Source: a virus
IMG/VR virus record: IMGVR_UViG_3300021091_006422
Location: 1 to 41,125 of that record
Length of the DNA stretch: 41,125 nt
Strand: one strand, 5' to 3'
In this document: piece after piece, positions 1 through 41,125 of the stretch
Layout: every line of letters starts with the position of its first letter
Position numbering within the stretch: the stretch's first letter is position 1
Program-made: the position numbers and the translations under genes
Notes under the pieces: generated by a model
Database searches by the model: none
Told to the model about the DNA's origin: nothing
What the model saw: the letters and a program-made list of their open reading frames with translations, nothing else

Positions 1-618
1 ATGCCGTTTAAAGTAGTAGAGGAATTTGAACAGACTATAGCAAAATACGCTGGCGCCCCGTATGCTGTGGCAGTAGATAGTTGCACCAATGCTTTGTTTT
101 TATGTCTGAAATACTGTAACATTGACAATGAAACAATAACAATCCCATCAAAAACCTATATATCTGTACCTTGCTCCATCATCCATGCTGGAGGCAAAGT
201 TAAATTTAAGAATATTAAATGGAAGGGGTGTTACCAGCTCGCCCCTCTGCCAATATATGACAGTGCAAAAAGATTTAAAAAGAACATGTATATAAAAGAT
301 ACATTATATTGTCTTTCCTTTCACGCCAAGAAGCATATACCAATAGGCAAAGGTGGTATGATACTAACAGATGATAAGCATGCATACGAATGGTTGAAGC
401 TAGCCCGGTACAATGGTCGCTCACCTATAGATCTAAAAAAAGATACTTTCAAGATGGTAGGTTGGAATTTTTACATGTCGCCAAATGATGCAGCAAGAGG
501 TCTATGGCTGTTCAATAGTATTAAAGAGAATAACAATAAGGATCTGTTAGAGGATTACCCTGATCTATCCAGATATAAGTTTGAAAAAAGCGGCGCACCG
601 TTAAAGTATGAGTCTTAA
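1..618 (+). CDS. Miniature DegT/DnrJ/EryC1/StrS-family PLP aminotransferase
   Basis: Homologue of sugar aminotransferases that make amino-sugars on nucleotide-sugars. Visible landmarks are the N-terminal cofactor region with a SCTNAL stretch (27-32), a YDSAKRF segment (86-92) at the family's Asp-Ala-Ala position, SFHAKKH (106-112) with K111 as the expected Schiff-base lysine, GKGG (116-119), and GWNFYMSPNDAARGL (154-168), which matches the family's GxNxRM...AA.GL motif. At 205 residues it is little over half the usual ~370. The middle of the large domain is compressed and the C-terminal small domain is missing. The ATG is the first base of the window, so an upstream start cannot be excluded. 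It heads a glycan gene cluster and overlaps the next gene by 11 bases. Family assignment is good; activity of so short a form is uncertain. Confidence 0.8.
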   Translation: MPFKVVEEFEQTIAKYAGAPYAVAVDSCTNALFLCLKYCNIDNETITIPSKTYISVPCSIIHAGGKVKFKNIKWKGCYQLAPLPIYDSAKRFKKNMYIKDTLYCLSFHAKKHIPIGKGGMILTDDKHAYEWLKLARYNGRSPIDLKKDTFKMVGWNFYMSPNDAARGLWLFNSIKENNNKDLLEDYPDLSRYKFEKSGAPLKYES

Positions 619-1459
619 TAGTTTAATCTCTGCTATTGTCGAGAAAGGTATTGTGTTGAGAATACTTTTTAACAAAAATAAAAAACGACACTTTAGGTAT
701 GTTACTACTGGTAGATGGGCACACTTATATGGCGGGGTACAAAGTGAAGATCCATATGTAGATGCGCTGTTACACGCGTCAACTACTCTTGAGGACAATA
801 TCGATACTATTGAATATGTATTCATGCCAGCAGGCTTTAATCTTCGATGGTTTCTTACTCAATCTAATGACATTACTGAGGTGAAAGAACTTTTTGAAAG
901 CACAAAAAATAAATTTACTGACATACGCAACGACTTTAACAGCTACATGCATAGTCATATTCATGAATTGCAGCAATATAATTTTAAAACACTAAAGGAT
1001 GAATATTTTATACGCAACTATCCCGAGAATACTACAGCGAAAAATGCAAAACAGTTGTTAGACATTATAAAACAAGACATAATTAACAAATATTTTATTA
1101 TCGGCAGCAATACAGATGAAATATATACGCTACCAGCATGCACACGCATAGGACTCGCATTTGAGCATTTTAAATCTAATGATGTTGCATTAATTAAATG
1201 CTGCAAACGCAAATGGTTTGATGTTATTAAGCTAGAGACACATAATTTAATAGGTAGATTGAATTATGAAATTAAGCTTATAAAGAAAAATAAAAAAATT
1301 AAAAACAAAGATAAAGCTGTCAAGCAATTAAAACTTTACATTAAAATGCTTCAAGGTGTTAACAGACATTGCTTGAAAAACTGCGACTCTATAGAAGACA
1401 TATTATCTTTTTGGCCTAGCTTAATGCAACCCAAACCAATATTTGTCTATGACCGTTAA
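608..1459 (+). CDS. Hypothetical protein in glycan cluster
   Basis: A 283-residue protein I do not recognise. It starts inside the end of the aminotransferase gene and ends inside the start of the GT32-like gene, so it is translationally coupled on both sides. The sequence looks soluble and mainly helical, with no signal peptide or membrane segment. The C-terminal third is strongly basic, with Lys-rich stretches around 225-250. A Cys-Cys pair occurs in DVALIKCCKRKW. Its position between sugar-modifying enzymes suggests a role in the same pathway, but this is context only. Confidence 0.7.
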   Translation: MSLNSLISAIVEKGIVLRILFNKNKKRHFRYVTTGRWAHLYGGVQSEDPYVDALLHASTTLEDNIDTIEYVFMPAGFNLRWFLTQSNDITEVKELFESTKNKFTDIRNDFNSYMHSHIHELQQYNFKTLKDEYFIRNYPENTTAKNAKQLLDIIKQDIINKYFIIGSNTDEIYTLPACTRIGLAFEHFKSNDVALIKCCKRKWFDVIKLETHNLIGRLNYEIKLIKKNKKIKNKDKAVKQLKLYIKMLQGVNRHCLKNCDSIEDILSFWPSLMQPKPIFVYDR

Positions 1460-2189
1460 TTTTTTATGGATTGGGGCGCAACTTGGCCTGATGGAGCAGT
1501 TAACTCTTACCTCTTTTCTTCATAATAATCATAAACCAGTACTTTGGGTATACAATAAAAAATGCAAAGGCATACCCAAGGGTGTAACAGTTAATGATGC
1601 AGGAGACATCGTACATCCTTCAAAAGTCTTTGCCTATACTGGTAACGGCGACTGTAGGAAAGGTAGTTATGGAGGATTTTCAGATATTTTTAGATATCAT
1701 TTGTTGTTTCACACTGGCGAATGGTATTGCGACATGGATGTAACATGTCTTAAGAATTTTTCTACTATAAAACAAGACTATCTTTTTAGGCCTCATCCAA
1801 AAACTAACGTTGTGGGAAATATATTAAAAACACCTAAAGGGTGTGGTCTTATGAAGGCTTGTATAGATATTACAGAGGCAGAAGTTACTTCAGGAAATGA
1901 TAGATGGATCAAACCACTAGAAATTTTAAACAATCAGGTTGAAGCTTTTAACCTAACAAAATATATATGCCCTTCCACGTGGTTTGGTCTTGATGACAGT
2001 AAAAATCTGCAAGAACTCTTGGCAATAAACTACTTTGTACAAGATGTTAAACTTCCAAAATATGCCATTCACTGGTGTAATGAAGCAATAACAACAGGCC
2101 AGTGGAATAAATCCATACAAAGAGATTGGAATGTACCTATTCCTTCTACTCTCTATTATAATCTTCTAAAAAATCATCGGTTAATATGA
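1449..2189 (+). CDS. GT32-like glycosyltransferase (DXD motif)
   Basis: Resembles the glycosyltransferase sugar-binding region containing DXD (GT32; Och1/TcdA-like capsular transferases), which moves a sugar from a nucleotide-sugar using a divalent metal. The core is FSDIFRYHLLFHTGEWYCDMD; the DMD motif is about residues 95-97 from the chosen start, preceded by the conserved Asp and Arg of SDIFRY. The N-terminal NFLWIG matches the usual I-P-K-x-I-H-x-I/W-x-G entry of the fold. At about 246 residues it is a normal compact length. I chose ATG 1449; an in-frame TTG at 1443 is two codons upstream. It overlaps the preceding gene by 11 bases and the next by 4 (ATGA). Likely decorates a phage or host glycan. 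Confidence 0.8.
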   Translation: MTVNFLWIGAQLGLMEQLTLTSFLHNNHKPVLWVYNKKCKGIPKGVTVNDAGDIVHPSKVFAYTGNGDCRKGSYGGFSDIFRYHLLFHTGEWYCDMDVTCLKNFSTIKQDYLFRPHPKTNVVGNILKTPKGCGLMKACIDITEAEVTSGNDRWIKPLEILNNQVEAFNLTKYICPSTWFGLDDSKNLQELLAINYFVQDVKLPKYAIHWCNEAITTGQWNKSIQRDWNVPIPSTLYYNLLKNHRLI

Positions 2190-3064
2190 AAATTGCTATT
2201 ACCACAGTGCTGGATGACAAATATATTCCTGGGTTTTTAATAACCTTTAATAGTATGTTGCGCTGTAGTGAAGGTATGGACTATGACCTAATCATACTAG
2301 AGTGGGGCGATCTTAGAAATGAAAATAAACAATTGATTAAGAGCATTTACCCTAACACTATTTTTCGTGCTGTAGATAAAAAATCCTATGCTAGCCATGA
2401 GTACGATACAACATGGCGTACCTGGACTTATAATTGTAATTATAGATTTGACATTTTTACATTTAAAGAATATGACAAAGTTATATTCTTTGATTGCGAC
2501 TTCATCTTTAAAATTAGCATGAAAGAAATAGCAAATATAGACGTAGAGTTTGGAGCTTGTCCCGCGGCCGTCAGACAAGTGCATCAAATAAAAAATGAGG
2601 TTGGATTTGAAGGCGGGCTACTAGTTATAAGCAAAAAATATTTAAATGATAAGATTAAAAAAGATTTGTTAAAAATAGCAGACTCTAAGCCGCCTTATGA
2701 TGAAACCATAAAAACTGATAAGTGGACCAGTGATGAACCCATCTTAAATACATATTTTCTAGATAAACTCACATGGCTGCCCGAGAAATATAATCTTGGT
2801 ATTGATAAACTCACCCGCGAGCATTTTAAATCGCCTCACAACTTTCAATTTGTGGGTCACAACAAGCCCTGGTATGGAACAGAGTTAAACGAGCAGTTTG
2901 ACAAGTTTATTTTTGACTCTTGGACTAAAACAAATGGAGCCTACATTGTACCGCTACTACAAAAACAGCTTTTAAATCTTTATAATGAAGAAGTCCAAGC
3001 TTTAAAAGAAAAACGGCTTTATATCAGTAATTATACCGGTTTAATTTCAGCTGTTAGATACTAA
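2186..3064 (+). CDS. GT8-like glycosyltransferase
   Basis: Glycogenin/LgtC-type (GT8) retaining glycosyltransferase. It opens with MKIAITTVLDDKYIPGF, the usual first beta strand, and carries the metal-binding DXD in FFDCDFIF (D103, D105). EGGLLVISKKY fits the conserved acceptor-side strand. A C-terminal FVGHNKPWYG (about 227-236) matches the HxxGxxKPW signature that closes the active site. The 292-residue length is typical of the family. Its ATG overlaps the stop of the GT32-like gene as ATGA. Two transferases in a row, plus a deacetylase and a dehydrogenase-like gene, indicate assembly or remodelling of a specific oligosaccharide. Confidence 0.85.
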   Translation: MKIAITTVLDDKYIPGFLITFNSMLRCSEGMDYDLIILEWGDLRNENKQLIKSIYPNTIFRAVDKKSYASHEYDTTWRTWTYNCNYRFDIFTFKEYDKVIFFDCDFIFKISMKEIANIDVEFGACPAAVRQVHQIKNEVGFEGGLLVISKKYLNDKIKKDLLKIADSKPPYDETIKTDKWTSDEPILNTYFLDKLTWLPEKYNLGIDKLTREHFKSPHNFQFVGHNKPWYGTELNEQFDKFIFDSWTKTNGAYIVPLLQKQLLNLYNEEVQALKEKRLYISNYTGLISAVRY

Positions 3065-3073
3065 AATCATAAT

Positions 3074-3724
3074 ATGTCCAATGTTTGTGTAATTGTGCCG
3101 CATGCAGATGATGAGACCTTGGGGTTTGGTGGGGCTATTCAATATCATATAGCTCAAAATGATACAGTGTCAGTTATTATTTGCAGAAAACCTCATGATG
3201 AAAGAACACAACAACAGATTAATGATTCCAAAGTCGCTTTAAATATTTTAGGTGTAAAAAATGTATTCTTTTTGAATGTGACTGAGGTGGAAATATCTAA
3301 TACCCCTCTAAAATTGTTTAGAGATTTAGAGACACAATTACAGTATATTAGACCTGCTGTAATTTATACTACTTTCTGGGGAGATAACCACCAGGACCAT
3401 AAAATTTTGTTTGATTGTGTAGCTCGAGCGGCAAGAATACACGGGCCACTCTGTGTAAAGAGACTGTTAGTTGGAGAGATACCTAGCTCTACAGACCAAT
3501 CACCTAAAACCACTAATAACATGTTTACACCCAATACCTACATACGCATTACTTATGAACAGCTTCACAATAAAATTACGGCAATGGAGGCATATACAAC
3601 AGAATCAAGGCAATCCCCACACCCACGGTCAGCTGATTATTTAGCTTGCTTAGCAAGAATGCGCGGCATTGAATGTGGGTCAAAATTTGCTGAGGCTTTT
3701 ATGCTTGTAAGAGGTATTTTATGA
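3074..3724 (+). CDS. PIG-L/LmbE-family N-deacetylase
   Basis: Zinc-dependent deacetylase of the PIG-L (LmbE/MshB/BshB) family, which removes N-acetyl groups from GlcNAc-containing conjugates. The first signature is VPHADDETLGFGG (8-20), equivalent to the family AHPDDExLG..G. The second is WGDNHQDH (102-109), equivalent to HxDH, supplying the distal zinc histidine. A C-terminal basic MRGIECGSKFAEAF segment is also family-like. The length, 216 residues, is normal. It lies 9 bases after the GT8-like gene, and its last codon overlaps the next start as ATGA. In this cluster it could deacetylate an N-acetylated sugar made or transferred by its neighbours. Confidence 0.9.
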   Translation: MSNVCVIVPHADDETLGFGGAIQYHIAQNDTVSVIICRKPHDERTQQQINDSKVALNILGVKNVFFLNVTEVEISNTPLKLFRDLETQLQYIRPAVIYTTFWGDNHQDHKILFDCVARAARIHGPLCVKRLLVGEIPSSTDQSPKTTNNMFTPNTYIRITYEQLHNKITAMEAYTTESRQSPHPRSADYLACLARMRGIECGSKFAEAFMLVRGIL

Positions 3725-4437
3725 AAGCCGGTATCATAGGTGCAGGTATTGTGGGTAAAGCTCTAGCAAAATGCTACAAAAAGAACAAAATTAAAGTTAT
3801 TATTAAGGATAAAGATAAGGTTATAATGTCTAGTATAAATTTTTTAAATATTTGCATACCTTACACTAAAAAATTTAATTCAATAGTTATTTCTTATATA
3901 AAAAAAATAAAACCAAAGTATGTAATTATTCATTCAACAGTACCTTGTGGCACAGCTGATTTTATTAGACGTAAAATAAGGTGTGAGGTTATCAGTAGTC
4001 CAGTCCGGGGCTCACACGATAATTTATATGAGAGTCTCAAGATATTTTTAAAATACGTAGGATGTAACAACACACAAGCTGCTGTAGCGGCAGTTAAGCA
4101 TTTCAGGGAAATAGGAATTGATTGTAAAATTTTAAACTCCAACAAAGCTGCAGAACTTTTAAAGCTGTTATGCACAACCTATTATGGTATTTGTATTAAA
4201 TGGCATGACCATATGTTCAAAATGTGTCAAAAAGCTGGCATAAATTTTGGCGATATTACACACTGGAATTTGTCATATAATGCAGGTTATAGTAAACTTA
4301 ATTGCAAACACGTTGTGCGTCCTATCCTCACACCTCCGAAAGGTAAAATTGGTGGTACTTGCATAATCCCTAATGCAAAACTACTAAAACTGTTTACAGA
4401 TGATAAATTTATAGATATCTTAATAAATAATATGTGA
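3721..4437 (+). CDS. UDP-glucose/GDP-mannose dehydrogenase-like protein, truncated
   Basis: Rossmann-fold oxidoreductase related to nucleotide-sugar 6-dehydrogenases. GIIGAGIVGKAL (4-15) is the NAD-binding GxGxxG motif. IIHSTVPCGTAD (69-80) matches the family STVPPGT loop. NKAAELLKLLCTTYYG (141-156) matches the AELxK helix, and GGTCIIPN (211-218) matches the GGxCxPxD loop with the catalytic-type C214. At 238 residues it is little more than half the usual ~430 and lacks the C-terminal UDP-binding domain. The central helix that normally carries N-E-x-A is divergent. It may be a reduced dehydrogenase or a repurposed reductase. ATGA overlap upstream and GTGA overlap downstream show tight coupling. 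Confidence 0.75.
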   Translation: MKAGIIGAGIVGKALAKCYKKNKIKVIIKDKDKVIMSSINFLNICIPYTKKFNSIVISYIKKIKPKYVIIHSTVPCGTADFIRRKIRCEVISSPVRGSHDNLYESLKIFLKYVGCNNTQAAVAAVKHFREIGIDCKILNSNKAAELLKLLCTTYYGICIKWHDHMFKMCQKAGINFGDITHWNLSYNAGYSKLNCKHVVRPILTPPKGKIGGTCIIPNAKLLKLFTDDKFIDILINNM

Positions 4438-4805
4438 GCTTTTATTGGCAGCCAAAGATAGATCAATGGATCCCAGAGAGTTATGCTGGTAACACTGAAC
4501 ATAACCGCGAGCCACATCTTAATGTACCGCCCCCACACTTAACTGACATGGTTAGTCAGTCAAATTATGCAGCCGGTGAATCAGAGGAAATGAAAGTTAA
4601 AGTTACTGGGTTCGGTGATATGTCAATTAAAGAACTGCAAAGCAAAATAGTAGAGATACTTGATGACATAATTTCTATAGCTAAAAAAGACTCAGAGGCT
4701 GATGCCGGCGCGTTAGAACAAAAACTTTATAACTCTCCTGAGCTAGAAAATCTAGTTAAACAGTATGCAAAACACAGAAAGCTTCTTGCTGCTAGTGAAA
4801 AATAG
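4434..4805 (+). CDS. Hypothetical protein
   Basis: A 123-residue protein of unknown function, starting with GTG that overlaps the stop of the dehydrogenase-like gene (GTGA). The N-terminal half is rich in Pro, His, Asn and aromatic residues and probably extended. The C-terminal half (about 60-123) is charged and predicted helical, with an acidic stretch KKDSEADAGALEQKL. No membrane segment or known motif. It closes the glycan cluster; a promoter for the next gene overlaps its last codons. Confidence 0.7.
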   Translation: MSFYWQPKIDQWIPESYAGNTEHNREPHLNVPPPHLTDMVSQSNYAAGESEEMKVKVTGFGDMSIKELQSKIVEILDDIISIAKKDSEADAGALEQKLYNSPELENLVKQYAKHRKLLAASEK

Positions 4806-4813
4806 GTTATAAT
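4786..4813 (+). promoter_or_regulatory. Sigma70-like promoter with leaderless start
   Basis: TTGCTG (4786-4791), a 16-base spacer, then a consensus TATAAT (4808-4813). The start codon at 4820 is exactly 7 bases after the last T of the -10 box, where transcription would be expected to begin. No Shine-Dalgarno sequence is visible. Confidence 0.6.
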
Positions 4814-4819
4814 ATTCGT

Positions 4820-5002
4820 ATGATCGCCAAGGTTAAACAAAAAATTACGGCGGATTACGTGCTCGATATTTATTTGGAAAGTAAAACAAGAAAAGGTAAA
4901 GAATCGGCTGTTTTGCTAAACGCTGCAAGAACATTGAGTCAACATCTCAATGAATGGCTTGTTGTGCCAGAAGAAGTTGTCAAAATAAAAAAGAAATCTT
5001 GA
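4820..5002 (+). CDS. Small hypothetical protein
   Basis: A 60-residue, basic, helical protein with no recognised family. It begins MIAKVKQKITADYVLD and ends with a Lys-rich tail VKIKKKS, which could bind nucleic acid or acidic partners (inference). It is preceded by a good promoter whose predicted start site coincides with the ATG, suggesting it is expressed on its own, probably early. Confidence 0.6.
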   Translation: MIAKVKQKITADYVLDIYLESKTRKGKESAVLLNAARTLSQHLNEWLVVPEEVVKIKKKS

Positions 5003-5026
5003 ATTTTTAAGAGTATCATTTAATCT
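4999..5026 (+). promoter_or_regulatory. Sigma70-like promoter, leaderless arrangement
   Basis: TTGAAT (4999-5004), a 16-base spacer and TAATCT (5021-5026). The ATG of the phosphoribosyltransferase is at 5033, again 7 bases after the -10 box. The -10 is weaker than those at 4808 and 22406. Confidence 0.4.
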
Positions 5027-5032
5027 TAAATA

Positions 5033-5488
5033 ATGGTAATAGACAAGATTTCTGTTACATGGGAAGAAATACATCAAAGTGTTGAGGCTATACACCAGAA
5101 CACCAAATCGTCTGACAACGGCGATATTGTTATTATAGGCATAAGTCGCGGAGGGTTGATACCAGCTGTATTGCTCTCACAATTAAAGACCAATAGTACA
5201 GTCTTTACTGTGGGCATAAAAAGCTACTCAGGTTCAAAAAGAGGCAAGGAGAATGTATACCAGGTGCCTTCAGTGAGCATTCTAAAAGACTACAATACAA
5301 TATATCTTGTTGATGATATATGTGATACTGGTTTAACCTTTAAACATTTGATGGAAAAACACTTCTCTTCACTAGATATTAAGACAATTTCTTTGTTCTA
5401 TAGAAACAATAGCCTTTATTGTCCAAATTATTATGGTACAAAACTTTTGGACGACTCTTGGGTGGTTTTTCCATGGGAAAAAGAATAA
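5033..5488 (+). CDS. Purine-type phosphoribosyltransferase (xanthine/guanine PRTase-like)
   Basis: Type I phosphoribosyltransferase, which joins a nucleobase to PRPP or runs the reverse reaction. YLVDDICDTGLT (91-102) is the PRPP-binding loop with the two acidic residues D94 and D95. ISRGGLIPA (37-45) is the pyrophosphate loop. The C-terminal WVVFPWE (143-149) is characteristic of bacterial xanthine-guanine PRTases. At 151 residues it matches that family's size. It stands apart from RNR and the deazaguanine operon but could serve nucleotide salvage or handle an unusual base. The substrate cannot be read from sequence. Confidence 0.85.
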   Translation: MVIDKISVTWEEIHQSVEAIHQNTKSSDNGDIVIIGISRGGLIPAVLLSQLKTNSTVFTVGIKSYSGSKRGKENVYQVPSVSILKDYNTIYLVDDICDTGLTFKHLMEKHFSSLDIKTISLFYRNNSLYCPNYYGTKLLDDSWVVFPWEKE

Positions 5489-5515
5489 ATAATAAGCCTA
5501 TTAATTAAGATTTTT

Positions 5516-5532
5516 GCGACCAAATTTGTCGC
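5516..5532 (+). other. Small hairpin before the 3D-domain gene
   Basis: GCGAC and GTCGC form a 5-bp stem around a 7-base loop, ending 7 bases before the ATG at 5540. A run of five T precedes it and CCTCTTT follows. It could be a weak terminator for the upstream gene or could limit translation of the next one. I cannot tell which. Confidence 0.3.
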
Positions 5533-5539
5533 CCTCTTT

Positions 5540-6106
5540 ATGAAAACAAACAAAAAAATACACAAGCTAGGATTAATTATTACAGGTCTCGTTATGTCTA
5601 CTGTTTCTGTATGTTTTACAGACTATGCTGAGCGTAAGATTACAATTAGAGATGTGAAGACTGAATTAAAATCCTTACCTTGGCAAGAAGAGAAAGCTGT
5701 GGCCAAACAAATTAAAATTAAAAATGAAGGTATTGTGTATAAAGATGAGTTCATACCTAAAACTAACAACAGTGGATTCAAGGTTATGACAGTAAGACTT
5801 ACCGTATACTGGGCAAGAGGCGGCGAAACAGACTGCTATAGTTCCCAAAAGCGTAGTTCCACAGGGTATACGCTAAAACAAGGTGAGTCTATAGCTGTGG
5901 ATCCAAGAATTATACCATACAGAAAAGAGGTAATTATACCTAATATTGGGCTTGTTAAAGCTGTTGATACAGGATCTGCTGTAATTGCAAAAAAGGCCTC
6001 TAATGGAAAGCTGCCTGTAATTGACATATTTTTTGAACACAAAAAGGATGCTATATTATTTGCAAACCGCTACCCAAAAGTAGTTAAGGTGGCTGTTTTA
6101 AATTAA
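5540..6106 (+). CDS. Secreted 3D-domain (MltA-like) peptidoglycan lytic protein
   Basis: Protein with the 3D domain, named for three conserved aspartates, found in MltA-type lytic transglycosylases and Rpf-like wall enzymes. The aspartates are D121 (AVDPRIIPY), D143 (AVDTGSAV) and D162 (VIDIFF). A basic N-terminus followed by a hydrophobic stretch (about 10-25) looks like a signal peptide or signal anchor, so it probably acts in the periplasm. The Cys at 25 is a conceivable but weak lipobox residue. Residues 80-185 are clearly homologous to the C-terminus of the tail protein at 17818-18912. It is followed 7 bases later by a SleB-type hydrolase, suggesting a two-gene lysis module. Confidence 0.85.
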   Translation: MKTNKKIHKLGLIITGLVMSTVSVCFTDYAERKITIRDVKTELKSLPWQEEKAVAKQIKIKNEGIVYKDEFIPKTNNSGFKVMTVRLTVYWARGGETDCYSSQKRSSTGYTLKQGESIAVDPRIIPYRKEVIIPNIGLVKAVDTGSAVIAKKASNGKLPVIDIFFEHKKDAILFANRYPKVVKVAVLN

Positions 6107-6113
6107 ATAATAA

Positions 6114-6644
6114 GTGCGCTTTAATAAACTAGTTAAAAACATACTTGAAGTTGTCGGTGATGTACCGCCACCGCCTGCTATAATTCAAAAAGCGGTAGCA
6201 CCTATTACAAATTTGGATGTAATAGCCACAACATTAATAGGCGAGGCTGGCGGTGAAGGCGAGAAAGGCATGCATGCAGTAATGAATGTTATTATGAATA
6301 GAGTTAGAGGATCAAATGATCCTGTGCGGGCTGCAGTTGCAGCTGTATTGAAGCCCAAACAATTTAGCATGTTTAACAGTTATACATTAGGCAATACTGA
6401 TATTAAAGTTATTATTAATAAAGCAAAACAGCATCCAAATTGGAAAGTTGCAACAGACATAGCATCTAGAGGCCTGGCCAAGCAATTACCAGATATAACT
6501 AGCGGGGCAACACATTATCATGTGTCAAAAGGTAGAAGTAAAGTAGCCCCCAGATGGACGCACCCAGCTGTTGGTGGCAAAAATGCGCAAGCTGTTATTA
6601 CCAATACTATTGGTGCACATACGTTTTTAAAAAACGTGGATTAA
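6114..6644 (+). CDS. SleB-type cell wall hydrolase (probable endolysin)
   Basis: Hydrolase_2 (SleB/CwlJ) domain, a lysozyme-like fold that cleaves glycan strands of peptidoglycan. ATTLIGEAGGEGEKGM (38-53) holds the expected catalytic E44. It is followed by the helix with NVIMNRV (58-64), the KPKQFSMF segment and the C-terminal GATHYH...P.W pattern, all typical of the family. At 176 residues it is a complete single-domain enzyme. There is no obvious signal peptide; the first 30 residues are a short basic and Pro-rich lead. The start is GTG with no clear Shine-Dalgarno. With the 3D protein upstream it probably forms the lysis functions. Its stop overlaps the opposing gene's stop in TTAA. Confidence 0.85.
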   Translation: MRFNKLVKNILEVVGDVPPPPAIIQKAVAPITNLDVIATTLIGEAGGEGEKGMHAVMNVIMNRVRGSNDPVRAAVAAVLKPKQFSMFNSYTLGNTDIKVIINKAKQHPNWKVATDIASRGLAKQLPDITSGATHYHVSKGRSKVAPRWTHPAVGGKNAQAVITNTIGAHTFLKNVD

Positions 6645-6652
6645 TTTTTTTT
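6621..6652 (+). terminator. Possible factor-independent terminator
   Basis: An inverted repeat ACGTTTTT/AAAAACGT (6621-6637) sits inside the last codons of the SleB gene. It is followed after seven bases by a run of eight T (6645-6652). The stem is AT-rich and weak, but the position at a convergent junction is right for a terminator. Confidence 0.35.
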
Positions 6653-6856
6653 CTTCTTCTTTTTTTTAGGCAGGCTGATAATGACTTGTTCACCAGAGTC
6701 CGGTGCTATACCAGGTACATTGGCGCCTTTAAACCCTGTAGGCAACGGACCTCTAAAATCTATATTTGGACCAGAACCAGCAACATGTTTGGGCTTAGGA
6801 TATATATTAAAGTCTTCTAAAATTCGTGCTAACAGTAAATTAAATTTAGAACTCAT
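6641..6856 (-). CDS. Small hypothetical protein with poly-lysine tail
   Basis: A 71-residue protein whose ATG overlaps the end of the upstream minus-strand gene by 11 bases and whose stop overlaps the convergent SleB stop. The N-terminus MSSKFNLLLARILEDF is helical, the middle is Gly/Pro-rich and extended, and it ends in seven consecutive lysines plus Asn. The basic tail could contact nucleic acid. No family recognised. Overlaps on both sides and the same-strand run support a real gene. Confidence 0.6.
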   Translation of the reverse strand: MSSKFNLLLARILEDFNIYPKPKHVAGSGPNIDFRGPLPTGFKGANVPGIAPDSGEQVIISLPKKKKKKKN

Positions 6857-7301
6857 AACGCTTCTTAACTAACTCATTGTCCTGCGCGTTTGAATAAAAG
6901 CTAAACGCATTTGTAGATTGATATGCCTGCAATTGTAGATTAGCACGCTCCCTAAATGGCTTAATATCTTCAAGCATTTTTTTAAATTCTGGTGTTTTCT
7001 CCAAATCAGACTTTTCCAACATGTCCACGATTATATTGAGTTGCTTATATAACGGATATTGTTCTAAAATATCAGCAGAGGTATAAAATCTGATATCCTT
7101 TTCACTTATGTAAGGCTTATTATCTGAATTAACTATTTTGCCTGTTGCATAATCGCCCCAATAATACTCACCAACATTGAGCTCCACTACTTTAGTTATA
7201 AACTTTTCACTATCCAGGGTACTGACATCAATACTAGGGTCGATTCTTCCAATTAGTACACCTGTTTTTTTGTTAAAGAGCAAAACTTCTACGCGCTTCA
7301 T
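6846..7301 (-). CDS. Hypothetical protein
   Basis: A 151-residue soluble protein with no family I recognise. The N-terminal half (MKRVEVLLFNKKTGVLIGRI) looks beta-rich, with a segment resembling small phage accessory or tail-associated proteins. The C-terminal half (about 85-150) is charged and helical, suggesting an oligomerising helix. It lies 7 bases downstream of the oxygenase gene on the same strand. A T4-late-like GATAAATA box (7306-7313) ends five bases before its ATG. Confidence 0.65.
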   Translation of the reverse strand: MKRVEVLLFNKKTGVLIGRIDPSIDVSTLDSEKFITKVVELNVGEYYWGDYATGKIVNSDNKPYISEKDIRFYTSADILEQYPLYKQLNIIVDMLEKSDLEKTPEFKKMLEDIKPFRERANLQLQAYQSTNAFSFYSNAQDNELVKKRYEF

Positions 7302-7305
7302 ACAC

Positions 7306-7313
7306 TATTTATC
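7306..7313 (-). promoter_or_regulatory. T4-late-like promoter box (GATAAATA)
   Basis: One mismatch from the T4 late promoter box TATAAATA, read on the minus strand and ending five bases before the ATG at 7301. It overlaps the stop of the upstream oxygenase gene. Context and similarity only. Confidence 0.3.
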
Positions 7314-7806
7314 TCAACCCCCACGCCAAAACAAGGCTATATTTGGGCTTTTCATCTTTGCCTATTTCAGTTACTTCGTGCAAAATATCAATAGGCATTT
7401 CACACAATGCCCCAGGTTTCTCTTCAATCAAAAATTCTTCACCGCTCTCGCTAAAGACTTTCAGGTGAGGCTTGTCGCATGTTAAAAAGATCAAATGAAA
7501 CTTCCAATAAGAACCTGCAGAATCTCTATGTTTAGGGAGATAAGCCCCCGGCAAATATTTGTTTATAGTAAAGCTCGATGGAGGTATTTTCAATTCTTCT
7601 TTTGGCATAGTCTTAAATATGGCCTGTTTTAATTCCTCAGACATTTTAAAGTGAAATAAACTATGCATGTTGCTTTCACCATATATGTTAGAAAATTTCC
7701 ACTCTCCATCTTTTCTGGAAACAAAATTATGATCTTCTTTGTATACAAGGTCAAGTACCTCATCTACATTTATCATGTAATTTTCTCTCAACTTTACAGG
7801 TAACAT
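7309..7806 (-). CDS. 2-oxoglutarate/Fe(II)-dependent oxygenase
   Basis: Double-stranded beta-helix dioxygenase of the 2OG-Fe(II) superfamily, often annotated as proline hydroxylase- or P4H-like in marine phages. The iron triad is visible as H93-x-D95 (LPKHRDSAG) and H143 (ILHEVTEI). K155 in PKYSLVLAWG sits where the cosubstrate-binding basic residue is expected. At 165 residues it is a minimal catalytic domain. The chosen ATG (7806) is 4 bases after the fibre gene; a second in-frame ATG at 7776 has a weak GAGAG upstream. It sits between structural genes, so a hydroxylated virion or host protein is a possible substrate, though nucleobase oxidation cannot be excluded. Confidence 0.85.
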   Translation of the reverse strand: MLPVKLRENYMINVDEVLDLVYKEDHNFVSRKDGEWKFSNIYGESNMHSLFHFKMSEELKQAIFKTMPKEELKIPPSSFTINKYLPGAYLPKHRDSAGSYWKFHLIFLTCDKPHLKVFSESGEEFLIEEKPGALCEMPIDILHEVTEIGKDEKPKYSLVLAWGLR

Positions 7807-7810
7807 AAAA

Positions 7811-8905
7811 TTAACCAGAAACGTATTCCCAAGATGTGCCGCCGCTATTTATTCTGTAAACCAAGTTATTATTTCGCGTGGGGTTAGCTATGCCAGCATC
7901 TTGTACTAACCTTGTTATGGTTCTGCTAATCTGTCTTACGCTCTGATATACTGCTGGTTGCCAGTTTTGCACAGTCGAAGCTATATGAGCTCTTAAACCA
8001 GGGGGAAAACTCTGCACTGGCACAAGAGTATTTAACAGAGCCACAACACTATCAGACCCTGAACCAGTTATGCTCAGGCCACGCACATCAAGCGAAAAAT
8101 ATAGATCTTGATATCTTAAGATATCAGCTATAGGAATATCTGTTGGGGTGCCAGCTGTGGTTAATCTGCCTTTAAGCGTTGCACCAGGCATGGGCGCTAA
8201 TTTTGGATTAGAAATACCGCTGTCTTTAACTTGCAAAACACCTGCAGGTGTTTTATTAATAGTTACATCGTCTACTGGAACTACCTGATCTATTGTTATG
8301 TCTTGTGGGGTTCCAGCAATGGACAGAACACCTTTAACTGTATTAGGTGGCATCACCGCCAGTTTGTTATTAGTTACACCTGCATTAGTAATGCCCAATG
8401 AATTTCCGGTGAAAGAAAGCTCGGGTTGTGTGTCTGCTATTTGCAGTATTTGATTTGAACTGGTTCTAATTAACCCTCTACCAACTGTTGCCTCAGTAAG
8501 ATAACGTGCATTTAAAGAATTCTCCTTCACAGAGAGATCTGTACCAATGCGCTGAATAGTTAAATTGTCAACAGTAATATTAATACCAACAGGCCTGTAA
8601 TTATCTACTCTTGCAAAATCCGTCCCAGTTAAAGCATATAAAATATTAGAAATTTTATCAAACACCAAGTCATTTGGAGCTGGTGCATTTGTTGCAGGTA
8701 CATTAGAATTAATTGTAGAGAAGTTTTGAAACCCTAAAAACTTTATACCCACAGGAACTCCACCGTACGTTACACCATCACCAATGTATAGCCGGCTTGA
8801 GTTGGTAGCATATCCAGGTTCACTTTGAAGCAGAAGAACACCCTTTCTTTCTTCTTCTGTGCCTCTTCTAATAATAATTCGCGTAATTGGTTCTGTATTA
8901 GGCAT
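7811..8905 (-). CDS. Tail fibre-like virion protein
   Basis: A 364-residue structural protein. The N-terminus holds the phage fibre signature RRGTEEERKGVLLLQSEPGY (14-33), then LYIGDGVTYGG, as in tail fibres and the N-terminal domain of major tropism determinants. The middle (about 100-260) has repeated SxxPKLAPMPxxTLKG-type and 'VDDVTINKTPAGVLQVKDSGI' units (split across 205-230), typical of repetitive fibre shafts. The C-terminus (320-364) is helical then ends NSGGTSWEYVSG, resembling fibre tips. Upstream on the minus strand is an exact TATAAATA box (8946-8953). Likely part of a fibre or baseplate adhesin. Confidence 0.75.
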   Translation of the reverse strand: MPNTEPITRIIIRRGTEEERKGVLLLQSEPGYATNSSRLYIGDGVTYGGVPVGIKFLGFQNFSTINSNVPATNAPAPNDLVFDKISNILYALTGTDFARVDNYRPVGINITVDNLTIQRIGTDLSVKENSLNARYLTEATVGRGLIRTSSNQILQIADTQPELSFTGNSLGITNAGVTNNKLAVMPPNTVKGVLSIAGTPQDITIDQVVPVDDVTINKTPAGVLQVKDSGISNPKLAPMPGATLKGRLTTAGTPTDIPIADILRYQDLYFSLDVRGLSITGSGSDSVVALLNTLVPVQSFPPGLRAHIASTVQNWQPAVYQSVRQISRTITRLVQDAGIANPTRNNNLVYRINSGGTSWEYVSG

Positions 8906-8927
8906 AATCTATTATATATTTAGTAAT

Positions 8928-8955
8928 TTGATTTATTTACAGCCGTATTTATAAT
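8928..8955 (+). promoter_or_regulatory. Sigma70-like promoter for the 8964 gene
   Basis: TTGATT (8928-8933), a 16-base spacer and TATAAT (8950-8955). The ATG at 8964 is 9 bases after the -10 box, leaving at most a two-base leader. The -10 overlaps an opposing TATAAATA box. Confidence 0.5.
8946..8953 (-). promoter_or_regulatory. Exact T4-late-type box TATAAATA
   Basis: Reads TATAAATA on the minus strand, 41 bases upstream of the fibre gene ATG at 8905. This is the full T4 late promoter consensus recognised by a gp55-type sigma factor, and the gene downstream is structural, as expected for late expression. Confidence 0.55.
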
Positions 8956-8963
8956 AGCAATAT

Positions 8964-9464
8964 ATGGCTAAACTTAAAGTAAATTGCATTGTTACCAATA
9001 AAGAGAAAATTTTAACTGGGACAACACTACAAAACCGTATCAATAAGTTTGGTTCAGAAGAAATGGTAGTGAAATACTATGTAGATAAAGATGTTAGTAA
9101 GCTGCTAAAAAGAGGATTATCAATAGACGAAGTCAGGGAAAAACTTAATATCAAAGAGTTTAATAAGAAAGTAGATATTGAAGTCCTATACAAACTAAAA
9201 TTGTTTAAAAAAGGTAAAAAAAGGCAATTAACCCCAGAAGAAATAGAGGCTAAACGGCTAAAGACAGAAGAAAACGAGCGAAAATATTATGAATTACAGG
9301 AAAAACTAAAAACGTGTAGCAAGTCATGGGTAGAATGGGCCACAGGCAACGACACTTGCATAAGACCTGACATTTATTATGATCATGAGCATAATGACGA
9401 AGGCAGATGCAAGCCGTGTCCCTACCATCAGCACTGTTTATGTTCCAACAAGGAAGTGGTTTGA
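8964..9464 (+). CDS. Hypothetical protein with C-terminal Cys/His cluster
   Basis: A 166-residue basic protein that I do not recognise. Its first ~70 residues (MAKLKVNCIVTNK...GSEEMVVKYYVDKDVSKLLKRG) are homologous to the next gene product, so the two are tandem paralogues. The middle is a charged helix (80-105). The C-terminus has a Cys/His-rich segment including CKPCPYHQHCLC, which could bind zinc. It reads from a divergent promoter region shared with the minus-strand fibre gene. Function unknown; a nucleic-acid-binding role is a guess from the basic character and the putative zinc site. Confidence 0.7.
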   Translation: MAKLKVNCIVTNKEKILTGTTLQNRINKFGSEEMVVKYYVDKDVSKLLKRGLSIDEVREKLNIKEFNKKVDIEVLYKLKLFKKGKKRQLTPEEIEAKRLKTEENERKYYELQEKLKTCSKSWVEWATGNDTCIRPDIYYDHEHNDEGRCKPCPYHQHCLCSNKEVV

Positions 9465-9802
9465 AGACAAAAAAACTCAAGTGCATCATAACAGGCAGAT
9501 CTTTAACAGCGACTGCCGATTATTATGCTAAAAAACTAGAGAAAGCTGGTTCCGAAGAAGAACTCCACCGCACCTACATATGCAAAGAAGCTAAAGATTT
9601 ATTAGTTAAAGGTTACACTGTGGAAAATATTAGACAACAACTAGGTACAGAAGGAGAGATGCTTGATGTGCCAGCTGATGTGATCAAGGAGCTGACAACA
9701 AATGAATATGGGTTGCAGCGAAATACATTATTTGCAGAAATTACGTCTTTTACTCATCAAGAAACTGATCCTGACGTATTAGATTTTATAAATAATATGT
9801 AA
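9461..9802 (+). CDS. Hypothetical protein, paralogue of the preceding gene
   Basis: About 113 residues from a TTG start at 9461 that overlaps the upstream stop (TTGA). It is preceded by AAGGAAG (9450-9456), one of the few clear Shine-Dalgarno sequences in the window. The in-frame ATG at 9407 is less likely because it would overlap the Cys-rich end of the previous gene. KTKKLKCIITGRSLTATADY, GSEEELHRTYICKEAKDLL and GYTVENIRQQLG align with the preceding protein's N-terminal domain, while the zinc-like tail is absent. Function unknown. Confidence 0.7.
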   Translation: MKTKKLKCIITGRSLTATADYYAKKLEKAGSEEELHRTYICKEAKDLLVKGYTVENIRQQLGTEGEMLDVPADVIKELTTNEYGLQRNTLFAEITSFTHQETDPDVLDFINNM

Positions 9803-10035
9803 TGATGGCTACAGGCAGCAAAGTGTACACAGTTACCAGTACTGGTAATGCTCTTAAATGTATTGATGCTATGACTGGTAATTTAATTAATATGTATAGA
9901 TTCACTGGTACTCTTGTATCTGGTCCAATTGTCACAGGGGATAGAGTAACTATTGTTGTAAAGCGTGGCACTACAAACACAGGCATTGTTCTTAAACTAC
10001 CATCTTTATTACAAACATCTACTTTTCGTGGATAA
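9802..10035 (+). CDS. Small PQQ-blade-like protein
   Basis: 77 residues, starting at an ATG that overlaps the previous stop (TAATG). KVYTVTSTGNALKCIDAMTG (7-26), followed by NLINMYRFTGTLVSGPIVTG, is the pattern of one PQQ/quinoprotein-like beta-propeller blade: a display strand, then 'aldaxTGxxxWxf', then 'vssPxvxgdxvyvg'. A single blade cannot close a propeller, so it would have to oligomerise or act as a fragment. Homology to a blade is visible; function is unknown. Confidence 0.55.
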   Translation: MMATGSKVYTVTSTGNALKCIDAMTGNLINMYRFTGTLVSGPIVTGDRVTIVVKRGTTNTGIVLKLPSLLQTSTFRG

Positions 10036-10041
10036 TATCCC

Positions 10042-10069
10042 TTGCATATCATAAAGTATTTCCTATTAT
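10042..10069 (+). promoter_or_regulatory. Sigma70-like promoter, leaderless arrangement
   Basis: TTGCAT (10042-10047), a 16-base spacer, TATTAT (10064-10069). The ATG at 10076 is exactly 7 bases after the -10 box. The 40-base gap between genes fits an independent promoter. Confidence 0.5.
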
Positions 10070-10075
10070 GATTGC

Positions 10076-10564
10076 ATGGAGATGGTACTAGATTTTGAAT
10101 TAACAGAGCAACAGGCTACCGGGGAATACCCAGAGCTAGATCATGCATTTAGCCAAGGTGTTTTTTATGGCTATCACATTAAAAATAAATATGATGAGGA
10201 ACGGCTATTAATTAAACAAACACCCGACACAGTAAAATTTACCTTCAACACAAATAACGGTCCCTACAAGTTATATGGTATTTTGGATAGATCTATTGAT
10301 AGTGCTCTTTTTACAAAACTAGTTAATACACCCCCACAGAATATTGGGGAATATAACTCACTTTTAACGTTAAACGGTCTGTCCTGTTTAACTTGTTTTT
10401 TATATTTTAGTCCCGGTCTTTACCCTATTGATACACACTATGCAGAGAGATTTTTTCCAAACGTAAAAAATGATATTTTTAGCTGCAATAAAAAAGTAGC
10501 TAAATTTCAAAGAATGGCACATACTTATCTTTTTGCGCTGGTAAATCTTAATAAAAAAATATAA
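10076..10564 (+). CDS. Hypothetical protein
   Basis: A 162-residue acidic-to-neutral soluble protein with no recognised family. It has a mixed alpha/beta look with aromatic-rich segments (GVFYGYHIKN, CLTCFLYFSPG) and four cysteines towards the C-terminal half. The ATG coincides with the predicted transcription start of the promoter just upstream. It precedes nrdA by 56 bases but has its own promoter, so a link to nucleotide metabolism is only positional. Confidence 0.6.
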   Translation: MEMVLDFELTEQQATGEYPELDHAFSQGVFYGYHIKNKYDEERLLIKQTPDTVKFTFNTNNGPYKLYGILDRSIDSALFTKLVNTPPQNIGEYNSLLTLNGLSCLTCFLYFSPGLYPIDTHYAERFFPNVKNDIFSCNKKVAKFQRMAHTYLFALVNLNKKI

Positions 10565-10597
10565 AGTTTTTCTTCTTTTCAAAAAGAAAAAATTATA

Positions 10598-10605
10598 TAT
10601 AAATA
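10598..10605 (+). promoter_or_regulatory. TATAAATA box upstream of nrdA
   Basis: An exact T4-late-type TATAAATA, 16 bases before the nrdA ATG, inside a very AT-rich stretch (10590-10618). An AT-only inverted repeat TTTTTCTT/AAGAAAAA (about 10567-10591) lies just before it and might end the upstream transcript. In such AT-rich sequence a chance match is possible. Confidence 0.35.
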
Positions 10606-10620
10606 TAAAATATTTTTTGT

Positions 10621-12873
10621 ATGAGTACGATATATGTCAAGAAGCGGAACGGTGAGCAAGAAAAATTTAATATAGATAAAATTCATCGTGTTATATCTTG
10701 GTCTATTGAAGGTTATGAAGGTGTTAGTCTGTCTGACATTGAAATTAATGCTAAATTAAACATGATAGGAAATATATCTACCAAAGAAATACATCAAAGT
10801 ATTATTGAAGCTGCGGCAAATTTAATTTCAGTTAATGCACCTAACTATCAGTTTGTGGCTGCTCGTCTTCTTAACTATCAATTAAGGAAAGATGTCTGGG
10901 GTGGCAAGCACCCACCGCGTCTAATAGATACTATTCGTGAGGGTGTACGGAAAAAAATATATGATGAATCTATATTACAACATTATTCAGAGGATGAAAT
11001 TAACAAGCTAGGGGAGTTTATCGACCACGAGCGTGATTTTCTCTTCACATATGCAGGTATTAAACAACTTTGTGACAAATATTTAATTAAAAATAGAGTT
11101 ACAGGCGTGATACATGAAACACCTCAATTTGCTTATATTTTAATTGCTGCATATGCTTTTGCTAATTACCCTAAGGCTACAAGACTCAATTATATAAGAC
11201 GTTTCTATGATGCAATCTCTAAGCATAAAATTAACCTACCTACACCTATTATGGCCGGGGTAAGAACTACTTCTCGCGGCTATGCAAGTTGTTGTTTAAT
11301 TGGTGTTGATGATACAAAAGAATCAATAACCGCTTCAGGTGCTGCTGTGTCTATGGCTACAGCAAGCAGGTGCGGAATAGGAATAGATGTTTCTAGAATA
11401 CGTGCTATCGGGTCTTCGGTAAACGGCGGTTCTGTTGTACATACTGGTGTGATTCCATTTTTAAAAATATATGAAGCCTCCGTTAAGGCATGGCAACAAA
11501 ATTCCATAAGAGGCGGGTCTGCTACAGTTAATATACAGTGGTGGCATTATGAAATAGAAGATGTTGTAGTTTTAAAAAATAATGCAGGTACAGATGATAA
11601 CAGGGTGCGTAAGTTGGATTATACTGTTGGTATGTCGAAACTTTTTTATGACAGAGTAATAAAAAATGAGCAGGTAACGTTATTTTCTCCACATGAAGTG
11701 CCTCAACTATGGTCCGCATGGGGCACGCCTAAGTTCGATAAAATTTATGAAGAATGTGAAAATGATCGTAAAATTAAGTTTAAAAAGAAAGTATCTGCTA
11801 GAAAATTAATGTCCCTTATTGTCAAAGAGCGTGTTGAAACTGGCAGAATTTATATTTTAAATGTGGACAGTGCAAACGAACACGGGGCATGGCTTGATCA
11901 AGTTACCATGTCAAACCTTTGCACAGAAATTATACACCCTTATATTCCATTGAAAGATTTTCACGATCCAGAAGCAGAAATTGGCATGTGTATCTTGTCT
12001 GCTGTTAATATGCTAGAAATTAAAAATTGGTCTGAACTAGAGAAAGTTTGTGAATTAATAATTAGATTTTTAGATGAAATTGTAGATATACAGGATTATT
12101 TTAATGCTGCAGCACGCAATTTTGCTACTAAAAGAAGAAGTTTAGGCATAGGCATAACCAATCTTGCAGCATTTTTAGCTAAGAATGAATTAAAATACAC
12201 CTCTTCCAAAGCCTTGCCAGTGTTAGATGAGTGGATGGAGCACTTTCAATACTACTTGCTCAAAGCAAGTGTGCAGCTTGCGAAAGAAAAAGGTAAATGT
12301 GAGAAGTTTAATAATACTAAATATTCCCAAGGCATTTTGCCTATTGATACATACAAAAAGAAAGTTAATGAGCTTGTTAGGCGCAAGTTATCTTTAGATT
12401 GGGAGGCATTGCGGGCAGAAATTAAAGAACACGGCTTAAGACACAGCACAGTCTCAGCTATAATGCCATGTGAGTCGAGTTCAGTTATACAGAATTCAAC
12501 TAACGGCGTCGAACCTATCAGATCACTTATTACATATAAAATGTCTAAGATGGGTAAATTACCAGTGCTAGTGCCAGGCATTGGCAAGTATGATCAAAAC
12601 TATGAATTAGCATTTAATATGCAGGACAACACAGGGCTGATTAATATTAATGCAATCTTACAAAAGTATATTGATATGGCAATATCTACAAACATATACT
12701 ACAATTATAATCATTATCAAAACCACGTTTTGCCAGATGCAAAGGTTATGAAAGAACTAATGTATTGTTATAGCGTAGGCCTGGTAAGCTTGTACTATAA
12801 CAATACAGATGATGGCGATAAAGAACAATCTATTAAAGAAGATAGTTGCAGCAGTGGTGCTTGCAAACTTTAA
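10621..12873 (+). CDS. nrdA: Ribonucleoside-diphosphate reductase class Ia alpha subunit
   Basis: Large subunit of aerobic ribonucleotide reductase, which reduces NDPs to dNDPs for phage DNA synthesis. Residues 1-90 form an ATP-cone allosteric domain. The catalytic cysteine pair includes C224 (SCCLIG) and its partner C434 in SNLCTEI, with N432 and E436 as the active-site Asn and Glu. MPCESSSVIQNSTNGVEPI matches the E. coli NrdA phosphate-binding loop. Y725 and Y726 are the radical-transfer tyrosines. The C-terminus SCSSGACKL keeps the redox-shuttle cysteines C743 and C748. At 750 residues it is full length, resembling the E. coli/T4 type. nrdB follows directly. Confidence 0.97.
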   Translation: MSTIYVKKRNGEQEKFNIDKIHRVISWSIEGYEGVSLSDIEINAKLNMIGNISTKEIHQSIIEAAANLISVNAPNYQFVAARLLNYQLRKDVWGGKHPPRLIDTIREGVRKKIYDESILQHYSEDEINKLGEFIDHERDFLFTYAGIKQLCDKYLIKNRVTGVIHETPQFAYILIAAYAFANYPKATRLNYIRRFYDAISKHKINLPTPIMAGVRTTSRGYASCCLIGVDDTKESITASGAAVSMATASRCGIGIDVSRIRAIGSSVNGGSVVHTGVIPFLKIYEASVKAWQQNSIRGGSATVNIQWWHYEIEDVVVLKNNAGTDDNRVRKLDYTVGMSKLFYDRVIKNEQVTLFSPHEVPQLWSAWGTPKFDKIYEECENDRKIKFKKKVSARKLMSLIVKERVETGRIYILNVDSANEHGAWLDQVTMSNLCTEIIHPYIPLKDFHDPEAEIGMCILSAVNMLEIKNWSELEKVCELIIRFLDEIVDIQDYFNAAARNFATKRRSLGIGITNLAAFLAKNELKYTSSKALPVLDEWMEHFQYYLLKASVQLAKEKGKCEKFNNTKYSQGILPIDTYKKKVNELVRRKLSLDWEALRAEIKEHGLRHSTVSAIMPCESSSVIQNSTNGVEPIRSLITYKMSKMGKLPVLVPGIGKYDQNYELAFNMQDNTGLININAILQKYIDMAISTNIYYNYNHYQNHVLPDAKVMKELMYCYSVGLVSLYYNNTDDGDKEQSIKEDSCSSGACKL

Positions 12874-12878
12874 TATAT

Positions 12879-12886
12879 AATAAATA
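12879..12886 (+). promoter_or_regulatory. Late-like box AATAAATA before nrdB
   Basis: The motif TATAATAAATATA (12876-12888) contains both a TATAAT and an AATAAATA, one base off the late box. The same 13-base motif recurs before the gene at 13973. The box ends 8 bases before the nrdB ATG. Confidence 0.3.
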
Positions 12887-12893
12887 TAACTTA

Positions 12894-13958
12894 ATGAAAT
12901 CAGTACTCAACACGAAAAATATTGATCATACAAAACAGCCATTATTTTTTGGAGAGGATCTCAACTTACAACGGTATGATAGATTTAAATATCCTATCTT
13001 TTTTGAATTGTTTAAAAAACAAGAAGAATTTTTTTGGTGGCCTCATGAAATTTCTTTGCAAAAAGATAGACACGATTACAGGGAATTAAAGGGTGAAGAG
13101 AGATTTGTATTTGATACTAATCTTAAATTTCAAACACTTGGTGATAGCATGCTTTCCCGGTCAATACATTCATTAAAAGATTATGTATCAAACCCTGAGC
13201 TGGAGATTTGTATGAATACTTGGCAACGATTTGAAGGTATTCATAGCTATAGTTATTCTTATTTACTAAACAATGTACATCCCCATGCTTCTCAATTTTT
13301 TGACAGCATAATGGAAGATAAAGAAATTGTCAGCAGAGCTGAGTTAATTCGAAATAATTTTGATAAAATACTAGGTAGCGATACAAAAAAAGATATAAAA
13401 GAAAAAATATTTGATTGTGTATTGGCGGTAAATGTAATGGAAGGACTCGTTTTTTATGTCTCGTTTGCTTGTTCTTTTTACTTTGGTTACAGAGGCAAGA
13501 TGGAGGGCAATGCTAAAATTATTAAATTTATTCAACGAGATGAAGCACTGCACTATAGTATTACACAGAATTTATTAAAAATTCTTAGCGAAGAGGATAA
13601 GGAAGGCTTTACTGGAATAGTAAAAAAGAACCAGGACAAAATTTATGCTATGTATCAAAAAGCAGCCGAGAATGAAATTGAGTGGGCACAGTATCTTTTT
13701 AGCAAAGGGTCGTTGTTAGGGTTAAATGCTGAGGTTTTAGGTGGTTATTCTAAATGGCTTTGTGATAACAGACTTAGATCCTTAGGATACAAAAAAATCT
13801 TCAATCAAAAAGATAACCCTATTGCTGGTTGGCTTGATAGTTACTTAGATAGCAGCAAAGTGCAGGTTGCGCCTCAAGAGGCTGAGATAGGAGCATATAA
13901 AATAGCTGCCAGGGATACCACTATTACTGAAGAATCATTTGCTGACATCGAATTATAA
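12894..13958 (+). CDS. nrdB: Ribonucleoside-diphosphate reductase class Ia beta subunit
   Basis: Small subunit carrying the diiron-tyrosyl radical cofactor. From the ATG at 12894 (354 residues) the metal ligands line up with E. coli NrdB: D84, E114, H117, E183, E217 and H220, and the radical tyrosine is Y121 (IHSYSYSY). FYVSFACSF and QRDEALHYS are typical family motifs. The acidic C-terminus ending ESFADIEL should dock to NrdA. An in-frame extension back to 12846 inside nrdA is possible but aligns with nothing in the family, so I rejected it. The presence of Y121 argues for a canonical class Ia enzyme. Confidence 0.96.
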   Translation: MKSVLNTKNIDHTKQPLFFGEDLNLQRYDRFKYPIFFELFKKQEEFFWWPHEISLQKDRHDYRELKGEERFVFDTNLKFQTLGDSMLSRSIHSLKDYVSNPELEICMNTWQRFEGIHSYSYSYLLNNVHPHASQFFDSIMEDKEIVSRAELIRNNFDKILGSDTKKDIKEKIFDCVLAVNVMEGLVFYVSFACSFYFGYRGKMEGNAKIIKFIQRDEALHYSITQNLLKILSEEDKEGFTGIVKKNQDKIYAMYQKAAENEIEWAQYLFSKGSLLGLNAEVLGGYSKWLCDNRLRSLGYKKIFNQKDNPIAGWLDSYLDSSKVQVAPQEAEIGAYKIAARDTTITEESFADIEL

Positions 13959-13964
13959 TAAATA
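13957..13964 (+). promoter_or_regulatory. Late-like box AATAAATA
   Basis: Part of TATAATAAATATA (13954-13966), identical to the motif before nrdB. It overlaps the nrdB stop and ends 9 bases before the ATG at 13973. Confidence 0.3.
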
Positions 13965-13972
13965 TATTACGA

Positions 13973-15169
13973 ATGATACCCATACTCGATACCAAGAGGT
14001 TGGCCTCGAACCACTTATATCCTACATTATTTGGTTTTTCAACTAAAAATAAAGTTGCTGCTCAGCTTTTAAACTATGTTTATGGCGTGGTAATGGTTGT
14101 AGCTATGGCGTTTGCCTTTCACGCTCTTAGTATTATTTTGTCTGATTGGAACAAAATATTTGTATTTTTGGCCAGCATTGCTGTGGTGGGGCTCCCATAC
14201 TGTATAAAAATAGTTCTATTTGGCAATGAACGATTTGAATTAAAACATGCTTGGTTATGCATTGCAATAAGCATTCTGCCAGCTATATTTGACTTTATTG
14301 GCTTTTACAGTGAAACAAGCATCAAGCAAACCCTCACTCAAACTAAATTTGAAATTGTAGAAAAAATAAGTTATTTTAATACAGAGGCAAGATCAAAACT
14401 AGAAGAAGAAAAAATTGAACTACAGAAAAAACGCGACAAAGAATTAGCCGATTTAAAATCCAATACAAATTTAAAAATATCTCAATTGGATGCGCGTCTG
14501 ACAGATGCAAAACAAGTATTGATAGACGAGACAGAAGGTGTGAGAGGGCAATATACCACAGGAAAACCTGGTACAGGGCCAAGAGCAAAAGAGTATCAAG
14601 CAGAAATACGTAGAACCCAAGCTGCTAATGATCTAGAGTCTAAAAAAATATCACAAGAACAGAGCATTGAAGAAGAAAGAATTATTAACGCCTACGATAA
14701 GCTCATTCAGCAATGTGAAGACGGTTTAAAAGAAATTGACACTCTTGTTTCTAGCGATGCCAAAGCTAAAGGTCTTTTATTCCAGGTCAATAATGCAACA
14801 AATTTTGCAGAATTATCTAAAATTACCATTGTGGTCAATAACAGCATTTCCACCATCAGCTCAAAAATGGGATTAGAACCAAAGTTTGTATCGTACACCA
14901 CAGATGATGTTATTCAATTATCTTTTGGCGCCTTGTTGAGAGGGGAAATCACAGCTCTAATATGCTTTTTATTGGCTTTTCTTTTAGAAATGATTGATAC
15001 TATCATAGTATTCATGATTCGTGGTACTAAGCCTAAAAAAGAGGAGGATACAGAGGAACAAGTAAAGGATAAGCTTTTTTTTAAGAAATACGACAACATA
15101 CAGCCAGAAAAAAGTGCCGAAGAGATAGAAAGTATTTTTCACCCTTATAAAAATTATACTAAAAATTAG
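13973..15169 (+). CDS. DUF4407-like membrane protein with long coiled coil
   Basis: A 398-residue membrane protein. Hydrophobic segments lie at about 36-56, 62-82 and 91-110. A long charged helical region (about 118-250, with SKLEEEKIELQKKRDKELAD) follows, then a final membrane segment (about 322-348, ALICFLLAFLLEMIDTIIVF) and a charged cytoplasmic tail. This layout of three N-terminal TM helices, coiled coil and one C-terminal TM is that of DUF4407 proteins, whose function is unknown. A Gly/Pro/Thr loop around 180-195 interrupts the coiled coil. It could remodel the host membrane or exclude superinfection; both are guesses. It is downstream of nrdB but probably not part of RNR. Confidence 0.7.
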   Translation: MIPILDTKRLASNHLYPTLFGFSTKNKVAAQLLNYVYGVVMVVAMAFAFHALSIILSDWNKIFVFLASIAVVGLPYCIKIVLFGNERFELKHAWLCIAISILPAIFDFIGFYSETSIKQTLTQTKFEIVEKISYFNTEARSKLEEEKIELQKKRDKELADLKSNTNLKISQLDARLTDAKQVLIDETEGVRGQYTTGKPGTGPRAKEYQAEIRRTQAANDLESKKISQEQSIEEERIINAYDKLIQQCEDGLKEIDTLVSSDAKAKGLLFQVNNATNFAELSKITIVVNNSISTISSKMGLEPKFVSYTTDDVIQLSFGALLRGEITALICFLLAFLLEMIDTIIVFMIRGTKPKKEEDTEEQVKDKLFFKKYDNIQPEKSAEEIESIFHPYKNYTKN

Positions 15170-15219
15170 TCGCGCGCGAAATAAGTAAGTAAGAAGGAGT
15201 ATTCATATAGGGGTGGGAG

Positions 15220-15453
15220 GTGGGCCCGCTAGCTTTGCGGGACTATTTGAATAAATATCCCGTGAGCAGTGATGGAACGGTCAGAATGTCAGATACTGCT
15301 TTGTATAGGCATTTTAATAAAATGCGCGAGGAGATATTAAGGCATAAATGGATTGAGAGTGAAAAGGTTCATCATGATGTTGGGTTTGAATATGCTTTAG
15401 TTGATTGGATTGTCAAATATAAAGCAGGTTGGGATAAAAAGAGTAAGAATTAA
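15220..15453 (+). CDS. Small hypothetical protein
   Basis: 77 residues with a GTG start, the first possible start after an in-frame stop at 15208. Charged, helical and aromatic-rich (LYRHFNKMREEILRHKWIE), with no recognised family. The upstream 50 bases are unusual for this window: CG-rich (GTCGCGCGCG), then TAAGTAAGTAAG, AAGGAG at 15194-15199 and GGGGTGGGAGGTGGG. AAGGAG is too far from the GTG to be an ordinary Shine-Dalgarno. A CCCGC/GCGGG hairpin covers codons 2-7. The stop overlaps the spike gene's stop in TTAA. Confidence 0.5.
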   Translation: MGPLALRDYLNKYPVSSDGTVRMSDTALYRHFNKMREEILRHKWIESEKVHHDVGFEYALVDWIVKYKAGWDKKSKN

Positions 15454-17831
15454 GGTCCTTTTTTGCTGTTATTTTGGGAGCTAGCAATATTTCGACCTGC
15501 ATCATTATTCTTTTTAGCGGAATTGCGTAAATCAGTGTTATCCTTAACAAGAGTCAACGGCAGATTTCTGAAATGGTGGCTATGCGGATAGATGTAGAAG
15601 CAATTATCACTCGCATATAAATTTTTATCTGGTAAACAGCTATATATTGCTTCACCATTTCCTCTGAAACCGATCACCATGGATGTTTCATCGTTAGCAA
15701 TTCCATATACTTTAGTAAGTTCGGTTTCTTGTATTTCAACAGGTGCAGTAATATGATTAATGGATAATTCTCCTTCAATATGCGCTCCGCCCGCGACAAT
15801 TAGATTACGAGAGACTCCCAAGCTGCTGTCTATCATAACTTGTGCCATTTGACGCTGTTTTAGGTAAATTACATCTGCAGTGAGTGTAAATCTTTTACCA
15901 GCATCAATATTAACTTCGTTTGTACTTCCTAAATTTAATTGCTCACCCGCGACATTAACTATTGTACCACCAATCTGCACAGGGCCAAATGTTTTCATAC
16001 TAATACCACCTGACCCCACTTGCAAGGTGTATCTATTACAGGCATTTAAGGTATAATTACCACCAGGCAAATCATCCACATGAACATACTCCACCAAAGG
16101 AGAAGGTTGTTGATTTTCATACACTCCTGTTTCATCTACCAGTACTTGTGCATTATACATTTTACCTGTAGGGTCTACACGTATGCTACCAAAATCGTTC
16201 ATAACTAAGCCAATAGTTTCAATTTTATGTTTAGTAACATCAATTATCTCATGGCCGCCTAACCCAAGACCAGCTTCACTTTTGGCTAGTAACGTGGCTT
16301 TATTAGCAATAAGAGAACCAAGTTGTTGTTTTATTGGATCTGGTCCCCAGTTACCACCCATGCTGCTAGAACTTTTGCCAGTGCCGTTGCATGCTGGGCA
16401 TTTCTTAGTTTGCGGAAATTGTAATTCTCGAGGCTTACCAGGTGGAAAAGCCCCCTTTGGTTGCACAAAGCTATAATTGGAGACTTGTGATGTTAGCCCG
16501 TATCCTTTTCTGGATAGATAAGGACGGGGCCTGCCCCCTGGGGGTCGCTGACCTAATGGGATATCTACATTAACCGTTTCAAAGAAACCAGTATTAGGAC
16601 TAGCACCGGCAAAATAATTCCCTATGTAAACATTTGACATTTCTACTTTTTTAAATGGATCGTTTTTTAAAGTAGATATTTTCTTATTACCTCTACAAAC
16701 CGGACATACGCCTTGAGATCCTTTTTTGGATTGCTGAGCGCTATTAAAAAACCCTTTGCTATCTGTTCTTTGAGTTTCAAATCTTTGTTTGACGTCTGCA
16801 ATACTCTGCGCTGCATCTTTCCATTCTTGTATTGCCCCGGCGTCGAGACTACCGACTTTTCTGTAATAGTCTCCACGAATAATACTATCTCTATCACCGT
16901 CAACATAAAAATTATCCGCGCCTCTTACTGTTTCGAATTTGTCCCCCAGAATTAAATGCTGCTCATTAGCTGTGGCGAGATAAATTGATGCTTGATTAGT
17001 TAATTGTATAGAACTTCCACTGTAATGTGTTAATTTTAATGCTTCTTTATTGTCTGTATTAGTAAACTCTAAAGTACCACCTTTTTGATTTACAAGATAT
17101 TTGTTTCTATAAGTTTCTACATTATGATCAGTGTCACCTTGAGATTTACTTTTGTTTTCATATGAATCTGGATAATCAGATGTTTCATATACCCCTTGCC
17201 ATGCAGCAGCATCATGACTAGAAGCAAAATAAACAGGATACATTGGATTACCATCCATAAAAAATACCCAAAGATGGGAACCTACCGGAGGTACAGAAAA
17301 CGAACCTTTTGCTTTGTTGCTGTAAGATGCAGGCTTGTAACTCTGGCCATATATATTACTCTTGTTTGTACCAGAAGATCCAGGAGAGACAAATGCGTCT
17401 TTTAAAGCAAAATCTGATTTTTCCAAAATATTGGCAGGTTTTTCTCCAGTACCATCTTTATTTTGACTATACTTGGTGGGTTGAAAATCTTTTATTGGTG
17501 TTGAAGATTTGAGTTCATTACTGTCGCTTATTGTTGCACTTTGATTATAACTATTGTAACGACCAGCGGAAACTTCCCCTGCAAGAGGTGAAGCACACTC
17601 CGCCCATGGTAATATGTCTTTCACTTCTTCAACAATATCTGTTAACGGGCTCTCTACATTGGATCCTAAAAATTTAAACTTTTTATCTTTGGATGATTCA
17701 GTCCAGTTATTATATACAGTAGGTGCCAAGTGGGGTACAAAAACTTTGACTCTGCCTTTTTTAAGAGGATCGTTATTAGCTACACAGATACCTAAGTAGT
17801 TGCCGTAGAGTTTATTATCAGGCTGCGCCAT
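15450..17831 (-). CDS. Baseplate central spike protein (gp5/VgrG-like) with paired zinc-knuckle motifs
   Basis: A 793-residue spike. Residues 1-215 contain the gp5-type OB-fold: YGNYLGICVANNDPLKKGRV at 9-28, then WAECASPLAG and SFSVPPVGSHLWVFFMDGNP, which are hallmarks of the N-terminal domain that links the spike to gp27. Residues 240-340 and 500-690 have the short repetitive beta pattern of a spike helix (for example GSSIQLTNQASIYL and GGISMKTFGPVQIGGTIVNV). No lysozyme domain is seen, unlike T4 gp5. Two DnaJ-like CxxCxG motifs lie at C376/C379 and C478/C481. The C-terminal HSHHF (about 755) is a possible metal site. It overlaps the upstream 3D-domain gene by 14 bases. Confidence 0.85.
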   Translation of the reverse strand: MAQPDNKLYGNYLGICVANNDPLKKGRVKVFVPHLAPTVYNNWTESSKDKKFKFLGSNVESPLTDIVEEVKDILPWAECASPLAGEVSAGRYNSYNQSATISDSNELKSSTPIKDFQPTKYSQNKDGTGEKPANILEKSDFALKDAFVSPGSSGTNKSNIYGQSYKPASYSNKAKGSFSVPPVGSHLWVFFMDGNPMYPVYFASSHDAAAWQGVYETSDYPDSYENKSKSQGDTDHNVETYRNKYLVNQKGGTLEFTNTDNKEALKLTHYSGSSIQLTNQASIYLATANEQHLILGDKFETVRGADNFYVDGDRDSIIRGDYYRKVGSLDAGAIQEWKDAAQSIADVKQRFETQRTDSKGFFNSAQQSKKGSQGVCPVCRGNKKISTLKNDPFKKVEMSNVYIGNYFAGASPNTGFFETVNVDIPLGQRPPGGRPRPYLSRKGYGLTSQVSNYSFVQPKGAFPPGKPRELQFPQTKKCPACNGTGKSSSSMGGNWGPDPIKQQLGSLIANKATLLAKSEAGLGLGGHEIIDVTKHKIETIGLVMNDFGSIRVDPTGKMYNAQVLVDETGVYENQQPSPLVEYVHVDDLPGGNYTLNACNRYTLQVGSGGISMKTFGPVQIGGTIVNVAGEQLNLGSTNEVNIDAGKRFTLTADVIYLKQRQMAQVMIDSSLGVSRNLIVAGGAHIEGELSINHITAPVEIQETELTKVYGIANDETSMVIGFRGNGEAIYSCLPDKNLYASDNCFYIYPHSHHFRNLPLTLVKDNTDLRNSAKKNNDAGRNIASSQNNSKKGP

Positions 17832-18912
17832 AAGTTGGTGGAGAATATCTCGCGTATTTATATTGACTCTTTGGAGGATAAACTGTTACTACCACTTCTT
17901 GTGTGGGTATAGACTTGGTAAATGCCAAGGCTGTTTCTTTTTTTTCGAAATATATATCTACTATAGGCAAACGACCACCACTAGCACGGCGCGCCTTTAC
18001 TGCTCCTCCAGTATCTACAGCAAGCCTTGTACCAGCATATGGTATATCTATTCTACTGAGATAAGGAATAATCACTGGATCTACAGCAGCACTGATACCC
18101 TCCGCTAGTATTCTTCCAGTAGAGCTTAGTTTTTGTGCTGTATAATAATCTGTCCCAGATCCTTTTGACCAATATACGGTCAGTCTTACCGCTAACTTAT
18201 ACCCATTTTCGTTTCCCCCGCTAAACGCCGGGGAACTTAATTGCTGGAAAGGCAATTGACCGGAATTAGAAAACCCGGGGTTGTTAACCTGGTCAAAAGC
18301 CATTTGCTGTGCCACATTAGATATATTGTTTTTTGCACTGGCCACAGTTTCATTAATTTTGTTTGTTAAATTAGAAGGGTTAGCCAAATCCCTAATTCCT
18401 TTTGGTGTTAACTGGGATACTGATGAGAAAGCATTCTGCATTGCTGATTGTATATTGCCTATCTGACTACCTTGTGCTGCATTCGTAAGAGCACCTACCA
18501 TTTGATCTGCGGATTTGATAGAGAATTTATTACTCATCTGAGATAATAAAGAATCTAATTGATCTAATGCCCCCGTAGCATCAAAACTACCTATATTGCC
18601 TATGGTTTTACCAGCAACTGCATTAATAAGACCTGTTGCTTGCTGCTGTACTTGAGGTGCAATTTGATTTAATCCTTGAGTCATTTTGTTAGTAAAATTA
18701 GATGGAGATAGCAGTTGCTGTGCACCGTTGCTGGCAGCATTAATAAAATTGTTAGGTAACAATGCCGATGCCTGTTGTCCAAATTGGTCAAATGATGGCA
18801 CGCTTGTCATTTGTTGCAATTCTGCTTGCGTTATGCCACTAAGCTTATTTTGAAGCTCTTGAGCTACAGTTGTTAAATCTGCGGCATTATAATTCACTAT
18901 ATTATTTAACAA
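17818..18912 (-). CDS. Tail/baseplate protein with C-terminal 3D peptidoglycan-lytic domain
   Basis: A 364-residue protein with two parts. Residues 1-235 are low-complexity, Gln/Asn/Ser/Ala-rich and helical, with imperfect repeats such as LLSPSNFTNKM and LANPSNLTNKI, likely a virion scaffold. Residues 238-345 are a 3D domain with D278 (AVDPVIIPY), D300 (AVDTGGAV) and D319 (IVDIYF), homologous to the protein at 5540-6106. The start is TTG at 18912, preceded by AAAGAGA, a plausible Shine-Dalgarno. Its end overlaps the spike gene. As the spike lacks a lysozyme domain, this protein probably supplies virion-associated wall-degrading activity during DNA entry (inference). Confidence 0.8.
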   Translation of the reverse strand: MLNNIVNYNAADLTTVAQELQNKLSGITQAELQQMTSVPSFDQFGQQASALLPNNFINAASNGAQQLLSPSNFTNKMTQGLNQIAPQVQQQATGLINAVAGKTIGNIGSFDATGALDQLDSLLSQMSNKFSIKSADQMVGALTNAAQGSQIGNIQSAMQNAFSSVSQLTPKGIRDLANPSNLTNKINETVASAKNNISNVAQQMAFDQVNNPGFSNSGQLPFQQLSSPAFSGGNENGYKLAVRLTVYWSKGSGTDYYTAQKLSSTGRILAEGISAAVDPVIIPYLSRIDIPYAGTRLAVDTGGAVKARRASGGRLPIVDIYFEKKETALAFTKSIPTQEVVVTVYPPKSQYKYARYSPPTYGAA

Positions 18913-18935
18913 TCTCTTTGATTTCTCGAACTAGG

Positions 18936-18945
18936 TATTATAATA
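18936..18945 (+). promoter_or_regulatory. Palindromic bidirectional -10 element
   Basis: TATTATAATA is a perfect palindrome giving a TATAAT on both strands. On the + strand TATAAT (18939-18944) ends 8 bases before the ATG at 18952, with a poor -35 (TTTGAT, 15-base spacing). On the - strand it is 26 bases upstream of the TTG at 18912. Confidence 0.45.
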
Positions 18946-18951
18946 GAATTA

Positions 18952-19758
18952 ATGAAAGTGTCTCATGAATCTCCCATATCAATCATAGATTATTCACAGA
19001 CATACAATGATTTTGATTATGCATTAGTACATTTGTTTGAACAATATCCAGCATACTATCAATTCTTTAAATCTGCCAGATCCGTATATGATAGAGAAGT
19101 ACTTCTCGACAACAGCATATTTGAACTAGGCAAAGCTTTTGATTCAGACAAATTCTATGCAGCTGCTTTGGATTTGCAGCCTAACATGTTTATTGTGCCT
19201 GATGTTTTAGAAGATGGCCATGGAACTATTGAAAGCTTCAAACAATTTGAACACAAAAAGAACGATTTAAAAGATACATTTTTAACCAAGGCTATTGGTG
19301 CTGTACAAGGTAAAAACTGGCAAGAACTAACAGAATGCTACAAATTTATGGTAGATCATGCTGACATGATTGCCATTAGTTTTGACTTTAGCTACTATCA
19401 AACTACTGGCCAAGGCTGGCACCATCTGGAGCGTTGGTGCTCAGGTCGTCAGCGTTTTATTCAGGACCTAATAAATAATGGCATATGGAGGTGGGACAAA
19501 CCTCATCATTTACTGGGCTGCTCATTAGCAAAAGAGTTTAGATATTATGTCGATAGAAACATTCACAATATTGTGTCTTGTGATACTAGCAATCCAGTTG
19601 TTGCCGCTATTCATGGATTAAAGTATGATGCAGATTATGGGCTACAAACTAAACCCACAACTAAATTAGCTGATTTAATTACTCATGAGCTCACACCTGA
19701 ACAATTGAGTATTCTTAATTATAATGTGAGTATGTTTAAAAAGATTTTACGCCGCTAA
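18952..19758 (+). CDS. TGT-superfamily transglycosylase (DpdA-like)
   Basis: A 268-residue TIM-barrel protein related to tRNA-guanine transglycosylases, which swap guanine for a 7-deazaguanine base. Corresponding motifs are LLDNSIFELG (51-60) for DSGGFQ with D53, IVPDVLED (81-88), GAVQGKNW (116-123) for the GIVQGG substrate loop, HHLLGCSLAKEF (185-196) for GGLAVGE, and SCDTSNPV (209-216) for SVDCVLPT, with D211 as probable nucleophile. The C-terminal CxCxxC zinc site of true TGTs is absent, as I recall for phage DpdA enzymes that act on DNA. QueF and a formyltransferase in the same operon support a DNA-modifying role. The substrate (DNA or tRNA) remains unproven. Confidence 0.75.
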   Translation: MKVSHESPISIIDYSQTYNDFDYALVHLFEQYPAYYQFFKSARSVYDREVLLDNSIFELGKAFDSDKFYAAALDLQPNMFIVPDVLEDGHGTIESFKQFEHKKNDLKDTFLTKAIGAVQGKNWQELTECYKFMVDHADMIAISFDFSYYQTTGQGWHHLERWCSGRQRFIQDLINNGIWRWDKPHHLLGCSLAKEFRYYVDRNIHNIVSCDTSNPVVAAIHGLKYDADYGLQTKPTTKLADLITHELTPEQLSILNYNVSMFKKILRR

Positions 19759-21341
19759 TGGTAAAAAAAGTAATAGTTGTTGGTGGCGGTAATGCAGGAT
19801 ATTCTGTTGCAGTAGCAATAAAAAGGATAAACCCTGATATAGACGTACACTTATTTTATTCAAAAGAAGTACCCACCCTGGGCGTAGGTGAGAGCACAGT
19901 ACCACAAGTTGCAACTTTTTACACAGCGTTCCTAGGCTATAATCAAACAGAGTTCATGCGAAAAACCGACACAGTTTTTAAATTTGCAAATAAATTAGAA
20001 AATTTTGTACACAATAAAGGCGAGTATACATATTTTGGGTTCTCATATAATTTACAAGGAAAAGATTTGTTAAACGGGTTTTTTCATCAATACAACAATA
20101 ACAGCTTTAGAAGTGTTGTGAATAATAGAGACCGTTTTACTGATTATTTTATAGCCTTGTATAATCAAAATTGTTTAAAGTTTAATGATGTTAACCCCTA
20201 CATAAATGAACATTTTGGATTCTTGGAGCAAAACAAATGCCCGTTTTATAACGATCATTACTTAGCCAATAGCTGTTGGAGTTGGGCATATCATACAGAC
20301 GCAAACAAAATAACTGATGTTTTAAAGCAAACAGCAAAAGACATACATATTGTTGAGCATGAATGTAATGTGACACCAATTATTGAGAATAATATTTGCA
20401 AAGGTATATCTGACGGTACAACAACACATACAGCTGATCTATACGTAGATGCAAGCGGGTTTTCACGCGTACTTTTTAGCAAAATGGTGAATGAATGGCA
20501 AGACTACCCCCTTATACCTGTAAGCAAAGCCTGGCTTGTTAATAGTAATTATGTGAACAAAGAAATCCAAATGACCGCGTACACCAGGTCTATTGCCATG
20601 AATGCTGGTTGGAGATTTGAAATTGCGCTTTACAGCAGAATAGGAAATGGTTATGTTTTTAGCCCCAAGCATATAAGTGATGAAGATGCATACAAAGAGC
20701 TAGAACAACAAATACCCTCCTCAACTTGGGTGCAACAGCCTAGATTAATTTCATGGCAACCAGGAAGGTATAAAAAAGCTGCAGTCAATAACTTAATATC
20801 TGCAGGCATAGCCACTGGGTTTTTTGAGCCATTATTATCTAATGCACTATACCTCTCGGTGTCTTCAGCAAAAAAAATAGCTCTACTTCTTCAAAAAAAT
20901 AACAAAGGTACAAACATGGCTGAGTTAATGGACGACTATAATCAATCCACCGATATACTATATGCAAGCATATATGATTTCTTGGCTGCTACATATAAAT
21001 TTACTTCTCGCGTCGACACCCCTTTCTGGCGAGAGCAACACGAAGCAGGTAAGAGCTTAAACCTTGCAGAAAAAATTAAAACCCAATATTACAGCGAGTA
21101 CAATAATATAGAAAATAATATTAACGGGTATAGTATATTTCCTGACTTCATGTGGATTAATTTGGCGGCCCATTTCAATCAAAACATAAACTGGCCGCCA
21201 GAATACACAATAGATAAAAACAAGTTGAATTTAGCGGAAATGACGTTTAAATATATTAGGGAGAAAAGCGAACAATCCGCTCTTTTAAGCCCCACATTTT
21301 ATGACTGGCACAGAAAACACATTTATGACAACCAACCGTAG
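19758..21341 (+). CDS. Flavin-dependent (tryptophan-type) halogenase
   Basis: FAD-dependent halogenase, which forms HOX from FADH2, O2 and halide. The FAD motif is VVGGGNAGYSVA (7-18) and the family motif GVGESTVP is at 42-49. K75 (TVFKFANK) aligns with catalytic K79 of RebH and E357 (GFFEPLLS) with RebH E346; RVDTPFWRE also matches. The WxWxIP motif that limits monooxygenase activity is altered to WRFEIA (285-290). At 527 residues it is full length. The start overlaps the previous stop by one base (TAATG). The substrate is unknown; I recall a characterised cyanophage halogenase (VirX1) with a preference for iodide. The neighbours point to a nucleobase or its precursor. Confidence 0.88.
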   Translation: MVKKVIVVGGGNAGYSVAVAIKRINPDIDVHLFYSKEVPTLGVGESTVPQVATFYTAFLGYNQTEFMRKTDTVFKFANKLENFVHNKGEYTYFGFSYNLQGKDLLNGFFHQYNNNSFRSVVNNRDRFTDYFIALYNQNCLKFNDVNPYINEHFGFLEQNKCPFYNDHYLANSCWSWAYHTDANKITDVLKQTAKDIHIVEHECNVTPIIENNICKGISDGTTTHTADLYVDASGFSRVLFSKMVNEWQDYPLIPVSKAWLVNSNYVNKEIQMTAYTRSIAMNAGWRFEIALYSRIGNGYVFSPKHISDEDAYKELEQQIPSSTWVQQPRLISWQPGRYKKAAVNNLISAGIATGFFEPLLSNALYLSVSSAKKIALLLQKNNKGTNMAELMDDYNQSTDILYASIYDFLAATYKFTSRVDTPFWREQHEAGKSLNLAEKIKTQYYSEYNNIENNINGYSIFPDFMWINLAAHFNQNINWPPEYTIDKNKLNLAEMTFKYIREKSEQSALLSPTFYDWHRKHIYDNQP

Positions 21342-21909
21342 ACCTTGGGTGGCATTTTTTTCCCAAACTGGGACAGAAATTTATAATTTAATAAATAGTT
21401 TAAGTATTTTTCCGGACTGTATTGTTACAAACCAGCAGCAAACAGAAAAAATTAATAAAAACCTTATTGACACCGTAAAGTTTAGGGAACATAAACTAAA
21501 TTTAAAAAATTTATGGGAGTTTATACCTAAAAATCCTTCTCTAAGAGACTATAACGGCATTCTTAAGAATTTTGATAACCCTATCATAACATTACACGGT
21601 TTTTTAAGGATAGTTCCAAAAAAAATATGCGAGAAATATGAAATTTATAACTTACACCCAGGTTTAATTACAAAATATCCTGAGCTTAAAGGGTTTAACC
21701 CCCAGGAAAGAGCATACATACAAGGATATTCTACTGCTGGGTGTGTTATTCATAAAGTTGTACCTGAAGTTGATGAAGGTCCAATTGTTAAGTCTGGTCA
21801 AATTTTAATCGAAGGGCTGCCACTGCCTGATATCTATAAAAAATTACACGATCTTGCATTTTTACTCTGGAAAAAGTTTATAACAGAGGATAAAATACTC
21901 GAAAAGTGA
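21325..21909 (+). CDS. PurN-like formyltransferase (candidate DpdN)
   Basis: GART-fold enzyme that transfers a formyl group from 10-formyl-tetrahydrofolate to an amine. Counting from this ATG, the catalytic triad is visible as N109 and H111 in YNLHPGLITKYP and D150 in PEVDEGPI. LHGFLRIVP precedes it as the conserved LAGFMRIL strand, and AGCVIHKV matches TGCTVHxV. I chose ATG 21325; an in-frame ATG at 21301 would add 8 residues and overlap the halogenase more deeply. The enzyme is 194 residues, a bare catalytic domain. DpdN, a predicted dPreQ1 formyltransferase in phages, is the best functional match because QueF and a DpdA-like enzyme are adjacent. Confidence 0.8.
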   Translation: MTTNRRPWVAFFSQTGTEIYNLINSLSIFPDCIVTNQQQTEKINKNLIDTVKFREHKLNLKNLWEFIPKNPSLRDYNGILKNFDNPIITLHGFLRIVPKKICEKYEIYNLHPGLITKYPELKGFNPQERAYIQGYSTAGCVIHKVVPEVDEGPIVKSGQILIEGLPLPDIYKKLHDLAFLLWKKFITEDKILEK

Positions 21910-22253
21910 ATCCAGATGATGTAATTAAGACGGTTGAAGGTACTTACCCTGAAACATGTGAGGAGTTTAAGAAAATACAGCGTGAGCAATATGAAGTTTT
22001 CTGCAAAAAGCAGTTTGATTATGGGCCACATAATATTAGTCTGGGATCTGATTTGCATAAAAAAGAAGATATACAAGCATCCATATCTGCAATAGTTGTC
22101 AGACTTAATGACAAGATACAACGGCTTATTAATTTGGTATTGAGAAAGAAAACATTTGAAACGGCCAACGAACCCATCTTTGACGCTTTTAGCGACACAG
22201 CAGTTTACTGCATTATTGCAGAAATTGTAAAGAGAAAAAAATGGTGTAAATGA
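21906..22253 (+). CDS. Nmad1/DUF1599-like nucleotide-modification-associated protein
   Basis: A 115-residue helical protein. KKQFDYGPHNISLG (34-47), a central DIQASISAIVVRLNDKIQRL helix and a C-terminal EPIFDAFSDTAVYCIIAEIV match the DUF1599 / nucleotide modification associated domain 1 pattern (K-x-x-DYG, R-x-x-DKxxRL, D-x-x-x-D-x-x-x-Y). The family is found near nucleotide-modification genes in phages; its biochemical role is unknown to me. The GTG start overlaps the formyltransferase stop as GTGA, and the stop overlaps the next small gene as ATGA. Confidence 0.65.
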   Translation: MNPDDVIKTVEGTYPETCEEFKKIQREQYEVFCKKQFDYGPHNISLGSDLHKKEDIQASISAIVVRLNDKIQRLINLVLRKKTFETANEPIFDAFSDTAVYCIIAEIVKRKKWCK

Positions 22254-22399
22254 AACAACCCCACATCAGGCACACCTGGGTTGACGACGATAATCACCCT
22301 TTAAAAGGCTATCCCGTAGACGAGCTAGAGTTTATCGATGAAAACTGGTGGCAAATTATTGTTAGAAAAATTAAAGAATTGGTTGGCATACTTAAATAG
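22250..22399 (+). CDS. Small 49-residue protein
   Basis: A short open frame whose ATG overlaps the preceding stop (ATGA) and which fills the gap to the kinase gene. It encodes MKQPHIRHTWVDDDNHPLKG, then an acidic, Trp-rich region (ENWWQIIVRKI) and an amphipathic helical end. The coupling and codon pattern support translation. A strong promoter for the kinase lies over its final codons. No family recognised. Confidence 0.55.
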   Translation: MKQPHIRHTWVDDDNHPLKGYPVDELEFIDENWWQIIVRKIKELVGILK

Positions 22400-22411
22400 T
22401 TCATCTATAAT
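22383..22411 (+). promoter_or_regulatory. Near-consensus sigma70 promoter, leaderless start
   Basis: TTGGCA (22383-22388), an ideal 17-base spacer and TATAAT (22406-22411). The GTG at 22418 is exactly 7 bases past the -10 box. This is the best promoter in the window and would drive the kinase and queF separately from the upstream genes. Confidence 0.7.
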
Positions 22412-22417
22412 AAAATT

Positions 22418-23008
22418 GTGAACGTTACTTTTACTGGTCCGCAGTGCTCTGGTAAAACTACTTTGCTTAAGCAAATGAAGCAAACAAGTGGTATCATGGA
22501 TCAATTTTTTTATATTGATGAGGTTACAAGACTAGTTAAAAGAGAGTTTAATGTACCTATTAACGAAGAAGGTGCAAATGATGTAACACAATTGTTAATC
22601 ATAAACAAAGAACTAGAGAATTTATTTAAATATAACTATGAATTATGGTCAGGATACAGAGGTAGTGTTCATGATAGGTGCTTGCTTGATGGTTTAGTAT
22701 TTACAGAATTTTTTTATGAGAAAAAATTAGTTAGTCAACAGGTATGGTCGCAGGCTTTAAGTTATTGGAATAGATTCCATATCAAATATGATATTATTTT
22801 TTATCCTGATCCTCATGAAATAAAATTGGAAGATGATGGAGAGAGAAGCACTAATAACGAATTTAGAAATGCTATCATAGACAAGTATGAAAATTATTAT
22901 ATAAACCAATTTCAATGGAAAGAAAGGGTACATATTTTAAAAGGAACAGTTGAAGAACGCATGGAACAGATTAAAATAGTACTTAATGAACACCACACTA
23001 GACAATAG
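22418..23008 (+). CDS. P-loop nucleoside/nucleotide kinase (NadR/AAA_28-like)
   Basis: A 196-residue P-loop kinase. FTGPQCSGKTTLLKQM (5-20) is the Walker A motif. FYIDEVTRLVKREF fits the NadR-like E-x-x-R helix. SVHDRCLLDGLVF holds the DR motif that binds the phosphoryl-acceptor nucleoside. The lid-like EDDGERSTNNEFR segment follows a DIIFYPDP strand. It matches NadR-type/AAA_28 ATPases or small nucleotide kinases, not classical thymidylate kinase. In this operon it could phosphorylate a modified (7-deaza) nucleoside or a normal dNMP (inference). The GTG start coincides with the predicted transcription start. Confidence 0.7.
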   Translation: MNVTFTGPQCSGKTTLLKQMKQTSGIMDQFFYIDEVTRLVKREFNVPINEEGANDVTQLLIINKELENLFKYNYELWSGYRGSVHDRCLLDGLVFTEFFYEKKLVSQQVWSQALSYWNRFHIKYDIIFYPDPHEIKLEDDGERSTNNEFRNAIIDKYENYYINQFQWKERVHILKGTVEERMEQIKIVLNEHHTRQ

Positions 23009-23900
23009 TAATATTTCTGTCCACTTAGGCAAAGTTACCGGTTATAAATCCACTTATGACCCATCGTTGCTTGTCCGCGAACCAAGGCAAAATAACAGAA
23101 AGCACCTGGGTATAGCAGACGATAAGCTACCATTTACAGGCTATGATATTTGGAATGCATATGAAGTATCATGTTTAACAAATGATGGTATGCCCATTGC
23201 AGCAATTGCAAAGATTGTTTACCCGTGTTCAAGCAGATACATTGTAGAATCCAAATCCATTAAATTATATATGAATTCGTTTAACATGGAGGTTATTAAG
23301 GGTAATGCTATTGCGGTGCTAATGGAATTGCAAAATACTATTGCCAGGGATCTTTCTAAATTATTAGAAACCGATGTGAAGGTATATGTACGATCAACAA
23401 CGGCTGTTAGCGATGATTTGTTTTATCCACCAGTCTTTTCAAACAAAAATTATCCTACACTAGAAAATACTATTGATGTTACTATGATTCAAGCCACAGA
23501 TTATTCTGAGACACCTGAGTTGCTTTCTGGAGTTGAGAGTACCGTTTCAACAACTCAGCGATTCCACTCTGCATTATTAAAGTCTAATTGCCGTGTAACT
23601 AGTCAGCCAGACTGGGGAGATGTATACATACACTACAAGGGTAAATGGGCCATAACACCAACTTCATTACTCAAATACATTGTATCTTTTCGCGATGAAT
23701 GTCATTTTCATGAAGAAATATGTGAGACCATCTATAAGAGGTTACAAAATAAATTTCATCCTGAAGAATTAATAGTGAGCTGCTTGTATGTGCGTCGTGG
23801 AGGCATTGATATTAACCCTACCAGAGCCAGCAAGTATGAACTGCTTGACAGAGCATTAATAGACGAGTACAAATATTTTACTAAAACAGTAAGACAATAA
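22986..23900 (+). CDS. queF: NADPH-dependent 7-cyano-7-deazaguanine reductase
   Basis: Bimodular long-form QueF, which reduces the preQ0 nitrile to the preQ1 amine using two NADPH. WNAYEVSCL (56-64) starts the N-terminal half. The QueF motif ESKSIKLYMNSFN is at 88-100. The thioimide-forming C202 is in LLKSNCRVTSQPDWG, with D209 seven residues on, and the substrate-binding H242-E243 pair is in FHEE. RRGGIDINP (270-278) is also diagnostic. All reductase residues are kept, so this looks like true QueF and not the QueF-L amidotransferase-like variant. At 304 residues it matches E. coli QueF (~280). It overlaps the kinase gene by 23 bases. Confidence 0.95.
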   Translation: MNTTLDNSNISVHLGKVTGYKSTYDPSLLVREPRQNNRKHLGIADDKLPFTGYDIWNAYEVSCLTNDGMPIAAIAKIVYPCSSRYIVESKSIKLYMNSFNMEVIKGNAIAVLMELQNTIARDLSKLLETDVKVYVRSTTAVSDDLFYPPVFSNKNYPTLENTIDVTMIQATDYSETPELLSGVESTVSTTQRFHSALLKSNCRVTSQPDWGDVYIHYKGKWAITPTSLLKYIVSFRDECHFHEEICETIYKRLQNKFHPEELIVSCLYVRRGGIDINPTRASKYELLDRALIDEYKYFTKTVRQ

Positions 23901-24266
23901 TTATTGCAGCTTGAGCAGATAGCATGTTTGGTTTAACACACCCAACATCTCATCTCTAATATTTAAAAGATCAGTATCTAATTGGGGGCTTAATTTACAG
24001 GATAATTCTGATAGAAATCCTTTGTATGTTTCAATTGCCGTGCATGCGTCCAGCTGCTTATTATCAAATAGCTGCACAGTAATGTTGCCATCAGAAAAAC
24101 ATGCTTCTTTGCGGCCTAGTGCAGTCTCAACAAATGTATCAATAAGACCATCAAGGGTTTCGTAAGCACGCCCCAAAGCTTTATGAGCTGAATAACTTTT
24201 TGTTTGCCAATGAAAAATTCTCAATTGATTTTGCATTTGCAACAAGTCTCTAACTACATCGTGCAT
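23901..24266 (-). CDS. Dps/ferritin-like small helical protein (DUF5856-like)
   Basis: A 121-residue helical protein beginning MHDVVRDLLQMQNQLRIFHW. HWQTKSYSAHKALGRAYETL (19-38) resembles the H-W-x-x-x-x-x-x-x-H pattern of Dps/ferritin-like four-helix bundles. I recall phage proteins of DUF5856 with the same HWQT-KS motif. The second ferritin metal motif is not clear, so iron storage is unproven. Its stop abuts the queF stop (TAATTA palindrome). A TATAAATA box sits just before the ATG. Confidence 0.65.
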   Translation of the reverse strand: MHDVVRDLLQMQNQLRIFHWQTKSYSAHKALGRAYETLDGLIDTFVETALGRKEACFSDGNITVQLFDNKQLDACTAIETYKGFLSELSCKLSPQLDTDLLNIRDEMLGVLNQTCYLLKLQ

Positions 24267-24271
24267 ATTGT

Positions 24272-24279
24272 TATTTATA
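24272..24279 (-). promoter_or_regulatory. Exact T4-late-type box TATAAATA
   Basis: TATAAATA on the minus strand, ending 6 bases before the ATG at 24266, so the predicted transcript would have no leader. It sits in the divergent gap to the fibre gene at 24312. Confidence 0.5.
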
Positions 24280-24311
24280 TTGATACTTTATTGATTTTTA
24301 TTAAATAACAC

Positions 24312-26930
24312 GTGAAACTGCACAGTGTCTTACTTAACGATAATGTGTCTATCGTGTTGTCTGAAATTAGTGAGGGAGAAAGCACCATATATTGCAATAG
24401 CTTTAAAGAGCATTTTTTCAATGTAGGTGAGTTCAACACTAAAACAAAGCCAGTAATATTGGAATACGTTGCCTCAGGACAAGAGAAATATGCTTTTGTA
24501 AAATTAGCACTAGAGAACGGTATATTTTTTGAAAATGTAAAGTTCAAAATAGTTGAAAGTAAAAATGTCGACCTGCCATACTCTACAATTAATTTTAATA
24601 ATCTTTTTGACCCACAGCAACAAGATGCAAGCGAAATAGTACAAGAACAAGCAGAAGAGTCTCGGCAGCCACCCCCACTGCAAGAGCAATTGCCACCAGA
24701 GCCTGTAAAGGATACTGTCAAAGAGCATGAGGAAATAACACTCGAGGCTCTACGGTCTCAGTACCCATCAGATCTAGATTTACGCGGGGCATTTTTTGGC
24801 AAAATACCAGTAGTATTGCTTGTAGATAATAGCTCAGAGAATACTCTTTATTGCAAGTCATTTACAGATTATCTTTTTAATATAGGGTTGTTCAGCACAA
24901 AAACTAAAGAAGTAATACTAGAATACACATCTCGCGGCGGGGATAAGTATGCAGTCACAGATGTTGTTTTCGAAAATGGTGAATGTTACAGAAACGTCAA
25001 GTTTAAAGTAGTTGTTGCAGATACTATTGAAACACCTTTCTCAACTATCAATCTGGCAACTATTGGTAGAAAAGAGATTGTACCAATACCAGAAGTAGAA
25101 ACTGTTGAGGAGTCTTCAGATATAAATGAACCTAGTACACCTGAAACACCGATAGATACAAGCCATGTTGAAATTTTAGAGAAGAAAAGACAATATGAAG
25201 AAGCAATACAAAAAGCACTAGCCAAGGAAAAACAGCTGGATGAGGAGCGAGAAAAAATTAAAAAACAGCGTATTATTTTAGAAAATAGTAGTATTATTGA
25301 GAAAAAATTAGAGCAATATAAACAAGATTTACTAGAAGAATACTTCAACGCAACGCAAAAACAAAGCAATGCATTAGATATTAGATTAGATAAAAGCTTA
25401 CAAGATGTTCAAAAAGACTTAGAAGAGAAGATTTCAAATACTTTTACTGAATATAGTATGTCTTTTGAAGATAGTGAGCACAAAAAAATGCAAGAAATTC
25501 ATACCACTCATCAAGCCCGGCTAGGTATGCTCCTGAAAAAAATAGATATAGACATACTCAAAAACAAGCAAGAATTGTTCTCTCAAATAGAAAAGAAATT
25601 TGCTTCAAAAGAATGCAAAGTAAGAGATGTATTGGAAGAAAAGGCAAAACAACTAGAAAAAAATCTGCAAGATAAAAATTTAATAGAATTAGAAAAATAC
25701 AGAGAAAAACTACTCGGCAATTTTGAAATATTATCTCAAATTAAAATAGATGAATTATTATCAGAAAAAGGCTCAGACATTCTGGATAAAGTTAAAGATG
25801 TCAATGAAAAAATAGAAGCTGTTTTAAAGGAAAAATCAAACTTTGCAATTAAAGGAAAATTTACACCTGAGCAAGAACAGTACATCACAGACACTGCTCG
25901 ATATTGGGCGCGCAGGATATTAGACTTAGGTGGCGGCGGTGGAACTGTTGCTGTACAGTATGCAAAAGGTGGCATTATTGACGGGCCTCTTACAGTCACT
26001 GGCCCTCTTACAATAAACGATATAAAAGTATGCGGCGATATACTGCCTTGTGTAACAGAAACTTATAATCTTGGTACATCGGCACTTAAATGGAAAGATT
26101 TATATCTAGCTGGCAATACTATCTATATAGGTGATGCAAAAATACAATCACAAGACAATACAATTATATTTCCTGAAGAGCAGATAACCAAAGGTAATAG
26201 CTTTATATCTGGTGGTAACATAGATGTAACATTTGGTGGCAAATATCTATCAGCAGGCGTGGATTTATTAGATGTATTTGCCTTGGCTTCAAGCCCGTTG
26301 GTGCAGACTACCTTTACAACAGTACAAAACTTTAGCGGCGGGTGGCAACAAGCTTATGAACAACTTGCTTCAACCACATCCATCATAAATTATCTCTCCG
26401 GTCAAATTGATTTGAATGTGTTTCAAAACGTTAATAGCTTGTACGAAACAATTTATGATTTTGTAGCAAACCCACATGCTAATGTTTACACTGGTTATAC
26501 AGTCACTTTAGTAAACAAAAGGGTTTATGTGTTGGCAGGCACCGATCAAAACAATGCTGCTCATTATTTAGAGTTAAATGCCAATCCCATGAAGCCTATT
26601 TACGTAGAACAAACTCTTGACAATGCTGGTGTTATTATAGATCTTTTTAATTTAACTGATTTTAGAAGTGCAAAATATACCTTGCAAATACAAACAAGTT
26701 ATGACAATGAAATCTATTATTCTGAAATTAATACTGTGGGAGCTGTGGGTACAATGCAGTCTGAGGCAGTAGAATATGGACAACTGTATACTTCTCAGCT
26801 TATTGACAATTATTCCACTTATATTCAAGGTGGCAAGCTCTATCTAAGTGCAACATTTGTAAGAACTTCTACTAGCCCATCAGACAAATATATAATAAAA
26901 GGTCTTAGAACAAACTTCTACAAAATTTAA
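24312..26930 (+). CDS. Virion structural protein: duplicated N-domain, long coiled coil, fibre C-terminus
   Basis: 872 residues from a GTG start. Residues 26-97 and 179-250 are two copies of one domain (YCNSFKEHFFNVGEFNTKTK versus YCKSFTDYLFNIGLFSTKTK), joined by a Pro/Gln/Glu-rich linker (about 101-140). A charged coiled coil covers about 285-555. Next comes ARRILDLGGGGGTVAVQYA, a segment I associate with cyano- and pelagiphage fibre or baseplate proteins, then PLTVTGPLTINDIKVCGDIL and LGTSALKWKDLYLAGNTIYI, typical shaft-to-head motifs of T4-like marine fibres. The C-terminal ~230 residues form an unrecognised beta-rich domain. It probably anchors fibres to the baseplate or neck. Confidence 0.8.
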   Translation: MKLHSVLLNDNVSIVLSEISEGESTIYCNSFKEHFFNVGEFNTKTKPVILEYVASGQEKYAFVKLALENGIFFENVKFKIVESKNVDLPYSTINFNNLFDPQQQDASEIVQEQAEESRQPPPLQEQLPPEPVKDTVKEHEEITLEALRSQYPSDLDLRGAFFGKIPVVLLVDNSSENTLYCKSFTDYLFNIGLFSTKTKEVILEYTSRGGDKYAVTDVVFENGECYRNVKFKVVVADTIETPFSTINLATIGRKEIVPIPEVETVEESSDINEPSTPETPIDTSHVEILEKKRQYEEAIQKALAKEKQLDEEREKIKKQRIILENSSIIEKKLEQYKQDLLEEYFNATQKQSNALDIRLDKSLQDVQKDLEEKISNTFTEYSMSFEDSEHKKMQEIHTTHQARLGMLLKKIDIDILKNKQELFSQIEKKFASKECKVRDVLEEKAKQLEKNLQDKNLIELEKYREKLLGNFEILSQIKIDELLSEKGSDILDKVKDVNEKIEAVLKEKSNFAIKGKFTPEQEQYITDTARYWARRILDLGGGGGTVAVQYAKGGIIDGPLTVTGPLTINDIKVCGDILPCVTETYNLGTSALKWKDLYLAGNTIYIGDAKIQSQDNTIIFPEEQITKGNSFISGGNIDVTFGGKYLSAGVDLLDVFALASSPLVQTTFTTVQNFSGGWQQAYEQLASTTSIINYLSGQIDLNVFQNVNSLYETIYDFVANPHANVYTGYTVTLVNKRVYVLAGTDQNNAAHYLELNANPMKPIYVEQTLDNAGVIIDLFNLTDFRSAKYTLQIQTSYDNEIYYSEINTVGAVGTMQSEAVEYGQLYTSQLIDNYSTYIQGGKLYLSATFVRTSTSPSDKYIIKGLRTNFYKI

Positions 26931-26949
26931 CGTTTGTTGTTGCGCGTGC

Positions 26950-26957
26950 CATAAATA
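26950..26957 (+). promoter_or_regulatory. Late-like box CATAAATA
   Basis: One mismatch from TATAAATA. It ends exactly 7 bases before the ATG at 26964, matching the leaderless spacing seen at other genes. Confidence 0.45.
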
Positions 26958-26963
26958 ATTGGT

Positions 26964-28862
26964 ATGCCTCTAAATCGTGAATTTAAAATTAAGAATGATC
27001 TAAATGTCTTAGGCAGAATACTTTCTGGTGGCAAAGACTTAAGCTTACTTTTTACTACTAACTTCATACTCTCAACATATAACTCGACATTTAGAGTATC
27101 AGGTGATGATGCGTTACGACTTGAAGGTATCAATGGCATTGATGTAAGAGCAACGCCTGGTACAGAAACCGTTACAATTTCTGGTATTGCCGCTACCACT
27201 ACTGAGCGTGGTGTTGCATCGTTCAATACAAATAATTTTATTGTAACAGATGGTGCAGTGTCTGTAAAGACTGGTGGTATAAGCAATAATGATTTAGCAG
27301 GTGGTATCACTAATAACAAGTTGGCCAACTCTACCATAACTTTTGCTGCAGATGATGATAGTACTGCTGTGGCACTTGGCGGCCTTGTAACAATACAAGG
27401 CACTGGCAATCAAATTACCACAACAAATACAGCCGGTACAATTAATATTGCTCTGCCAAGCACTCTGGTAATACCTGGTTCCATAAGTGTTTTAAATGGT
27501 CAGACAACTGTTAATGATATTAATGTTAATGGCAATTTATTTGTTTCAGGGTCTGCAACTTTTGCCAATACAACAGTAACTTCAACTAGTGCACTCAGTG
27601 TAATCAATACAGGTCCATCAGTTGCGCTGTATGTAAAGAATTTAAATGCTGCATACGATGTTGCTAGCTTTATAGATGGTGACGGTATAGAAGTTTTGCA
27701 TGTTGGCAATTCTGAAGCAGATGGCCGTGGTAGAGTAGGTATTAATACAAGTGAACCTACAGTGGAAGGTTTAACAGTAAATGGGGCTATCTCTGCAAGC
27801 GATATCATATTTACATCTCAAATATCCACAGCTTTACATGGCGGTTCTAAACAGTGGTACAGCGTTTACACAACGTCTTCTCAAACCTCTGCCCTGTGGG
27901 ATTCTGTTTACACCACAGTTAGTGCCAACAGTGCAGGGTGGAATAGCAGCATTAGTGATGCACAAGGCAGGATATCTGCACTGGAAGCTTTGTCAGCCAG
28001 TTGGAACAGTGTTTATACTTCTTCTTCTCAAACTTCTGCCCTGTGGGATTCAGTATATACTACAGTTAGTGCTAACAGTGCAGGGTGGAATAGTAGCATT
28101 GGCGATGTTCAAGGTAGAGTATCTGCACTGGAAGCTGCCTCTGCATCTTGGAACAGTGTATACACATCGTCTTCACAAACTTCTGCTCTGTGGAATTCAG
28201 TATATACTACAGTTAGTGCCAACAGTGCAGGGTGGAATAGTAGCATAGGGGATTTGCAAGGAAGAGTCACAACACTAGAAACTTCTTCTGGGTTATGGAA
28301 TTCTGTTTACATTACTGTTAGTGCACTTAGCGCTTACTGGGATGAATTTACTCACGACAGTTTAACTGACATAGTAGCAAACTCAGGTAGGTGGGACAGT
28401 ACATATACCTCAGTAAGACTTTCATCTGGTTTGTGGGATTCAACCTACACATCAGTTTCATCATTTAGTGCTAGAGATTTTGTGTATACCAACACATATG
28501 CACGACTTTCTGCATTAGAAGTTTCAGGCAATACTGCTAAGTCAGTAGTTCGTGGCATACACAACATAACAAGCACAGGTGACTTTGTCGAACTTGACAC
28601 TTTTGATAAGAACAGATTTAATAGCATAAAATATTTGGTACAGATTAAGAACACCACAACAAACGAAAGGGTTGCACTGGAAGTATTAACAACCAAAAAT
28701 GTTAGTACTTGGGAAGGAACAGTTTACGGTATAGTAGATCAAGCCAATTTGCTTAGAAATGTTGAAGTAGATTATTCTGGGTTGACTGTGCAGTTGGAAT
28801 TTACGTTAAACGGTACTGATACATATACTATAATATCTGTAGGCGATGCAATAACAGATTAA
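26964..28862 (+). CDS. Tail fibre protein with [10 protein letters not shown] repeats
   Basis: 632 residues. The N-terminus MPLNREFKIKNDLNVLGRIL resembles marine T4-like fibre attachment domains. Residues ~70-190 have TTTERGVASFNTNNF and NNKLANSTI shaft motifs, followed by TVNDINVNGNLFVSGSATF and a GRVGINTSEP segment, both common in fibre shafts. Residues ~290-520 carry repeats of (A/G)[11 protein letters not shown]-x-SAGW linked by [14 protein letters not shown] coiled-coil-like units. The C-terminal ~110 residues are a distinct beta domain. A 157-bp stretch of the repeat region is identical to one in the giant fibre downstream. Confidence 0.8.
   Translation: MPLNREFKIKNDLNVLGRILSGGKDLSLLFTTNFILSTYNSTFRVSGDDALRLEGINGIDVRATPGTETVTISGIAATTTERGVASFNTNNFIVTDGAVSVKTGGISNNDLAGGITNNKLANSTITFAADDDSTAVALGGLVTIQGTGNQITTTNTAGTINIALPSTLVIPGSISVLNGQTTVNDINVNGNLFVSGSATFANTTVTSTSALSVINTGPSVALYVKNLNAAYDVASFIDGDGIEVLHVGNSEADGRGRVGINTSEPTVEGLTVNGAISASDIIFTSQISTALHGGSKQWYSVYTTSSQTSALWDSVYTTVSANSAGWNSSISDAQGRISALEALSASWNSVYTSSSQTSALWDSVYTTVSANSAGWNSSIGDVQGRVSALEAASASWNSVYTSSSQTSALWNSVYTTVSANSAGWNSSIGDLQGRVTTLETSSGLWNSVYITVSALSAYWDEFTHDSLTDIVANSGRWDSTYTSVRLSSGLWDSTYTSVSSFSARDFVYTNTYARLSALEVSGNTAKSVVRGIHNITSTGDFVELDTFDKNRFNSIKYLVQIKNTTTNERVALEVLTTKNVSTWEGTVYGIVDQANLLRNVEVDYSGLTVQLEFTLNGTDTYTIISVGDAITD
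27895..28051 (+). repeat. Long perfect direct repeat, copy 1
   Basis: By eye these 157 bases are identical to 33258-33414 in the giant fibre gene, 5363 bases away in the same orientation. It encodes one [15 protein letters not shown] unit plus the following [11 protein letters not shown] unit. Identity at the DNA level in third-codon positions points to recent copying or gene conversion. Confidence 0.85.
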
Positions 28863-28885
28863 TATTTTATTTCCGATTTTCTGTG

Positions 28886-28893
28886 GATAAATA
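28886..28893 (+). promoter_or_regulatory. Late-like box GATAAATA
   Basis: One mismatch from TATAAATA, ending 5 bases before the ATG at 28898. Lies in the 35-base gap between two fibre genes. Confidence 0.35.
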
Positions 28894-28897
28894 AAAT

Positions 28898-31800
28898 ATG
28901 ATACCATTTAAGACTCTACGATCGAGTGTATCAGGGTCTGTCTCAATAGGTACTCAAAATGTTTACGGCACAAAATTAACTGTCTTTGGTGACTCAAACT
29001 TTAAAGGTGATTCTCTTATACAAGGTGACCTTACCGTAATTGGTAATTTAACTGCTTTAGGTGATTTCATCGCATTAGATACAATAGTATCAGTAACAAG
29101 CGCATTGTCTGTTATAAATGCAGGCTCAGGAACTGGATTGGTAGTTAACCAGACTGGCGCCAACTCAATAGTAGACTTTAGAGATGATGGTTCGAGTGTA
29201 TTCTTTATTGCGGATGGTGGCAATGTTGGTATTAAAAATAACAACCCACAAGCCACCTTGGATGTGTATGGTAACGTAAAAACTAAAGATCATGGTACAA
29301 GTCTTGAATGGCACTCAACCTACACTACTGTCTCAGCCTTTAGTGGCACGTGGAGTGATGTGGTTAATGTTGGAAACCGTGTATCCAATCTGGAAGTTAT
29401 ATCAGCACGACTCTGGGATTCAGTTTATACCACAGTTTCAGCATATAGTGCATCATGGGGAGCAGGTTCTAGTATTGTTGCAGTCATATCAAGTGTAATT
29501 GATAATGTATCAGGCAGTCAAATAAAACTAGGCACACCTGAAGATGGTTCATTTACCCAGTGCGGTGCATATCAAAGATGGAGTGCTTCAAGGACCATTA
29601 CTGATGCCATAGATGATTTAAATGAAGTAGTTGAAAATGTAAGAAATAATACCTTTATAAAGAGTGTATTTTTTGATGGTGCACCCACCACAGGTGGTGC
29701 TGGCATGATAGTAACATTAAACATAACTGTTACAGGTAATGCTAATTATTATGAAGTGAATTGGGGTGATGGCACCCCAACACAAGGATATGCTATCTCT
29801 AGCCCACAAAAACAATACAACAGTAATGTGGGCTCGCCGTTTACTATTGCATTGAGTGCTTACAACAACAATGGATGTGGCGCAGGTAGTTTTTCTAATA
29901 CAGTACGTACTGGCTTTATTGTGGTGTATACAGCTAACCCTGTATCACAATACAATTTGTATAGAAACGAGGCAGGACCAGGCGGTACAGTATTAACTGG
30001 TAACAATTTGTATGTGAGAACCTCGCTAGATACTTTGTATTTAGAGAATACCTCTTTGAATACTACCCCAGCAGCTGCCACATATACCATTTCTTGGGGA
30101 GAAGGCATACCAACTGCTGTAGCTAATAATGCAGCTGCAGGTGGCGTAGGTGGGCCACGCGCATCAAGATCTTACTCAATTACTAGCGGTGCTGGCACAG
30201 TACCAGTCAATCTGGCTGTTAACAGTTACACTACAGCCAACCCGGCCATATTTCCTGTGAATGGTGCTGCATCCAATCTCAAAGTATATGACTCTGCTAT
30301 TGCCATACCTCAAAATTTGAGCTTTAAAACGTTTACTAACTCTAGCACTGTGGCAGCAGGCAATCTTTGTACTGGCTACCAGACAAATAGTATTGCCTCG
30401 CCGCCTGCAGCAGGTACTGCAACAAACAGAGTTACCACTGGTACATTCATTACTACTGATACAGGTTCTCTTGCCCATTATGCAAACAATGGAGTGGTTT
30501 CCATTTTACTCAATGATGCTGTTAGCCCTACCACCAGAACCATGAATGGTGCTGGTGGTAATAATGGCACATACGGTACTTCTCCAAACCCTATATTGAC
30601 TATTTCTAATGATTCTGATTTTAACTTGTTTGATTCTACTGGTGCCGCCACCACATTTGCCAATTCTATTTATTATCCAGGCTTGTACAGAGGATTCAGA
30701 GCAGCACTCTCCGTGGATGTAACTGGAGGGCTTGCAGTAGGTACAAATTCACTTCAATTTAGATATCAGTTGTCCCCTGACCCTGCAATAGTAAGCAGCA
30801 CCCGTTACATACTCACAAGAGATGATGTAACTTCTAGCCCTACAGTGGATACTTCTACAACTACTATAACTGAGCAGGCTGCTGGTACATACAGATATGT
30901 CTCAGGGATTCCATACTACAACACAGGTGGTATTGTAAGAGTATCTGGGGTGAAGATGTATAATTGGCTTGGTCAAGTCTATTCAACAGCAACTGGTGCA
31001 CCAGTAAATATTGCTGCAGAAACAGCTCTTGAAGGCTCAGGATCTGTAATTACCAGTAGCAATCTTAGTTATGTTCAGGTCAATAATATAGCTAGTTCTT
31101 ACTTGGGACCAGGCAACGTTCCTAATGCCAACACAGGTAAGACTATTGCCACTCCTTACACATTTGGTGATTTACTAATTTCTCTTCCTAGCAGCAATGT
31201 TAATGCAGCAGGAAGAATACGGTATCGCGGTACAAACATGAATGGCATAGGTGCTTTTTCTACTATTAATGATAAAATTATTCAAGTACTCAACGGTACT
31301 TTAGGTGGATTTGTGGAAGATAACATAACTTCCATTCCTGGTGGAACATTTGGAGCAGCCAAAAGAATACGCATAACTGGTGCATCTGGCGGTACACCTG
31401 CATATGTCTCTGCTACAGATTACTACGCCAACACACCATTCACAGGCACAGCTGCAGTCAACATAGCTGGCACAGATGAAGCAGTGGTAAGATACAACAC
31501 TAGTGCTACAACTCAGCAACTAAGACATTTTGCGGTGAATCTTGCAACAGGTTATTTGCCAGTTGGCTATGACTTGGCCACAGGCAGAAGTGGTACTCAA
31601 TATTTTCGTGCTGCTTTCAAGAGAAGCACTGGTCAAAACTTTACATTTGCTATTGCTGGTAAAATTTCTGGATTCTGGATTGCAGCCCCAGGCACAGCAA
31701 TTGACACCACCAGCACACTAAACGGTTGGTTGGATGGTAATCTTAACTATCAAGGCTCTGGTACTCCTGGTGTAAACAGCGGTCCAGGAGGTACAAACGG

Positions 31801-31981
31801 ATGTGCAACTGGTACAAACGGTGTCATACCCTTGGGATCTGTGTTGGTGGCAAACATCCCGTACACTTTAACACTTGGAAACATAAATTTGTCTTTCAGC
31901 ACAACTAAACAACTATTAATTAGCATAGCACTGGCGCCTACAGACTATGTAAATTCTTTAACCATAACGGCAATAACATAA
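28898..31981 (+). CDS. Tail fibre/adhesin with PKD-like domains
   Basis: 1027 residues. The N-terminal shaft (1-130) has [20 protein letters not shown] and a [20 protein letters not shown] segment like other fibre genes here. Then come two [15 protein letters not shown]-type repeats (about 137-190). Residues ~260-330 look like a PKD/Ig-like domain with the [11 protein letters not shown] motif, and ~385-440 a second, weaker one ([10 protein letters not shown]). The long remainder (450-1027) is Thr/Ser/Asn/Gly-rich beta sequence without recognised motifs, likely stacked Ig-like or jelly-roll modules. PKD-like domains suggest binding to surface carbohydrate or protein. No promoter separates it from 31989. 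Confidence 0.75.
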
Positions 31982-31988
31982 TTATTAT

Positions 31989-33209
31989 ATGGCCTCACAA
32001 CAGCAAAAAGTCGATTACTTGTGGAAGAAAGTAGGGTACAGTGTTACTAAAACTGGTGAAGACACAGTACAGGCCTTTAATGAAAGTATTCCTAGCCCTG
32101 CTCTCATAAGAGGAGATACCATATGGCAAGCTGCCAGCGCAATACCACCTGTGCCTCCAACCACGTCTGTTGGGGTAGTATCTGCCTATATTGAATCATC
32201 ATTTGTTAGGTGTACAGTTGACTCTGCTATTCCAGGCAATTACACATGGCTCACTGGTACCACTAGAAATAACACACTTAGAAATTGGATAGATCCACAA
32301 TTTGGTTCTAGTTACATTATCAAAGTATATACTGCCCCGCTAAACTTCACAGGCAATATTCAAACAACCCCTTTACCAGCAGGTGTTACACAAATATTTG
32401 GCGACGGTGCTTTTGAGTGGTTTTTTGATTATCAAAGTGGTGTGTTAAACTTCATAGGATTAAATGTACCTCCACTTACTTCTCCCGACAGAGTAATTTA
32501 CATATGCGGTTACAGATATGTTGGACCTACTGGTACATTGAACTGGGATACAACGTATTCTACTGTGCGCGCATTCAGTGCAGGATGGGGCGCTGGTGGC
32601 CCTACAGGAATAACAGGCCCTACAGGTGCTACTGGGGCCACAGGGGCTACAGGTAATACTGGACCAACAGGATCAAGTGGCTTAACAGGGCCTACTGGAG
32701 TAACAGGCGCCACAGGCGGTACAGCCAATGTTACTGACCTGGCCCCCATAACTGGTTTTTGGGACTCTACATATCTTACTGTGTCAGGATTGAGCGCTGG
32801 ATGGACCCAGCAATTACCTGAATATGTTTATATTACCGAAGCTAAAGGTACTTTAACAGACGCAGATAAAATTAATGGCATATACAAATTAAAATTTTAT
32901 ATAAATGGTTTTGTGCGGTGGGAAGACATAAAAGATTCTAACCATGTAATAGAATGCACTAACTGGGAATATCAAAATAATTCTTGGGTCATTGCCTATT
33001 TAACTGGTTCTGTGGTGTACTATACAACTCTTACTGGACCTTACACATTTCCAGAAACACAAACTCCTGCTTTTAACCTTTGGCAACCAGAAACTAATAT
33101 GGACCCAGGTGTGCAGGTATCTACAAAAGCTGGCGCAAGATGGGAAAAATGGACTCTGTTTATACTACAGTTTCAGCATATAGTGCACTATGGACACCTT
33201 CTAATTTAA
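31989..33209 (+). CDS. Fibre protein with collagen-like segment; 5' part of a split giant fibre
   Basis: 406 residues. The N-terminus (1-175; [43 protein letters not shown]) matches a domain I associate with cyanophage virion structural proteins. A collagen-like Gly-x-y stretch ([19 protein letters not shown] and on, about 204-245) follows, then one copy of a ~110-residue Trp/Tyr-rich domain (275-385). The last ~20 residues ([18 protein letters not shown]) fit nothing: in all four other copies the domain runs on into W-D-S/A, as it does here one base out of frame in the next open frame. The natural product is probably a fusion with the 33140 frame. Confidence 0.75.
32598..32730 (+). repeat. 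Collagen-like Gly-X-Y repeat
   Basis: About 14 Gly-x-y triplets dominated by GPT, GAT and GVT units, encoded by repeats of the form acaggncctacnggngc. Such segments form triple helices in phage fibres and imply a trimeric protein. Confidence 0.85.
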
Positions 33210-36200
33210 TTAATATACAAAATAGAGTTTCTAATTTAGAGAACATATCCGGTAAATTGTGGGATTCTGTTTACACCACAGTTAGTGCCAACAGTGCAGG
33301 GTGGAATAGCAGCATTAGTGATGCACAAGGCAGGATATCTGCACTGGAAGCTTTGTCAGCCAGTTGGAACAGTGTTTATACTTCTTCTTCTCAAACTTCT
33401 GCCCTGTGGGATTCTGTTTACACCACAGTATCTGCTTACAGCGCTTCATGGGGAGACGTAATCAATGTTAGAAACAGAGTGTCAAGATTGGAAGAAATTT
33501 CTGCATATAAGTGGGATTCAGTGTTCACCACAGTATCTGCTTACAGCGCTTCATGGGGCACAGGCACTGGATCAGTCAATTTAACAGAAGTAACAACTGT
33601 TTCTGCATTATGGTCTTCAGTGTATACCACAGTATCTGCATTTAGTGGCAGCTGGGCCAACTCTGATGATTATCCTCCTGGAAATATTTATATTGATACA
33701 ATCATAGGGGACCCAATTGTAGGTACAGCAGATGAAATAAGAGGTATTTACAGATCAAGCTTTAGAAATGGGGAGTATTTCAGATGGATTAATTTAAATT
33801 CTCCATCCAACTTTATAGAATGTGATGATTGGTCGGCAGACAACACCACATGGAGAATTGGTACTGGTGGTGCCCCAGCTGTAATTTACTATACTGCTAC
33901 TGGTACATACAGAAAAGTACCAATTGTCAGCACAACCATTAGCGGAAGCACGCTTGCGAATCCATGGCAGGAAGAACCAGGATCAGGGTTCATTGAACCA
34001 TTGCGTTGGGTTTCATTAGTTGCAGCCAACAGATGGCAGCAGTGGGATTCTGTCTATACAACGTTATGCGCGTTAAGCGCAGGTTGGATAGGCAATCTTG
34101 CAGATAATACTGGTAGACTAGAAGACATAGAGGCTATCTCTGCCAGATGGGATAGCACATATACTAGTACTACTAATGCTTCCAGTCTTTGGGATTCTGT
34201 TTATACTACAATAAGCTCTTTGAGCACTGGTTGGATAGAGCAGCTGGCAAGCAATACTGGCAGATTAGAAGACATGGAAGCATTATCTGCTTTTTGGAAT
34301 TCTAATTACACCTCCACCTCTTTAACATCAGCCTTATGGGATTCTGTTTACACCACAGTGTCTGCCTACAGTGCATCGTGGCTACCCACAGATATAATTA
34401 ACCTGGCCAACAGAATATCTAACCTGGAAGATGTGTCTGGTAAATTGTGGGATTCTGTTTACACCACAGTATCAGCTTACAGTGCTTCATGGGATCCAAG
34501 CAACACTGTTAATATTCTCAACAGAATATCCAACTTGGAGAACATATCTGGTAAATTATGGGATTCTGTGTACCTCACAGTTAGTGCACTCAGTGCATCT
34601 TTTGGTGACACAATACCAGAATATGTCTACATACAAGGTGTATCTGGTAGTGTACTGGATGGGTTTGAGGCAGTTGATGGTATATATCAACTTGTGTTCA
34701 GTTCAAACGGGTTTTTGAGATGGGCCAATATTAATAACTTGCTCTATACCATTGATTGCCAAGATTGGTATGCAGATAAAAATCAATGGCAAATTTTATA
34801 CAGTGGGATACCAAGCGTAGTATACTACACCAATATTTCAAGTCCTAGAGAATTTCCTGTAACTGAGTCAGTGGCTGGAAATGGTTGGGCTCCAAACACA
34901 GGAATGGTTACCAACATAAAAGTTTCATTAGTCGCAGGATTTAAATGGTATGAATGGGATTCTACAACAAGTACAATCAAAAATATTTCTTCAACGTGGG
35001 TTTCTACGTACAATAGTACTGCTGATCTTTCTGCATATTGGAGCGGTGTATATACTTCGTATTTTAATTCGTCAGCGTTATGGGAGTCTGTTTATACTAC
35101 AGTTAGTGCAAACAGTGGCAGATGGAATGAAAGCATAGAAAATCTTCAAGGCAGAACAAGTACTTTAGAGGCATTATCTGCTTCATGGAATTCAGTATAT
35201 ACATCTGCGTCGCTAGCATCTGGATTATGGGATTCTGTTTACACCACAGTTTCAGCATTTAGTGCATCATGGGTACCTACTGATACAATTAATTTGGCAA
35301 ACAGAATATCCAACTTGGAAAACATATCTGGCAAATTGTGGGATTCAGTGTATACCACAGTGTCTGCCTACAGTGCATCATGGGATCCAAGCAACACAGT
35401 TAACATTATCAACAGAATATCTAATCTGGAAAATATTTCTGGTGCAACATGGAATTCAACCACAGCCACAGTTAGTAGTCTGAGCTCTTACTGGGGAGAC
35501 AGTATACCTGAATTTGTCTATGTGCAAGGTGTATCTGGTCACCTGGCAAATGTGGTTACTGCAAACGGTATATATAAATTAAACTTTGCCATTAATGGTT
35601 ATGTGAGATGGATTAGCATACTAGATAATAACCATGCTTTGGATTGTAGTGATTGGTATGCAGACACCAACGAGTGGAAATTGTATTATATTGATGTGCC
35701 ATTAATTACGTATTACACTGCTTCAAGCAGAATAAGAAAATTTCCTGTAACAGAGTCATTTGTAAATCAAATTTGGTATGCTGAACCACAAATGTCGGTT
35801 GATAAGTTTCAGATATCCATAACTGGTGGCGTAAGATGGTCTAATTGGGACGCTGCCTTTAATACAGTTTGTGGGTTGAGCGCAGCTTGGGGTACAGAGT
35901 TGCCTTACTTGTTTGGTAGAATAGAAGATCTTGAGGCATTGTCTGGTACTTGGGATGCAGCATACAGTGTAACCCAGAGTTACTCTGGTACATGGTCATC
36001 TACCTACTTAACACTATCAGCGTTGAGCGGCGCTTGGGCAGAAAATACTGGCAGATTAGAAGACATGGAAGCATTATCTGCTTTTTGGAATTCTAATTAC
36101 ACCTCCACCTCTTTAACATCAGCCTTGTGGGATTCTGTTTATACCACAGTATCAGCTTACAGTGCATCATGGGTACCTACTGATACAATTAATTTGGCCA

Positions 36201-39200
36201 ATCGTGTATCCAACTTGGAGAACATATCTGGTAAATTGTGGGATTCTGTTTACACCACAGTATCAGCTTACAGTGCTTCATGGGATCCAAGCAACACTGT
36301 TAATATTCTCAACAGAATATCTAACCTGGAAGATGTGTCTGGTAAATTGTGGGATTCTGTGTACCTCACAGTTAGTGCACTCAGCGCTTCATGGGGTGAC
36401 ACAATACCAGAATATGTTTACATACAAGGCGTATCTGGTACAATTGGCAATATTGTTGATGGTGTGAATGGCATATATCAATTATCATATGCCTTAGGTG
36501 GATTTTTAAGATGGTCAAACATAAAAGATGCAAGTTACACCATAGACTGTACAAATTGGTACGATGATAAAACTTATTGGCAAATATTCCTTAACGGCTT
36601 ACCAAATATAATTTTCTATACAGCAGTAAGCGAAAGCAGAACGTTTCCAGTAACAATTGAAATAAATCCTTTTAATCCTTTTTCAAGCACCTTCCCGGTA
36701 TGGTATGCAGAACCTGGCATGGTTAGCAACATTCAAGTGTCACTGGTGGCAGGCAGCAGATGGAAAACATGGGATTCCACACAATCCACATTGTATGCGC
36801 TATCATCAATGTGGGAGTCCACCTACACCACAGTATCTGCTTACAGCGCTTCATGGGGCACAGGGAGTACTGGTGGTGTTGCAAATCTGGGAACCTTGCC
36901 ATCCATTTCTGCCCTGTGGACATCTGTTTACACCACAGTTTCAGCATTTAGTGGTAATTATATTGTAGACGGTGGCAATGCTAAGGGGTCTAATATTACT
37001 ATTGGTACAAACGATGCATATAATCTCAGTTTTGAGACTAATAACACTAATCGAATAACCATTTTAAGTTCTGGTGAAGTTACTATTAATCCAGTAACAC
37101 CTGGGTTAGTAGTAACTCAGAGCTTATTAGAAATAACGCCTCCATTAAGCTCTGTACATAATGCATTAAATGTAAGGGGGGCTGCAGTAGTTTATTCTGA
37201 TATTTCCACTCTAAGTGGCCTATCAGCATTATCAGGTTCTTCACCAGGTCAGTTCTCCGCTGGAGGTTTATTAATAGGTCAAAATGAAGGTGGCGCTTAC
37301 CTAGGAAGAGTAGGAGTAAGAGAGAATAGTTGGCAAGTATTATCTGGCACTGAAGGCGTTAATTGGACGGCTAGAATGACAGATAGTAATAGACATTGGA
37401 CCGCTATAGCCATGTCTTCAGATGGCAGAATACAAACGGCTGGTCTTTTTATTAATTATATTCATACTTCTTATGATTATGGAGTAACCTGGACGGCTAG
37501 AGATAGTGATACTACTCGCTGGACCGGTATAGCCATGTCTTCAGATGGCAGAATACAAACGGCTATTGCTGGTCTCGGTCGAATCTATACTTCTTACGAT
37601 TATGGGGTAACCTGGACAGCTAGAACGTTCTCTAGTTTAAACGACCCCAACTGGACCGGTATAGCCATGTCTTCAGATGGTAGAATACAAACAGCTGTTA
37701 ATTATATTGGTCGAATCTATACTTCTTACAATTATGGAGTAACTTGGACGCCTAGAAATATTAATAGAACTTGGAACGGTATAGCCATGTCTTCTGATGG
37801 CAGAGTACAAACAGCGATTGTTGATAATGGTCAGATTTATACTTCTTATGATTATGGAGTAACTTGGACGGCTAGAATGACAGATAGTAGTAGAATTTGG
37901 ACCGGTATAGCCATGTCTTCTGATGGCAGAGTACAAACAGCTGTTGTTAGTAGCTTGACTAGCTTGGGTCGAATCTATACTTCTTATGATTATGGAGTAA
38001 CTTGGACGGCCAGAGAGAGTATTAGAAACTGGAACGGTATAGCCATGTCTTCTGATGGCAGAGTACAAACAGCTGTTGTTACTAATGGTCAGATTTATAC
38101 CTCTTATGATTATGGAGTGACATGGAGAGCCAGAGATAGTATTAGAAACTGGAACGGTATAGCCATGTCTTCTGATGGCAGAGTACAAACAGCGATTGTT
38201 TTCAGTAATACTACTAATGGATATATTTATACTTCTTATGCAACCACTGTAACCCCTAATCCCATTACCGTGATGGGCGTTATAAGCAGCGCTACTGGCG
38301 GAAATAGCAATCAATGGGGCTCCACATACACCACAGTATCTGCTTTCAGCGCACGGTGGGGTATAAGCAGTGTTGTTAATTTAACACAAGTAGCTACCAC
38401 ATCTGCATTATGGAATTCAGTCTATACCACAGTTTCAGCATATAGTGCATCATGGGTACCTACTGATACAATTAATTTGGCAAACCGAATTTCCAACTTG
38501 GAAAATTTATCTGGTAAACTATGGAACTCTGTTTATACAACTGTGTCTGCTTACAGTGCAAGCTGGGGCATTGGAACTGGCAATGTGGTAAATTTAACTT
38601 TGATTGCAGCTGCTTCTGCATTGTGGAACTCAACATATACTACAGTAAAATCATTATCCAATTCCTGGGAAGAATCTGCAGAAATTGTACCTACAGTTAC
38701 AAATTATCTCTCCACAAACAATGTAAGAATCCTTTCTGCTACTATAACTGATAGATTATCTGCCAACATGATTGTGAGCAGACGCGGCATATACGCAGAC
38801 AGGACCAATGAACCTGGGTTTGGTGACAACACATTGACCTTAGCCTTTTTGAGTGGTGTATATGTCAAAGACAATCTTTCTGTGCTTGGTACTTTGTGTG
38901 CAAATGTAATTAACAGTGCAGGGACAGCAGGTGTTATCTCAGATAACGATAATGAAATAGGGTTTGGCCCCAACACACTAACACTGGCTTATCTCAACGG
39001 CATATACATTAAAGAAGATGTGTATGTACTAGATGCTCTATCAGCTAGATACCATGGCACAAGTCGAGATTGGGGCAGGTCCAGAAGAGTTGTTACCAGT
39101 AATTTTAATGCTGCGGCTGCTGCTACGTATTTGGTCGACACTTCTTCAATAGCCATAATAGGCACACTGCCAGCAACGCCGCAAATAGGTGATACCATCA

Positions 39201-39361
39201 TCTTTCAAGATTTATCTTCTACGTGGAGAACAAGAAACTTCACATTAAATAGAAATGGCAATATGATACAAGGATTGACTGAAGACATGAACTGTGATGT
39301 TAGCGGCATAACATTCGACTTAACATATGTGGGAGCTTCCATAGGCTGGAAAGTAGGATAA
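33140..39361 (+). CDS. Giant modular tail fibre with repeat shaft, five-copy W/Y domain family and beta-propeller
   Basis: 2073 residues from ATG 33140, with no Shine-Dalgarno or promoter box and a 70-base overlap with the upstream fibre frame. The shaft is many copies of [16 protein letters not shown] followed by [12 protein letters not shown]-type heptads, suggesting alternating beta and trimeric coiled-coil units. Four ~110-residue Trp/Tyr-rich domains ([12 protein letters not shown]...GFLRW...CxxW...FPVTES...WDS) lie near bases 33661, 34612, 35504 and 36406. Residues ~1395-1705 hold seven MSSDGR(I/V)QTA / SYDYGVTW Asp-box repeats, a predicted seven-bladed propeller. The C-terminus has two [12 protein letters not shown]-like repeats and a compact beta end domain. 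Probably the distal host-recognition fibre. Confidence 0.8.
33258..33414 (+). repeat. Long perfect direct repeat, copy 2
   Basis: Identical over 157 bases to 27895-28051 in the fibre gene upstream. Recombination between the two would delete or exchange about 5.4 kb of fibre sequence. Confidence 0.85.
34254..34630 (+). repeat. Imperfect ~375-bp fibre module repeat, copy 1
   Basis: Nearly the same sequence as about 36045-36420. It starts AATACTGGCAGATTAGAAGA and runs through the [17 protein letters not shown] and SNLENISGK units to the start of the next IPEYVYIQG domain. Differences are scattered, so it is older than the 157-bp repeat, or only partly converted. Confidence 0.7.
36045..36420 (+). 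repeat. Imperfect ~375-bp fibre module repeat, copy 2
   Basis: Second copy of the module at 34254-34630, about 1.8 kb downstream in the same frame. Together with the W/Y domains it shows that a unit of about 1.8 kb was duplicated within the gene. Confidence 0.7.
37330..38260 (+). repeat. Seven tandem ~120-135-bp repeats encoding Asp-box propeller blades
   Basis: Seven copies of a unit containing ATAGCCATGTCTTC (near 37405, 37529, 37661, 37781, 37906, 38039 and 38159). Each encodes IAMSSDGR(I/V)QTA, followed in the first six by a (Y/H)TSYDYGVTW Asp-box. Blade lengths differ only in the loops between (for example SSLTSLG and FSNTTNG insertions), as expected for surface loops that contact ligand. 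Confidence 0.9.
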
Positions 39362-39942
39362 TGAGCAATTTCTCCACTTTATTTTTTCCTGTATCAACTG
39401 TTATTACAAACATAGACAGATTGAATCCTACTTATACTTCCATATTAATGACAATTAATTCATCAACAGGTCTTTTCAATACAAACAATGGCACACAGTA
39501 CATAGTTCCATGGAACTTTATTGAATGGCAAACCAACGGTGCCATTATTTCTGGTTCTACTGTAAATAAAAATATTGTAATCAATCAAACTGGCATATAC
39601 AAACTTACTGGTAGATATGCTAGTTACGACATGTTTAGCGCTAACAACACATTAACTGTGAGAGTATTTTTTAGTACGGGCCCTATGACTACTGCGGGTG
39701 TAGGTGGCACAATACTCACCACCATAGGTGATGGTCAGATTGGTACAACTGCAAATGGTGCTGCACAGAAACAAGGTGAATACATTTTTAAAGTAGTTTC
39801 TGTGCCTTTATACATGGTAATGATATTTGCACACACTGGCGCCACTGGTGGTGGTTTTGGTGTACAAGGATTTCCTGTTTTTGAAAATACCAGTTCAGGT
39901 ACGCAACCCTACTGGTATGTGGAAAGGATAGGCAATTTATGA
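39361..39942 (+). CDS. Probable fibre tip protein with jelly-roll-like fold
   Basis: 193 residues, starting on the last base of the giant fibre gene (TAATG). Beta-rich: YIVPWNFIEWQTNG, then VNKNIVINQTGIYKLTGRYASY, then TVRVFFSTGP and a C-terminal VPLYMVMIFAHTGATGGG strand. The order W-N...G-x-Y-x-x-x-x...V-x-V-x-x...Y-x-x-x-x-V-x-H resembles C1q/TNF-like jelly rolls used as fibre heads, but similarity is only by pattern. The tight coupling suggests it works with the giant fibre as a tip, adhesin or chaperone. Confidence 0.6.
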   Translation: MSNFSTLFFPVSTVITNIDRLNPTYTSILMTINSSTGLFNTNNGTQYIVPWNFIEWQTNGAIISGSTVNKNIVINQTGIYKLTGRYASYDMFSANNTLTVRVFFSTGPMTTAGVGGTILTTIGDGQIGTTANGAAQKQGEYIFKVVSVPLYMVMIFAHTGATGGGFGVQGFPVFENTSSGTQPYWYVERIGNL

Positions 39943-40139
39943 TATTATTAATTGATCCATTTACTTTTAAACCCAAAGAGTTTAGTGTGTTCGCACCTGC
40001 AGATTACAAGGCAGCCAAATCTAATGTTGTTGATGGGAAAACACAAATAGAATTTAAGCAATACATTCAATTGGAAGTTGAATATGATGCAAGTCTACTA
40101 GAAAAAACGTACGATCCTGAAACTAACACGTTAGTTTAA
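39939..40139 (+). CDS. Small hypothetical protein
   Basis: 66 residues with the ATG overlapping the preceding stop (ATGA) and the stop overlapping the convergent glycosyltransferase stop (TTAA). MILLIDPFTFKPKEFSVFAP suggests a beta-rich start, and the remainder is mixed and acidic. Given its place at the end of the fibre operon it may be a small fibre-associated protein. No family recognised. Confidence 0.6.
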   Translation: MILLIDPFTFKPKEFSVFAPADYKAAKSNVVDGKTQIEFKQYIQLEVEYDASLLEKTYDPETNTLV

Positions 40140-41125
40140 TTGCACGGCAAAGTGCGTGTGATGGTATCAATGTTGTAATCATTAGGTTCATACCATCCCT
40201 TGCCTTGGTAAACACTCAACACTTCACCAAAAAACTTCTCATACATGGGAGCAATTTTTTCAAATGTAAAGTTTTCACCCCATGTTCTGCAATTGATTGG
40301 TTTAATTTTATCTATGCTCTGAATAGCTTTAACAAAATCACTCATGGTTCTGCATCTGTAACCAGTGACACCATGTATGTTGTTCTCAGCAAATGCTCCC
40401 CAGTCTGTTGTTATGGTTGGTGTACCAGACAGCATATTTTCAATTTGAACACCAGCAAAAGGTTCAACATATGTTGAAGGCAAAAAGCTAGCTTTGGCAT
40501 GTTTCATCAAAAGTTTGCGTTTCTCAATGTTTGCATATCCCAGAAAGTCCACATGATTTGGTAGTTTATAGCTTTCTTCTTTTTGACCAGCCACTACCAA
40601 CCTGACACCAGCAATGCGTGCTGCTTCAGCGGCAATGTGCACACCTTTGCCTTCAAACACTCTGCCTAAGAATAGAAAATAGTCTTTTTTCTGATCACAA
40701 TATTTAAAATCGTTCTTATCAAAATAATTTGGAATCACTGTTTCATACCAATTAGGATTGCAATATTGCACTTTGTTTATGCCCCAGTAAGCATGCAATA
40801 TGGCATAAGATTCAAATATTTTCCATCTGGCCCAGTAACCACCTCCATATCCTATGCCTGGCTCTACTACTATGACACTTTTGTCTACTGCTTCTATGGC
40901 ATCGCATATGGGACGAACACCAGCTCCCCAGAATGGCAAAATAAAATCATGCTTTTGTTTTCTCTTTAAGATCTCTGTGATAGCATTGGCGTAAAACGTT
41001 TTGTAACAGTGATCTTGCATGTTATACTTAAAAAACGATTTACGCCAATCATAGTCCCCATAAGCTTGTTTCCAATCTTCATTTGTTACTACTGTCACAT
41101 GCTCATCACAAGTTACGTCTGAATC
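40136..41125 (-). CDS. GT4-family glycosyltransferase, 5' end beyond window
   Basis: GT-B fold transferase. The C-terminal half has FLFLGRVFEGKGVHIAAEAA, VRLVVAGQ, FLGYANIEKRKLLMKHAKAS, the signature EPFAGVQIENMLSGTPTITT and a G-A-F-AENNIHGVTGYRC segment, all typical of glycosyltransferase group 1 (GT4). The catalytic E-x7-E motif is E-P-F-x-x-x-x-x-E. An internal GTG at 41098 could start a 320-residue protein. However, the frame stays open to the window edge (reading DSDVTCDEH before it), so the real start is probably outside. It faces the fibre operon, and may modify host surface glycans or glycosylate a virion protein. Confidence 0.85.
   Translation of the reverse strand, partial: DSDVTCDEHVTVVTNEDWKQAYGDYDWRKSFFKYNMQDHCYKTFYANAITEILKRKQKHDFILPFWGAGVRPICDAIEAVDKSVIVVEPGIGYGGGYWARWKIFESYAILHAYWGINKVQYCNPNWYETVIPNYFDKNDFKYCDQKKDYFLFLGRVFEGKGVHIAAEAARIAGVRLVVAGQKEESYKLPNHVDFLGYANIEKRKLLMKHAKASFLPSTYVEPFAGVQIENMLSGTPTITTDWGAFAENNIHGVTGYRCRTMSDFVKAIQSIDKIKPINCRTWGENFTFEKIAPMYEKFFGEVLSVYQGKGWYEPNDYNIDTITRTLPCN

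Follow-up and report, generated by a model that had tools for sequence, protein, structure and literature searches.

The window analysed here, a 41,125-nucleotide stretch of viral DNA, carries a seven-gene operon in which a dpdA-formyltransferase-kinase-queF core of an already known kind is joined by a new element, a halogenase-family gene. The stretch comes from a virus of bacteria, and the operon very probably serves to replace guanines of the viral DNA by 7-deazaguanines; the halogenase-family enzyme, whose active site is altered, may add a further mark not described before. We give an even chance to the reading that a modified 7-deazaguanine is both made and placed in DNA by this operon, with QueF, a DpdA3-like transglycosylase, a PurN-like enzyme and a tailoring flavoenzyme on the same pathway. 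That the resulting DNA contains a 7-deazaguanine halogenated by an enzyme (8-chloro or 8-bromo, for instance, and perhaps on N-formyl-preQ1) is a tentative proposal, and on balance an improbable one.

The operon and its core genes

Seven plus-strand ORFs occupy positions 18952-23900, with minus-strand genes to either side (Table 1). The first-pass annotation had placed the first five in one plus-strand run with overlaps of 1 to 41 bases, followed by the kinase and QueF genes; all seven were found at the positions it gave, and their junctions overlap or nearly do so. The 1-base overlap of dpdA with the halogenase gene (TAATG) held, but that between the halogenase and PurN-like genes is nearer 17 bases than 41: relatives lacking the halogenase align with the PurN-like protein from about residue 9-14 on, and its start is therefore probably the ATG at 21325. 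The 40-base gap ahead of dpdA would be the sole upstream room for an operon promoter. Judged by gene order, the set lies far above chance expectation, because related contigs repeat this arrangement, minus the halogenase gene.

Table 1 Features of the operon and its upstream gap.
Feature	Position	Strand	Evidence or remark
Upstream gap	18912-18951		40 bases, from divergent minus-strand gene (17818-18912) to dpdA; read directly
Candidate operon promoter region			TATTATAATAG ahead of the dpdA ATG, in the 40-base gap
dpdA-like DNA guanine transglycosylase, 268 aa	18952-19758	+	phrog_19058 (7e-56), fold, motifs
Halogenase-family FAD enzyme, 527 aa	19758-21341	+	PF04820 (Trp_halogenase) 2.3e-75, RebH 1.8e-41, motifs
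PurN-like formyltransferase, DpdN-like candidate	21301-21909 (probable start 21325)	+	PF00551, alignment
p115, conserved 115-aa protein	21906-22253	+	phrog_1485 2e-13; weak DUF1599/Nmad1 likeness
p49, 49-aa ORF	22250-22399	+	matches in some relatives
P-loop kinase, AAA_28, thymidylate-kinase-like	22418-23008	+	PF13521 1.3e-13, phrog_2107 2e-27
QueF, preQ0 nitrile reductase, bimodular, complete	22986-23900	+	PF14819 and PF14489

The 268-aa protein, first described as a zinc-site-less TGT/DpdA-like transglycosylase and singled out for a structural search, has no Pfam match above cut-off; it is 45% identical to gp056 of Campylobacter Firehammervirus CP220 and 43% identical to the annotated DpdA of Flavobacterium phage immuto. 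A Foldseek search with its AF2 model (pLDDT 88.5, pTM 0.87) returned TGT in the best 43 rows and DpdA 7ui4 at E 1.1e-4, and VIA gave Z 17.9 against TGT (rmsd 3.2 over 233 residues) and Z 17.6 against DpdA 7ui4 (rmsd 3.1 over 231 residues). The description was borne out: the model predicts a TGT-type TIM barrel, and the C-terminal CxCxxC zinc site is absent from the alignment. Invariant in 20 aligned sequences are D53 (LDNS), D84 (PDxLED), Q119 (VQG), G189 (LLGC) and D211 (SCDTSNP). Their order and their places at the strand ends, rather than a superposition, equate them with TGT D102/D156/Q203/G230/D280, the catalytic Asp pair, the VQG motif and the base-binding residues. By its nearest relatives the protein appears DpdA3-like; DpdA3 has been described for phages with complete G replacement. 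A tRNA-type transglycosylase, in an operon that boosts queuosine in tRNA instead of modifying DNA, would agree with TGT being the top fold match, DpdA scoring about equally. We nevertheless consider this very unlikely, given the missing zinc site, a best named full-length viral fold match to a Cellulophaga phage phiST protein (TMq 0.86), and nearest sequence relatives that include Firehammerviruses, in which guanosine in DNA is reportedly replaced by deazaguanosine (PMC8713573).

The PurN-like formyltransferase and the complete QueF of the first-pass annotation both stood. The former matches Formyl_trans_N (PF00551, 6.9e-14) above cut-off and TIGR00639 under its cut-off, with the PurN catalytic Asn/His/Asp present as N.HPG (NLHPG in the window) and the D of VDEG in all aligned relatives; it is a DpdN-like candidate, which from its context may act on dPreQ1. 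QueF has both domains above cut-off (QueF_N 1e-35, QueF 2e-21), the catalytic Cys and Asp, and the preserved motifs SNCRVTSQPDWGD and HFHEE, of which SNCRVTSQPDWGD is present across the window clade; TIGR03138 (9e-82) scores 274.7 bits, 18.8 short of the equivalog cut-off of 293.45. The ORF called Nmad1/DUF1599-like, p115, is conserved in relatives (69-93% identity), but that label is weak, at 13.8 bits against a cut-off of 25 (E 0.078), and the best DUF1599 match among 11 relatives (E 0.0025) is still below cut-off. Matches to p49 occur at 41-73% in L006, L007, L016, L017 and L020. The kinase also adjoins dpdA in the Campylobacter phage and lies close to it in Flavobacterium phages.

For preQ0, a supply from the host or from elsewhere in the genome had been suggested. 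The second source is favoured: the other halogenase-bearing phage (G001) carries folE, queD and queC together with a weak match to queE, and since related phages encode folE, queD and queC elsewhere, preQ0 is probably phage-made here too, by extension from those relatives.

Cui et al. 2023 (NAR 51:9214) reportedly described phages whose DNA is modified with 7-deazaguanines by way of DpdA3, dPreQ1 and DpdN. Like the window, such systems combine a DpdA-type transglycosylase, QueF and a PurN-like formyltransferase. To our knowledge, no halogenase-family enzyme has been described in their DpdA3/DpdN operons. Flavobacterium phage vB_FspM_immuto (MW353176) has the order queD, queE, folE, dpdA, small ORF, formyltransferase, kinase, queF, with the same core as the window, to which its dpdA, formyltransferase and queF are 43-48% identical; unlike the window, its locus has no halogenase and no p115 match. 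In CP220 (gp056-gp057) the transglycosylase adjoins a similar kinase, but nothing matching the formyltransferase or QueF lies next to it, and the base is reportedly of dADG type, not preQ1 (PMC6884629).

Distribution and transfer of the halogenase gene

The dpdA-formyltransferase-kinase-queF core was found on 28 related IMG/VR contigs. A halogenase gene lies between dpdA and the formyltransferase gene in the window and in one of these 28 (L006), the two carriers being distant lineages, and in the contigs without it the formyltransferase directly follows dpdA; so restricted a presence indicates that the gene is dispensable. The two halogenases share 66% amino acid identity, against 59-89% across the operon genes, with pN 0.23 and pS 0.80; the synonymous sites are saturated, so no dN/dS is given.

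In L006, likeness to the window clade is seen for dpdA and p115, and weakly for the formyltransferase, whereas the neighbouring kinase and queF share 95% and 91% identity with those of L019, which indicates that dpdA, halogenase, formyltransferase and p115 moved together as a recombined block. L006 also contains an Asn-synthetase-like insertion between 33-bp direct repeats (91%) spanning the dpdA stop and halogenase start, a scar which points to the dpdA-halogenase adjacency as the older state. The Asn-synthetase-like gene was considered as a pathway member and rejected, being an insertion with a repeat scar whose homologues lie elsewhere in other relatives.

Position, recombination and duplication scar support the membership of the halogenase gene in the operon, as had been claimed; against its further suggested role, the addition of another mark, stands its presence in a single related contig. 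If the substrate of the flavoenzyme were a small molecule or surface component with no link to the pathway, and its gene had been inserted by chance into an otherwise sound core operon, the patchy presence (1 of 28 contigs) would follow, the Asn-synthetase-like insertion at the same L006 junction would mark a site that tolerates cargo, and halogenases are found in sugar/amino-acid clusters of other phages (PMC7824862). This explanation seems to us unlikely, however, since stop and start overlap with dpdA both in the window and in the L006 repeat scar, the halogenase has diverged like the operon genes and appears to have moved in one block together with dpdA and p115, and its Trp-binding motifs are lost.

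Searching viral_contigs with the pattern EPLLSNALYL returned the already known relative and nothing else, and none of five matches to a related pattern in genome_contigs had a halogenase homologue by blastp. An alignment-driven scan for distant halogenases yielded one further locus, L036, with canonical motifs. No cellular source of the halogenase was found in 395 genomes of the Mucilaginibacter phylum (a sample), which gave weak partial matches only; phage records gave no DNA-level match, and the literature search found no paper tying a halogenase to 7-deazaguanine DNA.

Active site of the halogenase-family enzyme

The 527-aa protein had been read as an FAD halogenase, and its family stands: the FAD site GGGNAG is preserved, Lys75 aligns with the catalytic lysine RebH K79 (chain residue 99), the length is that of RebH and PrnA, and the proteins of known structure that are nearest to it in sequence are without exception halogenases. 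That reading overlooked three departures from RebH/PrnA: the catalytic Glu (E357/E346) is Leu360, WxWxIP is broken to WRFEIA in both the window and L006 enzymes, and the Trp1/Trp2/Trp4 binding motifs are degenerate (STVPQV, HQYNN and YYSEYNN versus ATIPSL, HLFGN and YYETFDFEF), YYxxF(E/D)xEF(R/K)NFW being absent. In addition, the G of Fx.Px.Sx.G is Ala. Because of the lost Glu, WxWxIP and Trp-binding motifs, tryptophan is an unlikely substrate; an electron-rich pyrrole, for example 7-deazaguanine, is a plausible one.

The active site also departs from those of ten other phage halogenases compared. VirX1 (6qgm) and the cyanophage/pelagiphage PrnA-like proteins share PF04820, the FAD site and the catalytic lysine with the window enzyme, at 23-29% identity, but the phage enzymes keep the Glu of EPLE, and nearly all of them WxWx[IV]P; where their neighbours are annotated, these are genes for 2OG oxygenases, sugars or the virion rather than dpdA. 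An AF2 model of the 527-aa enzyme, built on a two-sequence alignment, was left unused (pLDDT 34).

The same three losses make hydroxylation or another oxidation a serious alternative, by these motifs nearly as likely as halogenation. A deazaguanine hydroxylase or other monooxygenase adding no halogen, within an unchanged core operon, is in our estimate possible though doubtful. It would fit the Glu-to-Leu and Gly-to-Ala changes, a weaker HMM likeness to LodB, a flavoprotein maturase, and the WRFEIA of both carriers, since WxWxIP is proposed to block hydroxylation by shielding the site of the substrate (PMC10696468, PMC8407142). For halogenation speak the halogenase relatives of known structure and the preserved lysine, which handles hypohalous acid, as well as FFEPLL, which fits FX[DE]PX[EFL], a motif reported for active halogenases; moreover halogenases that act on electron-rich phenols lack this Glu, and WxWxIP is missing in proven halogenases such as Bmp5 (PMC8407142).

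Proposed pathway and its significance

Built on families, fold, motifs, gene order and co-transfer, and with substrates, step order and products inferred, the pathway would run as follows. FolE, QueD, QueE and QueC, presumably encoded elsewhere in this phage genome, would supply preQ0, which QueF would convert to preQ1; the DpdA3-like transglycosylase would exchange guanine in DNA for the deazaguanine, and the PurN-like enzyme would formylate the aminomethyl group, making N-formyl-preQ1 DNA a plausible product. The flavoenzyme would be a lineage-specific tailoring enzyme of the deazaguanine pathway. Working either on the free base or on DNA, it would oxidise the electron-rich pyrrole ring, whose free carbon is C8, to give a halogenated or hydroxylated base.

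Several points count against this pathway: co-transfer with dpdA could be the hitch-hiking of neighbours, the flavoenzyme gene is dispensable, the active site of its product is unlike those of the other phage halogenases compared, and among characterised halogenases we know of none with a nucleobase or nucleic acid as substrate.

We know of no natural DNA base of deazaguanine type with a halogen or ring hydroxyl. If the flavoenzyme acts on deazaguanine, phage DNA would gain one or the other, widening the set of DNA marks that defeat restriction enzymes, providing a halogenase or hydroxylase for nucleobases useful for DNA labelling, and explaining a halogenase subgroup whose catalytic glutamate is replaced by leucine. 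In natural DNA, a halogenated 7-deazaguanine would be the first halogenated base to be genetically encoded, and its enzyme the first halogenase to use a nucleobase or nucleic acid as substrate. A natural comparison is offered by near relatives that share the operon but lack the halogenase gene.

Operon anatomy and core enzymes

The proposed plus-strand run was recovered as seven genes whose ends overlap or nearly touch, and since minus-strand genes border them at 18912 and 23901, they form, by anatomy, a single transcription unit. We consider it almost certain that this operon serves 7-deazaguanine DNA modification, and the same core (dpdA, formyltransferase, kinase and queF) was found on 28 IMG/VR contigs. 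The window, which is the entire IMG/VR record (41,125 bases), is probably a piece of a larger phage genome, because related records reach 229,717 bases and its ribonucleotide reductase shares ~51% identity with proteins of cyanophages and pelagiphages.

The 268-aa product of the dpdA-like gene had no Pfam match over the cut-off and was assigned to phrog_19058. It shares 45% identity with the Campylobacter phage CP220 protein gp056, whose annotation is hypothetical, and 43% with a Flavobacterium immuto phage protein annotated as DNA guanine transglycosylase. In the structural search against DpdA that the first-pass annotation had proposed, an AlphaFold model built from 20 window and IMG/VR sequences (pLDDT 88.5) gave TGT in Foldseek rows 1-43 and the DNA preQ0 insertase DpdA (7ui4) lower down, with VIA Z values of 17.9 and 17.6, respectively. 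LDNS, PDxLED, VQG, LLGC and SCDTSNP are unchanged in all relatives and lie at predicted strand ends in the same order as the TGT active-site residues; the zinc site is absent, in agreement with the earlier description of a zinc-site-less TGT/DpdA-like enzyme. Guanosine is reportedly replaced by a deazaguanosine in Firehammerviruses (PMC8713573), and in an older survey the Campylobacter phages were grouped with phages in which no DpdA had been recognised (PMC6884629). CP220 gp056 is a good candidate for the Firehammervirus transglycosylase. A later NAR 2023 paper is said to name this group DpdA3.

QueF is complete, as claimed, with both halves and the catalytic Cys and Asp. In the formyltransferase, the Asn, His and Asp of PurN are all present, and the base made by the core is fairly likely to be formyl-preQ1. 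Downstream lies a P-loop kinase; Campylobacter and Flavobacterium phages have a similar one adjoining dpdA or close to it. As for the supposed Nmad1/DUF1599-like protein, the 115-aa p115 is indeed conserved (69-93%), whereas its DUF1599 profile match fell below the cut-off. Core-bearing records usually also carry an IMPDH/GMP-reductase-family gene, which may lower guanine supply. Related longer records encode folE, queD and queC, and a weak queE match occurs in G001, the second halogenase carrier, and in one further record of this group; preQ0, previously expected from the host or elsewhere in the genome, is therefore probably made by the phage.

Coordinates of the operon and of neighbouring or related features (L-numbers, related loci)
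Feature	Position	Strand	Observation
Operon	window 18952-23900	+	seven genes
DUF5856 protein	window 23901-24266	-	directly after operon; 71-81% conserved in L006, L007, L009
Aminotransferase fragment, two glycosyltransferases, PIG-L deacetylase, UDP-sugar dehydrogenase-like protein	window 1-4437		in a row; probably sugar chemistry
Major tropism determinant N-terminal domain	window 7811-8905	-	1e-7; as in known diversity-generating retroelement target
CP220 gp056	L004:10001-10777		adjoins kinase similar to the window's
dpdA	L027:5917-6821		two overlapping tblastn segments suggest a frameshift around residue 190-218, real or from misassembly
IMPDH/GMP-reductase-family gene	L007:9372-10343		also in 10 other related records; often within dpdA operon, between formyltransferase and p115
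QueF	L026:10326-11186; L023:2251-3177		35% identity to window QueF (other IMG/VR loci 57-81%); very different, same operon position; long L026 branch in tree
Asn-synthetase/class II glutamine amidotransferase-like gene	L006:2662-3939		inserted between dpdA and halogenase

Active site of the halogenase-family flavoenzyme

The halogenase-family proteins of the window and of L006, the other carrier, were examined alongside RebH and further phage homologues. Both retain GGGNAG and the lysine equivalent to RebH K79. In both, the catalytic Glu (RebH E357, PrnA E346) is replaced by Leu360, WxWxIP reads WRFEIA, and the last residue of Fx.Px.Sx.G is Ala. Substrate motifs Trp1, Trp2 and Trp4, as described for tryptophan halogenases (PMC8269204), have no match in this pair, so free tryptophan is an unlikely substrate. 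The changed residues are identical in the two proteins despite 66% identity, and pN is 0.23 against a pS of 0.80, so selection acts on the protein, which is not decaying.

The catalytic Glu is also missing from halogenases of electron-rich phenols, some proven halogenases lack WxWxIP, and the window's FFEPLL conforms to FX[DE]PX[EFL], a mark of halogenases (PMC8407142). WxWxIP is, on the other side, believed to prevent hydroxylation (PMC10696468). Halogenation of an electron-rich ring and hydroxylation are thus both compatible with the sequence. We infer that the 7-deazaguanine ring is a suitable electron-rich substrate, and give slightly better than even chances to the flavoenzyme acting on the core-made base. 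These chances are split almost evenly between halogenation, at most slightly ahead, and hydroxylation or other oxidation; a halogenated base in the phage DNA is possible, though unproven and less likely than not.

Distribution and history of the halogenase gene

Only one of the 28 contigs, IMGVR_UViG_3300010334_006426 (L006, L012 and G001), carries the halogenase-family gene, likewise between dpdA and the formyltransferase; in contigs without it these two genes almost touch. The operon tree placed the window next to L007 (support 0.986) and L006 in a different clade. L006 is a mosaic: its kinase and queF match those of L019 at 95% and 91% identity, and its dpdA and p115, 79% and 89% identical to the window's, group with the window clade, so the dpdA-to-p115 block, halogenase included, seems to have been transferred as a unit. 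The Asn-synthetase-like insertion in L006 is flanked by a 33-bp direct repeat (91%) that copies the dpdA-stop/halogenase-start junction; the direct adjacency of dpdA and halogenase, as in the window, is therefore the older state.
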